Source: Candidatus Saccharimonadota bacterium
Lineage (GTDB): Bacteria; Patescibacteriota; Saccharimonadia; Saccharimonadales; Saccharimonadaceae
NCBI GenBank assembly: GCA_017514675.1
Contig: JAFWIY010000024.1
Coordinates: 1 to 43,548, forward strand
DNA: 43,548 bases
Reading direction: 5' to 3'
Under the pieces are notes generated by a model. It was not told where the DNA came from. It saw only the letters and a program-made list of their open reading frames with translations, and made no database searches. Made by a program: the position numbers and the translations under genes. Below are positions 1 to 43,548 of this stretch, in pieces; position 1 is the stretch's first letter, and the number at the start of each line of letters is the position of its first letter.

Positions 1-124
1 CGATTACGAGTAAAGCATCAGTTTCGAGCTCTTTGGTGCCTGCCGGGAGGAGGTCCACCCGTAGGGTCTCTTTTTCCTCGACGAGATATTGTTTCCCGCC
101 TACGAGGATAACTGCTTTCTTCAT
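1..124 (-). CDS. rplU: 50S ribosomal protein L21, N-terminal part (cut by window edge)
   Basis: The reverse strand reads from ATG at 124 into MKKAVILVGGKQYLVEE, then about 24 more residues before the window ends. The GGKQY-x-VEE block is the N-terminal signature of bacterial L21, which binds 23S rRNA in the large subunit. An AAAGGA Shine-Dalgarno lies just upstream of the ATG, and TATAAT-like boxes lie at about 158-171. Only about 41 residues are visible, so completeness cannot be judged. The neighbouring surface gene ends at 217 on the same strand and is separated by a terminator, so rplU is probably transcribed on its own or with genes outside the window. Confidence 0.9.
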   Translation of the reverse strand, partial: MKKAVILVGGKQYLVEEKETLRVDLLPAGTKELETDALLVI

Positions 125-157
125 ATTAATCCTTTAAATTAATTCTTTAAAGATTTT

Positions 158-171
158 ATCATATTATTATA
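158..171 (-). promoter_or_regulatory. probable rplU promoter -10 region
   Basis: On the minus strand, TATAAT (166-171) is followed by TATGAT (158-163) in an AT-rich stretch about 35-45 nt before the rplU ATG. No clear -35 was seen. Which box is used is uncertain. Confidence 0.4.
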
Positions 172-178
172 AATTTGA

Positions 179-203
179 AAAGGCCCCTCTAAAGGGGTCT
201 TTT
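179..203 (-). terminator. terminator of the LPSTG surface-protein operon
   Basis: A GACCCC/GGGG-type hairpin with a short loop is followed on the minus strand by CCTTTTC. It starts about 14 nt after the stop codon of the 217-1668 gene. The flanks are A-rich and T-rich on both strands, so it may work in both directions. Confidence 0.75.
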
Positions 204-216
204 CTGTTAGGCTATT

Positions 217-1668
217 TTAAACCTGTTTTGGGGCTTCGGGTTTTGGCGTATCTTCTGGCTTTTTATCGAGATATTGACCTTTGGCTTTTTTCTCGGCTTT
301 GCCTAGGTTTTTGCGGCTGCGATAGAAGTAGTAGCCACCGCCACCGATACCAAGCACTACAAGAACAGCCATCACGATTTCAAGTGGACCTGTGCTTGGG
401 AGCTCCTTGCAGCCTTCCATTTCGGGGTTGGTCTTACAGGTTTTTTCTGGTTCGGGCTTGTCGCAGCCGTCCATCTCGGGATTAGTTTCGCAAGTTGGTT
501 TTTCGCAACCCTCCATACTTGGGTTGGTTTCGCAAGTATCTAGTGGTGGATTATCTGGCTCGTCGCATCCATCAGTTTTTTTGACATTAACCGACGCAGT
601 GTCTTCCCTACGGTCCCCAGTGCTTACATCGCTGTCGTAAACTAGAGTTGCAGTATTTGTGAGATCTTTGCCGGCACAGTCAAAGTCCAAACCAACCTTA
701 GCTTTATAGGTAATATAGACTACATTACCGGTACCGATTGTGCCGAGATTATAACCAGCGCTAATAATATTGTCAGATAAAGTATCCACAGTAGTAGAAT
801 CATTAGCACTAAGACCTACGCTACCTGGTACTAAGGTCAGACCTTCGGGCAAGGTATCCTTGATAACCGCGTTAGTTAGAGCTACGTCGCCGGTATTGCG
901 AACTGTTAGGCGAAAATATACTTCTTCGCCCGGTGCAATATTAACTGCCTCTTTATAATCTTCGCCATCTTTGGATACTGTCTTTTCGATTGACCCGCCC
1001 AGCTCTTCGGCTTGCAGTACATAAGTTACTACACCATGGTATTTTTCACAACCTGGAATTACGCCATTTAACGCATTAAGACCAACTAGGGTTCCTTCTT
1101 CTGTAAATAGACTGCTTGGCATTACCGAGCCATTAGCTTGCCAATCATTGTAGATTTTAGCTGAGCCAGTTACATAATGCATCAGGATTTTATCTGTTTT
1201 GGTAGTCATATAGGCCTCGTCCCAAACCGACCCAGGGTTTGAGTTCTCTGCTGTGATGGTCGCAGTAATCGTACCTTTCTCAGCAGGGGTCAATACCGTA
1301 GAGAAAGACGTTGACATCTTTGTCCGTAGGGCCACACCAGAATTGTTATGAGCCGAGTCATTATAAGTAGCCGAGGCGTTATTGTGAAAATATACATACA
1401 CTAAGTATTGCCTACCCGGTACTACTTCTATTTCGTTTTTGAGACTAGTGACATCAGCATTAATCTCACCTACCCGCACGAAATCGCGCTCATCACCAAT
1501 TGTTGGGTTGTTGGTAATGGAGTTAAAAGTTGGATAAGTTGCTGGGGTTTCCATGGTGAAAGTTGCACGCTCTGGCCCCCAAGCGGAAACTGATGCGGTT
1601 GTAAGGATGTTTAAACCAAATATTACAGCCAATAAGCCCAGTTTTTTAAGTTTAGTATTATTTTTCAT
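217..1668 (-). CDS. LPXTG-anchored cell-surface protein with DUF11-like domain
   Basis: 483 residues. The N-terminus has a lysine-rich start and hydrophobic stretch (residues 8-29), a signal peptide. Residues about 225-365 resemble a DUF11-type conserved-repeat domain: a VNIAPGEEVYFRLTVRNTG segment and a later DTLPEGLTLVPGSV segment. A cysteine-rich linker follows, with three copies of C-x-TNPxMxGC (about 378-420). The C-terminus has LPSTG at 423-427, a membrane segment and an RSRKN positive stretch, the classic sortase signal, but with an unusually long 25-residue tail after it. It is the last gene of a three-gene operon, 26 nt behind the Glu-Pro-repeat gene, with its own AGAAAGGA ribosome site. 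Likely a covalently anchored surface protein; its ligand is unknown. No sortase gene is in the window. Confidence 0.85.
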   Translation of the reverse strand: MKNNTKLKKLGLLAVIFGLNILTTASVSAWGPERATFTMETPATYPTFNSITNNPTIGDERDFVRVGEINADVTSLKNEIEVVPGRQYLVYVYFHNNASATYNDSAHNNSGVALRTKMSTSFSTVLTPAEKGTITATITAENSNPGSVWDEAYMTTKTDKILMHYVTGSAKIYNDWQANGSVMPSSLFTEEGTLVGLNALNGVIPGCEKYHGVVTYVLQAEELGGSIEKTVSKDGEDYKEAVNIAPGEEVYFRLTVRNTGDVALTNAVIKDTLPEGLTLVPGSVGLSANDSTTVDTLSDNIISAGYNLGTIGTGNVVYITYKAKVGLDFDCAGKDLTNTATLVYDSDVSTGDRREDTASVNVKKTDGCDEPDNPPLDTCETNPSMEGCEKPTCETNPEMDGCDKPEPEKTCKTNPEMEGCKELPSTGPLEIVMAVLVVLGIGGGGYYFYRSRKNLGKAEKKAKGQYLDKKPEDTPKPEAPKQV

Positions 1669-1694
1669 ATAGTTCCTTTCTGCCTTCCCTTTTA

Positions 1695-4019
1695 TTATCC
1701 TATACCTAGGTCACCTAAGATATCATTTAGTTCGTCGCCGCCTATATCTTCGACACCTGGAGCTTCTTCCTCTGGTATCTCGCCTGCATCAGCTTCTTGT
1801 TGGGCCTGCCCATCCTCTTCAACTGGAGCATATTCATTATCATGCGCTCCGCCAAGATTTTCGCTATAATCATTCTCCTCACCGACCTGTTCCTGTATTG
1901 GCTCAGCTTCCTGTGCATGCTCATTTTCTACGATCGTCGCTTCAGTTCCTTCATAAGCTTCTCCAGAAGGCATTTCGGTCGGAGTCTGACTTTCCACCTC
2001 TTCGGTAGGAGTTTGAGTAACTTCAATTTCTCCCGTACCGATATCTTCAGCGATATCATCTAAGATTTGCTCGTCGATGCGGGTAAGGTTTTCTGCGTCT
2101 TTTGGCTCTGGTTCTGGTTCTGGCTCAGGCTCAGGCTCTGGTTCTGGCTCAGGCTCTGGTTCTGGCTCAGGCTCAGGCTCTGGTTCTGGCTCAGGCTCTG
2201 GTTCAGGTTCTGGTTCGGGTTCGGGTTCGGGCTCAGGTTCTGGTTCAGGTTCTGGTTCGGGTTCGGGCTCGGGCTCAGGTTCTGGTTCAGGTTCTGGTTC
2301 AGGTTCTGGTTCGGGTTCGGGTTCGGGCTCAGGTTCTGGTTCAGGTTCTGGTTCGGGTTCGGGCTCGGGCTCAGGTTCTGGTTCAGGTTCTGGTTCGGGT
2401 TCGGGCTCAGGTTCGGGTTCTGGTTCTGGCTCTGGTTCAGGGATCGGAACTGGGGTCGGGGCTGGAGTTGGGACATCTTCTTTTACGGTATATTCAATAA
2501 TGATGTTGGCGCACTCAGGCTCAAAACCCCAAGTAATGGTTACGCCATTAATCGTAGTCTTACCCAAAACGATTGTCTTGTTAGTCACGTCTTTTTTGTC
2601 AAACCATCCAAATACACTGCCGTCACCGCGTACGTGCATTGACTGGTCCCGAACGATGCCGCGGCCAGTCTCCTTCCTAAATGATGTGTTTTCAAAGTAT
2701 TGGTCAATAAAGTTTAGGTAGGCGGACCTTTCGTCTGGTGTAGATTCTAGTATCTTCTTTTCTGCTTGCTGCTGGTTTAATCCTTCGAATCCTGGGAACT
2801 CGCCCATGATTAGAATTGTAGCGGCTTGCACATTTTGAGATTTTGCAATAAACTCCATGGCTTCGGCAAGTTCAGAAGCCGTAGCGGTAGCAAAATCAAT
2901 GCCTTTCTTTTCTAGAATTGCACTGGGTTTGCCGACTGAGTTTCCGGTCAATTTATTCTCTGATAGGAAACAGCCTAGATTATCATATTGCGTAAAAGAT
3001 CCGTCTATCTCCATCGATTCTTGGTTGTTCTTGTTTTCTTGATTGTTTTCTGCTATGAGATCTTCTAGCAATCTTTCATTCTCTTCTATGGATGTAAGCT
3101 TGTGAATCTTCTGGCCTCTTTCCCTAACAGAGCTAGTTTGGGCCACAGAGTCTGAAGTGTCTGCATCTTGGTCAACGTTCGCGATTTGAGGGTCAGCCGT
3201 ATCGTCTTTTTGCACGCTCGACGCGTAGGACGGATCTAGCGGAATTTGCTTGTCGGAAATACCATAGTTTTCTCCAAATTCCATAATAGTTTCTGTTTGA
3301 CTAGCGTTGCTCCGATTGTTGCTGTTTATATGATGCCTGATGCCAAGTATCGCGGCTACAGCAATAGCGCCGATAGCTAGCCCCGCGATGATTTTCTTAA
3401 GCTTTGGGTTCTTTTCGAATAGTTTTTTAATTCTCTCCTTCTTTTCTGGCGGAAGAATGGTCTCACTTTCGTCGTCTATCTCACCGTCCTCTGACGGCGC
3501 GACCTCTTTTTTCTTGGTTGGGTCAGGATTAACTTTAGCAAATAACTCGTTCACCTTATCGTCATATTTTTTGTTCGCTTCTACAAGTAGGATATGCTCG
3601 GCTTCAAGATCTTTTTCTACCTCTCTCCTTATTCGCTCATCCTCTTCCGTAAGCGGTCCCATAAAGCTTTTGATCTCGTCTAGTTCGGCCGTGAGGGCTC
3701 TGATATTCTGAAGACAAGCATTTACTTCGTCGTTTAATTTGACAGCCTCATTATATTCTTCTGGGCTTAAGCCTGCGTTGATATATTTCTCTAGTTGTGC
3801 ATGCTTATTTTTGGGAGGATCATAAATTCTAGTATCTATAATATCCTCTATCTTAAGTTTTTTGGTCTCGGAATTATCGGGGCTGGATTCATTGTGCTTG
3901 GTCGCGTCATGTTCGATTGTCTTTGCTTCGCCTCCGTCAGACGCGATGGCGTCAAAATACCAATTTTTCGCATCGGGATTCTCTTCTCCGCTATTCGGCT
4001 TATTTGGGTTACTGGGCAT
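1695..4019 (-). CDS. membrane protein with about 57 Glu-Pro dipeptide repeats
   Basis: 774 residues, no family recognised. Visible layout: hydrophilic N-terminus with a probable coiled coil (about 75-165), a basic stretch and one transmembrane helix (about 208-227) without a signal peptide, a presumably external domain (230-515), an uninterrupted (Glu-Pro)n stretch (about 527-640), and a very acidic tail. Glu-Pro repeats form stiff extended rods in other proteins such as TonB, so this may hold the acidic tail away from the membrane; that is inference. The ATG overlaps the end of the upstream DUF5663 gene by 11 nt, with AGGAGA before it, suggesting translational coupling. The LPSTG-protein gene follows. 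The repeat tract is a hexanucleotide array likely to vary in length. Confidence 0.75.
2101..2441 (-). repeat. hexanucleotide array encoding (Glu-Pro)n
   Basis: About 57 tandem 6-nt units; the plus strand shows GGTTCT, GGCTCA and GGTTCG variants. The variants recur in blocks, for example a repeated GGTTCTGGTTCAGG motif, so the array probably grew by duplication of multi-unit blocks as well as slippage. Every unit keeps the Glu-Pro frame on the minus strand. Confidence 0.9.
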
Positions 4020-4341
4020 AGCCTTCTCCTTTCTGGAAATTGCTGCTAAAATCGATAACTGTTTTTTCGATAACGCTCTCTACATCGATACCATGATTCT
4101 TCATGTAATCCATGAAGGTTTCTTCTGATGAATTTTCATCCATTAGGCGTTCGATCTCTTCAATTTCTTCTTCGCTAAGTTTGTTGAAGACGGCGAACAT
4201 TAGCCTGTCGTTTAGTTTTTTGATATTTTTTTCTCGGAAAGAATCTAGCTCCTCCGATGAATTTAGATCGAGAGGTTTTTGCTCGATAAGACTATCGATA
4301 ATCTTGGCGAGAATTTCCCGATCGACGATAAAGTTGTCCAT
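4009..4341 (-). CDS. DUF5663-like protein
   Basis: 110 residues from the ATG at 4341. The protein has an alternating helical pattern: an [13 protein letters not shown] start, a [18 protein letters not shown] middle and a final HGID[12 protein letters not shown] block. This matches my memory of DUF5663, a small helical family common in Patescibacteria with no known function. I prefer this ATG because a good promoter (4379-4407) places the transcript start near 4370; earlier starts would lie upstream of it. AGAAAGG is about 22 nt from the ATG, which is far. The last 11 nt overlap the start of the Glu-Pro protein, so this is the first gene of the surface operon. Family assignment is from pattern recognition only. 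Confidence 0.65.
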
Positions 4342-4378
4342 TTGATTAAATTTTATTAATGTTGACCTTTCTGGCTTT

Positions 4379-4407
4379 AGCTTAGCATAACCGTTTCGTG
4401 GAGTCAA
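4379..4407 (-). promoter_or_regulatory. sigma-70-type promoter of the surface operon
   Basis: On the minus strand, TTGACT (4402-4407) and TAAGCT (4379-4384) are separated by exactly 17 nt. The predicted 5' leader to the ATG at 4341 is about 30 nt and contains AGAAAGG. Confidence 0.7.
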
Positions 4408-4468
4408 GTTTTTTGCGAGGAGGTTGGCAATGGTTCTGGGTCGGGTTTTAGTGTTAGCGATGGGTATT

Positions 4469-4498
4469 AAAAAACCGAACACGGTGTTCGGTTTTTTA
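4469..4498. terminator. near-perfect bidirectional terminator
   Basis: AAAAAACCGAAC and GTTCGGTTTTTT form a near-perfect palindrome with A and T runs on both sides. It lies downstream of the 46-residue gene on the minus strand and isolates the surface-operon promoter from it. Confidence 0.8.
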
Positions 4499-4606
4499 AG
4501 TAATTTATGGTTTGTCTATCTTATAAATAAGTTTCCTTGTTTAAATTATATTAGTGTTTGTTTGGTATTACATTGGTTTTGTCCTTTCTTGTGTGTTATA
4601 TTCGAA

Positions 4607-4747
4607 TTAATGTTGCTGTAAAGCGGCTAGCAATGACATTGCTCCTCTGTGCCTATTTTGGAAGGCATCGATTCTTTTCTCAGCTTCCGGAGAAATATTC
4701 GTCGCGCTACTAAAGCTTGATTCGTTTTCGTATGGCGTGAGTCTCAT
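4607..4747 (-). CDS. 46-residue small protein of unknown function
   Basis: The ATG at 4747 begins MRLTPYENESSF and the protein ends MSLLAALQQH. It is preceded by AAAGGA at 8-nt spacing and by a near-consensus promoter (4814-4842), giving a roughly 60-nt A-rich leader. A longer reading to 4876 would start upstream of that promoter and run through low-complexity AT DNA, so I reject it. No family recognised. There is no membrane helix; the middle (ISPEAEKRIDAFQNRHRG) is probably helical. The promoter, ribosome site and downstream terminator make this a convincing real gene despite its size. Confidence 0.6.
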   Translation of the reverse strand: MRLTPYENESSFSSATNISPEAEKRIDAFQNRHRGAMSLLAALQQH

Positions 4748-4813
4748 TTTTGTTTTCCTTTGTTTATGTTTGTTATTTGTTAGAATGTTTGTTTTATTTT
4801 CTAACTTAATTCT

Positions 4814-4842
4814 AGTGTAGCACACTTTGCTTGATTTGTCAA
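4814..4842 (-). promoter_or_regulatory. near-consensus sigma-70 promoter of the 46-residue gene
   Basis: On the minus strand, TTGACA (4837-4842) and TACACT (4814-4819) are 17 nt apart, the strongest -35/-10 pair in this part of the window. Confidence 0.8.
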
Positions 4843-4891
4843 TACTTTTTATGTTTAAAAATGCGGGAAAAGTCAAATTAACAGATAAATA

Positions 4892-5083
4892 ATAAAACTA
4901 AAAACTAACTTTCGTTCGCTAGCAACTCGCGCCTTGATAATTTTTACAACGTTTCGCTCAATCCTCGTCTCGATCAAGTTGCCTCGCTTCGCTCGCAACT
5001 CTACTCGCCTCGGAAGAGGAAAAGTTGATAAAAATTACTAGGGCTCGTTACCAATGTTCTCTCAAGTTAGTTTTTAGTTTTAT
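4892..5083. repeat. 192-bp element with 20-bp perfect terminal inverted repeats
   Basis: The arms at 4892-4911 and 5064-5083 are exact reverse complements (left arm begins ATAAAACTAAAAAC). Inside are weaker nested pairings, including TAATTTTTA/TAAAAATTA and GTTGC/GCAAC around 4970-5005. The right arm covers the stop codon of ileS, so the element abuts or has replaced the gene's natural end. No reading frame was found inside. It looks like a non-autonomous palindromic element; transcribed from ileS it would form a large hairpin and could end the transcript. Confidence 0.75.
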
Positions 5084-8000
5084 ATCTTTTCGAGGCTGAT
5101 GGTGATGTTTTCGCCATTTAGTTTAGCGATTTCGTCGTAGGCGTAGTTCCCTGTCTGATTAATCTCTTTGGCGCCGACTTCGGTTTTGATGAGCTCTTCG
5201 TAATTCTTTGGATAGTCGTGCGATAGCGACAACTTGATTTGGTCATCCTGGCGAAGGCCGGCCTTTTTGCGGGCGGATTGAATAGCGCGAATGAGCTCGC
5301 GGGCAGCGCCCTCTTCTTTTAATTCTGGGGTGAGGGTCTTATCAAGTGTGAATTTCTTGCCATTTACGACTTTTTTCACATTGACTTCTTCGGCAATGAT
5401 TTGTTCGTAGAAATCAGCTAGCTTTTCGCCATCGTAGGTGAGCTGTGAAAGTGGCTGACGGATTTTGATCTGGTCTTCGGTGTCGGACTTTTGCATGCGC
5501 AGTGCCAAAGCATCGGTAATAATACTGCGGGTGCGGTACATTTGGTCTAGAATATCGGTATCAATCACGCCAGGCTTTGGCCAGTCTAGCAAATGAACCG
5601 ACTGTTCGGTGCCGGTGATTTTCTGATAAAGCTCGTCGGCTAGGAAGGGCGTGAATGGGGCCATCAACTGGCTGAGGTAGACCAGTACATAATATAGAGT
5701 GGAGAAAGCGGCTTCTTTATCACTGGCATCTTCGTTTTTGGAGAAGCGGCGGCGAGAGCGGCGAACGTACCAGTTGGACAAATCCTCAATAAATGGGGTA
5801 ACTTCAGACAAGGCCTTTGGCAAATTGTATTCCTCCATGCCTTCGGTGACGACGTCTCTTAACTGATATAAGCGAGAGATAATCCAGACGTCCAGAGGAT
5901 TTGAAAGCTCCAACTCGCACTCGCAAGCGGTTTTCTGCGCGCCGAGCGAAACTCTCGTCGGCAAATCAGGCCTGTGCCCGGTACTGTCCGGTACTCGGCT
6001 TGACTTGCCTCCTCGACTTTCACTCGGGATTGAAAAATGCTCGCTCGCTGCGAATTGGATACTTTCAAATCCGTCACTATCTAGGCCTTCTACCTCGGCG
6101 TAAGTGGTGAAAAAGTCGTAGACATTCCAAATCATGGCGAGGCGGCGGTTGATGTCGGAGACATCTTTGTCTAGAAGGGCGAAGTCTTCGCCAGACAGTA
6201 CTGGAGAAGACAAGAGAAGTAGGCGAAGAGCATCGGCGGAGTATTGGTCCATCAGAACATTAGGATCGGTGTAATTGCCGAGAGATTTGCTCATCTTGCG
6301 GCCATCATTGCCGGCCAAAGTACCGGTAGTGATAACATTCTTGTAGGCGTTTTTGTGGCCCTTTTTGGCTTTGTCGCCAAAGGCGCCAATCTCGGCTAGA
6401 GCAGTATTTACGGCATGAACATAATAGAACCAAGCGCGGACCTGGCCAACATATTCCACGATGAAGTCGGCCGGGTAGTTCTTTTCGAACTTTTCTTTGT
6501 TTTCAAATGGATAATGAAGCTGCGCAAAAGGCATAGAGCCAGACTCAAACCAGCAGTCGAGGACCTTTTCGATGCGTTTGAAATGTTCACCATCGATATC
6601 GAATTCAATTTCATCCACCCAGGGGCGATGATAATCTTCAAGTTTTTTGCCAGAGAGCTTTTCGAGCTCTGCGTAGCTGCCGACTACTTTAACCGAGCCG
6701 TTATCGCCTTTCCAGACTGGCATGGCGGTAGCCCAAAAGCGGTCGCGAGAGAGGTTCCAATCTGGAGCCTGCTCAATATTATTAGCGAAGCGGCCATGTT
6801 TTAAGTATTCTGGGAACCAGTTGATGTGTTCGTTTTCGGCAAGCATGAGGGACTTTTGACTATCAATATCAAAGAACCAGGATGGGAAGGCGCGATAAAT
6901 GATGCGTTCCTTGGAACGGGGGTTAAATGGATATTCGTGCTGGATGTATTCGATTTTGTGAATGATTCCCTTTTCTTCCAGGCATTTGGCGATGAATTTG
7001 TTGCCGGCCCAGACCTGAATACCGTTTTCATCGGTGTCGCGAACGCCGAGTTTGTATAGTTCGGCCGCCATTTCGGGCAGATAGTAGCCATTTTCATCTA
7101 GAACATCGGCAAAGTCTAGCTCGTACTTTCCCGCGAGAGCGTAGTCATCCTCGCCGTAAGCCGGAGCGATATGGACAATACCAGTACCATCATCGGCAGA
7201 AACGAAATCGCCCGCAAGTACTGTATAGGTATCTTTTCTCTTGACTGTGCCTTTGTCGCCACGAAGGCCCAAATCAAACAGGCTATCGGCAACCTCGATG
7301 ATTGGTTGGTATTTTTTACCGACTAGGGCAGTTCCTTTAAAGGCCTTCTCTGGCTTAAGGCCTTCAAACAAGATTTTGCCACGTTCTAAGGCGACAATTA
7401 ACTTTTCGCCGTTAACATCATAAACACCGTAATCCAGCTCAGGATTGATGGCTAGCGCCATGTTGGCAGGCAAGGTCCAAGGAGTCGTGGTCCAGGCTAA
7501 AAGGTATGTAGGCGAGATGGCAGACACAGCGTGTCCTTCGGACACGCTCCGGGCCGCTCTGGCCAAGTCTTTATGTTCCGCAGAACACACCGTGTCTGCC
7601 ATCTCGCCTACTAGCCTAAACTTCACGTACGCGCTTGGGTCGGTAACCTTTTGGTAGGCATCGTTATCCATGGTGACTTCGGCCTTGGAGACTGGGGTGG
7701 CGAATTTGGTGTCGTACATCAAGACTTTGCGACCTTCATAGATTTTGCCAGCTTCGTAAAGCTGCTTGAAAGCCCACCAGACTGATTCCATAAAATCTTT
7801 GTCCATGGTGCGATAAGCGTTATCAAAATCTACCCAGCGGCCGATGCGGTCAATAGTTCCCCGCCAGGTTTCGGAATTGGCGACCATAGATTCACGAGCT
7901 TTAATAATATAATCTTCAAGGGTCCACTTGGTGCCGATATCGCGGCGATCAGTAATGCCGAGCTGTTTTTCAACGAAATTCTCTGCTGGCAAGCCGTGAC

Positions 8001-8259
8001 AATCCCAGCCCCACTTGCGTTCTACACGGTAGCCATTCATGGTCCAAAAGCGTGGCACGGCATCTTTGACAATAGAGCTAAGTAAGGTGCCGTGATGAGG
8101 ATTGCCGGTAATAAACGGTGGGCCATCATAAAAAACATAGGATTTGTCAATCGGGCGGTTTTCAACCGATTGCTCAAAAGTTTGATGTTTTTTCCACCAC
8201 TCGAGGATGGCTTTTTCGTATTCTATGGCCTTGCGGCGTTCTCCAGCTCTATATTTCAT
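5080..8259 (-). CDS. ileS: isoleucyl-tRNA synthetase with two in-frame palindromic insertions
   Basis: 1059 residues. It attaches isoleucine to tRNA-Ile in the cytoplasm. The class I signatures are present: HHGT at 55-58 (HIGH motif) within GPPFITGNPHHGTLL, and KMSKS at about 655. The start and the WGWDCHGLPAENFVEK block resemble the eukaryote-like (type 2) IleS, a form often less sensitive to mupirocin. Two segments do not belong to the family pattern: residues about 217-251 in the editing-domain region before TYLLAWTTTPWTLPAN, and about 729-787 before PLDVWIISRL. Each matches a palindromic DNA element listed separately. The ATG at 8259 lies 7 nt after an extended -10, so the mRNA is probably leaderless. 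The stop lies in the inverted repeat of the 4892-5083 element. Confidence 0.95.
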   Translation of the reverse strand: MKYRAGERRKAIEYEKAILEWWKKHQTFEQSVENRPIDKSYVFYDGPPFITGNPHHGTLLSSIVKDAVPRFWTMNGYRVERKWGWDCHGLPAENFVEKQLGITDRRDIGTKWTLEDYIIKARESMVANSETWRGTIDRIGRWVDFDNAYRTMDKDFMESVWWAFKQLYEAGKIYEGRKVLMYDTKFATPVSKAEVTMDNDAYQKVTDPSAYVKFRLVGEMADTVCSAEHKDLARAARSVSEGHAVSAISPTYLLAWTTTPWTLPANMALAINPELDYGVYDVNGEKLIVALERGKILFEGLKPEKAFKGTALVGKKYQPIIEVADSLFDLGLRGDKGTVKRKDTYTVLAGDFVSADDGTGIVHIAPAYGEDDYALAGKYELDFADVLDENGYYLPEMAAELYKLGVRDTDENGIQVWAGNKFIAKCLEEKGIIHKIEYIQHEYPFNPRSKERIIYRAFPSWFFDIDSQKSLMLAENEHINWFPEYLKHGRFANNIEQAPDWNLSRDRFWATAMPVWKGDNGSVKVVGSYAELEKLSGKKLEDYHRPWVDEIEFDIDGEHFKRIEKVLDCWFESGSMPFAQLHYPFENKEKFEKNYPADFIVEYVGQVRAWFYYVHAVNTALAEIGAFGDKAKKGHKNAYKNVITTGTLAGNDGRKMSKSLGNYTDPNVLMDQYSADALRLLLLSSPVLSGEDFALLDKDVSDINRRLAMIWNVYDFFTTYAEVEGLDSDGFESIQFAASEHFSIPSESRGGKSSRVPDSTGHRPDLPTRVSLGAQKTACECELELSNPLDVWIISRLYQLRDVVTEGMEEYNLPKALSEVTPFIEDLSNWYVRRSRRRFSKNEDASDKEAAFSTLYYVLVYLSQLMAPFTPFLADELYQKITGTEQSVHLLDWPKPGVIDTDILDQMYRTRSIITDALALRMQKSDTEDQIKIRQPLSQLTYDGEKLADFYEQIIAEEVNVKKVVNGKKFTLDKTLTPELKEEGAARELIRAIQSARKKAGLRQDDQIKLSLSHDYPKNYEELIKTEVGAKEINQTGNYAYDEIAKLNGENITISLEKI
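5897..6072. repeat. palindromic multi-hairpin insertion B inside ileS
   Basis: Outer arms GGATTTGAAAG (5897-5907) and CTTTCAAATCC (6062-6072) are perfect over 11 bp and continue imperfectly (TCCAA, TCGCA). Internal hairpins include GCCGA/TCGGC (5941-5962) and a GGTACTGTCCGGTAC segment. It encodes about 58 residues with an open frame, between the catalytic part and the anticodon-binding part. Confidence 0.7.
7508..7611. repeat. palindromic cloverleaf-like insertion A inside ileS
   Basis: A 20-bp perfect stem (7508-7527 with 7592-7611, starting GTAGGCGAGATGG) encloses three hairpins: AGCGTGTCC/GGACACGCT (7528-7548), GGCC/GGCC (about 7551-7564) and GTTC/GAAC (about 7575-7585). It encodes residues about 217-251 without breaking the frame. 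Confidence 0.85.
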
Positions 8260-8265
8260 AGAGTA

Positions 8266-8275
8266 TATTATACCA
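8266..8275 (-). promoter_or_regulatory. extended -10 of leaderless ileS
   Basis: TGGTATAAT on the minus strand ends 7 nt before the ATG, with no room for a Shine-Dalgarno. Confidence 0.7.
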
Positions 8276-8279
8276 TAAA

Positions 8280-8304
8280 AGAACCCCGCGCGAGGCGGGG
8301 TTCT
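8280..8304 (-). terminator. terminator of the leucine-rich-repeat surface gene
   Basis: AGAACCCCGC and GCGGGGTTCT form a 10-bp stem with a 5-nt loop, followed on the minus strand by TTTTATGG. The T run merges with the ileS promoter. Confidence 0.8.
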
Positions 8305-8322
8305 AGATATTCGGAAAAATTT

Positions 8323-9465
8323 CTACTTATTAAACTTGACCTTTGCCTTTGAGCGTTTGGCAGCGTAACTACCCACAAATGCTAAGATACTAATCGTAGT
8401 AATAGCCGTAAATGATGCCGCCGCAATCAAGGTTTTGCTATCAGAGGTGAACGCGCCGGTGTCTGGTGTTTTAACGCTTGGGAGATCCAACTGGTACACC
8501 AAAGAAATCCGTTCGCCCGCAGCATTAATTATGGCTTTTTTAGACTCGGCCTTATCCGTCGAGAATTTCAAAGCTTTGTCTTTGTTTGGCATATTGATAT
8601 CTACCTTGGCAAGTGTATACTTAGAAAAATCATATTTTTCCTTGTAGAGCTCTTTGATCTTGGCGAAAATCTGATCCGTGTCGATAGTATCGCCATAATA
8701 CAAGTTGCCAACAAAATTTTGGTCAAGATCAATTTCTTTGTACTTATCGGTGTCGTCCTTATCCATTAACTTAAGCGTAATTTTAAATATAGTGTTCGGC
8801 CTAGTCTCTAAGCCTATAGTATAATCGCCAAAGTCAAGAACGGCCGCAGGTGGGATTTCAGACTTATATGATATAGACTTGGCTTTTTCATCAAATTTGG
8901 CCGGGTATTTAGCGTCATCCGTAACCGGCTTAGCGGTAGATGAGGTAAATAATTTTAATTTACTCAAATCCATACCGTATGCATACTCTTTGGCGTCACT
9001 AAGCTTTGCTAAATAAGCCGGTGAAGCAATCGTGAGATTTCTATCTGTAATAATTGTTTCTAGGGCGCTGTTACTTACAAGATTAAGATAACGTTGATTT
9101 GGCATACCGGAGACATTGATAGATTTCAACTTGGTATTCTGGGAGAAATCCAGTCCCTCGAGATTTAATTTGGTGTTGCCGGAGATATCTAGGCTCTCTA
9201 AGGCCGTTAGTAAAGTAACGCCTCTGAAGTTACTAATTCCCTTGTTCGCGCAGTTAAGTGTAGTAATTTTGGCAAGCTCAACTTTTTCCATCTCGGTGGC
9301 AGTTTTGTTAAACTCGCTATTATAATTTTCGATGATGCATTCTTGAGCAGCCCAATCGAAGTAGCTGGAAGCTCCTTCCGCATAGGTGATTGCTGAAAAT
9401 GCCGGAGTTAATAGGGTAGAGCAAGTAATTGCCCCAACCGCTAAAATTGCTTTTTTGTTTTTCAT
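8323..9465 (-). CDS. leucine-rich-repeat surface protein with PDTGAF sorting signal
   Basis: 380 residues. Signal peptide of about 29 residues ending near AITYAEG. Residues about 70-150 carry leucine-rich repeats (LESLDISGNTKLNLEGLDF, LKSINVSGM). The rest is an unrecognised domain. The C-terminus is TPDTGAF, a hydrophobic helix and the charged tail AAKRSKAKVKFNK, the layout of a sortase signal but with PDTG in place of LPXTG. The adhesin at 21475 ends with the same PDTGAF. The ATG has AAAGGA upstream and its own promoter (9504-9532), with a terminator right behind. Probably an exported, wall- or membrane-anchored protein used in surface contact; the partner is unknown. Confidence 0.8.
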   Translation of the reverse strand: MKNKKAILAVGAITCSTLLTPAFSAITYAEGASSYFDWAAQECIIENYNSEFNKTATEMEKVELAKITTLNCANKGISNFRGVTLLTALESLDISGNTKLNLEGLDFSQNTKLKSINVSGMPNQRYLNLVSNSALETIITDRNLTIASPAYLAKLSDAKEYAYGMDLSKLKLFTSSTAKPVTDDAKYPAKFDEKAKSISYKSEIPPAAVLDFGDYTIGLETRPNTIFKITLKLMDKDDTDKYKEIDLDQNFVGNLYYGDTIDTDQIFAKIKELYKEKYDFSKYTLAKVDINMPNKDKALKFSTDKAESKKAIINAAGERISLVYQLDLPSVKTPDTGAFTSDSKTLIAAASFTAITTISILAFVGSYAAKRSKAKVKFNK

Positions 9466-9503
9466 TTTTTGTCCTTTTTTTATTTTATGACCTTTATAAG
9501 GAT

Positions 9504-9532
9504 ATAGTAGATTATGTTTATAAAATTGTCAA
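9504..9532 (-). promoter_or_regulatory. sigma-70 promoter of the LRR surface gene
   Basis: On the minus strand, TTGACA (9527-9532) and TACTAT (9504-9509) are 17 nt apart, starting just behind the mscS stop codon. Confidence 0.8.
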
Positions 9533-9534
9533 GA

Positions 9535-10338
9535 CTATTTTTGGTTGCGGATGTCAAGTTTGTTTTGCGGGATAGAAATCTTGTGTTCTTCCAAGGTCCT
9601 CGCGATAACCTTAAGACAGTCGCGGCGAGTTTGCAAAGCGTTAGATGGGTCGGCCGCAATCACGTAAAACTGATAATTTTGCGAGTTAGGCGTGAGATCG
9701 CTGATCCCCTGATATTTGACATCTTTTACAGTATCCAGCTTACTAACCTGCTTGGTGATTTCGTGCATAATTACCTCGGCATCTTCAACTTTAATTTTAT
9801 AAGGTAAAGGTACTGGGATATAGATATAACCTGGGTTCACCTCGACCTTATCTATATTGCGGTTGGCGATGGAGACAAAATTCATGGTGTTGATGTCCTG
9901 AATCTTAGTAGTTAGTAAACTAATGGAAATGACCGGCCCGACATTAGTGCCATAATTAATCACGTCGCCGATTTCGTAGTAATTGTCTGAGATAATCACA
10001 AAACCGCGGATGATGTCTTTGAGGGAGTCTTGCAGAGCAAAGCCTACCACGATACTGACAATCCCGACACCGGCCAGCATAGAGTTAACGTTAACGCCGT
10101 AAATCTGAAGAACCATGAGCGCCGTAACGATACTGAGAGCGCCAGCTATAATGCTTTTGAGCATGCGAATAATAGTTTTATTCTTCTTACTGCTCATGAT
10201 TTTAGAGGCTTTTTTCTCTTTATTGGTGAGGACCCTGGTAACAATGCGATAAAGAAATAGACTAAACAAAACAATTACGACCGACCAAAAGCCGCGTTGA
10301 ACCCAAGTATTTTCGAAGATGCCCTTTATAAAATCCAT
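9535..10338 (-). CDS. mscS: small-conductance mechanosensitive channel, MscS family
   Basis: 267 residues from MDFIKGIFENTWV. Three hydrophobic helices (about 12-30, 60-80, 88-110) are followed by the MscS pore-helix hallmark GFALQDSLKDIIRGFVI and the beta domain (GDVINYG, NRNIDKVEVNP). MscS channels release solutes during osmotic downshock. The start at 10338 is chosen because the minus strand has TATAAT 6 nt before this ATG; a longer version would begin upstream of the promoter. The C-terminus ends soon after the alpha/beta domain, as in compact MscS proteins. A second osmotic valve, mscL, is at 34203. Confidence 0.9.
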   Translation of the reverse strand: MDFIKGIFENTWVQRGFWSVVIVLFSLFLYRIVTRVLTNKEKKASKIMSSKKNKTIIRMLKSIIAGALSIVTALMVLQIYGVNVNSMLAGVGIVSIVVGFALQDSLKDIIRGFVIISDNYYEIGDVINYGTNVGPVISISLLTTKIQDINTMNFVSIANRNIDKVEVNPGYIYIPVPLPYKIKVEDAEVIMHEITKQVSKLDTVKDVKYQGISDLTPNSQNYQFYVIAADPSNALQTRRDCLKVIARTLEEHKISIPQNKLDIRNQK

Positions 10339-10344
10339 ATGCTT

Positions 10345-10353
10345 ATTATAACA
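10345..10353 (-). promoter_or_regulatory. -10 of leaderless mscS
   Basis: TGTTATAAT on the minus strand lies 6 nt before the mscS ATG, overlapping the end of the thioredoxin-like gene. Confidence 0.65.
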
Positions 10354-10600
10354 CGTAATATAAAACTTCGTTGATGAGTGGGAGGTCTCGGCCACTCCAA
10401 ATAGCGCGGATATCGCCGCGACTGCCCAAGGCAATGATGGTAGGGTATTCTACAATATCGTAGGTCTCACAAAAGCCTGGATTCCTGTCTGGATCCATGG
10501 TTTCAATTTCGCGGCCGGTTTGGCGGCGAAAATTCTCTAGCCACTCGTTAACTGACCTAGAGTAATCCTGATTATCCCGATAAATACATACCACCCGCAT
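10346..10600 (-). CDS. short thioredoxin-fold protein without CxxC
   Basis: 84 residues. The order MRVVCIYRDNQDYSRSVNEWLENF, then PDRNPGFCETYDIVEYPTIIALG, resembles a thioredoxin fold with the cis-proline loop (YPTI) and the usual beta strand after it. The active-site CxxC is absent; at its place is YRDNQDYS with a single earlier Cys, so it is unlikely to be a redox enzyme of the normal kind. It follows nrdR by 4 nt, and the GAGG of its ribosome site lies in the end of nrdR, so the two are co-translated. Its link to NrdR is suggestive, since thioredoxin-like proteins feed electrons to ribonucleotide reductase, but a function cannot be claimed. Confidence 0.6.
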   Translation of the reverse strand: MRVVCIYRDNQDYSRSVNEWLENFRRQTGREIETMDPDRNPGFCETYDIVEYPTIIALGSRGDIRAIWSGRDLPLINEVLYYVL

Positions 10601-10604
10601 ATAA

Positions 10605-11054
10605 TTACCTCTTTTTCTTTTGTTCTTTTAGAATGTTTTCGAAATCCTCGAGAGTCTTGAACTCGCGAAAGACGCTGGCGAAACGAACATAGGCAACCTC
10701 GTTGACTTCGGCGAGGACATCCAGCACGGCTTCGCCGATTTGCTTGCTGGTGATTTGATCGGTGCCGTAGGCGTAGAGGATATCGGTGGCTTGGTTAACC
10801 ACATCTTCGACTTCTAGCTCGGAGTTGAAAAACTTGCCCACGCTGCGACGTACTGCCAGAAGCAACTTGTCGCGGTCGTAGATTTCTTTGTTACCACTGC
10901 GTTTTAGGACTGTAAGAGGCGGCATTTCAATCCGCTCGTAAGTAGTGAAGCGGCGGCCATCAGCAGCCTCGCGACGACGACGAATCATAGTGCCGTCTAC
11001 AGTTTCGCGGCTTTCTAGGACTTTGCTATCTCCGATTCGAAATTTCCGATCCAT
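10605..11054 (-). CDS. nrdR: NrdR-family repressor lacking all zinc-ribbon cysteines
   Basis: 149 residues. NrdR represses ribonucleotide reductase genes by binding paired NrdR boxes, sensing (d)ATP through an ATP-cone. Clear family blocks are present: SKVLESRETVDGTMIRRRRE, RRFTTYERIE, and the ATP-cone (about 48-138) with REFKTLEDFENIL near the end. In the family the N-terminus has MxCPxC and a later CxxC that bind zinc. Here these positions are Arg3, Arg6, Ala30 and Gly33, and the whole protein has no Cys. AGGAGG precedes the ATG. It lies between ftsZ and the thioredoxin-like gene. Box-like targets are present at 19822-19869, so the protein may still bind DNA. Confidence 0.9.
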   Translation of the reverse strand: MDRKFRIGDSKVLESRETVDGTMIRRRREAADGRRFTTYERIEMPPLTVLKRSGNKEIYDRDKLLLAVRRSVGKFFNSELEVEDVVNQATDILYAYGTDQITSKQIGEAVLDVLAEVNEVAYVRFASVFREFKTLEDFENILKEQKKKR

Positions 11055-11069
11055 CCGCGCCTCCTAAAA

Positions 11070-12224
11070 TTATTCTTTCTTTTTCTTCCCTCTCAGGCGC
11101 TCTCTTAGAGATGGTGGGATATCCATATCATCTTCTTCTGCGAGCTCTTCTTCTTCTGGCTCGTTCTTAATTGAGTCCCACATGTTAGACTTACTCTCCT
11201 CTGCGAAATCTTTTGGCTCGGTTTCTGGCTTCTCGTCTGAGAAGTCAGAGTTTGTGACGGGATTTGGCTCATCGTAATAGTCAGAATCAAAGCCGGTCGC
11301 TACTACGGTAACAATAATCTCGTCTTCTAGCTCTGGACGAATAGATGCGCCAAAGATAATATTGGCGTCTGGCGAGACAGCACCGGTAATAACTTCAGCA
11401 GCTTCTTGGACTTCGCTCATAGACATATCGTAGCCACCAGCAACTGAGAATAATACGCCACGAGCGCCTTCGATCTTGACTTCGATAAGTGGCGATTCGA
11501 CGGCTTGCTGCGCAGCAATCACAGCGCGATTTTCGCCAGAAGCACGACCAATACCCATTAGAGCAGAGCCGGCGTTTTTCATAATGGACTTGACGTCGGC
11601 GAAGTCTAAGTTGATAAGCGAATGTTCGGTAATGAGTTCCGAAATTCCCTGTACGCCTTGACGCAAGACATCGTCGGCAATCTTGAAAGTCTCTAGAAGT
11701 GGGGTGCGCGGGTCGATAGTCTGAAGTAAACGATCATTTGGAATAGTAATGAGTGCGTCCACCTGGTGCGCAAGTTTATCGATAGCGACTTCGGCGTTGG
11801 CGCGACGGCGAGCGCCCTCGAATGTGAATGGTTTAGTGGCTACGCCTACTGTTAAAATATCTTTTTTGCGAGCCTCTTCGGCAACGATTGGGCCAGCACC
11901 GGAGCCGGTGCCACCACCGGCACCAAGCGTAATAAATACCATATCGGCACCATCTAGAGCTTTGTCGATAGCTTCTCTCCCCTCTTCGGCGGCTTCGCGG
12001 CCCTTTTCTGGGTCACCACCGGCACCAAGACCCTTACCGATGTGAACCTTAACATCGGCCGGAGAATGATGCAGCGCCTGCGCGTCAGTATTGATAGCGA
12101 CAAATTCTACGCCAGAAAGCCCAACCTCCTTCATGCGTTCAACTGCAGAACCGCCGGCGCCTCCAACGCCTACTACTTTAATACTAGCTTTGCTTTCCAC
12201 CTCTGTTGGTTTTACCTCTGGCAT
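11070..12224 (-). CDS. ftsZ: cell-division GTPase FtsZ
   Basis: 384 residues. It polymerises into the Z-ring at midcell. The tubulin-type GTP-binding features are present: [14 protein letters not shown] near the N-terminus, GGGTGSG at 103-109, and NTDAQAL. A long acidic linker (about 315-365) leads to the conserved tail [17 protein letters not shown], which is the FtsA-binding peptide. It is directly downstream of ftsA, with a separate promoter in the 71-nt gap (12254-12282) and AGAGAGGT before the ATG. nrdR and a thioredoxin-like gene follow closely, so division and nucleotide-supply control share a transcript. Confidence 0.97.
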
Positions 12225-12253
12225 GTTGTTTACCTCTCTTAAAATATAACTCT

Positions 12254-12282
12254 ATTATATACCTATTAAGTTTGTAAATCAA
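12254..12282 (-). promoter_or_regulatory. ftsZ promoter
   Basis: On the minus strand, TTGATT (12277-12282) and TATAAT (12254-12259) are 17 nt apart, leaving a leader of about 23 nt that carries AGAGAGGT. Confidence 0.75.
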
Positions 12283-12295
12283 GGGTTAATCGTGC

Positions 12296-13519
12296 TTAAA
12301 ATTTGCTGAAGATTTTTTTAAGAAAACTAGTCTTTTGCGAAGACTTAGCCTTCTTGGTTTTATTGGTAATTTGGGGCGTAAATTGAGCCTCCTCGGCAGC
12401 GAGCATAGCTAGGCCTACGGCAGCAGCGAACTCTGGTTTTTCTACGGCCTCCGATACCCCGTCTAGATTTTTTGGAGTGCCAATCTTTACGGCAGCCTCA
12501 AGAGCATTTTTGGCAAACAGGTCGATATCGCGCATTTTAGCCCCACCGCCAACCAAAATAATACCTTCTGGCAAGCGTTGATCATATTTGGCAGATTTGA
12601 GCTTCTTGCGGACTTCGCCAAAAATTTCATCGAGTCTAGCCTTTGCAACCATCTCTACTTCTTTGCGATCAAATACCCGCTCGTCCTTCCCTACTTTGAT
12701 AGCGGGGCTCTTACTATTATCAAAATCACCGGTAATAAATCTTGTTTTAATTTCTTCGGCTAAGTCGGTGTCGATGGCAAGCACGATAGCTAAATCGTTG
12801 GTGATATTGTTTGATCCGGCCGGAATGACACCAACATATTGCAAGTCGCCTTCTTCGTAAACAGCGATGGACGTAGTAGTGGCTCCGAGATCAATTACGG
12901 CAACGCCGTTTTCTTTCTGGCGCTCGGTAAGGACGGCTTTCGCGGCAGCTACCACGCTCGGTACTAATTTATTGGCATTAACGTCCGCGGAGGCTGTAGC
13001 CTTCTTGAGATTCTCGCAATTTGGCGTGAGGCCAGAAATAACACAAGCGCGCATCTCTAGACGAGCTCCTGCCATACCGATAGGATCTTTGATCCCGCCT
13101 TGGCCATCTAGAGCGTACTCTAGAGGAACTACATCTAGAACATCGCGATTGGCCGGAATACGACCGGTAACGGCAACACCTTCTACTCTTTCTAGGTCGT
13201 CAATATCGATTTCGTGATCTACTGTACCGACAGCAATCATACCTTCGGTGCGTGTAGAAATAATAGTGGAACCGTTGATTGAAACATAGGCCGAGCGGAC
13301 ATCGTATCCGCCCATACGCTCGGCATCACCAAGCATCCGGTCGATTGCGCCAGCTGGGCCAGCGAGATTGGCTGGAACACCCTTGCGCATACCAGCAGAT
13401 TTGCCTTCGTTGTAGCCAACGATGGTAAGCTTACCTTCTTTGTTTAATGAAGCTATGACGGCGCGGACGTTTTCGGTGCCAACGTCTAGGCCAGTAAAGT
13501 AATTAGCATTTTCATCCAT
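12296..13519 (-). CDS. ftsA: cell-division actin-like protein FtsA
   Basis: 407 residues. It links FtsZ filaments to the membrane and recruits division proteins. Actin-fold motifs: YFTGLDVGTENVRAVIA (phosphate 1), VAVIDLGATTTSIAVYEEG (phosphate 2), and IILVGGGAKMRDI (adenosine loop). A short C-terminal amphipathic helix (SSQKTSFLKKIFSKF) is the usual membrane anchor. The ATG lies 6 nt after TACAAT (13526-13531, minus strand) with TGC before it, so the mRNA is probably leaderless. map ends 18 nt upstream. Confidence 0.96.
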   Translation of the reverse strand: MDENANYFTGLDVGTENVRAVIASLNKEGKLTIVGYNEGKSAGMRKGVPANLAGPAGAIDRMLGDAERMGGYDVRSAYVSINGSTIISTRTEGMIAVGTVDHEIDIDDLERVEGVAVTGRIPANRDVLDVVPLEYALDGQGGIKDPIGMAGARLEMRACVISGLTPNCENLKKATASADVNANKLVPSVVAAAKAVLTERQKENGVAVIDLGATTTSIAVYEEGDLQYVGVIPAGSNNITNDLAIVLAIDTDLAEEIKTRFITGDFDNSKSPAIKVGKDERVFDRKEVEMVAKARLDEIFGEVRKKLKSAKYDQRLPEGIILVGGGAKMRDIDLFAKNALEAAVKIGTPKNLDGVSEAVEKPEFAAAVGLAMLAAEEAQFTPQITNKTKKAKSSQKTSFLKKIFSKF

Positions 13520-13525
13520 AAGCTT

Positions 13526-13534
13526 ATTGTAGCA
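13526..13534 (-). promoter_or_regulatory. extended -10 of leaderless ftsA
   Basis: TGCTACAAT on the minus strand, 6 nt before the ATG, lies between the map stop codon and ftsA. Confidence 0.65.
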
Positions 13535-13537
13535 TAC

Positions 13538-14299
13538 CTAATCAGGTAAAGTCAAAACTTCGTAGCCATCTTTTGTAACTAGTACCGTATGTTCGCAGTG
13601 ACAACCGATAGACCCATCTTTCATTTTGACACTCCAACCATCATCCTTGTCTATATAGTTGGCCGGCTTGCCAAGACAAGACATTGGCTCTATGCAAATA
13701 GCATCTCCTTCTTTCAGGACATAACCATGGCCTTTTTTGCCATAATTGGGAACCTCGGGCGGCTCGTGCATTTCTTTACCGATACCGTGACCGATGTAGT
13801 TTTCTATGACTCCAAGGTGATTTTGGCGCAGGACTTTTTCTACGGCATGGCCGATGTCGCCAATATGAGCGCCGGGCTTTACCTGCTCAATTCCCTCCCA
13901 CATGGAAGATTCAGTAACGGAAATCATTTTCTTAACTGCGGGAGAGCCTTTGCCGCCAACTAACATAGTAAAAGCGGAGTCGGTAAAGTATCCGTCGTAA
14001 TAAATGTCCAAATCAAAGGAGACTTTGTCGCCCTCTTCTAAGATTTCATCTGATGGCGCGCCGTGTACGAGTTGGTCATTGATGGAAATGCAGATGGCGC
14101 CCGGAAATGGTTCCTCTAGCATGTCGTAGGCTACTTTGGCTCCTCTTTTAACGATTTCCTTTCGTACCCAGGAATCAATTTGCTTGCCGGTCATGCCAGG
14201 CTGCACATAGTCTTTGAGATCTTTTAAAAGATTGCCGAGAATTTTGCCGCCCTTTCGCATAGCGGTGATCTTTTGGTTGAGGTCGTTTTTATTCGCCAT
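13538..14299 (-). CDS. map: type I methionine aminopeptidase
   Basis: 253 residues from MANKNDLNQKITAMRKGG. Removes the first Met from new proteins. The metal-binding residues are recognisable: D and D in DLDIYYDGYFTDSAFT, H in GHGIGKEMHEPPEVPNYG, and E residues in ICIEPM and HCEHTVLV. I chose the ATG at 14299, which overlaps the end of adk by 11 nt; an alternative ATG at 14329 would add 10 residues. Neither has a strong Shine-Dalgarno, so coupling to adk is likely. The adk-map order is that seen in many ribosomal operons, here detached from them. Confidence 0.93.
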   Translation of the reverse strand: MANKNDLNQKITAMRKGGKILGNLLKDLKDYVQPGMTGKQIDSWVRKEIVKRGAKVAYDMLEEPFPGAICISINDQLVHGAPSDEILEEGDKVSFDLDIYYDGYFTDSAFTMLVGGKGSPAVKKMISVTESSMWEGIEQVKPGAHIGDIGHAVEKVLRQNHLGVIENYIGHGIGKEMHEPPEVPNYGKKGHGYVLKEGDAICIEPMSCLGKPANYIDKDDGWSVKMKDGSIGCHCEHTVLVTKDGYEVLTLPD

Positions 14300-14882
14300 A
14301 GCTGTTTTCGATTTCCTCGCCGTTGACATCTTGGGCCTGCTCGGCGGCGGCAGGGTTAAATTTTTTCACGACTTCTACCAGTCTGGCGGTGACTTCTTCG
14401 ATTTTACCAACACCATCTACACGCTCAATTGGGATATTTTTACTTTCTAGCAAAGGTATGATTGAATAAATGTTTTGATCAAAGACCGCAAAGCGACGTT
14501 CGATGCTTTCTCTCTCTTTGTCGTCATCGCGACCACGGAGAGCGAGTCGTTCGAACAATTCTTCTTTTGGAACTTCCAAAATAATGGCGCCGTCGATCTT
14601 TTCGGGCATATTTTCCATCATCCATTTAGCCTGATATTCATCACGTGGGTAGCCATCTAGAATTAACTCAAAACCCTCGGCTTCGGCCTTTTCAATTTGC
14701 TTATTCATGATTTTAATTACATCATCATCTGGGATAAGACGACCACTGTTGATGATTTCTTCGTAACCGCCGGTTTGACGAATGGCTTCGCCGACCGAAA
14801 GGCTGCGCCAACCGAAAATCTCGGACAGAGCCTTTCCTTGTGTGCCCTTGCCCGATCCCGCTAGTCCAAATAAAATTATCAT
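14289..14882 (-). CDS. adk: adenylate kinase
   Basis: 197 residues. Converts AMP plus ATP to two ADP. The P-loop GLAGSGKGT is at residues 6-14, the AMP-binding DGYPR is present, and RLALRGRDDDKERESIERRFAVFDQ follows. The LID between these is short, with no CxxC zinc site, as in short-form adenylate kinases. The C-terminus has an extra acidic tail of about 20 residues (AAAEQAQDVNGEEIENSYGE) containing the start of map. A good AAAGGAG ribosome site and TATAAT about 18 nt upstream give it an ordinary leader, unlike its leaderless neighbours. Confidence 0.93.
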   Translation of the reverse strand: MIILFGLAGSGKGTQGKALSEIFGWRSLSVGEAIRQTGGYEEIINSGRLIPDDDVIKIMNKQIEKAEAEGFELILDGYPRDEYQAKWMMENMPEKIDGAIILEVPKEELFERLALRGRDDDKERESIERRFAVFDQNIYSIIPLLESKNIPIERVDGVGKIEEVTARLVEVVKKFNPAAAEQAQDVNGEEIENSYGE

Positions 14883-14900
14883 ATTTTTCTCCTTTTTTTC

Positions 14901-14909
14901 ATTATAGCA
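14901..14909 (-). promoter_or_regulatory. adk promoter -10
   Basis: TGCTATAAT on the minus strand, 18 nt before the adk ATG; the leader carries AAAGGAG. Confidence 0.65.
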
Positions 14910-14915
14910 TAAAAA

Positions 14916-14934
14916 TATCCCCTTATCGGGGATA
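14916..14934 (-). terminator. rpsU terminator
   Basis: ATCCCC and GGGGAT with a 5-nt loop, followed on the minus strand by ATTTTTATG. It begins immediately after the rpsU stop, and its T run is part of the adk promoter. Confidence 0.75.
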
Positions 14935-14937
14935 CTT

Positions 14938-15156
14938 TTATTTTAGTCCTAACTTGATGCGCTCGGTCTTTTCTGCTTTGCGCTCTTCGCGGATGATTGC
15001 CTTAATGCGGCGCTCGCGCTTTGAGATAGGTTTGCTAAAGCGCATTTGCGTCTTCTTGAGAGGCAGGATTCCGCTCTGAAGAACTTTGCGGTTGAAGCGG
15101 CGAATGATGTTTTCGTTGGCTTCACCCTGATCTTTTCTTGTAACTTTAATAGCCAT
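14938..15156 (-). CDS. rpsU: 30S ribosomal protein S21
   Basis: 72 residues. S21 sits near the 3' end of 16S rRNA and helps initiation. NENIIRRFNRKVLQSGIL followed by the basic region KPISKRERRIKAIIREERKAEK fits the family, with normal length. TATAAT lies 10 nt before the ATG, leaving a leader of only about 4 nt and no Shine-Dalgarno. It is divergent from tRNA-Asp and ends at its own terminator. Confidence 0.92.
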   Translation of the reverse strand: MAIKVTRKDQGEANENIIRRFNRKVLQSGILPLKKTQMRFSKPISKRERRIKAIIREERKAEKTERIKLGLK

Positions 15157-15166
15157 ATTAAAATGT

Positions 15167-15208
15167 ATTATATCATAGGTTGACTAATAAAACAAGATAA
15201 TATATAAT
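15167..15208. promoter_or_regulatory. divergent promoters for rpsU and tRNA-Asp
   Basis: Plus strand: TTGACT (15180-15185), 17-nt spacer, TATAAT (15203-15208), 8 nt before the tRNA. Minus strand: TATAAT (15167-15172), 10 nt before the rpsU ATG. Confidence 0.8.
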
Positions 15209-15216
15209 AGAGGCAC

Positions 15217-15293
15217 GGAATCGTAGCTCAGTTGGTTAGAGCGCTGCCCTGTCACGGCAGAGGTCGCGAGTTCGAGTCTCGTCGGTTCCGCCA
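15217..15293 (+). tRNA. tRNA-Asp (GTC)
   Basis: 77 nt with encoded CCA. Acceptor stem GGAATCG/CGGTTCC, D-stem GCTC/GAGC, anticodon stem CTGCC/GGCAG with loop CTGTCAC (anticodon GTC), T-arm GCGAG-TTCGAGT-CTCGT. It has its own strong promoter and terminator. Partial copies of its 3' end occur downstream. Confidence 0.96.
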
Positions 15294-15297
15294 CTTC

Positions 15298-15318
15298 AAA
15301 AGCCCTTCGGGCTTTTTT
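15298..15318 (+). terminator. tRNA-Asp terminator
   Basis: AAAAGCCC, TTCG loop, GGGCTTTTTT; starts 4 nt after the tRNA CCA. Confidence 0.85.
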
Positions 15319-15324
15319 CGTGTC

Positions 15325-15517
15325 AAAAAGCGAGACGTCGGACCTCCGGCTTCGCCTCCGGTGCGAGTCTCGTCGAGCGGAGCTCGGACCTTCGGTGCGG
15401 TTCCGCCACGTTCCTAGCGGAACGCACAAAAAGCGAGACATCGGCCTTCGGCGCGAGTCTCTATTTTTTTGCGTCAAAAAGCGAGACGTCGTGCTTCGCA
15501 TCGAGTCTCGTTTTTGC
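15325..15517. repeat. three related hairpins with tRNA-Asp 3'-end fragments
   Basis: Three copies of AAAAAGCGAGAC...GAGTCTC start at 15325, 15427 and 15476, each a stem-loop with CGAGAC/GTCTCG arms. Copies 2 and 3 end in T runs, so the last also serves as terminator for the 15519 gene on the minus strand. Between copies 1 and 2 is a GTGCGGTTCCGC/GCGGAACGCAC hairpin (15395-15426). Segments CGAGTCTCGTCG (15364-15375) and CGGTTCCGCCAC (15398-15409) match the tRNA-Asp 3' end. Confidence 0.75.
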
Positions 15518-15518
15518 T

Positions 15519-17237
15519 TTACATACCTGGGATTTGGAAAGCGCTAGGGTCTGCGGCTTGTGGCGTATAGACTTGGTCTTGCATGGCTGGTTGCGGGCCG
15601 AGCGGCTCTGGGGTAGGGGCCGGCATCGGCGCGGCTGGGGCGATCGGAGGAGCTGGTGGTGGTGGCAAAATTGGAGCATCAGCCGGCGTGGCGTAATTGA
15701 TTTGAGGAACACCGTTTATTTCTGGGGCGGTTGATACCGCTGGAGCGCTGAGCGCAGCTGGATTGTTGATGTTTTCTGCCGTAATTGGCTCTGGTGCGGC
15801 CGGCGTGCTTCCTCCGGCACTAGATAAGGCATCTTCCAACATTTTACCGTATTTATTATCTTCTGATGTGTCGGCGCTAAAATCTACCGATGGAGCAATG
15901 ACGCTCTCGCTCGGGACGATCGGCGGCGTATTTAAGGTTACCCCGAGAGGCTGAACGTCCGGCAAGGTAGAATTCATAATATGATTGTTGTCGATATGAT
16001 TAGTCGGCTCCTCTATCCTGATTGGTTGGTTGCTGGTGTCGGGAGTGGTTTCGGCTCCTGCCATAGACAAACTATCTGCAGCGGCCTGAAGGTCGTCTAG
16101 GAGAGCCTCGTCCGCCGCCGGAACAGATGAAATCGGCTCAGGCGTTGTTGGCTCGGAAACGACTGGCTCACTTGCAGTTTCTTCTGGCTCAGCTGGAGCT
16201 ACTGGTTCCACGACTTGAACGGGTTCTGGCTCTTCTGCGGTTTTTTCTTCCGCCTCTTCATGGGTAATATCTAACTTGGTGGGGTCTTCGCTGGGGGACG
16301 ACATCGGGGCATCTTCTGCGACAGACTCCGACTCTTTGGTCTGCTCTGATTCTTTTTCGGCCGCTACTGACTTATCGGCTTGTTTGGCCTTTTGTTCGGC
16401 ACCTTCTTGAGCCGGCGTAATATTCTTCGAAATAAGTTGTTGATTGGCGCCAGATTCCATGAGCTGAGATGAGATTTGCATAGCGATTGGAGAAGTCTTG
16501 GCGTTTGAGAACCGATTAGTCGCAGAGACTATACCGGTAAGAAACGCAGTTGCCTCCTCTTCGTCAATTTTACTATTCTCGCTAAATAATAATCTTGCTA
16601 CCATCTCGGAAATCGAACTAGCGGTCTTGTCGCTCCACTGTATTTCGCCAAATTTGCCCGGATTGCCGGCAGTGATATTAATAATTGATGCGTCGTGCAT
16701 AATTCTACCGTGCTCGCGCAAAGCGTCATCGAGATCGATGCCGTTTGAGACATTTAGGGCCAAGACTAAATCGATATTGAAATCGCCATATGAATAATTT
16801 AAATCATCTTTGCTGATGCGTGTCCTGTATGGCGTAATATAAATCTTGACGTAATCGCCATCGAGTTTGTACCTAAGATGGTCTGCCTTTTCCTTGCTTA
16901 GCGCGATAACAAAATCCTGAAGAGCATCAATAGATGGCTCTAGAGTCTCGGATGGCTTTAAAAATTCAAGGGCGTTGGGCGTAGAGCCAGAATAGATGGC
17001 GGTTGCATGCTTCCCTAGTCTGTCTAAATGGATTGAAAGACCAATTGCCGCCGCGAGTTCGTCTACAGTAGGGTCGCTCGATAAAGCGATCAAGATGTTC
17101 TGGGCGTCGGCGATTTTGGCGTTGACGTCAGATAAGATTGATGTATTGTCTGGTGTTTTTTCTTTGGCATCAGAATTATCCGCTGGTTCGGGCGGAGGAG
17201 TAGTTTGAGTTGTTTGATTTGTGTTTTCGTCAGGCAT
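15519..17237 (-). CDS. DHH-superfamily-like protein with degenerate active site and long Pro/Glu-rich tail
   Basis: 572 residues. Residues about 35-290 follow the DHH phosphoesterase fold: NILIALSSDPTVDELAAAIGLSIHLDRLGKHATAIYSG is the first Rossmann-like unit with the usual D..A.A..L pattern. The DHH triad itself is not seen; the equivalent region reads HGRIMHDASIINITAG. The protein is probably not an active phosphoesterase. Residues 290-572 are low-complexity acidic, Ala/Pro-rich sequence without membrane helices or signal peptide. The family is common in Patescibacteria, as I recall, with no assigned role. A good promoter (17256-17284) and AGAAAGGA before the ATG support the start. It stands alone, divergent from rpsT. 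Confidence 0.7.
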   Translation of the reverse strand: MPDENTNQTTQTTPPPEPADNSDAKEKTPDNTSILSDVNAKIADAQNILIALSSDPTVDELAAAIGLSIHLDRLGKHATAIYSGSTPNALEFLKPSETLEPSIDALQDFVIALSKEKADHLRYKLDGDYVKIYITPYRTRISKDDLNYSYGDFNIDLVLALNVSNGIDLDDALREHGRIMHDASIINITAGNPGKFGEIQWSDKTASSISEMVARLLFSENSKIDEEEATAFLTGIVSATNRFSNAKTSPIAMQISSQLMESGANQQLISKNITPAQEGAEQKAKQADKSVAAEKESEQTKESESVAEDAPMSSPSEDPTKLDITHEEAEEKTAEEPEPVQVVEPVAPAEPEETASEPVVSEPTTPEPISSVPAADEALLDDLQAAADSLSMAGAETTPDTSNQPIRIEEPTNHIDNNHIMNSTLPDVQPLGVTLNTPPIVPSESVIAPSVDFSADTSEDNKYGKMLEDALSSAGGSTPAAPEPITAENINNPAALSAPAVSTAPEINGVPQINYATPADAPILPPPPAPPIAPAAPMPAPTPEPLGPQPAMQDQVYTPQAADPSAFQIPGM

Positions 17238-17255
17238 TTTGTCCTTTCTGTAGCC

Positions 17256-17284
17256 ATATTAGCATAAGCGTTTGAGATTGTCAA
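17256..17284 (-). promoter_or_regulatory. promoter of the DHH-like gene
   Basis: On the minus strand, TTGACA (17279-17284) and TAATAT (17256-17261) are 17 nt apart, with TGC before the -10. Confidence 0.75.
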
Positions 17285-17294
17285 GGACTTTATC

Positions 17295-17323
17295 TTTACT
17301 TTTTTTGATAAAAGAGTTATAAT
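17295..17323 (+). promoter_or_regulatory. rpsT promoter
   Basis: TTTACT (17295-17300) and TATAAT (17318-17323) with 17 nt between; the leader of about 35 nt has AGGAAG before the ATG. Confidence 0.65.
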
Positions 17324-17363
17324 ATAGTGAAATTATTATAATTTAAGTAAATATAGGAAGAAA

Positions 17364-17759
17364 ATGCCAATTATCAAATCTGCCAAAAAGGCCGCTAGGC
17401 AAGCTAACAAGCGAACCGAGCACAACGTAGACATCAAAAAAGCGATTAAGAATGCCCTCAAGGCTTTTAAAGCCAAGCCGAGCGCTAAAACTCTTTCTGC
17501 TGCGCAGTCCGAATACGACAAAGCCGTAAAGAAAGATTTAATGAAGAAGAACACAGCTTCTCGCCGCAAGGCTAAGCTTTACGAGATGGCAAAAGCCGCT
17601 GGTGTAAAGATGGAAAAGGCCGCGAAGAAACCGGCTACTAAGCCAGCTGTCAAGAAGGCTGCGGAAAAGCCAGCCGCTAAGAAGCCGGCTGCAAAAACTA
17701 CAGCGAAGGAACCTGCAGCAAAAAAGACTCAATCAAAAGCCAAGGCTGAAAAGAAGTAG
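17364..17759 (+). CDS. rpsT: 30S ribosomal protein S20 with Lys/Pro/Ala-rich C-terminal extension
   Basis: 131 residues. S20 binds 16S rRNA early in 30S assembly. Residues 1-85 are an ordinary S20: MPIIKSAKKAARQANKRTEHN, later KKNTASRRKAKLYEMAKAAG. The remaining about 46 residues are KPA-x-KKA repeats like the tails of bacterial histone-H1-like proteins. The last 62 bp are antisense to the holA 3' end, so the tail sequence is constrained by two reading frames. The gene has its own promoter, ribosome site and terminator (17784-17808), and that terminator lies inside holA. Confidence 0.93.
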   Translation: MPIIKSAKKAARQANKRTEHNVDIKKAIKNALKAFKAKPSAKTLSAAQSEYDKAVKKDLMKKNTASRRKAKLYEMAKAAGVKMEKAAKKPATKPAVKKAAEKPAAKKPAAKTTAKEPAAKKTQSKAKAEKK

Positions 17760-18303
17760 TCTTTAGATCAATGTCTAATTTGGAGAGCGCTCTTAGGGCG
17801 CTCTTTTCTTTCCTGCCCTGGCGGGCGGCGTAATCTTTAGCCGCTTGCGAGATAAGAAGGCCGAGAAACATATTGGGGTCCTGAGTAGGTTTAATTTTTT
17901 CTAGCATTTCGATGGCTTTTTTGCCATCTTTTTTGGCAATGCGGTAAATGTCAAAAACTAGGCCGGCGTTTGGGTCCTGTGCGGCTTTGTATTCTTTGAT
18001 TTCTACGAGCCTACTTAATTCTTTGTAGGCAGCCGAGCGTTTATCTAGCTTAGTTTCAAAAAGGGCGATTTGGTGTGGGGTGTTTAGATAATCTTTGATT
18101 TTGGCAAAAGCCTCTTTGTTTTCGGACAAATCGTGAATTAGAATAGAGCGGGAGTCGGAAAAAAGCGAGTGGCCAAGGAAAATGCTGGGCAAATCGGCCG
18201 GCGCAATGTTGCCCCCCTCAATGACTTCGTAGTCTGGGCCGAGAAATTTGACGATGTCTTGTTTGGCGCGCTGGCGGTCTTCGCCGTGGAAGATTTTGAT
18301 CAT
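17698..18303 (-). CDS. holA: DNA polymerase III delta subunit (clamp loader)
   Basis: 201 residues from MIKIFHGEDRQRAKQDI. HolA opens the beta clamp and helps load it. The order of blocks fits a short delta: FHGED at the start, DLPSIFLGHSLFSDSRSILIHDL, LFETKLDKRSAAYKEL, then the helical C-terminus SALRALSKLDIDLKTTSFQPWLLIESFLLQ, typical of the family's last domain. I use the ATG at 18303 because of AGGAGG and an ATGA overlap with mutM; a 26-residue longer reading would overlap mutM deeply. The last 20 codons overlap rpsT in the opposite direction. It is shorter than E. coli HolA, as common in CPR. Confidence 0.85.
   Translation of the reverse strand: MIKIFHGEDRQRAKQDIVKFLGPDYEVIEGGNIAPADLPSIFLGHSLFSDSRSILIHDLSENKEAFAKIKDYLNTPHQIALFETKLDKRSAAYKELSRLVEIKEYKAAQDPNAGLVFDIYRIAKKDGKKAIEMLEKIKPTQDPNMFLGLLISQAAKDYAARQGRKEKSALRALSKLDIDLKTTSFQPWLLIESFLLQVPSL
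17784..17808 (+). terminator. rpsT terminator inside holA
   Basis: AGAGCGC and GCGCTCT with a 7-nt loop, then TTTTC. It lies within the convergent holA coding region. Confidence 0.75.
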
Positions 18304-19145
18304 TTTGGCCTCCTTTGACAATTGGGGCAGAGATGGGTGCCGCGACCGGCGACTCTTATTTTGATAATTTTTTCGCCGCAAACTAGGCAGGGCTGGCCCT
18401 CGCGGCGGAAAACTTGGGCGAATTTCTCGAGATAATCGCCTTTGGTGCCATCGGCTTTGACATAGGTAGCCATGGTGGAGCCGCCAGAGTCGATAGATTT
18501 TTGCATGACGGTTTTGGCAGCTTCTAGAAGCTGTTTGGTTTCGGCTTCGGTGAGAGTGCCAGCCTTTCTTTCGGGATGAATCTTAGCCATAAAGAGCGAC
18601 TCATCGGCATAGATATTCCCTAACCCGCAGATGATGGTTTGATCTAGAATGGCGGCCTTAATGAGAGAATTTTTGTGTTTTGTAAATTTTTCGTGTAGTT
18701 CTGTCGCGGTCATGACCCAAGGTTCTTTGGCGAGCTTTTTGATGAAAGAGTCGTTTTCTACTTCGCTAGTAGGGATGGCTTTGATAAAGCCGAATTTGCG
18801 CTGGTCGTTGAAATATAGAGTGCCATTTTCAAACTCGAGGATAACCCGGGTCTGCTTGTTCGGGAGCTTGGCGGTGAAATTCTCGCTAGGGTGGCCGGCG
18901 GCGTAACGCTCTTTGCCATCAAAAATTAGCTGGCCGGTCATACGGAGATGAATCATAAGGGATGTGCCGTTTTCTAGGTCAATGATGAGGGCCTTGCCGA
19001 AGCGGCGAAGCTCGGTGACCTTGCCGGTCGCAGGTGCGCCGAAAAATGATTTTTCGCAGATGACTTTGATGTGAGTAATTTTTTTATGCAAAATGAATTG
19101 GTTTAGCCCTCTTCTTACGGTTTCAACTTCGGGAAGTTCTGGCAT
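18300..19145 (-). CDS. mutM: formamidopyrimidine-DNA glycosylase (MutM/Fpg)
   Basis: 281 residues. Removes 8-oxoguanine and ring-opened purines. The catalytic N-terminus PELPEVETVRRGL is intact, Lys in IHLRMTGQL is present, and the helix-two-turn-helix block ends in GLGNIYADESLF. The C-terminal zinc finger has all four cysteines (CLVC and CPNC). It overlaps holA by 4 nt and follows the phospholipase-like gene closely, forming a three-gene operon. Confidence 0.97.
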   Translation of the reverse strand: MPELPEVETVRRGLNQFILHKKITHIKVICEKSFFGAPATGKVTELRRFGKALIIDLENGTSLMIHLRMTGQLIFDGKERYAAGHPSENFTAKLPNKQTRVILEFENGTLYFNDQRKFGFIKAIPTSEVENDSFIKKLAKEPWVMTATELHEKFTKHKNSLIKAAILDQTIICGLGNIYADESLFMAKIHPERKAGTLTEAETKQLLEAAKTVMQKSIDSGGSTMATYVKADGTKGDYLEKFAQVFRREGQPCLVCGEKIIKIRVAGRGTHLCPNCQRRPK

Positions 19146-19146
19146 T

Positions 19147-19776
19147 TTATTCTCCTAAATAATCCTTGGTGAAACTTTTGATCATATCATCTAGTATGGT
19201 ATCGAGCTGCTGTTCCGTATAGAATATGTAGGGGGGATTTGATTTTTGTCGCAGAATGCCGCTTTCAAATATTCTTTCCACTTCTTCCAGATCTTCGCCC
19301 GCAATGCTAATGCGAGCAATTTGATTTGAGGTTTTAGCGAGCTCTTTGGCCTCTTTTGATGTATGAATACCCGGCGTATGAGCAAAATTTTGATCATAGA
19401 GCCAATAATCGTGGTGTTTTAATTTGAGTTGCTCATCGGCCGATAGCCCGCCGTAAGTTTGGCTACTATCAATAGCTTTGCGAAATCGATAATTAAAAAA
19501 ACTGTCTGCATATAAATGAAAAAGGTAGCCAAGAAAAATTGGTGTTTTTCTATTTATCGCGTTTTTATATTCTGTATAAAAATTGCCTGGACTTTCCCCG
19601 TCGTGGATATAATGTGTATATTCTTGCGGCTTAATGATTTTGGCGTGATTGACATAGCCATTATTGATATCTGGCAAAATACAGCCGAGCAAAAACTCTT
19701 TCTGATTTTGGCCAGAAAATTTGAGTTTTTGATTTAGCCGATGGCCGGCTTCTAAATGAATATTCCAACTTGGCAT
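19147..19776 (-). CDS. zinc-dependent phospholipase C-like protein
   Basis: 209 residues. The start MPSWNIHLEAGHRLNQ, followed by FLLGCILPDINNGYV, then LGYLFHLYADSFF, and HHDYWLYD, matches the zinc-dependent phospholipase C / S1-P1-type helical family (PF00882), with W at the start and repeated His/Asp in the same order. No signal peptide is seen, so the enzyme, if active, works inside the cell; such intracellular members have no firm function. An extended -10 (TGCTAAAAT) lies 13 nt upstream of the ATG. mutM and holA follow with tight spacing. Confidence 0.65.
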   Translation of the reverse strand: MPSWNIHLEAGHRLNQKLKFSGQNQKEFLLGCILPDINNGYVNHAKIIKPQEYTHYIHDGESPGNFYTEYKNAINRKTPIFLGYLFHLYADSFFNYRFRKAIDSSQTYGGLSADEQLKLKHHDYWLYDQNFAHTPGIHTSKEAKELAKTSNQIARISIAGEDLEEVERIFESGILRQKSNPPYIFYTEQQLDTILDDMIKSFTKDYLGE

Positions 19777-19789
19777 AGTTCTTATCTTG

Positions 19790-19798
19790 ATTTTAGCA
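19790..19798 (-). promoter_or_regulatory. promoter -10 of the phospholipase-like/mutM/holA operon
   Basis: TGCTAAAAT on the minus strand, 13 nt before the ATG at 19776. Confidence 0.5.
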
Positions 19799-19821
19799 TA
19801 AAATACAGAAAATTGTGGAAA

Positions 19822-19876
19822 ACTCCATATTTAGTGTCAAAAAGTCTTGACAGGCGCTATATATGGGGGGTAGAAT
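19822..19876 (+). promoter_or_regulatory. promoter overlapped by two NrdR-box-like sites
   Basis: TTGACA (19847-19852) and TAGAAT (19871-19876), 18-nt spacer. Site 1 (19822-19837, ACTCCATATTTAGTGT) matches 13 of 16 positions of the NrdR-box consensus ACACWATATATWGTGT; site 2 (19854-19869) matches 11 and lies in the spacer. The two starts are 32 bp apart, the same helical face, as known for NrdR box pairs. Confidence 0.6.
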
Positions 19877-19940
19877 AGGTACAGGTAATGCTTATAAAAT
19901 AACAAAATGCAGAAAAATACTGCAAAAGAAAGGAAAAACC

Positions 19941-20381
19941 ATGAAGAAAATTATCTACCGAAACCCGAACGAAGTCGAGAATTTTGACATGAAAAGGTTT
20001 CTAAAGTCGCTCGGAAGGTACGCGAAGGTGTCGGAGAAAGAGGCTAAAGAAGTTTTGGCGGATTTTGACCAATATGAGACTATGCATGTTTCCTGCTTGG
20101 TGGAAGCTGGGGCCAAGATTATCAACAATAAGGCTGGCGCGAAGGCGGCGCAAGAATATTTTGATGAGTATGCTAATTGGTTTGATGAGAGCAAGTTTGA
20201 GAGACTACGCCGGATTACTGGATATCTAGTGGGGACTTTGGATCGCTGGAACGATGCCAAGAAGGCCGAGGAACATGATCGTGTGAAACATTCGGTGAAC
20301 TCTGCCGTGAACGATGCCGAACGGTTGGCGGCGCTAGAGACCCAAGCGATGGCGCATAATATCGCCTACGCGACACGCTAA
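19941..20381 (+). CDS. small protein with NrdD-like C-terminal motif, behind NrdR-box-like sites
   Basis: 146 residues from MKKIIYRNPNEVENF, with AAAGGA before the ATG. The segment RLRRITGYLVGTLDRWNDAKKAEEHDRVKHS resembles the C-terminal tail of anaerobic ribonucleotide reductase NrdD (R-x-x-GYL...RWN..K..E..DR..H). The cysteines that normally precede it in NrdD are missing. The N-terminal half is not recognised and resembles helical regulatory sequence. The promoter carries two NrdR-box-like sites, which fits control by NrdR (10605) and a role around dNTP synthesis. This is suggestive, not proof. The last 4 nt overlap the convergent RhuM-Fic gene. Confidence 0.5.
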   Translation: MKKIIYRNPNEVENFDMKRFLKSLGRYAKVSEKEAKEVLADFDQYETMHVSCLVEAGAKIINNKAGAKAAQEYFDEYANWFDESKFERLRRITGYLVGTLDRWNDAKKAEEHDRVKHSVNSAVNDAERLAALETQAMAHNIAYATR

Positions 20382-21361
20382 TTTTCTAGAAGTTTACAGA
20401 TAAGGGCTACGAGTAGCCCTTTTTCTTTGGGGTTGGATTCAGCGATAAGAAGGGCGAGGGCGGTGAGAGCGCGGTCGGAGATTTTGGTCTCGCCGTTTTT
20501 AGTTAAGTGATAATCATTTATTGTGAGAAATACCACAAAAAGCAGAGCGCCGATGCGTTTGTTGCCGTCGTAAAATGGGTGGTCTTTGATGATGAGATAG
20601 AGGAGGTTGGCGGCTTTTTCGGAAATGGAGGGGTAGACATCCTTGCCATCAAAAGTCTGAGTGATAGCGCCGAGAGTAGAGGCAAAAGCATTGCCGCGGA
20701 GCTTGCCAAATAGCTCGTCGCCTTCTACTTTCTTTTTGAGCTGGGTAATCATATCGAGGCCGGCTTCGGTGGTGATTAATTTTGTGGCTTTTTTGCCTTT
20801 ATTAAATATAATATGACCCTCATCGTATTCTTTGAGCGCCTTGAAGCTGGGACTGTATTTAGAAATAACTTCAAGAACGCCGGAGGCTTCATCGGCGGAG
20901 AGTTCAGAAGCGGCGACAAGGCGCCTCACGATGCCGAGCGCGCCTTCGATTTCGTGGAGCTTTTCAGAATCGAGTTCTTTGAGGCGGCGTTCATTAATTG
21001 CGACACCATTAATAACATAACTTTTGAGGGTCTTGGTGGCCCAGATGCGAAAGTCGGTGGCTTTACGCGAATTTACGCGGTAGCCGACAGAAATAATAGC
21101 ATCCAAATTATAGGTGTTGACGTTGCGTACTACCTTGCGGCCGCCCTCGGTCTGAACTTGTGCATTTTTTGCACAAGTTCGACTCTCTTCTAGCTCGCCA
21201 TCACGATAGATGTTGCGCAAATGACGGTTGATAACCGACCGGTCTACACCAAAAAGTCGTGAGATTTGTTCCTGAGTGGCCCAAAGCGTTTCCCTTTCCT
21301 TGTCCACGTCAAAAACTACTTCACCGTTTATTACTTTGTAAACTTCGATTGCTTTTGTCAT
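20378..21361 (-). CDS. RhuM-family protein with C-terminal Fic/Doc domain
   Basis: 327 residues from MTKAIEVYKVING. The N-terminal part (LWATQEQISRLFGVDRSVINRHLRNIY, YNLDAIISVGYRVNSRKATDFRIWAT) is the RhuM/KilA-like domain. The C-terminus has HPFYDGNKRIGALLF, the Fic/Doc active-site loop. Such proteins are annotated as virulence RhuM or Fic proteins and are often in accessory or toxin-antitoxin contexts; Fic enzymes modify target proteins with nucleotides or phosphate. TTGGAG precedes the ATG and an extended -10 TGGTAGAAT is upstream. An AACTT/AAGTT inverted repeat lies in the leader. No clear antitoxin partner was seen. Confidence 0.85.
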   Translation of the reverse strand: MTKAIEVYKVINGEVVFDVDKERETLWATQEQISRLFGVDRSVINRHLRNIYRDGELEESRTCAKNAQVQTEGGRKVVRNVNTYNLDAIISVGYRVNSRKATDFRIWATKTLKSYVINGVAINERRLKELDSEKLHEIEGALGIVRRLVAASELSADEASGVLEVISKYSPSFKALKEYDEGHIIFNKGKKATKLITTEAGLDMITQLKKKVEGDELFGKLRGNAFASTLGAITQTFDGKDVYPSISEKAANLLYLIIKDHPFYDGNKRIGALLFVVFLTINDYHLTKNGETKISDRALTALALLIAESNPKEKGLLVALICKLLEN

Positions 21362-21395
21362 ATTTTGCTCCAACTTGTGTTTGATACATAAGTTG

Positions 21396-21404
21396 ATTCT
21401 ACCA
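21396..21404 (-). promoter_or_regulatory. extended -10 of the RhuM-Fic gene
   Basis: TGGTAGAAT on the minus strand, about 35 nt before the ATG; an AACTT/AAGTT repeat follows in the leader and could be an operator. Confidence 0.5.
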
Positions 21405-21420
21405 CGATTTTAAAAAAATG

Positions 21421-21451
21421 TTGACTATATAATTAATATATATGTTATAAT
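21421..21451 (+). promoter_or_regulatory. promoter of the large adhesin gene
   Basis: TTGACT (21421-21426) and TATAAT (21446-21451) preceded by TGT; the spacer is 19 nt. Ribosome site AAAAGG lies 8 nt before the ATG at 21475. Confidence 0.6.
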
Positions 21452-21474
21452 GGTAATGTTAAAAGGTGTATACA

Positions 21475-24400
21475 ATGAAAAAAACTAATATTAAATTTTT
21501 TAGACGATTATCATTAAAAGCTCTATGCTTATTGTTTGTAGGCTTAGCGCCCCTCGTAATTAGCGCTGCTAGCGCTTCTGCGGCGACCCAAGTAGAAGAA
21601 GGTCTTTTTGGGAATGCCGGATGGGGCGGTGGAAATAATAAAATCTGGTGGAATATTGACACGGATGGCGTTGTTACTATTCGTCCGCTTTCTGGTGCTA
21701 CCAATGCCGGCGGGGCCTATCTCTCTAAAAACTATGACATTACTGGGCGAGCCGACAAGACCCAAGTTGCTGGCACTGTTTATCAATGGCCTTGGCAAAA
21801 ACACAAAAATAACATTACTAAAGTGGTGATTTTTGGTAAGATCTATACCGATACGGGTATGAAAATGAATAAGATGTTTGCAAATTACCCCAATCTCGTA
21901 GAAGTAGACACGAGCGGGCTAGAGCTGGTTACCATGGAGGACCAAGAAGGACAAAGCTTCTTCAGCCGAGTAGTCCAGGCTGATGAGATGTTCATGAATT
22001 GTCCAAAGCTCGAAAAGGTAGACCTTAGCGGCTTTAGAAATGACGGTGTACTCTGGACAATGAAAAGAATGTTCGCAAACGACCCCAGCTTAAAAACTGT
22101 AATATTGAACAACAGTGACTTTAAAACTAGAAGTTCAGATAGCAATGGCGTGATGATGCAGGGGTTTTTCTATGGTTCCGATAACCTAGAGTATGTAGAT
22201 ATGTCCAATATCACGGTTGGTGGGCGTCAAACCACAACGACTTACACGCTTGGAGTCAGTGGATATACCATGCCAGACGGGAACTTCCCTAACATGACTA
22301 AGCGTTACAACAGTGGAGGCGTCAATACTACGGCATGGAGTGATTATGTTGGTTTCGATAACCTGTTCCTTAATAAAACCAAGCTTCACACCGTCAAGCT
22401 TACGAATACCAATGTAGCCAAAATGAAGGGCTTTGCATCAATGTTTGAGAACTGTACTTCGCTGGCTGAGTGGGACGGCGAAAAAGGTCTCGATCTGACC
22501 GGATTTGCACCATCAGATGCGACTGATATGCGAAATATGTTTAAGAATACTGGGTTTACAACTTTGGACGTGAGCGCTTTTGGAAAGCTTAATGACATCG
22601 TGAACATGGATGGGTTTATCGAGGGGGTTTCTAACCTTGAGACATTAATTATAGATAACTTAGACAACTCAAATATCGGTCCATCCGCAAAGAACCACAG
22701 TTTGGTTGCTAGCGATAGTAATACTTATTCGAATAATTTATACACAAAAGCCTACGGCGTCGATGACATAGTCACCAAGGAAGATTCAATGCATACCGGT
22801 GCAGCCGAGTATGGGCGAGAAATTTTTGGCAAGGGCGTATACGATATTCCCGCAGCCTTCCCTAACCTAGTCAAAATATCGGCGAAGAATTCCAATGTCT
22901 GGGTAGTGCGCAATAACCGTGGTACACCAGGTGCTGAATATTATTCTGCTGCATCTGATACTGATTTGCTATACCTGTTTAACACGGTAACAACATTTGA
23001 GCCGGATAATAAAGATGCGGTTGAAATTGACAGCAAACGAGATTATGTAGATATTATCACCGACCGCGAAGCGACAAACCACACTATCAACCCAGAGGTC
23101 AGTCCACTACCGGATGCTGCGACAAACCTTAACGTATTGTATGACCTGAACCAAAATGGCGCCGATCGTTTACCGGCCGGCGTTTATACGATTTCGCAGG
23201 ACACATGGAGTGAGAAGAATGTTGACTTGCCGATGACTTATTACCGCGTTGCTTATCTAGGCAATGTACCGTTTAAGATTGAAGGCATTGAGGCTATAGA
23301 AACTGGCAACACCGATCAAGGCTCTGATCCGCAGCTGGTACTAGTCAATTCTGCAAACTTCTCTTGGCTTAATACTCGTAGCGATATAGAATGGCCAACT
23401 TCTGGCGACTACACAATCGATCGTACAAACAACCCAATTGTAATCACCTATGAAGATGCTGCGATCGACGTAAATGGCAAGAAACACAATCTAGTGATTA
23501 CTATCAATAAGATTACTTTCAAAAATCTAGAGCGCATCCCGACACACGCAGGGAGTACTAGGGTCCATGATGGAAATAAATATATTGATTTCCATCCAAC
23601 TAGCAAGGAAGACGAGTACGATCAAGGTATGTGGGCAGATACGAATACTGGATACTATCGTACAGTACTTCAGGCCTCACGCGGCGAAGGTGTGATCTTT
23701 AGGAATTATGTACGGGTCGGTGATGGAAATACCACTCCTGGTATATCCAACGATTTTCAAGTGCTTTCTGGAGGCTCTGGTACTGATATCGACTTCACCG
23801 TAGGAATCGAAGGAGCAAACCCGGATACAACCTTCGTGTTCCACGTTGATGATCTAGATATCGCTGAGAAGCAAAACTGGACTTACCCAAACAATGACGC
23901 CGACTACGACTATCTGCCAATTGAAAATTCTATTTATGGTATTGGCGGTGAGGGCTTTGTGTTAGGCGAAGGTAACAAATTAGATACCGTAACTTTTGCT
24001 GAACATACTGGTCTGGCATTAGTGGACACTAACAAGATTATTACTACCGGTTCCGATCCAAGCACTACTTGGTCTGAATTTGCCGTAAAAGCTGATGCGG
24101 CTGGCTCTAAGTACACTTGGACGAGTGGCATCGCCTGCACGACCTACGCGCTTAGGAATACAGACAAAATTAATCTAGGTGAAATTAGCTTCGAGCCGGT
24201 GACAAAGAAGCTGTCTGGCGCCACACTTGAGGCCGACCAATTTAGCTTTACTCTGACCCCAGATGATACCGTAGAGAACAATATGGCGACCGGTGCTCCG
24301 ATTGTGGCCAAGAATGATGCTGATGGGAATGTGGTCTTCGGGGCCTTCAATTTTAGCACTCCAGAAGTATCTATCGATGGTCTTGACTACTACCCAGGCA

Positions 24401-25209
24401 CAGTTAACGATGCGACTAATACGCATGGCGGCGGCACACACATTTCACATGTCTACGCCTGGACAATTCAAGAGATGGAAGGCGACGACTCGAATATAGT
24501 GTATGATTCTGCCGCGCGAAAGCTAAAGATGATAGTGAGCGCACCAAAGACAGATGAGGAAATGCAAAAGGGTATTCGAGTGGATGTCTATGTGGACGAT
24601 GTACTAGTTGCCACCAGGTGGACGAAGGATGTCGAGAACAATATGTATACCGCAGATGTAGTATTTAATAATATCGTAATGCGCGAGGTTACCTTGAAGG
24701 TTAACTGGGATGATAAGGACGATCCAGCTGCACGCCCAGATAGCGTAAACGGGTTCCTAAAATATAAACTTGGTGAAGATGAAAAAACGGTAGATGTGAG
24801 TAGCTGGCAAAAGGATGGCGATACATGGACAGCGAAATTCAAAATACCAGCTGCGGCAACGGTATTAAACTGGGGAGAAGAGGAAGTTCCGAACAAATAT
24901 ACTTTCACGCAAGATGGGTATGTTGACGGTTCTGATACATATGAATTCACGAATAGCCTGAAAATCCCAGAGCCAGAGCCAGAACCGAAACCGGAGCCAA
25001 AGCCGGAGCCAAAGCCGGAAGAGCCAGAGACGCCAGAGTCAGAGCCAGAGCCAGAAAATGATCTGCCAGCGCCAGATACCGGGGCATTCCTGAAGCAAAA
25101 TGGTGGCATAATCGCATCTTGCGTCATGCTACCAACCATACTAGTAGCGATTGCCTATTTACTTCAGCGATACGCCTGGAGCGCAACTCGCAAGAATAGT
25201 CGTAAGTAA
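21475..25209 (+). CDS. large BspA-like LRR adhesin with pilin-type isopeptide domain and PDTGAF anchor
   Basis: 1244 residues. Signal peptide of about 37 residues (ending SASAAT). Residues about 105-380 are BspA-type leucine-rich repeats (MFANYPNLVEVDTSGL, MFMNCPKLEKVDLSGF, MFANDPSLKTVILNN). A long middle part is not recognised. About 900-1020 fits the FctA/Spy0128-type isopeptide pilin domain (PVTKKLSGATL, YAWTIQEMEGDDSNIVYD with the E-box Glu). About 1070-1160 resembles a CnaB-type fold (VTLKVNWDDKDDPAARPDS). Then come Pro/Glu/Lys repeats, PAPDTGAF, a membrane helix and a basic tail. It is probably a stiff, protease-resistant host-contact protein. The ATG at 21475 is used over a GTG 9 nt earlier. 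It ends 3 bp from polA with no terminator. Confidence 0.85.
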   Translation: MKKTNIKFFRRLSLKALCLLFVGLAPLVISAASASAATQVEEGLFGNAGWGGGNNKIWWNIDTDGVVTIRPLSGATNAGGAYLSKNYDITGRADKTQVAGTVYQWPWQKHKNNITKVVIFGKIYTDTGMKMNKMFANYPNLVEVDTSGLELVTMEDQEGQSFFSRVVQADEMFMNCPKLEKVDLSGFRNDGVLWTMKRMFANDPSLKTVILNNSDFKTRSSDSNGVMMQGFFYGSDNLEYVDMSNITVGGRQTTTTYTLGVSGYTMPDGNFPNMTKRYNSGGVNTTAWSDYVGFDNLFLNKTKLHTVKLTNTNVAKMKGFASMFENCTSLAEWDGEKGLDLTGFAPSDATDMRNMFKNTGFTTLDVSAFGKLNDIVNMDGFIEGVSNLETLIIDNLDNSNIGPSAKNHSLVASDSNTYSNNLYTKAYGVDDIVTKEDSMHTGAAEYGREIFGKGVYDIPAAFPNLVKISAKNSNVWVVRNNRGTPGAEYYSAASDTDLLYLFNTVTTFEPDNKDAVEIDSKRDYVDIITDREATNHTINPEVSPLPDAATNLNVLYDLNQNGADRLPAGVYTISQDTWSEKNVDLPMTYYRVAYLGNVPFKIEGIEAIETGNTDQGSDPQLVLVNSANFSWLNTRSDIEWPTSGDYTIDRTNNPIVITYEDAAIDVNGKKHNLVITINKITFKNLERIPTHAGSTRVHDGNKYIDFHPTSKEDEYDQGMWADTNTGYYRTVLQASRGEGVIFRNYVRVGDGNTTPGISNDFQVLSGGSGTDIDFTVGIEGANPDTTFVFHVDDLDIAEKQNWTYPNNDADYDYLPIENSIYGIGGEGFVLGEGNKLDTVTFAEHTGLALVDTNKIITTGSDPSTTWSEFAVKADAAGSKYTWTSGIACTTYALRNTDKINLGEISFEPVTKKLSGATLEADQFSFTLTPDDTVENNMATGAPIVAKNDADGNVVFGAFNFSTPEVSIDGLDYYPGTVNDATNTHGGGTHISHVYAWTIQEMEGDDSNIVYDSAARKLKMIVSAPKTDEEMQKGIRVDVYVDDVLVATRWTKDVENNMYTADVVFNNIVMREVTLKVNWDDKDDPAARPDSVNGFLKYKLGEDEKTVDVSSWQKDGDTWTAKFKIPAAATVLNWGEEEVPNKYTFTQDGYVDGSDTYEFTNSLKIPEPEPEPKPEPKPEPKPEEPETPESEPEPENDLPAPDTGAFLKQNGGIIASCVMLPTILVAIAYLLQRYAWSATRKNSRK

Positions 25210-25212
25210 TAT

Positions 25213-27765
25213 TTAGAGCTGCCCCCAGTTTTTACCGGTGGAGATTTCGATGGCGAGTTTGATGTTTAGTTCTGGAGCGATGTTTTCCATTTGGGACTTC
25301 AATATAGTGGCAACTTCTTCGGCTTGCTTTTCATCACACTCTACAATGAGCGAGTCGTGAACCTGCATGATGAGCTTGGCGCCTTTGGGTAGAGCCTTGT
25401 CAACCTTAATCATAGCACGCTTCATAAGGTCGGCTTCGGTGCCCTGGATTGGCATATTGGCCGCAGCGCGCTCGGCGGCTTGGCGGATGATAAAGTTTGG
25501 AGATTTTACATCAGGAGTTGGGCGGCGGCGACCATAGTAGGTTTCAACGTAACCTTCTTCCCTTGCCTGTTTTAGGATCTGGTCAAGATAATTTTTGATC
25601 GGGGCGCGCAATTTAAAATAGTTATCGATAAATTGTTTAGCTTCATAGATCGGCATTTTGGCGGCGTCGGCGAGGCCTTTGGCGCTCATGCCATAGAGGA
25701 TGCCAAAATTAATCACTTTGGCGGCACGGCGTTGGTCTTTGGTGACTTCATCAAATGGTACGCCGAAAGCCTCGGCAGCGGTTTTAGTATGGATATCAAT
25801 ATCATTGTTAAAGTCGTTGATGAGATTTTTATCATCGGCGAGGACAGCAGCGAGACGAAGTTCAAACTGCGAGTAGTCGGCGGAGACTAATAGTTTACTA
25901 TCTGGTGCGATGAAGCCGGCCCTGATACGCTTTCCTTCTTCGGTACGAACTGGGATGTTTTGAAGATTTGGGTTTTGGCTTGAAAGACGACCAGTGGCGG
26001 TAACGTTTTGGGTGAAAGTCGTGTGGATGCGATCGTTTCTATCGGCGAGGTCCGGCATAGGTCCAATATAGGTAGAAAGAAGCTTGGAAGCCTCGCGATA
26101 TTCAATAATCTTGGGAATAATTGGATGGAGATCTTTTAGTTTATCTAGTTCTTTGGCGCCAGTAGAGTAGCCGCGGGTAGTTTTTTTGATTCCCTTGATC
26201 GGGAGATTTAGTTTTGTAAATAGGATTTCGGAGAGTTGGATTGGTGAATTGAGATTGAACTCGACACCGGCAAGACTACAGACTTCTTGTTCTAATTTTT
26301 TAACTTCGGTGGAGTATTCTTGGTTTAGTTTCGCGAAATAATCGCGGTCAATCAACATGCCCGCTTTTTCCATTTTGTACAAAATAGGAATTAACGGTAA
26401 ATCAAACTCGGTGTAAACTTGATAAAGTTTGGGTAATTTGGATAATTCCCTCTTCTGCTCTTCATAAATTGGGGCTGGGTCCATAGTGTCAAATAGGTCC
26501 GGCTGAGTGCGTTCTAGCGGATTTAGTAAAAAGGCTGCTTGGCCGAGATCCCAAAAAGGCTCACCGGATTCAATCTTTTTGGCAATTTTATCGTTCTCGT
26601 GCATCACGGATTTAATATCCCAGCCGATAATAATGTCTTTGGGGGAACTCTCTCGGCAATCTACGGTTGCCGGACTTTCGCTAGCTCTGGGGCCGCGTCC
26701 GGCCGGCCCGTCGCCACGGGCGGCCGGCGCTAATTCTCGCGCTGCCGCGCTCCGAAATGCCCCAGAACTAGACGAAAGCTCCGGCTTATCTACATTAATC
26801 TTGCGAATTAACGAGTTAAATTGGAGTTTCTTGAGGCCGGCGATGGTGCGGTCGTGATTGAAACGAAAGTCGGGAATGGTGGCGAGGTCTATAGGGGCGT
26901 CAAACATAATTTCGGCGAGAGTTTTAGAGAGATAAGCGGAGTCTTTTCCGGCTTCGAGTTTAGTTTTTGTAGAGCCGGAGATTTTGTCTATATTATTATA
27001 TATACCATCTAGGTCGCCGTATTCGTTCAATAATTGCACCGCGGTTTTTTCGCCGATGCCGGGAACGCCGGGAATATTATCGGAAGAATCGCCCTTTAGG
27101 GCTTTTAAATCTAGGAACTGGGGCTTTTTGATGCCGTATTTTTGTTCTATTTCGGCAACATTGATTTCTTCGATATTCGAAAATCCTTTCAATATACGCC
27201 ACATAAAGGTGTTGTCATCGACAATTTGAAGCATGTCAAGATCGGAAGAAATAATATAAGTCTCCCAACCCTTGGCTTCATCCGCCTCGCGGCTCAATGT
27301 GCCGATAATGTCATCTGCTTCGTAATTGTCAATCTCGGCGAAATACCAGCCTAAATCAGCTATAAGCTCTTTTAAGAGCGGGATTTGGGCGTAGAAGTCA
27401 TCACCGGGCTTTATGCGGCCAGCCTTGTAATCCGAATAAAGGGCGCGGCGCTTAGAGATAGAGGTTTTGGAATCCCAAGCCACTACGACTTTGGTAGGGT
27501 CTAATTTGCGCACGATTTCCATAGCGATAGCCGCAAAACCATAGATGCCGCCGGTGGGTGTGCCATCTGGCAAGCTGAGGGCGCCCATGGCATAATAACC
27601 GCGATAAAACACAGATTTGCCGTCTATTAAAACTAGTCTTTTGAGATAACCAGAAATACCTTTTTCGGACACGCTCAAGGGCGCTCGACCCTTCGGGTCG
27701 TCCGCGTCCCAAGGGGCGGTCTGCCCAAGCTTACGGTCCTCAAAAGGTATTTCCTGGTTATCCAC
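25213..27765 (-). CDS. polA: DNA polymerase I with palindromic insertions
   Basis: 850 residues. The 5' nuclease domain begins at about 42 with RLVLIDGKSVFYRGYYAM and contains SSDLDMLQIV and the helix-hairpin-helix region GDSSDNIPGVPGIGEKTA. The 3'-5' exonuclease part is short, without clear catalytic acidic residues. The polymerase motifs are present: DYSQFELRLAA (about 630), RRAAKVINFGILYGMS, and QVHDSLIVECDE. The N-terminal 41 residues are not family sequence and contain a palindrome (27666-27707). A second palindrome adds residues about 327-365 to the linker. The GTG start shares its G with the upstream stop (TAGTG), with GAGG before it; a GTG downstream (VSEKG) is an alternative. Confidence 0.95.
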   Translation of the reverse strand: MDNQEIPFEDRKLGQTAPWDADDPKGRAPLSVSEKGISGYLKRLVLIDGKSVFYRGYYAMGALSLPDGTPTGGIYGFAAIAMEIVRKLDPTKVVVAWDSKTSISKRRALYSDYKAGRIKPGDDFYAQIPLLKELIADLGWYFAEIDNYEADDIIGTLSREADEAKGWETYIISSDLDMLQIVDDNTFMWRILKGFSNIEEINVAEIEQKYGIKKPQFLDLKALKGDSSDNIPGVPGIGEKTAVQLLNEYGDLDGIYNNIDKISGSTKTKLEAGKDSAYLSKTLAEIMFDAPIDLATIPDFRFNHDRTIAGLKKLQFNSLIRKINVDKPELSSSSGAFRSAAARELAPAARGDGPAGRGPRASESPATVDCRESSPKDIIIGWDIKSVMHENDKIAKKIESGEPFWDLGQAAFLLNPLERTQPDLFDTMDPAPIYEEQKRELSKLPKLYQVYTEFDLPLIPILYKMEKAGMLIDRDYFAKLNQEYSTEVKKLEQEVCSLAGVEFNLNSPIQLSEILFTKLNLPIKGIKKTTRGYSTGAKELDKLKDLHPIIPKIIEYREASKLLSTYIGPMPDLADRNDRIHTTFTQNVTATGRLSSQNPNLQNIPVRTEEGKRIRAGFIAPDSKLLVSADYSQFELRLAAVLADDKNLINDFNNDIDIHTKTAAEAFGVPFDEVTKDQRRAAKVINFGILYGMSAKGLADAAKMPIYEAKQFIDNYFKLRAPIKNYLDQILKQAREEGYVETYYGRRRPTPDVKSPNFIIRQAAERAAANMPIQGTEADLMKRAMIKVDKALPKGAKLIMQVHDSLIVECDEKQAEEVATILKSQMENIAPELNIKLAIEISTGKNWGQL
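26670..26784. repeat. palindromic multi-hairpin insertion in the polA linker
   Basis: Outer arms CCGGACTTTCGCTAG... (26670-26693) and ...CTAGACGAAAGCTCCGG (26759-26784) pair with single-base bulges. Inside is a strong CCGGCC-GCCCGT/ACGGGC-GGCCGG hairpin (about 26699-26727). GGCCCGTCGCCACGGGC (26705-26721) is shared with the argS element with one change. A CGGCAA/TTGCCG hairpin flanks it on the left. The frame stays open. Confidence 0.8.
27666..27707. repeat. short palindromic element in the polA N-terminal extension
   Basis: CGACCC/GGGTCG hairpin (27685-27700) inside GGACACGC/GCGTCC arms. CGGACACGCTC (27666-27676) and neighbouring bases match the middle of ileS insertion A (7539-7564) at 20 of 26 positions by eye. 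Confidence 0.6.
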
Positions 27766-28325
27766 TAGAATTCTACCTCTTTTAAGATTTCATCAACTCG
27801 GGTGTAGATGTCCTCTACCGTAGAGTTATTCAAAATGTAATAGTCGGCGGCAGCAATGGGACCACCTTTTTCTAAGTTCTCAATCTCGGAACGGTCGCGT
27901 TCGCGAATTTCAGTTGCATTAAAGGCGCGGATGGGGCGCTTGGCAACTCTATCGTAACGAATGCTCTTATCTGCAACGAGAGCAGCAAAAATTAGCGATT
28001 TGGGAAATTCTTTTTTGAGAATTTTATACTCTGTCCAGGAATAAACGCCGTCCAGAACAATTCTCTTTTGACCGGCAGCGATAAGATCTTTAATTTCTTT
28101 GATAACTTGGTTTACGACCCAATCTTTACCTTCGGTTTCGCGAATCATTTCGCGAAAGCTCTTTTCGTTCTCGGCTGTAATTTCAATCCCTCGCTTTTCC
28201 ATTTCTTTTAAAATCATGCCACCGAAATAAACTTTCGGGTAGCCTTTGTCAGTGAGGCAATCTACGACTACGGATTTGCCGCTGCCGCTCATGCCTACAA
28301 TTGCAAGTATTTTTACGTTATCCAT
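27765..28325 (-). CDS. P-loop kinase, UPF0200/dephospho-CoA-kinase-like
   Basis: 186 residues. P-loop GMSGSGKSVVV at residues 11-20, then KRGIEITAENEKSFREMIRETEGKD, VLDGVYSWTEYKILKKEFP, and RFNATEIRERDRSEIENL. This order fits the UPF0200 branch of small nucleotide/dephospho-CoA-kinase-like NTPases better than CoaE itself; the substrate is unknown. TATACT lies 6 nt before the ATG with no Shine-Dalgarno, so a leaderless mRNA is likely. It shares the stop/start G with polA downstream, so polA is translated from the same mRNA. Confidence 0.75.
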   Translation of the reverse strand: MDNVKILAIVGMSGSGKSVVVDCLTDKGYPKVYFGGMILKEMEKRGIEITAENEKSFREMIRETEGKDWVVNQVIKEIKDLIAAGQKRIVLDGVYSWTEYKILKKEFPKSLIFAALVADKSIRYDRVAKRPIRAFNATEIRERDRSEIENLEKGGPIAAADYYILNNSTVEDIYTRVDEILKEVEF

Positions 28326-28331
28326 GAGATA

Positions 28332-28340
28332 AGTATATCA
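28332..28340 (-). promoter_or_regulatory. extended -10 of the leaderless kinase-polA operon
   Basis: TGATATACT-type box on the minus strand with TATACT 6 nt before the ATG at 28325, in the 27-nt gap behind the dagK-like gene. Confidence 0.6.
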
Positions 28341-28352
28341 CGATAAGATGAT

Positions 28353-29339
28353 TTAGGCGCGAATAACTTTGAGAGGATTCTCAGATTTTCTGATTTCGAT
28401 TTTGGTGACACTCCTAAAAATCTTTTGCTCGCCTTCGGTTTGGATGGCGATGGTGGCTGGCTTTAGAAATTCTATAGTATCACCTTTGGTATCCGTGGCG
28501 GGAACTTTATAAAGAATGCTGGTAGCCATAAAACGAAAGAGGCGTGGAAAAGAAACCAGGCGGAAGGTTTGACTACGGAAGAGTTTTGGCTTCTTAGAAT
28601 AATCTGGGCTTTTTAAAACGCGCGCCATGTAACGACCGTTAATAGCAATATAATCGGAAGTCTTTTTTGATTGAAGTCGGCCGTTTAATTTGAATTCGGG
28701 AAGGTAGTTTTTCTTGTGGCGATTTTTGAAATACCACCTGGAAATACTAAGACCGAAATAGGCTTCCGTGAAGCGACCAAAACGAGTCTTTAGTTTTTGG
28801 CGGGTCTTTTTTACATCGTAGATTTCAACCGATTCTGCGATCATGCCGATAGTTGCGTAGCAGGTGGCGTAGCGAAAAAGTTCGCCATCGACATAAATTT
28901 CTAGGGGGTACAATTTCTGGACGGGTCCTGCCGCCGCAGCTTCCCCCACCGTGCTCGACGTACGTCTGCGCGCGGCGGGGGTCCCCCCAGCGGCGTCACC
29001 CGTCCATGTAAAAATCCTATCAAAGTTTTTAATACCCAATGTACGGGAAAGGTCGTTGAAGTTGCCGTAGGGGAGTACCGCTAACGTGGCGGATTTGTTG
29101 GATCTGAGGATAGCGTTGGAAGCGACAATAGCGGTGGCATCGCCGCCAGCGGAGATGACTAGGTCGCCATCTTGCAAGAGTTTGGCGAGCTTTTTGGCGT
29201 TGTCATCAACATTGGTTTTTTCGACTTCGTATTTGCCAATCATGTAGCCTTTGAGGCTAGTAACTTTGTCTAGAACTTCTTTTTTGACATCGGAAAAGCG
29301 GGAGGAGCGAGGATTGTAGACTATGATTAGACGATTCAT
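28353..29339 (-). CDS. diacylglycerol kinase-like lipid kinase with palindromic insertion
   Basis: 328 residues. The DAGK catalytic fold is visible: IIVYNPRSSRFSDV, the nucleotide motif ISAGGDATA, and VLPYGNFNDLSRTLGI. Later IGMIAESVEIYDV and DYIAINGRYMA fit the second domain. Members phosphorylate diacylglycerol or related lipids, or sphingoid bases; the substrate cannot be told. Residues about 111-140 (TWTGDAAGGTPAARRR... to AAAAGPVQ) are an Ala/Arg-rich insertion matching the palindrome at 28918-29006. It follows the pilin-like gene by 3 nt with no clear ribosome site, so it is probably translationally coupled. Confidence 0.8.
   Translation of the reverse strand: MNRLIIVYNPRSSRFSDVKKEVLDKVTSLKGYMIGKYEVEKTNVDDNAKKLAKLLQDGDLVISAGGDATAIVASNAILRSNKSATLAVLPYGNFNDLSRTLGIKNFDRIFTWTGDAAGGTPAARRRTSSTVGEAAAAGPVQKLYPLEIYVDGELFRYATCYATIGMIAESVEIYDVKKTRQKLKTRFGRFTEAYFGLSISRWYFKNRHKKNYLPEFKLNGRLQSKKTSDYIAINGRYMARVLKSPDYSKKPKLFRSQTFRLVSFPRLFRFMATSILYKVPATDTKGDTIEFLKPATIAIQTEGEQKIFRSVTKIEIRKSENPLKVIRA
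28918..29006. repeat. palindromic insertion in the dagK-like gene
   Basis: Arms TGGACGGGT (28918-28926) and ACCCGTCCA (28998-29006), then CGCCG/CGGCG, then CCCCCACCG/CGGCGGGGG around a GACGTACGTC palindrome. The G+C content is far above the rest of the gene. 89 nt, frame open. Confidence 0.75.
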
Positions 29340-29342
29340 TTA

Positions 29343-29789
29343 TTATTCTGCTACTGCAGCTACAGTATCTAACTTTATTTCACTTGTTTCTTCTTGTCTG
29401 TCTACATTTAGCCAGGTAAGGAGGGCGGCCATGACGGCATAGAGTGCGAGGCCGATGAGGATTTCAACTAAGCGGCGCTTGGCTTTTCTGGTTTTTTCTT
29501 CGCTGCCACCAGCGGTGAGGTACTGGATGCCGACAATGGTTATACCGACAACGCCAAGAATGCCAACGCCGATGGACATAATTTCGACGACGAGATTTAA
29601 TACTCTTTTTACACCTTCCCCATTTTCAGCTGTTTCGCCACTTTTGCAACTACAGCCATTTTCTCCGAGAATACTTGTATTAACACACCCTTTTTCTAGC
29701 TGGGCTTTGCTGCATTCGGCATAAGCTGGCGTAGTGTTCATGATGAACACCGATAGAATTGCGATAATACTAAGTAAAAGTTTTTTCAT
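29343..29789 (-). CDS. T4SS-pilin-like (VirB2/TrbC-type) membrane protein
   Basis: 148 residues. A signal peptide (about 1-24, ending TPAYAE) and two transmembrane helices (about 62-90 and 105-125) with the loop QYLTAGGSEEKTRKAKRR between them match the pattern of the type IV secretion pilin family common in Patescibacteria (PF18895). The mature N-terminus has four cysteines (C...C...CSC). No other type IV secretion genes are in the window, so it is an orphan here. GGAGGA precedes the ATG. It lies between rpoD and the dagK-like gene, all same strand with 3-8 nt gaps, so probably one operon. Confidence 0.75.
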   Translation of the reverse strand: MKKLLLSIIAILSVFIMNTTPAYAECSKAQLEKGCVNTSILGENGCSCKSGETAENGEGVKRVLNLVVEIMSIGVGILGVVGITIVGIQYLTAGGSEEKTRKAKRRLVEILIGLALYAVMAALLTWLNVDRQEETSEIKLDTVAAVAE

Positions 29790-29796
29790 ATTCCTC

Positions 29797-30771
29797 CTAT
29801 CTTAAATATTCATGTAATTTTTTAGTGTCTTTGTTCTTGCGAAGTTTGGAGAGAGCTTTGGCCTCAATCTGGCGAATACGCTCACGAGTGACATCAAATT
29901 CGGCACCGACTTCTTCTAAAGTGTGCGGGCGACCACCGCCAATACCGAAACGCAGGCGAATGATTTTTTGTTCCCTTTCAGTGAGGGTGGCGATAATTTC
30001 GGAAAGTTGTTCTTTTAGGATTTGATTCGCGGCGGAATCTTCGGGAGAATCGCGTTCTTCATCCTCTACAAAATCACCGAGTACGGAATCTTCATCATCG
30101 CCTTCACGGCCAACGGAAGCATCAAGCGAGGCAATGTCTTGTTTGATACGCATGACATAGTCAATTTTTTCTGGCTCCATATCTAGTTCTTTGGCGATTT
30201 CTTCGTTGGTTGGCTCACGATTTAGCTCTGAAGTTAGCTTGCGAGAAGTGCGGAGAACCTTGTTGATGGTCTCTACCATGTGCACCGGAATACGAATAGT
30301 ACGGGCTTGGTCGGCGATGGCGCGGGTGATAGCCTGGCGTACCCACCAAGTAGCGTAAGTAGAAAATTTGAAGCCTTTGTCTGGGTCAAATTTTTCTACA
30401 GCACGAAGCAAGCCAGTATTTCCCTCTTGGATAAGATCAAGAAAATCTAGACCGCGGCCGCCGTAACGTTTGGCGATAGAAACTACAAGACGCATATTAG
30501 ACTCTACCATCTTGTCTTTGGCTTTTTTGTCGCCTTTGACAATGCGCTGAGCGAGGTCGGCTTCTTCTTCGGAAGTAAGGAGTGGGATTTTGCCAATTTC
30601 GCGCAAATACAAACGAACGCTATCGTCCGCGAAAGCATCTACGTTTTCGGCAGTGATAGCAAGCTCTTCATCGGAGAGCTCTTCTTCGTTTTCTAGGTCA
30701 TCGTTCTCTGGGCCATCTAGCTCTAGGCTCAAATCTTTTGCATTCAAAATATCATCTTTTTTGGTGCTCAT
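29797..30771 (-). CDS. rpoD: primary sigma factor RpoD/SigA
   Basis: 324 residues. Regions 1.2 ([17 protein letters not shown]), 2 ([55 protein letters not shown]), 3 ([12 protein letters not shown]) and 4 ([34 protein letters not shown]) are complete. Region 1.1 is short and acidic. The promoter is near-consensus: TTGTCA, 17 nt, TATAAT, then 8 nt to the ATG, so the mRNA is almost leaderless. The pilin-like and dagK-like genes follow closely. Region 2.4/4.2 sequences fit the sigma-70-type boxes seen throughout the window. Confidence 0.97.
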
Positions 30772-30779
30772 TACAGGAG

Positions 30780-30808
30780 ATTATAATCTAATTTAAACAA
30801 TTTGACAA
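30780..30808 (-). promoter_or_regulatory. rpoD promoter
   Basis: On the minus strand, TTGTCA (30803-30808) and TATAAT (30780-30785), 17-nt spacer, 8 nt from -10 to the ATG. Confidence 0.8.
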
Positions 30809-30823
30809 GTTTTTAGTTCACAT

Positions 30824-31903
30824 TCAATCGGATTCAAAAATTGGAGAGTTGACAAAAATCTTTTTGTTATCAAAGTCAATGGCTGTTTCGGCGCCATATG
30901 GTAAAATACACCTTGGCGTGGCGTGGCCGAAGTTAATGTTGTACATAACTGGCGTATCTAAATCTTTAAATATTTTTCTGTGGACGTCTTTGTATTCTTC
31001 GTAATAAATCTCGTCCATGGGCTTGCCGATGATAATGCCTTTAACCGATTCTAAGATTTTTAAGTCTTTGAAAAGTTGCATAATCTTTTCTAGTTTTTCT
31101 GGCGGCGTGGTTTCTTCGCAAGTTTCTATGAATAGAATTTTATCGCGCCATTCTTCAATGGTCGGAAAGATATGATATTTTTCAAAGACTTTATGGTCGT
31201 CGCCGTGACGTTCGCCAGTATATGCATCATAAAGGCTTTCGATGCAACCGCCATATAATTTTCCGGCAACTTTTCCCTTCCCGTTTAAAACCTCAAAACC
31301 ATGTTTTTCTTTTTCTGATTTTCTTGGTTTATTTAATTCGTCGGGGCCGAAGTCTTTACGCTCATGATACCATGTTTCGCTGGGAGCGATTTCAAACCCC
31401 GCGCCATCTGAGAACAGTTTTTCAAAATAGGATTTGGTGTAAGGCAGCATTTCTTTATCTAGTTCTGCAAGATCAGGCAAAAAAGCGGGGCCGTAAAAAG
31501 TACCGAGCCCGAGTTTGTTTAACATGAGATGATTGTTTGTGGTATCGGAAAAACCCATAAAAATTTTGGGGTTATCTTTAACGGCTTGAACAAACTCTTT
31601 GTCGTCCATTAAATACGGAATGGTTTTATAAGTGTCATCTCCGCCAATAGCGCAAATAATGGCCTTAATATCTTTATCCATAAAGGCTTGTTTTAAATCG
31701 CTAGCTCTTTTCTCTGGATGGCTTTCGAGATACTCCATACTCTTAAGGGCATTTGGCATAAATACCGGCTCGAGACCAAATTCTTTTAATCTTTTTATGC
31801 CTAAATCTAATTCGTGTTTTGCAAACGATTCACCGAGAATACCTTTCGATAGACTAACTATGGCTACTTTATCGCCTTTGTTCAATTTTTTTGGTCTTTG
31901 CAT
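30824..31903 (-). CDS. S66 peptidase (LD-carboxypeptidase/MccF family)
   Basis: 359 residues. Catalytic Ser in KIFMGFSDTTNNHLML, Glu in ILFIETCEE and His in INFGHATPRC follow the S66 order. The AIGGDDTYKTIPYL block is also typical. The family includes LdcA, which trims murein tetrapeptides, and MccF, which cuts microcin-C-type acyl-phosphoramidates for self-immunity. The length and the WYHERKDFGP-type segment are nearer to the MccF-like branch, but I cannot decide between them. AAAGGAGG precedes the ATG. It follows dnaG by 17 nt, so it is probably co-transcribed. Confidence 0.85.
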   Translation of the reverse strand: MQRPKKLNKGDKVAIVSLSKGILGESFAKHELDLGIKRLKEFGLEPVFMPNALKSMEYLESHPEKRASDLKQAFMDKDIKAIICAIGGDDTYKTIPYLMDDKEFVQAVKDNPKIFMGFSDTTNNHLMLNKLGLGTFYGPAFLPDLAELDKEMLPYTKSYFEKLFSDGAGFEIAPSETWYHERKDFGPDELNKPRKSEKEKHGFEVLNGKGKVAGKLYGGCIESLYDAYTGERHGDDHKVFEKYHIFPTIEEWRDKILFIETCEETTPPEKLEKIMQLFKDLKILESVKGIIIGKPMDEIYYEEYKDVHRKIFKDLDTPVMYNINFGHATPRCILPYGAETAIDFDNKKIFVNSPIFESD

Positions 31904-31920
31904 ATTTACCTCCTTTGTTA

Positions 31921-33549
31921 TTATTTTTGCAATTCGTAGATTTCTTTCAAGATTTTTATGTATTCTTCAGAATCTTCATCCAAGCTACCAAGTTTTTCGT
32001 TTAGTTCTTTGATTCTTTGAGTGTTTAATTCTTTGTTGTAGCGAGCGAGAAGTTCGGCAGCTTCCTTTTCGTAATTTGGGTTTTTAACATTTTCGTGGTC
32101 ACGATTAAAAACTAGTTCAAGTTCGGCGAGCTTGGTTTCATCATCTGGAATATTGAGCGGGATTTTAGTTTTTGTTAAGCCACCGTAAACTACTAGCGCA
32201 AGGAGGCTATTTTCTAGTTTTTTTAATTTGTCGCTTCTAATTTCGGTCTTGGGTTTTTTGAGATATTTTTTGGGCGCCTCGGCTAGTTTTTTGTTCAATC
32301 TCTCGCCTTTTTCACGAAGAATTCCTACTTCTATGTCTAGTTTTTTGGCAACCTTTTCTTCGTAGCTGGCACGTTCTACTTCATCTTTGACATAGCCGAG
32401 GAGTTTTAGGGCGATGTCGGAATATTTGCGTTTGTCAGGGGCGGAAGAGAGGTTTAGATTTTCCTCATATTTTTTCAGTAGCCATTCTACTGCCGGGATG
32501 CGTTTTTCTACGGCAGCTTGCCAGAGTTTGGGGTCTTTTTGGATGAGCTCATCAGGATCCTTAGCGCCGTGGTAATCGGAAATTACGGTAAGGTCAATAC
32601 CGAGATCGCCTGCCATCATAATGGCGCGTTCGGCGGCCTTGATACCGGCCTCATCGCCATCGTAGGCGAGACGGATATCACTGGTGAGCTTGGAAAGAAT
32701 TTTGAGATGCTGCTCGGTCATGGCGGTACCAGAAGTTGCTACGGCTTCTTTTACGCCGGCCTGATGCGAGGAGATAACATCCATGTTTCCTTCTACGATT
32801 ACGACATAGCCACTGCGACGAATGGATTCTTTGGCCTGAAAAAGGCCGAAAATAAATTTGGATTTGTTGAATAGAATAGTCTCTGGCGTGTTTAAGTATT
32901 TTGGTTCGCCTTTTTTTAGAATGCGAGCGGTAAAGCCAATAATATCACCATTCGTATCAATAAATGGCACCATCATGCGGTCGCGAAAAAGGTCGCCACC
33001 AAAACGGTTTAAAAGCCCGGCTGTATCTAATTCTTGTTTGGTGAAGCCGCGCTTTTCTAGAACCGCAGTGAGCGCCTTACCATTGGCGGGCGAATAGCCG
33101 ATTTTGAATTCTGTAACAGTTCTGCGGTTTAGATTACGCTTGTAAAAAACATATTCGCAGACCTGTTTGTCGCGAGCGAGACAGGCTTGGTAATATTTAG
33201 CGGCAAGAGCAAGAGCTTCGCGGGAACGAGTTTTTTTGCGGGCAAGGTTCGCATCGCCGCCGCGATATTTGCTGATATCTACGCCGGCTTGGTTGGCAAG
33301 TTTTTCTAAAGCTTCTTTAAAAGTGATCCCTTCTACTTCCATTACGAAAGTAAAGATATCACCGCCTTTGTTGGCGGAAAAGTCGTGCCAGATGCCTTTT
33401 TCGGGAGAAACCATAAAACTCGGGGTTTTATCAACACCCCAAGGCGAGCGGCCTTTTAAGTTGCGGCCAGCGCGCTTTAACTCAATGTATTGCCCAACTA
33501 CATCCTCCACCGCGAGCCGAGATTTGATTTCCTCCTTCGCGTCGTTCAT
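31921..33549 (-). CDS. dnaG: DNA primase DnaG with degenerate zinc-binding domain
   Basis: 542 residues. Synthesises RNA primers at the fork. The N-terminal domain keeps the CHC2 framework (SPWGVDKTPSFMVSPEKGIWHDFSANKGGD), but the four zinc ligands are Ser35, Gly38, Asp56 and Ala59 in place of Cys, His, Cys, Cys. The RNA-polymerase core is intact: FRDRMMVPFIDTNGDIIGFTAR, KFIFGLFQAKE, VVIVEGNMDVIS and LAYDGDEAGIKAAERA (TOPRIM). A C-terminal DnaB-binding domain is shortened. TATAAT lies 6 nt before the ATG; leaderless. An S66 peptidase gene follows. Confidence 0.96.
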   Translation of the reverse strand: MNDAKEEIKSRLAVEDVVGQYIELKRAGRNLKGRSPWGVDKTPSFMVSPEKGIWHDFSANKGGDIFTFVMEVEGITFKEALEKLANQAGVDISKYRGGDANLARKKTRSREALALAAKYYQACLARDKQVCEYVFYKRNLNRRTVTEFKIGYSPANGKALTAVLEKRGFTKQELDTAGLLNRFGGDLFRDRMMVPFIDTNGDIIGFTARILKKGEPKYLNTPETILFNKSKFIFGLFQAKESIRRSGYVVIVEGNMDVISSHQAGVKEAVATSGTAMTEQHLKILSKLTSDIRLAYDGDEAGIKAAERAIMMAGDLGIDLTVISDYHGAKDPDELIQKDPKLWQAAVEKRIPAVEWLLKKYEENLNLSSAPDKRKYSDIALKLLGYVKDEVERASYEEKVAKKLDIEVGILREKGERLNKKLAEAPKKYLKKPKTEIRSDKLKKLENSLLALVVYGGLTKTKIPLNIPDDETKLAELELVFNRDHENVKNPNYEKEAAELLARYNKELNTQRIKELNEKLGSLDEDSEEYIKILKEIYELQK

Positions 33550-33551
33550 GG

Positions 33552-33561
33552 TATAATTATA
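33552..33561. promoter_or_regulatory. shared bidirectional -10 for dnaG and the 33566 gene
   Basis: The palindrome TATAATTATA holds a TATAAT on each strand: plus 33552-33557, 8 nt before the ATG at 33566; minus 33556-33561, 6 nt before the dnaG ATG. The same 22-nt stretch occurs at 41986. Confidence 0.75.
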
Positions 33562-33565
33562 GCAT

Positions 33566-34186
33566 ATGGACGGGCAAGAATATCTTAATCAAATATCCGC
33601 TAGTAATAGACCTGTCGGCCAAACCAAGATGAACAAAATATTGGCATCAAAATTTTTTTGGGTAGGTGCGATCGGGCTAGTGGCGTTAATTATTGTACTA
33701 ATTATTGGATCGCTAATTGATGGCGGAAAGGATAGCGCGAAAAATAAACTTTATGCACTGAAGCTAAACATCAACAACACTTCTAGCGTAGTCCAGGATT
33801 ACCAAAAACTTATAAAATCATCGGACTTAAGATCTGCTAGCGCATCGCTGGTGAGTGTGCTATCTAATACGGACAGTGAATTAACTAATTATTTGACAGC
33901 GAAATATAATTTTACCGATAAAAGTATTCCCGAAAATGTTGTAACTGAGGCAAATGCCGCCAAAGATGCTTTGGGGGCGGATCTATTCGAAGCAAGAATC
34001 AATGGAATACTAGACAGAGTTTATACTCACAAGATGGTTTATGAGGTGGCAATGTTATTAAATAAAGAAGCGGCAATCATTAATTCCTCAAAAGATACCG
34101 AGCTGATTGAGCTGCTGACAAAATCTTATAATAGTCTGGAAAACCTGTATAATAACTTTAACGATTTTTCAGAGGCCAATAATTAA
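33566..34186 (+). CDS. single-pass membrane protein of unknown function
   Basis: 206 residues, no family recognised. A short hydrophilic N-terminus is followed by one transmembrane helix (about 31-50: FFWVGAIGLVALIIVLIIG) and an external or cytoplasmic mostly helical domain rich in Ser, Asn and Leu (SSVVQDYQKLIKSSDLRSASASL). No signal peptidase site. TATAAT lies 8 nt before the ATG; leaderless. mscL follows 16 nt downstream with its own ribosome site, so both are likely in one transcript, which hints at membrane stress. Confidence 0.65.
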   Translation: MDGQEYLNQISASNRPVGQTKMNKILASKFFWVGAIGLVALIIVLIIGSLIDGGKDSAKNKLYALKLNINNTSSVVQDYQKLIKSSDLRSASASLVSVLSNTDSELTNYLTAKYNFTDKSIPENVVTEANAAKDALGADLFEARINGILDRVYTHKMVYEVAMLLNKEAAIINSSKDTELIELLTKSYNSLENLYNNFNDFSEANN

Positions 34187-34202
34187 AAGAAAGGATAAAA
34201 TA

Positions 34203-34583
34203 ATGGCAGAAGCTAAAAAGGTGGAAAAAGAAGAAAAGAAAACTTTTAAGGAGGAGTTCATTGAGTTTATCAATCGTGGCTCGGTGGTAGATCTCGCGGT
34301 AGGCGTGGTAATTGGTGGCGCTTTTACGGCGATTGTTAATTCGCTGGTGAATGATATTATTATGCCGATTGTGGGCTTAATTGCGGGTGGTGTAGATTTT
34401 TCTGGCCTGGCGATTCGGATACCAAATTTCTTTGGCACCAGTGATGAAGCAGTGATTGCTTATGGCAACTTTATTCAGAATATTATTCAGTTCTTAATTA
34501 TTGCGTTTGCAATCTTTATGGTGATTAAGGGCATGAACAAGCTAAATGCCCGCCGCGAAGCGAAAAAAGCCGCAAAGAAATAA
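34203..34583 (+). CDS. mscL: large-conductance mechanosensitive channel MscL
   Basis: 126 residues. Opens under membrane tension to release solutes. EFIEFINRGSVVDLAVGVVIGGAFTAIVNSLVNDIIMPIVGL is the first helix and pore, with the glycine-rich AVGVVIGGAF; a short loop leads to the second helix (NFIQNIIQFLIIAFAIFMVIKGMNKL). The C-terminus is a basic bundle (ARREAKKAAKK). AAAGAAAGG lies before the ATG. The terminator at 34598 ends the transcript. It complements mscS at 9535. Confidence 0.95.
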   Translation: MAEAKKVEKEEKKTFKEEFIEFINRGSVVDLAVGVVIGGAFTAIVNSLVNDIIMPIVGLIAGGVDFSGLAIRIPNFFGTSDEAVIAYGNFIQNIIQFLIIAFAIFMVIKGMNKLNARREAKKAAKK

Positions 34584-34597
34584 TTGCGTACTTAGCG

Positions 34598-34626
34598 AAA
34601 TCCGCCTTGGTTTTAGGCGGATTTTT
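34598..34626. terminator. terminator shared by mscL and the convergent YjbR-like gene
   Basis: AAATCCGCC and GGCGGATTTTT with a 9-nt loop. It has an A run on the left and T run on the right, so it may work both ways; it covers the last codons of the minus-strand gene. Confidence 0.75.
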
Positions 34627-34939
34627 GTACGGTGAGGTCGTAGCTTAAACGAATGAGGTCTTTGATTTCGGCTTCGGTGAGTTGGCCGGCAGGGACAATT
34701 TCGATGCCGTTTTTGCCGAAGTAGCGCGATTCCATGACAGATTCATATTTTTCTTTTAAATAATGGCCGAGCTTTTCATCGGTACGGACTTCTAAGGTGT
34801 TTTCGTTTTCGACAAGAAAAACTTTTTTGTCACAGTAATAAAGGGTGCGTTTTTTAGTCGGTTTGCCCGGCTTGATATTGATATCGACTTTGGCGTCGTA
34901 GTTCTCTATCCCGTTTATTTCAGAAAGGTCAAGTACCAT
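34613..34939 (-). CDS. MmcQ/YjbR-like protein
   Basis: 108 residues. KKVFLVENENTLEVRTDEKLGHYLKEKYESVMESRYFGKNGIEIVPAGQLTEAEIKDLIRLSYDLTV follows the MmcQ/YjbR double-wing pattern, whose members end in LI..SY.LV and act in unclear roles, possibly nucleic-acid related. It is shorter than many members, and the N-terminal wing is reduced. The ATG overlaps the 3' end of orn by 25 nt with GAGGAG before it. The terminator hairpin extends into its last codons. Confidence 0.6.
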   Translation of the reverse strand: MVLDLSEINGIENYDAKVDINIKPGKPTKKRTLYYCDKKVFLVENENTLEVRTDEKLGHYLKEKYESVMESRYFGKNGIEIVPAGQLTEAEIKDLIRLSYDLTVQKSA

Positions 34940-35439
34940 TTTAACTCCTCTATGCTCCCGTTTATATCATCAAGCGCGCGATGAGTTTCGGGTTTTGTAA
35001 ATTTTTTATTCAAGGCGTTTTCAAAGTAGATTTTCCAAGCTGAGACATCGAGCATGCGGTAGTGGAGTTTCTCGTTTAGCTCTGGCATTTCGGCTTCTAG
35101 GAATTTTCGGTCTTGATGGATGGAGTTGCCGGCTAGGTAGATTTCTTTTTTAAAGTTTTGATTCAAGAAGTCTAGCAATTCCCTTTCGACTTCTTTTACT
35201 GATTTTCCGGATTTATTTTGCGCGATTAGAGCGTCACGAGTTTTTGCGTTTTTCTCCCAAAATTCGCCGACCATGCGAGATTTAATGAGTTTGTCGCTGA
35301 CTTTTACTACGGCTTCATAGTCAGCAATTTCGTTTAATTTCATGTCGGTCGCGATAGCGGCGACTTCCAAGATTTTGTCTTTTTTTGGATCAAGGCCGGT
35401 CATTTCTAAGTCGAGCCAAAGAAGGGTTGCTTTTTTCAT
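34915..35439 (-). CDS. orn: oligoribonuclease
   Basis: 174 residues. Degrades short RNAs, including dinucleotides such as pGpG, to mononucleotides. The DEDDh exonuclease motifs are present: WLDLEMTGLDP, GNSIHQDRKFL, and HRALDDINGSIEEL with the catalytic His. Orn is usually absent from Firmicutes-like genomes but kept in many small CPR genomes. TATAAT lies 7 nt before the ATG, leaderless. The next gene begins within its last 25 nt. Confidence 0.95.
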   Translation of the reverse strand: MKKATLLWLDLEMTGLDPKKDKILEVAAIATDMKLNEIADYEAVVKVSDKLIKSRMVGEFWEKNAKTRDALIAQNKSGKSVKEVERELLDFLNQNFKKEIYLAGNSIHQDRKFLEAEMPELNEKLHYRMLDVSAWKIYFENALNKKFTKPETHRALDDINGSIEELKWYLTFLK

Positions 35440-35445
35440 AAATAT

Positions 35446-35455
35446 TATTATACCA
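35446..35455 (-). promoter_or_regulatory. extended -10 of leaderless orn
   Basis: TGGTATAAT on the minus strand, 7 nt before the ATG, overlapping the last codons of the gene at 35448. Confidence 0.65.
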
Positions 35456-36215
35456 TTTTAAAAGAAACATCGTACATATCGTGTTTCTTACCACTTCTTA
35501 AGGCTTTCCAGTTTCCGGTAACGAGGTTTTCGAGGATAAGCCGAGAAGTGCCGTTTTTCTCGGCGGTTAAGTCCGTAATCAAGCCCTGCTTTTGAGCTCG
35601 GCGAAGAAATGCGTAGGTCATGGCTTGACTATGAGTGTTATATGTTTCACCAGGTTTTAAGCCGCCGAATAACTTTTTTGTTTCTTCTTCAAAAATCTCT
35701 GCGGGCTTTTGACCGCGATGCTTAAATAAGACCGAAAGCGGGTTGAGTCGCTGGGTAATACGGTTTTTACGATTTACTTGAAACATTGAGCCGTTAACGC
35801 CTCTGATGCTGTGAACGACTGCATCGGCGGCAATTATCGCGGCCGGGATGGCTAGTGGAATACTAGCAGGAGCCAATGTGGCCGCCACCGTGGCGGCGCC
35901 AATTAGTGTAACGCCGCCAGTGGCAGTGGCAGCTCTTTTAATAGTTTGTAAAACTGGGTGAGGTTTTGGAGCTTCTTGAACGAGAGATGAGCTGACTGAT
36001 GGTACTACTTCTGTAGTGGATTTTGAAAATTCTTTGTCGGGAAAGCTCGCTAAAACATTTTCGCGAGCAGCAACGATGGCCTCTTTATCTTCACCAGTTT
36101 CGGCAATGTTTTTCTCGGCTTCGGGATTGCTGGATGTTTCAAGTTTTGGCGCATTTTCCATATTCCAAATATCTGCGTTTGGGCTTTTGGGCTTTTCACC
36201 GGTGAATTCGCTCAC
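35448..36215 (-). CDS. hypothetical protein with hydrophobic hairpin
   Basis: 255 residues, no family recognised. The N-terminal 90 residues are hydrophilic and Ser/Glu-rich. About 94-133 is strongly hydrophobic (AATATGGVTLIGAATVAATLAPASIPLAIPAAIIAADAV), possibly one long or two short membrane helices. The C-terminal 120 residues are mixed (YNTHSQAMTYAFLRRAQKQGLITDLTAE), perhaps a winged-helix-like region. The start is GTG, sharing its G with the argS stop (TAGTG), with GGAGGAA before it. Its location between argS and orn gives no function. Confidence 0.6.
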   Translation of the reverse strand: MSEFTGEKPKSPNADIWNMENAPKLETSSNPEAEKNIAETGEDKEAIVAARENVLASFPDKEFSKSTTEVVPSVSSSLVQEAPKPHPVLQTIKRAATATGGVTLIGAATVAATLAPASIPLAIPAAIIAADAVVHSIRGVNGSMFQVNRKNRITQRLNPLSVLFKHRGQKPAEIFEEETKKLFGGLKPGETYNTHSQAMTYAFLRRAQKQGLITDLTAEKNGTSRLILENLVTGNWKALRSGKKHDMYDVSFKMV

Positions 36216-37960
36216 TACATTTCCTCCGGGATTTTAATGCCGAGAATATTTAGACCGTGGGTCATGGTTTCGAGATAGACTTTGACCAGTTTTATTCTTT
36301 CGGCTTCGTGGTCGCAGCCGATTACTGGGCAGGATTCGTAGAATCTTGAAAATTCTTGGGCGAGTTCGTATAAGTAATTTGCTACTTTATGGGGCGACAT
36401 TTCGGCCACGGCTTCTTCTAGTACGCCTTTGTATCCCAGAATCTTTTTTATCAGAGATCTTTCGCTCATCTGAAGCTCTCTCGACCCCGTTCGCTCAGGC
36501 CCGTCGTCACGGGCTTCGCTCACTTCGCTCGGGTCGTAACCCTCGCGGGACACGGTCTCGAGACCTTCAGATTTCGCGAAACTTTCAGATTTCCCAGAAC
36601 CTTCAGTTTGCGCGAGACTCTTTGCGAGAATTTTTTTGGCTCTGACTGCGGAATATAAGAGGTAGGGGCCGGAGTTACCGGTCATTTTGACAGATTCTTT
36701 AGGATCGAAAATGATGTTGCCGCCCATTTTGTACTTCAGAAATGCATATTTCGTGGCGGCGAGGGAGACTTTGTCGTCGGAAGAATCGTAGGCGCTCTTT
36801 AGCTCATCTTTTACCATATTAAGAACATCGATGGCTTTTAAGAAATTACCTTTTCTGGATGCCATTTTAACATTGCCTGGTAGCCTCACTAGGCCGTGGG
36901 TTAAGTGTGAAGTTTTTTCTACTAATTCAGGAGCGTATTGTTCGATAGATTTTAAGACGACTTTCATATATTCTAATTGTTCACTAGCAGTAATGATGAC
37001 AGATTTGTCAAAATGATAGTCATCCCATTTAGTGAAGATAAGGCCGACATCTTTGGTTTCGTAGGTTGGGACACCTTTTTGATTGATAAATACACGGGTG
37101 TGAAGGCCGTATTTTTCGCCGTTGAAAATCACGGCGCCATCGGACATCTCGTAAACGCCCTTTTCTAGCTGCTCTTTAACAGTTTTAAGACCGAGGGCGG
37201 CAACGGAAGATTCAGGATAGTATTTGTCGAACTTGACACCGATTGAATCGTAGAAGTTGTTGAAATACTCGTAAGATAGTTCCCTGCCTTTCCAGTACAG
37301 GTTGGCTAGGTGGGCGTCGTGAATGTTTTCGGCATTTATACGATAGATTTCTTGGTTGAGAGAATCGATTTCGGCTTTGGCATTTGGGTCATCTTCGTAA
37401 ACTGCGGTGCCCTCTACGTAGCATCTTGCGATGTCTTCAATGGTTAAATTGTCGAGAGATTTTTGTTGCAAAATATACATAGTCTTGGCAACGTGGAGGC
37501 CGACATCGCCACCGAAGTTTGCGCGAATAACTTTGGCGCCGGCATATTCAAAGAGTTTACCAATTGAGTCGCCGACAATAGAGGTATAAAGATGGCCGAC
37601 ATGGAGGACTTTGAAGGGATTAGGATCGGAGAATTCACAAATGACAGTTTTGCCCGCAAACTTATCCGATGCGATGCGATCGTTAAAATCGTTGGATAAA
37701 TTATTTATTTCTTCGTTTAAAAATTCATCAGATAATTTAAAATTTAAAAAGCCGGGGGCAGATATTTCTGCATTTAATTCTCTATTTAATTCTTCTGCTA
37801 TTGCCATTGGAGATTTGTAGAGTTCTTTGGCGAGTTTGAGTGGGGCGTTGGTGGAATAATCTGCATCGAGGTTTTCGGGAGCTGGAGTAATTTCGGGGTC
37901 AAAATCAAGGTCGTATAAATCTTTTATGGTGAGTTTTACTTTTGCGATAATTTCTTGCAT
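36215..37960 (-). CDS. argS: arginyl-tRNA synthetase with palindromic insertion
   Basis: 581 residues from MQEIIAKVKLTI. Charges tRNA-Arg; a tRNA-Arg(CCT) is at 42014. SDPNPFKVLHVGHLYTS carries the HVGH form of the HIGH motif at 120-123, MASRKGNF replaces KMSKS as in many ArgS, and the anticodon-binding DALR domain (SPHKVANYLYELAQEFSRFYESCPV) ends the protein. Residues about 448-497 contain three hexapeptide repeats and then a segment matching a palindrome; both are absent from the family pattern. A start 30 codons earlier would lie upstream of the TATAAT that is 6 nt before this ATG, so this ATG is used and the mRNA is leaderless. Confidence 0.95.
   Translation of the reverse strand: MQEIIAKVKLTIKDLYDLDFDPEITPAPENLDADYSTNAPLKLAKELYKSPMAIAEELNRELNAEISAPGFLNFKLSDEFLNEEINNLSNDFNDRIASDKFAGKTVICEFSDPNPFKVLHVGHLYTSIVGDSIGKLFEYAGAKVIRANFGGDVGLHVAKTMYILQQKSLDNLTIEDIARCYVEGTAVYEDDPNAKAEIDSLNQEIYRINAENIHDAHLANLYWKGRELSYEYFNNFYDSIGVKFDKYYPESSVAALGLKTVKEQLEKGVYEMSDGAVIFNGEKYGLHTRVFINQKGVPTYETKDVGLIFTKWDDYHFDKSVIITASEQLEYMKVVLKSIEQYAPELVEKTSHLTHGLVRLPGNVKMASRKGNFLKAIDVLNMVKDELKSAYDSSDDKVSLAATKYAFLKYKMGGNIIFDPKESVKMTGNSGPYLLYSAVRAKKILAKSLAQTEGSGKSESFAKSEGLETVSREGYDPSEVSEARDDGPERTGSRELQMSERSLIKKILGYKGVLEEAVAEMSPHKVANYLYELAQEFSRFYESCPVIGCDHEAERIKLVKVYLETMTHGLNILGIKIPEEM
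36468..36572. repeat. palindromic insertion in argS
   Basis: Outer arms ATCTGAAGCTCTC (36468-36480) and GAGACCTTCAGAT (36560-36572) pair with one mismatch. Inside, GACCC/GGGTC encloses GCCCGT/ACGGGC. GGCCCGTCGTCACGGGC (36498-36514) is shared with the polA element at 16 of 17 positions. 105 nt, frame open. Confidence 0.8.
36563..36616 (-). repeat. three 18-nt tandem repeats in argS
   Basis: Units 36563-36580, 36581-36598 and 36599-36616 share (A)C-YTTCAG-T-T-GC-like sequence and encode hexapeptides of the form L/G/F-x-x-S/T-E-G/S. They adjoin the palindromic element. Confidence 0.7.
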
Positions 37961-37966
37961 AAAATA

Positions 37967-37975
37967 ATTATACCA
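37967..37975 (-). promoter_or_regulatory. extended -10 of leaderless argS
   Basis: TGGTATAAT on the minus strand, 6 nt before the ATG at 37960. Confidence 0.7.
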
Positions 37976-38003
37976 TAATTCTCTCTTCCTTGCAGAGACG
38001 TAC

Positions 38004-38032
38004 TTGGCATACAGACGCGGATAAATTATAAT
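38004..38032 (+). promoter_or_regulatory. promoter of the leaderless 38039 gene
   Basis: TTGGCA (38004-38009), 17-nt spacer, TATAAT (38027-38032), 6 nt before the ATG. Confidence 0.7.
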
Positions 38033-38038
38033 GGCATT

Positions 38039-39061
38039 ATGAGCGAACAATATATTTCATCCACCCCACAAGACGAGCAAGTAGGCGTTGACGCTGGCGC
38101 CTATTACGGAGAACCAGTTGAATCTTGGTCGCAACACATAGAAAAAGTCGGTGATAACGAAAAGCTGAAAAATTTTGAGAAGTTTGTCAACTTTTTCAAA
38201 AGAGATGCCGCAATCAAGAAGACGCTGGTCGACCTAGCCCCAATCGAAGACGACTATTACGATCCTGTTTCGTACCAGGATAGGCTGTATAAAGGATTTG
38301 AAGATATTTCTTTTGATTTACACGGTATCATGCAAGATTATCACCAGTCCGAGGAGCTTGAAAAAAGACTAGAGTCGATTAAGATTGGCGTAATTCATAG
38401 CAGTGGCTACGAGGAGCTGAAAGATACTTACAGAGAAGATTTTGCGGACATGCGCAGTAGTTTCGTAGACGATGTAAAGAAAGAAACTGTCGGATATTAT
38501 CTGTGGAGGAATCCGTATTCCTTGGACAAAAAGGCGAAAAGTATCAATGAGATTTTGCATCTAATCCATTCCTCGATTGTGAATAATGAAAATATCTTGC
38601 AAAGTTTGCCGGTTTTGGCAAGCAAAGATGATGGCGAGGTGAAGTTGTATGGGACCGAAAAGACTGATTCGTTGGTCGCGAGGGAGATTTTTGAACTAAT
38701 TAAGGGGGCGTATTCTAACAGTACAATAGATATCGTATCCCTGAAGGATCGGATTTTGATGATGGTAAGAGACCGGGGACATGCGCTGACAATGGATATT
38801 CAAAAAGACTCTGATGGAAAATATTACGCAAATTATTTTATCCCAAAAATTTGCAATGTAGAAAAAGTTAATCAGCTACCTGGGGTAAATAAGGTCGCCG
38901 TCGAAGACAGAGATCAAACAAAAGATGCTACAACGGGTACGTTTGCGATTGGTAGTGAAAATGTTGCTCAGAGCGTGGTTAGTTTTATCGATGCTGTGCC
39001 AACCGATGACGATATAGAGCGCAAGGCTATGCCATGGGATACCCCTCGGCAAGAGGGTTGA
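38039..39061 (+). CDS. hypothetical soluble protein
   Basis: 340 residues, no family recognised. No signal peptide or membrane helix. Predicted mostly helical with charged segments (LKNFEKFVNFFKRDAAIKKTLVDLAPIEDDYYD, LHGIMQDYHQSEELEKRLESIKIG). A later part (RILMMVRDRGHALTMDIQKDSDGKYYANYFIPKI) looks like beta strands and ends in a disordered C-terminus. The leaderless ATG is well supported by a -35/-10 pair. A stem ACCCCT-GGCAA/TTGCC-AGGGGT (39041-39078) spans the stop codon, before the tRNA-Gly promoter, and may end or process the transcript. It is divergent from argS. Confidence 0.65.
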   Translation: MSEQYISSTPQDEQVGVDAGAYYGEPVESWSQHIEKVGDNEKLKNFEKFVNFFKRDAAIKKTLVDLAPIEDDYYDPVSYQDRLYKGFEDISFDLHGIMQDYHQSEELEKRLESIKIGVIHSSGYEELKDTYREDFADMRSSFVDDVKKETVGYYLWRNPYSLDKKAKSINEILHLIHSSIVNNENILQSLPVLASKDDGEVKLYGTEKTDSLVAREIFELIKGAYSNSTIDIVSLKDRILMMVRDRGHALTMDIQKDSDGKYYANYFIPKICNVEKVNQLPGVNKVAVEDRDQTKDATTGTFAIGSENVAQSVVSFIDAVPTDDDIERKAMPWDTPRQEG

Positions 39062-39096
39062 TATTTTGCCTAAGGGGTGCTATGATAAATATAGTC

Positions 39097-39171
39097 GCGG
39101 GTATCGTATAGCGGCTATTATGTATCCTTCCCAAGGATGAGATCAGGGTCCGACTCCCTGTACCCGCACCA
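39097..39171 (+). tRNA. tRNA-Gly (CCC)
   Basis: 75 nt with encoded CCA. Acceptor GCGGGTA/TACCCGC, anticodon stem TATCC/GGATG with loop TTCCCAA (anticodon CCC), T-arm CAGGG-TCCGACT-CCCTG. The D-stem is weak. TATGAT is 10 nt upstream (39081-39086). Confidence 0.93.
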
Positions 39172-39184
39172 GTGTTTATGAACA

Positions 39185-39205
39185 GCCTCTTTAAGAGGCG
39201 TTTTT
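39185..39205 (+). terminator. tRNA-Gly terminator
   Basis: GCCTCTT and AAGAGGC form the stem, followed by GTTTTT, 14 nt after the tRNA. Confidence 0.8.
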
Positions 39206-39291
39206 CATCTATACAGAAGCGGTCCGAACCTTTTCTCGTAAATAAGTGGTCAGTTGTCTCTGTGTGGCCTTTATGGAGTCCGTCTGGCTAT

Positions 39292-39299
39292 GCTACAAT
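39292..39299 (+). promoter_or_regulatory. extended -10 of the leaderless 39306 gene
   Basis: TGCTACAAT-type box with TACAAT at 39294-39299, 6 nt before the ATG. Confidence 0.6.
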
Positions 39300-39305
39300 A
39301 GTAAC

Positions 39306-39527
39306 ATGAGCAAAAACGAAGAAGCTAAAATAATTAAAAAGACAGGAAGCCGAGGTTTGGGAGTAGTAGGCTGTTTGATTTTATTGTTTATAATACTTAA
39401 GATAGCGGGAGTAATTGATTGGTCTTGGTGGTGGGTGTTATCCCCTGCATGGATTACTTGCATTGTGGCTGTCATCAGTTTTTCTATTATTTTAGTAGTT
39501 GGAAAAATTAAAAAAGGAAGGTGGTAG
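39306..39527 (+). CDS. small two-helix membrane protein (transmembrane Fragile-X-F-like)
   Basis: 73 residues from MSKNEEAKIIKK. Two membrane helices (about 17-34 and 43-66) flank DWSWWWVLSPAWI. This block, GVIDWSWWWVLSPxW, I recall from small phage and plasmid proteins annotated as transmembrane Fragile-X-F; function unknown. The ATG lies 6 nt after TGCTACAAT, so leaderless; a start 20 codons earlier would lie upstream of that box. Its nearness to a tRNA gene and the XRE regulator hints at an accessory spot. Confidence 0.65.
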   Translation: MSKNEEAKIIKKTGSRGLGVVGCLILLFIILKIAGVIDWSWWWVLSPAWITCIVAVISFSIILVVGKIKKGRW

Positions 39528-39528
39528 G

Positions 39529-39724
39529 GATACTAGACTTTAAGGAATGAAGCTTTCTATGCGCGAAAAAAGACCATTATGAGTTGCTTGTCCGGTAGAA
39601 CGAACGACTTAGTATCAAGAAAAAATAGTGGGATTAACTATGGCATAAAACAAAGGTGCGAACTCTATAGAGAGTACCGCACCAACCCAAGATTTAGGGT
39701 TTTCGCCAGCAGAGGCGATTTTTT
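39529..39724 (+). ncRNA. possible structured RNA ending in a terminator
   Basis: GATACTAG (39529-39536) can pair with CTTAGTATC (39608-39616). A GGTGCG-ACTCT/AGAGT-CGCACC hairpin (39655-39683), an AACCC/GGGTT hairpin (39686-39700) and a terminator TCGCC/GGCGA plus T run (39703-39724) follow. No convincing gene lies here. It could be the 3' UTR of the 39306 gene or a separate RNA; no known RNA family was recognised. Confidence 0.35.
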
Positions 39725-39737
39725 GTTTTTCCCTTTT

Positions 39738-40325
39738 CTATTCGCACGAGCCGTTGTTATCCTTAAAATAATAGATAATGTAATTTACTAACTGCCAGCC
39801 TTTCTTGAACGATTCGCCTTGTTTAACTTCTTTATCGTGGACAATATCGGCGATATATTCACTGCCGCTAGTTATGACAAGATTGTTGTCCTTATCGCTT
39901 TCTACGAGATAAGTATATGTTTTGTCATCTAAAGAACATTTTAGCATCGTGGTATTTGACTCACTAGTTTCAACACGACCCCTTGATAAATTAACAGCGA
40001 ACATAATTTCAGCCACAAGATAAATAGCAAAAATACTTAACATGCTAATTAAAATAATTTTTGTAATCTTTAGGGCTTGGTCGGATTTTTTTTCGGTTGT
40101 ATTTACCTTTTCAATCAAGACATCTTTAATTTCGTTATCGACCATTTCGTCGAGACTAACTTTAAAAATATTGGATAATTCTTTGGCCTGTCTTAAATCC
40201 GGCGAAGTTTCGCCAATCTCCCACTTGCTGATAGTCTGTCTGGCTACGCCTAGTTTCTCGGCTAATTCTTCTTGGGATAGCCCGTCTCTTTTTCTTAATT
40301 CTGTTATTTTATTACCTATTTTCAT
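39738..40325 (-). CDS. XRE-family regulator with membrane anchor
   Basis: 195 residues. Residues 1-60 are a classic helix-turn-helix of the XRE/Cro type: IGNKITELRKRDGLSQEELAEKLGVARQTISKWEIGETSPDLRQAKELSNIF. A transmembrane helix (about 86-108) follows and an external domain of about 85 residues (TMLKCSLDDKTYTYLVESDKDNNLVI). This suggests DNA binding in the cytoplasm linked to a signal outside. AGAAAGGA precedes the ATG, and TGCTACTAT (40355-40363) is the probable -10. Target genes unknown; a nearby promoter such as that of the PepSY gene (divergent) is a candidate. Confidence 0.8.
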   Translation of the reverse strand: MKIGNKITELRKRDGLSQEELAEKLGVARQTISKWEIGETSPDLRQAKELSNIFKVSLDEMVDNEIKDVLIEKVNTTEKKSDQALKITKIILISMLSIFAIYLVAEIMFAVNLSRGRVETSESNTTMLKCSLDDKTYTYLVESDKDNNLVITSGSEYIADIVHDKEVKQGESFKKGWQLVNYIIYYFKDNNGSCE

Positions 40326-40354
40326 AATATATTTTTCCTTTCTGGCTTAATTTT

Positions 40355-40363
40355 ATAGTAGCA
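40355..40363 (-). promoter_or_regulatory. promoter -10 of the XRE regulator
   Basis: TGCTACTAT on the minus strand, about 30 nt before the ATG; leader has AGAAAGGA. Confidence 0.55.
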
Positions 40364-40461
40364 CATTTATTATTTCTACCAATTTTAAGTGGAAAGTCCG
40401 CCCGTTTTGTTAACATCTATAACTAAGGTTAAGAAATATTAATCTGGAGAGCATAATGATG

Positions 40462-40467
40462 TATAAT
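40462..40467 (+). promoter_or_regulatory. promoter -10 of the PepSY gene
   Basis: TATAAT, 27 nt before the ATG; the leader contains AAAGGGTG. Confidence 0.5.
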
Positions 40468-40494
40468 GGAAATATAAATTAAGAAAGGGTGAAT

Positions 40495-40953
40495 ATGAGT
40501 AAAGAAAAAAGTAAAAAATCAGCTACGACTGGGGTAGATTATTTGAAAGTGATTGGTGGGGTGTTAGTAGTAGTCGGAGTGGCGGTGATTATGTTGGTCG
40601 CGGTGATTCTCGCTTTAAGAGATGAAAAGAAATATACGATTTCTTATCATAGCGATGATAAATTAGCGCCGCAAATTGTTGAGGGGGATGAGCTGCCGAC
40701 GAGCGCAGTAATTGTAGATGAAGGGATCGTTGTCGATACAAGTAAATATATTACGATCGAGAAGGCGCTAGATGCCGCACTTAAAAGTGCCGGCTTAACG
40801 CGGGAACAAGTACGAGATATCGATGTAGAATTAGAGCGAAAGTTTGGTCAGATGGTGTTTGAAGTCTCGTTTGATGCGGGACAATATGAATACGAAATTT
40901 ACATTAACGCCGAGAATGGCGAAACTGTAAAATCGTTTAAAGAAATTAATTAA
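40495..40953 (+). CDS. membrane-anchored PepSY-domain protein
   Basis: 152 residues from MSKEKSKKSATTG. One N-terminal helix (about 18-42), then an external PepSY domain: ITIEKALDAALKSAGLTREQV, YEYEIYINAENGETVKSFKE. PepSY domains often bind or inhibit peptidases. The ATG at 40495 is preferred over a GTG at 40489 because of the AAAGG spacing. It overlaps the convergent foldase gene by 4 nt and is divergent from the XRE regulator. Confidence 0.8.
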   Translation: MSKEKSKKSATTGVDYLKVIGGVLVVVGVAVIMLVAVILALRDEKKYTISYHSDDKLAPQIVEGDELPTSAVIVDEGIVVDTSKYITIEKALDAALKSAGLTREQVRDIDVELERKFGQMVFEVSFDAGQYEYEIYINAENGETVKSFKEIN

Positions 40954-41990
40954 TCCCCGGAATCAGAAGACTCGGATGGTAAAGCATTCGGGTCTTTTAT
41001 TTCAATGGATTCTTGGATTTTGCCTTCCAGGCGGAGAGCATCAAACTGTTCGTTGAACTTAGTGAAGGGGATTTTGATGGAGACGAAATTGACTTCGGTT
41101 TCGGTCTTTTTGATGAGCTTAACAAAATAGTAGCCATCGCCGTTGATGGAAACGAATTTGCCGCTGCTTTCGCCAGGCTCTAATTTCATAGCTTCGGTAG
41201 AGCGACCGCCATCAATGTTTTTGTTGTCAACTAAGCCACCGGTTTCCTCGTAGTGAATTTCGGAGCCTAGTTGTTCGACTACTGCCTGGTAATTATTGCC
41301 ATTTTCTTTGAGTAGGGCCTCAACCTTGCTGGCGGTCTGATTAGCCTTTTCATCGATTGCGGTTTCAACCTTGGCTTTGATGAGCGATAGGTAGAGCATG
41401 TGCTTATATTCGTTTTTGTTGAGGCCGAAATTATCCTCAATGATTTTGATAAAGCCTTCTTCGCTGCGGTCGATACCACCGATTTTGAGGTGGCGGTCAA
41501 ATTCTTGATTGACTTCTTCATCCGTAACGGTAATGTCTAGTTCCCTGGCGAGCTTGGTAGCGTAGGCGTATTTTTCGGCTTCGTTTAAGGCCGAGCGTTT
41601 GTACTCATCGCGTAGTTCCCTGAAAGAATCCTCATCAAACTGGCCGCCGGATTGGCGTTCGATAGAAGTAATACTGCTACGATAAAGCATCAGGTAATCT
41701 GAGAAGCGCACGTTTTCTCCATCTACCGAAGCGACTGGCACTGGGATAATTTCGGTAACGCGGAATAATAGTTCGCTGGTCATACCTAGTTTATAGAGCG
41801 CGAGCCAACCACCAACGATAATCATGGCTATGGCAACAAGCGCGATTAAAACGGTATTAATAATAACACGGTGTTTGGTCCATTGTAGAGGGTATTTGAA
41901 TTTGCGGCCCTTGGCGAGGACTTCTTCGCGGCGCTCATCTACCTTTTCTTGTTCGGTTTTGTTCTCGGCTTTTTTCTTAATCAACTTCAT
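40950..41990 (-). CDS. membrane-anchored SurA/PrsA-like foldase
   Basis: 346 residues. A basic N-terminus, a transmembrane helix (about 43-66), and a SurA N-terminal-type helical domain (VASVDGENVRFSDYLMLYRSSITSIER, LNEAEKYAYATKLARELDITVTDEEVNQEFDRH). The parvulin-like part (about 220-320: ALLKENGNNYQAVVEQLG...ETGGLVDNKNIDGG, then LEPGESSGKFVSINGDGYYFVKLI) is degenerate but recognisable. It probably helps fold exported proteins such as the surface proteins in this window. TATAAT lies 6 nt before the ATG, leaderless, in a bidirectional core shared with tRNA-Arg. Confidence 0.8.
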   Translation of the reverse strand: MKLIKKKAENKTEQEKVDERREEVLAKGRKFKYPLQWTKHRVIINTVLIALVAIAMIIVGGWLALYKLGMTSELLFRVTEIIPVPVASVDGENVRFSDYLMLYRSSITSIERQSGGQFDEDSFRELRDEYKRSALNEAEKYAYATKLARELDITVTDEEVNQEFDRHLKIGGIDRSEEGFIKIIEDNFGLNKNEYKHMLYLSLIKAKVETAIDEKANQTASKVEALLKENGNNYQAVVEQLGSEIHYEETGGLVDNKNIDGGRSTEAMKLEPGESSGKFVSINGDGYYFVKLIKKTETEVNFVSIKIPFTKFNEQFDALRLEGKIQESIEIKDPNALPSESSDSGD

Positions 41991-41992
41991 GG

Positions 41993-42002
41993 TATAATTA
42001 TA
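41993..42002. promoter_or_regulatory. shared bidirectional -10 for the foldase gene and tRNA-Arg
   Basis: TATAATTATA gives TATAAT on the minus strand (41997-42002, 6 nt before the ATG) and on the plus strand (41993-41998, 15 nt before the tRNA). A 22-nt stretch including it is identical to that at 33545-33566. Confidence 0.75.
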
Positions 42003-42013
42003 GCATAAGTTTT

Positions 42014-42089
42014 GGCCTGGTAGCTCAATGGATAGAGCAATTCCGTCCTAAGGAAGAGGTTGCGCGTTCGACTCGCGCCCAGGCTACCA
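42014..42089 (+). tRNA. tRNA-Arg (CCT)
   Basis: 76 nt with encoded CCA. Acceptor GGCCTGG/CCAGGCT (first pair G-U), D-stem GCTC/GAGC, anticodon loop GTCCTAA (anticodon CCT, reads AGG), T-arm GCGCG-TTCGACT-CGCGC. Its 3' end is repeated at 42251-42269. Confidence 0.94.
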
Positions 42090-42128
42090 GATAAAAAAGA
42101 AGGCCCGTAGGGTCTTGTTTTTTATCTG
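42090..42128 (+). terminator. tRNA-Arg terminator hairpin
   Basis: GATAAAAAA and TTTTTTATC flank an AAGGCCC/GGGTCTT inner stem, making one long hairpin directly behind the CCA. Confidence 0.75.
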
Positions 42129-42133
42129 ATGCT

Positions 42134-42262
42134 CTTGGGAGCGAGGCGAACTTTAGTTCGCCCGCTGTAGGAGGCGAGCGAAAATCTAAAATTTATTTTA
42201 GATTTTCTGAGGCGACGCCCAGCGGGAAGGCTTTGCGAAGCAAAGCCTTGCTCGCGCCCAAG
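42134..42262. repeat. cloverleaf-like palindromic element behind tRNA-Arg
   Basis: Outer stem CTTGGG-A-GCGAG (42134-42145) with CTCGC-G-CCCAAG (42251-42262); inner CCGCTG/CAGCGG. Three hairpins: GCGAACT/AGTTCGC (42146-42161), AAAATCTAAAA/TTTTAGATTTT (42181-42206) and AAGGCTTTGC/GCAAAGCCTT (42227-42249). The last outer-stem bases are part of the repeated tRNA-Arg 3' end. Confidence 0.8.
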
Positions 42263-42286
42263 TTGCCAGTGAGAACAGTTGAATAA

Positions 42287-43348
42287 TTATGCTTCTTCGC
42301 CCAAGATTAAATTGCCGTGTCGCATGTTTTGTTCATAGAACTCGTAGGAGGATTTGTAAGAATCATACCTCTTGGATACATGTTTAATTCGCTCAATTTT
42401 TGCAGTGCGCAATTTGCGATAAAACTCATGGCTTATATCATAATATAGATCCCTAAATTCATTTGCCATTTGACTACCTAGACCTTTACCACGATATAGG
42501 TCGCCAACTATTCCTAAATATTGTTCGCAGTTATTTAGAGCTTCTTCATCGCGGACACTTCTGTCATAAGAATCTATGATATCTTTTGCGATGAGTTCAG
42601 TAATGCCTTTGTCGGCTTCTAGGCGTTCTGTGCCTCGTTGAGTGTTTTCGCCCAAGAGCCCCATACAATTTTCATCTTCTAGTTTTTTATTAAATCTATC
42701 ATAAAACACATGTGGGTGTTCTTCCCTGAATTGTTCTATTGCTGGATCTAGCCCTTCATTATCGGTGCAGTCTTGAATACGACGACCAATCTCTATGTCA
42801 CTGAAAGTTTCCTGGATTTTTTCAGATAACCAATAATTTTTATCTTCTATTTTTTTGAAATCTGGGTGGTTTAATAAAAAGAACCTTGTGTGAGCTTTTG
42901 CATACTGACCACAATCTATCCCATTCATTTCTTGACTATCGATCGATCCTTTGGCGAACTCCATAGCAATCGGGACAATAGCTTCGGCATATTCTCGTTC
43001 ATCATATCCATAACCTTCGCTGCTATCTAATGTTCCGATAATCGCGGTCATAAATTTTCTGCCGTTAGGCGCCAATTGCTCAATTTCTCCGAAAAGCTCT
43101 TTTCTAGCTTCTGATTCAGCAGCATTCCTTTCGGCAATACGAGCATCTTGTTCTTGGAGGTATTCGGTATAGTCGCGCTCATCACGCACACCCTCAGGCA
43201 ATGTTCCACTACGACGGAGTTCATCAAAAGTATTCTCTTGTTGAGTCTCTATTTGTGTATCGCCTTGGTCAACTTCTTTCGCCATTTCTGACCAAGCTTC
43301 GTAATTCTCATTTGGCTGATTATTATTTATTATTGGGTCATTGTTCAT
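42287..43348 (-). CDS. hypothetical soluble protein
   Basis: 353 residues, no family recognised. No signal peptide or membrane helix. Charged and helical throughout, with a Gln/Asn/Glu-rich N-terminus (MNNDPIINNNQPNENYEAWSEM), a middle with GYGYDEREYAEAIVPIAMEFAKGSID and a C-terminus rich in Arg, Tyr and Lys (HVSKRYDSYKSSYEFYEQNMRHGN). GGAGGC lies before the ATG, right behind a GGCGA/TCGCC mini-hairpin that could affect access to it. No operon partner visible. Confidence 0.65.
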   Translation of the reverse strand: MNNDPIINNNQPNENYEAWSEMAKEVDQGDTQIETQQENTFDELRRSGTLPEGVRDERDYTEYLQEQDARIAERNAAESEARKELFGEIEQLAPNGRKFMTAIIGTLDSSEGYGYDEREYAEAIVPIAMEFAKGSIDSQEMNGIDCGQYAKAHTRFFLLNHPDFKKIEDKNYWLSEKIQETFSDIEIGRRIQDCTDNEGLDPAIEQFREEHPHVFYDRFNKKLEDENCMGLLGENTQRGTERLEADKGITELIAKDIIDSYDRSVRDEEALNNCEQYLGIVGDLYRGKGLGSQMANEFRDLYYDISHEFYRKLRTAKIERIKHVSKRYDSYKSSYEFYEQNMRHGNLILGEEA

Positions 43349-43441
43349 GATATTGCCTCCGGCGAAATCGCCATTAATTATTGATTAGGTGGCGATTACC
43401 CATAAACGGCGTAATAACAATTTTGTGTGTATACTCACCCC

Positions 43442-43548
43442 TTAACCTCCAGATAACAAACTAAAAAAGATTTTAATTTTAAGCTTATGTGAATAGCCAT
43501 GATGGAGCTTTAACTTATCCTTGGCATTGCCAAATTTGCCTTCTAATA
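43442..43548 (-). CDS. C-terminal end of an unknown, possibly transposase-like, protein (cut by window edge)
   Basis: An open minus-strand frame enters at the window edge and ends at TAA (43442-43444): LEGKFGNAKDKLKLHHGY, then SHKLKIKIFFSLLSGG. The EGKFG-x-x-K start resembles the C-terminal region of IS5/IS1182-type transposases, but 34 residues are too few to be sure. Between it and the 43348 gene are about 93 nt with no feature except a weak GGCG-rich repeat. Confidence 0.35.
   Translation of the reverse strand, partial: LEGKFGNAKDKLKLHHGYSHKLKIKIFFSLLSGG

What the first reader, a model, noticed from the sequence alone, without database searches (positions are those of the whole stretch)
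42014..42269. tRNA-Arg 3' end repeated on the far side of a cloverleaf-like element
CTCGCGCCCAGGCTACCAG (42072-42090) reappears as CTCGCGCCCAAGTTGCCAG (42251-42269), 16 of 19 identical, all changes transitions. Between lie the terminator and a highly ordered three-hairpin palindrome. Direct repeats of a tRNA 3' end are the usual trace of site-specific integration (attL/attR); here the insert is only about 180 bp, too small for an ordinary island. The right repeat also forms the outer stem of the element, which hints that the element itself arose from or targets the tRNA end.
Basis: partly seen in the sequence, partly recalled or inferred. Interest (0 to 1): 0.85.

Follow-up and report, generated by a model that had tools for sequence, protein, structure and literature searches.

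The report
tRNA-linked repeat built from tRNA end
Behind a tRNA gene of an uncultured gut Saccharibacterium lies a 179-bp repeat unit made of an inverted and a direct copy of that tRNA's own 3' end wrapped around a folded palindromic insert; it has the same layout as the unexplained "tRNA-linked repeats" of E. coli, but in this group such units follow roughly a third of all tRNA genes and their inner part passes between species.

Summary
In detail: 16/19 identity, all differences transitions, 0 of 3000 simulated flanks reach it, and a highly ordered cloverleaf lies between the copies. The repeat is not an isolated att scar. In three genomes of this genus 28-45% of tRNA genes repeat their own 3' end within 300 nt, against 2-3% for other tRNAs' ends. 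The window type (terminator; left arm = inverted copy of the tRNA end; hairpin 1 = inverted plus direct copy of the T-stem; hairpins 2+3 inserted in the T-loop of the copy; rest of the copy) occurs in 145 of 174 genomes of the genus at 25 tRNA anticodon types. The four E. coli "tRNA-linked repeat" (TLR) operons that I found and read (tyrTV, lysTWYZQ, lysV, argVYZQ) have the same layout, so this is a TLR-type unit with a new heart in a new phylum. No integrase, RAYT or IS110 gene tracks it. Near-identical interiors sit at the same tRNA in different species inside unrelated flanks, so they appear to move. Pairing is almost purely Watson-Crick and the loops are of the kind known to stabilise DNA mini-hairpins, which suggests single-stranded DNA fold-back copying. 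RNA function remains possible.

The parts
42014..42089 (+). tRNA-Arg(CCT), the host gene whose 3' end is copied
42090..42128 (+). intrinsic-terminator-like hairpin directly after CCA (first part of the repeat unit)
   Evidence: inverted repeat 42088-42106/42110-42128, 89% complementary, T-run
42134..42145 (+). left arm of the outer stem, CTTGGGAGCGAG: inverted copy of the T-stem 3' strand and inner acceptor of the tRNA
   Evidence: class-wide left arm matches own tRNA end 7.95/11 versus 5.88/11 for other tRNAs, own higher in 72 of 76
42146..42161 (+). hairpin 1 (GCGAAC-TTTA-GTTCGC): inverted plus direct copy of the T-stem 5' strand and TTCG of the tRNA
   Evidence: class-wide: 3 nt before TTC identical to the own tRNA 2.70/3 versus 1.95 when shuffled; TTCA in the element in 6 of 7 cases where the tRNA has TTCA
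42162..42226 (+). hairpin 2, conserved GTAGGAG...GAGGCGACGCCC internal loop; first half of the palindromic heart inserted in the T-loop of the copy
42227..42249 (+). hairpin 3 (AAGGCTTTGC-GAA-GCAAAGCCTT), second half of the heart
42251..42269 (+). right arm: second copy of the tRNA 3' end (positions 58-76 plus one base)

Best explanation
The feature is a tRNA-linked repeat (TLR) unit: [terminator][inverted copy of tRNA ~50-76][short loop][direct copy of tRNA ~50-76 ending in CCA], whose direct copy has been opened in the T-loop by an ~85-nt palindromic heart (hairpins 2+3). Shown: this anatomy, its repetition at 25 tRNA anticodon types with arms matching each host tRNA, the strong pairing conservation, the same layout in E. 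coli TLRs, and near-identical interiors at the same tRNA type in different species within unrelated flanks. Inferred: the arms arise by fold-back copying during DNA synthesis (a 3' end snapping back at the terminator hairpin copies the tRNA end inverted, then returns to the template and copies it again); the palindromic hearts are kept perfect by hairpin-templated copying of single-stranded DNA; the finished cassette is exchanged between cells through the duplicated tRNA ends acting as short homologous joints, without a dedicated integrase. A second terminator or a processed RNA may be a by-product. Confidence in the TLR-type identity alone is about 0.95; the figure below is for the whole mechanism.
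For: Own tRNA end repeated within 300 nt (>=14/19) at 11/39, 17/45 and 20/44 tRNA genes, versus 27/1478, 57/1978 and 45/1890 for other tRNAs' ends; inverted-plus-direct T-arm copies with 3-nt loops in the short units; terminator repeated directly after the second copy, e.g. tRNA-Ile(tat) L271 and tRNA-Val(gac) L276. 121 of 141 distinct copies lie 3' of a tRNA on the same strand, 97 of 121 at 45-70 nt. Hearts cluster by tRNA type across species (nearest neighbour 35/68, expected 4.4), not by genome (1/68, expected 1.7). G006 versus G123 tRNA-Val(tac): interior 99-100% identical, upstream 61% and downstream 59% (unrelated baseline mean 55%, max 66%), each right copy matching its own host tRNA. 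Pairing: 97.9% standard, all 37 pairs with two-sided changes, score 0.635 versus at most 0.087 when slid, yet G-U only 1.1-1.6% versus 6-9% in tRNA stems of the same genus. Hairpin-1 loops are GNA triloops in 80 of 107, a class described as extraordinarily stable DNA mini-hairpins (PMC4686876). E. coli tyrTV, lys and arg repeats share the layout.
Against: No intermediate (circle, single-stranded form) was seen. The fold-back route is read from anatomy alone. Pairing of the outer stem shows no excess of compensatory change once its first position is set aside (6 versus 7). G-T exceeds A-C (65 versus 38), which hints at some selection on the RNA strand. In one pair (G010 versus G167) the right copy matches the other species' tRNA, so host-type ends are not universal. 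Clear interior transfer rests on few pairs. 29 of 121 right copies match the tRNA end below 13/19, i.e. are decayed or truncated.
Confidence: 0.42

Rival explanations
1. Functional RNA unit: the cloverleaf is transcribed by read-through from the tRNA promoter; the second tRNA end is kept because tRNA-processing enzymes (RNase E, P or Z) use it to form the RNA's 3' end, and the hairpins are selected as RNA (sRNA or second terminator).
For: E. coli rrA/rrB/rrF, the TLRs behind 5S rRNA, are transcribed by read-through, processed, and bind Hfq and CsrA, and the authors propose RNase E recognition of the repeated 3' end (PMC8144298). Strong covariation. G-T exceeds A-C mismatches 65 to 38.
Against: A terminator-like hairpin precedes the unit in the window and in most units read. 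G-U pairs are 4-8 times rarer than in tRNA stems, and the commonest H1 and H3 loops are GNA and TTTA rather than the RNA-favoured GNRA/UNCG. A processing signal would not need to match the particular upstream tRNA, yet it does. The authors report no known function for the tRNA-linked TLRs of E. coli (PMC8144298).
Confidence: 0.27
2. Site-specific integration: a tyrosine recombinase inserts a tiny non-autonomous circle at the tRNA T-loop, leaving attL (tRNA) and attR (second copy).
For: The copy starts at the T-loop and old terminators often follow it, as in tRNA-borne att sites; interiors appear transferred between species; a Xer-like recombinase is present in 160 of 170 genomes of the genus.
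Against: 25 anticodon types, each with its own end; no extra integrase in element-rich genomes; second copies with unrelated short spacers at orthologous loci; in classical integration the tRNA end would come from the element, but in G006/G123 both ends are host-type around an identical interior; the inverted arm is unexplained.
Confidence: 0.12
3. REP-like transposition: hairpins 2+3 (with conserved GTAG) are mobilised by a RAYT/Y1 transposase, or by an IS110 bridge-RNA system, and the tRNA end is a target-site duplication.
For: Conserved GTAGGAG at the foot of the palindrome; solitary hearts away from tRNAs and inside genes (L004).
Against: Y1 transposase in 8 of 170 genomes, IS110 family (PF02371) in 3 of 170, whereas the element is in 145 of 174; second copies exist without hearts.
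Confidence: 0.08
4. Plain local tandem duplication of the tRNA 3' part plus terminator, with hairpins evolving later and no mobility.
For: True tandem arrays exist (L022, L042, L157, L190, L243), as in E. coli tyrTV.
Against: Inverted copies of the same tRNA segment within every well-preserved unit; near-identical interiors in different species with unrelated flanks.
Confidence: 0.11

Closest known systems
E. coli tRNA-linked repeats (TLRs; Egan and Landy 1978, Rudd 1999; described in PMC8144298), including the tyrT/tyrV 178-bp repeats and RttR RNA
   Same: Downstream of tRNA genes; 18-19 bp of the 3' end identical to the upstream tRNA; unit 178 bp versus 179 here; inverted left arm, several hairpins, copy ending in CCA; T-arm fold-back in tyrTV (GGGGAAGGAT-GA-GAA...GGTTCG-insert-AATCCTTCCCC) and in lysQ/lysV; hairpin loops TTTA, GAA, GCA, GCCA recur.
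   Different: Heart sequence differs (E. coli AACGTTGC..GCAACG, GCCCGAAGGGC; here GTAGGAG..GAGGCGACGCC); 10 loci in E. coli K-12 (PMC8144298) versus 28-45% of tRNA genes in the three genomes counted here; none behind 5S rRNA was looked for here; no Rfam match.
Integrative elements at tRNA genes (tyrosine recombinase att sites)
   Same: Direct repeat of the tRNA 3' end starting in the T-loop.
   Different: No integrase, about 160-nt insert, many tRNA types, inverted arm.
REP/BIME elements with RAYT
   Same: Short palindromes with GTAG, many copies.
   Different: No RAYT in 162 of 170 genomes; linked to tRNA ends; large multi-hairpin unit.
Rickettsia palindromic elements (from memory)
   Same: A weaker class of the same heart lies inside protein genes, apparently in frame.
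   Different: The window copy is intergenic and tied to a tRNA; no sequence comparison was made.
Integron attC sites (from memory)
   Same: Folded single-stranded DNA with variable loop and conserved architecture.
   Different: No IntI-type integrase identified, no cassettes.

Membership tests
tRNA-linked repeats (TLR) | Located immediately downstream of a tRNA (or rRNA) gene, same orientation | tested here: met
   121 of 141 distinct copies within 260 nt 3' of a tRNA, same strand; window copy starts after tRNA-Arg
tRNA-linked repeats (TLR) | 18-19 bp at the 3' end identical to the 3' end of the upstream tRNA | tested here: met
   Window copy 16/19 (three transitions, so degenerate); class-wide 80 of 121 at >=15/19 and 32 at 19/19
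tRNA-linked repeats (TLR) | Can occur as one to several tandem units | tested here: met
   L022, L042, L157, L190
tRNA-linked repeats (TLR) | Sequence homology of the inner part to E. coli TLRs (not part of the published definition, but would show common descent) | tested here: inconclusive
   Hearts differ by inspection; no Rfam family other than tRNA gives a credible match. Shared layout only, so common descent is not claimed.
tRNA-linked repeats (TLR) | Transcribed and processed | not testable with these tools
   No RNA data
tRNA-targeting integrative element | Integrase gene in cis or a dedicated one in trans | tested here: not met
   Copy-rich genomes (G167, G133, G109, G140, G152) have one PF00589 protein
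tRNA-targeting integrative element | Empty sites lack the second copy | tested here: not met
   Most relatives' tRNA-Arg(CCT) sites are empty, but five relatives plus G130 have a second copy without this element
REP/RAYT | Cognate Y1 transposase in the genome | tested here: not met
   8 of 170 genomes; none in the window's genome
IS110 / bridge RNA element | DEDD transposase in the genome | tested here: not met
   PF02371 in 3 of 170 genomes

The most novel reading that the evidence does not exclude
TLRs in two distant bacterial phyla are one general kind of protein-free mobile cassette that replicates as single-stranded DNA hairpins and rebuilds its arms as inverted and direct copies of whichever tRNA end it lands behind, so that the tRNA gene itself supplies both the landing pad and the template.
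Probability: 0.25. Interest if true: 0.9.

Novelty: new variant of a known kind. Interest (0 to 1): 0.7.

Why it matters
The E. coli tyrT repeats have been known since 1978, and a 2021 paper still calls the TLRs without known function. Finding the same architecture behind about a third of tRNA genes in a reduced-genome Saccharibacteria genus, with arms that follow each host tRNA, turns a curiosity of one bacterium into a comparative system with many replicates. It makes the origin (fold-back copying, integration or RNA selection) testable by alignment statistics and simple experiments, and it warns that such repeats near tRNAs are not necessarily integration scars.

Tried and rejected
RAYT, IS110 and extra integrases as the general mover: too rare or not correlated. 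Rfam, both thresholds: only the tRNAs are credible. Viral carriers: two IMG/VR pattern hits and the non-Saccharibacteria pattern hits in genome contigs gave no credible covariance-model match among the loci scanned, so chance. Compensatory change in the outer stem: 18 for, 9 against, but after removing the first position 6 versus 7, so no support. Expected transposition within a genome to other tRNAs: not seen, hearts group by tRNA type. Original papers on the E. coli repeats are not held; their content is cited through PMC8144298. The genus heart was not found outside the host family in a sample of its order (4 genera of 143).

Full report
Observation. The tRNA-Arg(CCT) gene (42014-42089) is followed by a terminator-like hairpin, an element folding into an outer stem with three hairpins, and a second copy of the tRNA 3' end at 42251-42269. 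The two 19-mers match at 16 positions with three transitions; 0 of 3000 simulated flanks reach that. The fold is far better than shuffles (z -7.7 as DNA, -5.6 as RNA).

Family. A blastn search of relatives found homologues, seven of nine behind a tRNA (Arg CCT and TCG, Glu, Pro, Val twice, Gln), each with that tRNA's own end on the right. A covariance model of the three hairpins only (arms left out) matched 145 of 174 genomes of the genus, up to 20 copies each; in a sample of the order it was confined to the host family. Organism names of pattern hits point to Candidatus Saccharibacteria, mostly from ruminant gut. Of 141 distinct copies with flanks, 121 lie within 260 nt 3' of a tRNA gene on the same strand, at 25 anticodons, 97 of them at 45-70 nt.

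Anatomy. Hairpin 1 is an inverted plus direct copy of the T-stem 5' strand and TTCR of that tRNA: tRNA-Ala GAGTTCG gives GAACTC..GAGTTCG, tRNA-Asn TGGTTCG gives GAACCA..TGGTTCG, and tRNAs with TTCA have TTCA in the element in 6 of 7 cases (three bases before TTC agree 2.70/3, shuffled 1.95 +/- 0.06). The left arm is the inverted copy of the T-stem 3' strand and inner acceptor (7.95/11 with the own tRNA, 5.88 with others). So the unit is: tRNA; terminator; inverted copy of about tRNA 50-76; short loop; direct copy of 50-57; palindromic heart of two hairpins; direct copy of 58-76 ending in CCA.

Generality. In three genomes, looking at every tRNA gene retrieved, 11/39, 17/45 and 20/44 repeat their own last 19 nt (>=14/19) within 300 nt, against about 2-3% for other tRNAs' ends; a few of these matches are neighbouring full tRNA genes (e.g. 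tRNA-Pro). Most of the units are 50-90 nt and lack the heart, but have the same inverted-plus-direct layout, and in several the terminator is repeated after the second copy. A genome of another family in the same order shows 4/32 (control 29/986). At the tRNA-Arg(CCT) gene itself, most relatives have neither element nor second copy, five have a second copy with another spacer, and at the orthologous locus of G130 (same SurA-like gene upstream) a short unit without the heart is present.

Known relative. E. coli K-12 tyrV is followed by three 178-bp repeats ending in the tRNA's last 19 bp, and the sequence reads GGGGAAGGAT-GA-GAAGCTTCGACCAAGGTTCG-insert-AATCCTTCCCCCACCACCA, the same layout. The lysTWYZQ, lysV and argVYZQ repeats likewise have an inverted left arm, several hairpins and a copy of the host tRNA end; lysQ and lysV also carry an inverted-direct T-arm. 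The other E. coli tRNA operons fetched showed no such copy outside tRNA genes. PMC8144298 names the class tRNA-linked repeats, counts 22 at ten loci, states that their last 18-19 bp equal the upstream tRNA or rRNA end, and that no function was known; three behind 5S rRNA give RNAs that bind Hfq and CsrA. I file the window unit as TLR-type by layout; its heart differs by inspection from the E. coli hearts and no Rfam family matches it credibly, so common descent is not claimed.

Movement. Hearts resemble those behind the same tRNA in other species (nearest neighbour 35 of 68; 4.4 expected), not those in the same genome (1 of 68). For tRNA-Val(tac) in G006 and G123 the interior is 99-100% identical while upstream (61%) and downstream (59%) are at the level of unrelated sequence, and the two species' tRNA ends differ by two bases, each matched by its own right copy. 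In G010 versus G167 the right half (heart, copy and 250-300 nt downstream) is 97-99% identical while the left is unrelated, a recombination joint inside the unit. These are few cases, and the data are MAGs, but they fit exchange of cassettes at tRNA ends. No candidate enzyme tracks the elements: one Xer-like recombinase in most genomes, Y1 transposase in 8/170, IS110 in 3/170.

DNA or RNA. All 37 modelled pairs show two-sided changes; 97.9% of cells pair; the covariation score is 0.635 against at most 0.087 with partners slid. But G-U pairs are only 1.1-1.6% against 6-9% in tRNA acceptor and T stems and 3.1% in the terminators, and loops are mostly GNA (80 of 107 in hairpin 1) or TTTA, GAA and GCTA in hairpin 3. 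GNA and GNNA loops are known as extraordinarily stable DNA mini-hairpins (PMC4686876). This favours single-stranded DNA hairpins or hairpin-templated copying; an excess of G-T over A-C mismatches (65 versus 38) leaves room for RNA-level selection. The outer stem shows no excess of compensatory changes.

Mechanism. Shown: anatomy, distribution, pairing conservation, interior similarity across species. Inferred: the terminator hairpin lets a nascent 3' end fold back and copy the tRNA end inverted; return to the template makes the second copy; hearts enter the T-loop of the copy; cassettes travel by recombination through the duplicated ends. Each inferred step has a named test under next steps.

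Limits. Bins are draft MAGs, and many copies lie near contig ends. The unbiased tRNA counts cover three genomes of the genus and one outgroup. Only nine E. coli loci were read. The covariance alignment was fitted to the modelled structure, which leans pair counts towards it.

Noticed in passing
window 15294-15408: The tRNA-Asp(GTC) gene of the window also has a TLR-like unit: terminator, inverted-plus-direct T-arm copy (GCGAGACGTCGG..GCGAGTCTCGTCG), and a tRNA-end copy split by a further fold-back hairpin.
   Followed up: partly
L124, L104 (2130-2221), L146, L172, L130, L168, L092, L098: A weaker class of the hairpin 2+3 heart (about 45-60 bits) lies inside protein genes, apparently in frame, e.g. 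between two QueA profile matches in L104; it resembles palindromic elements inserted in coding genes.
   Followed up: partly
window 36439-36631 (minus strand, ArgRS gene): A strongly palindromic, low-complexity in-frame stretch between the catalytic and DALR domains of arginyl-tRNA synthetase.
   Followed up: no
L004 1490-1596: High-scoring solitary copy of hairpins 2+3 with no tRNA within the 1489 nt held upstream and no outer stem, suggesting that the heart can exist alone.
   Followed up: partly
L267, L338 (G140) and L268 (G104): Units behind tRNA-Thr(tgt), Pro(cgg) and His(gtg) share one spacer, GAGTTGGGAACCG[GT]AGCGTCCCAAGGGGCAAA, although their tRNA ends differ: a second heart family.
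   Followed up: no
L157 (tRNA-Leu CAA): Two identical tandem 182-bp units, a recent duplication.
   Followed up: no
L368 and L380 (G022, another family of the order): Units of the same general layout behind tRNA-Phe and tRNA-Leu; in L380 the left arm is a 17-nt perfect inverted copy of the tRNA end.
   Followed up: no
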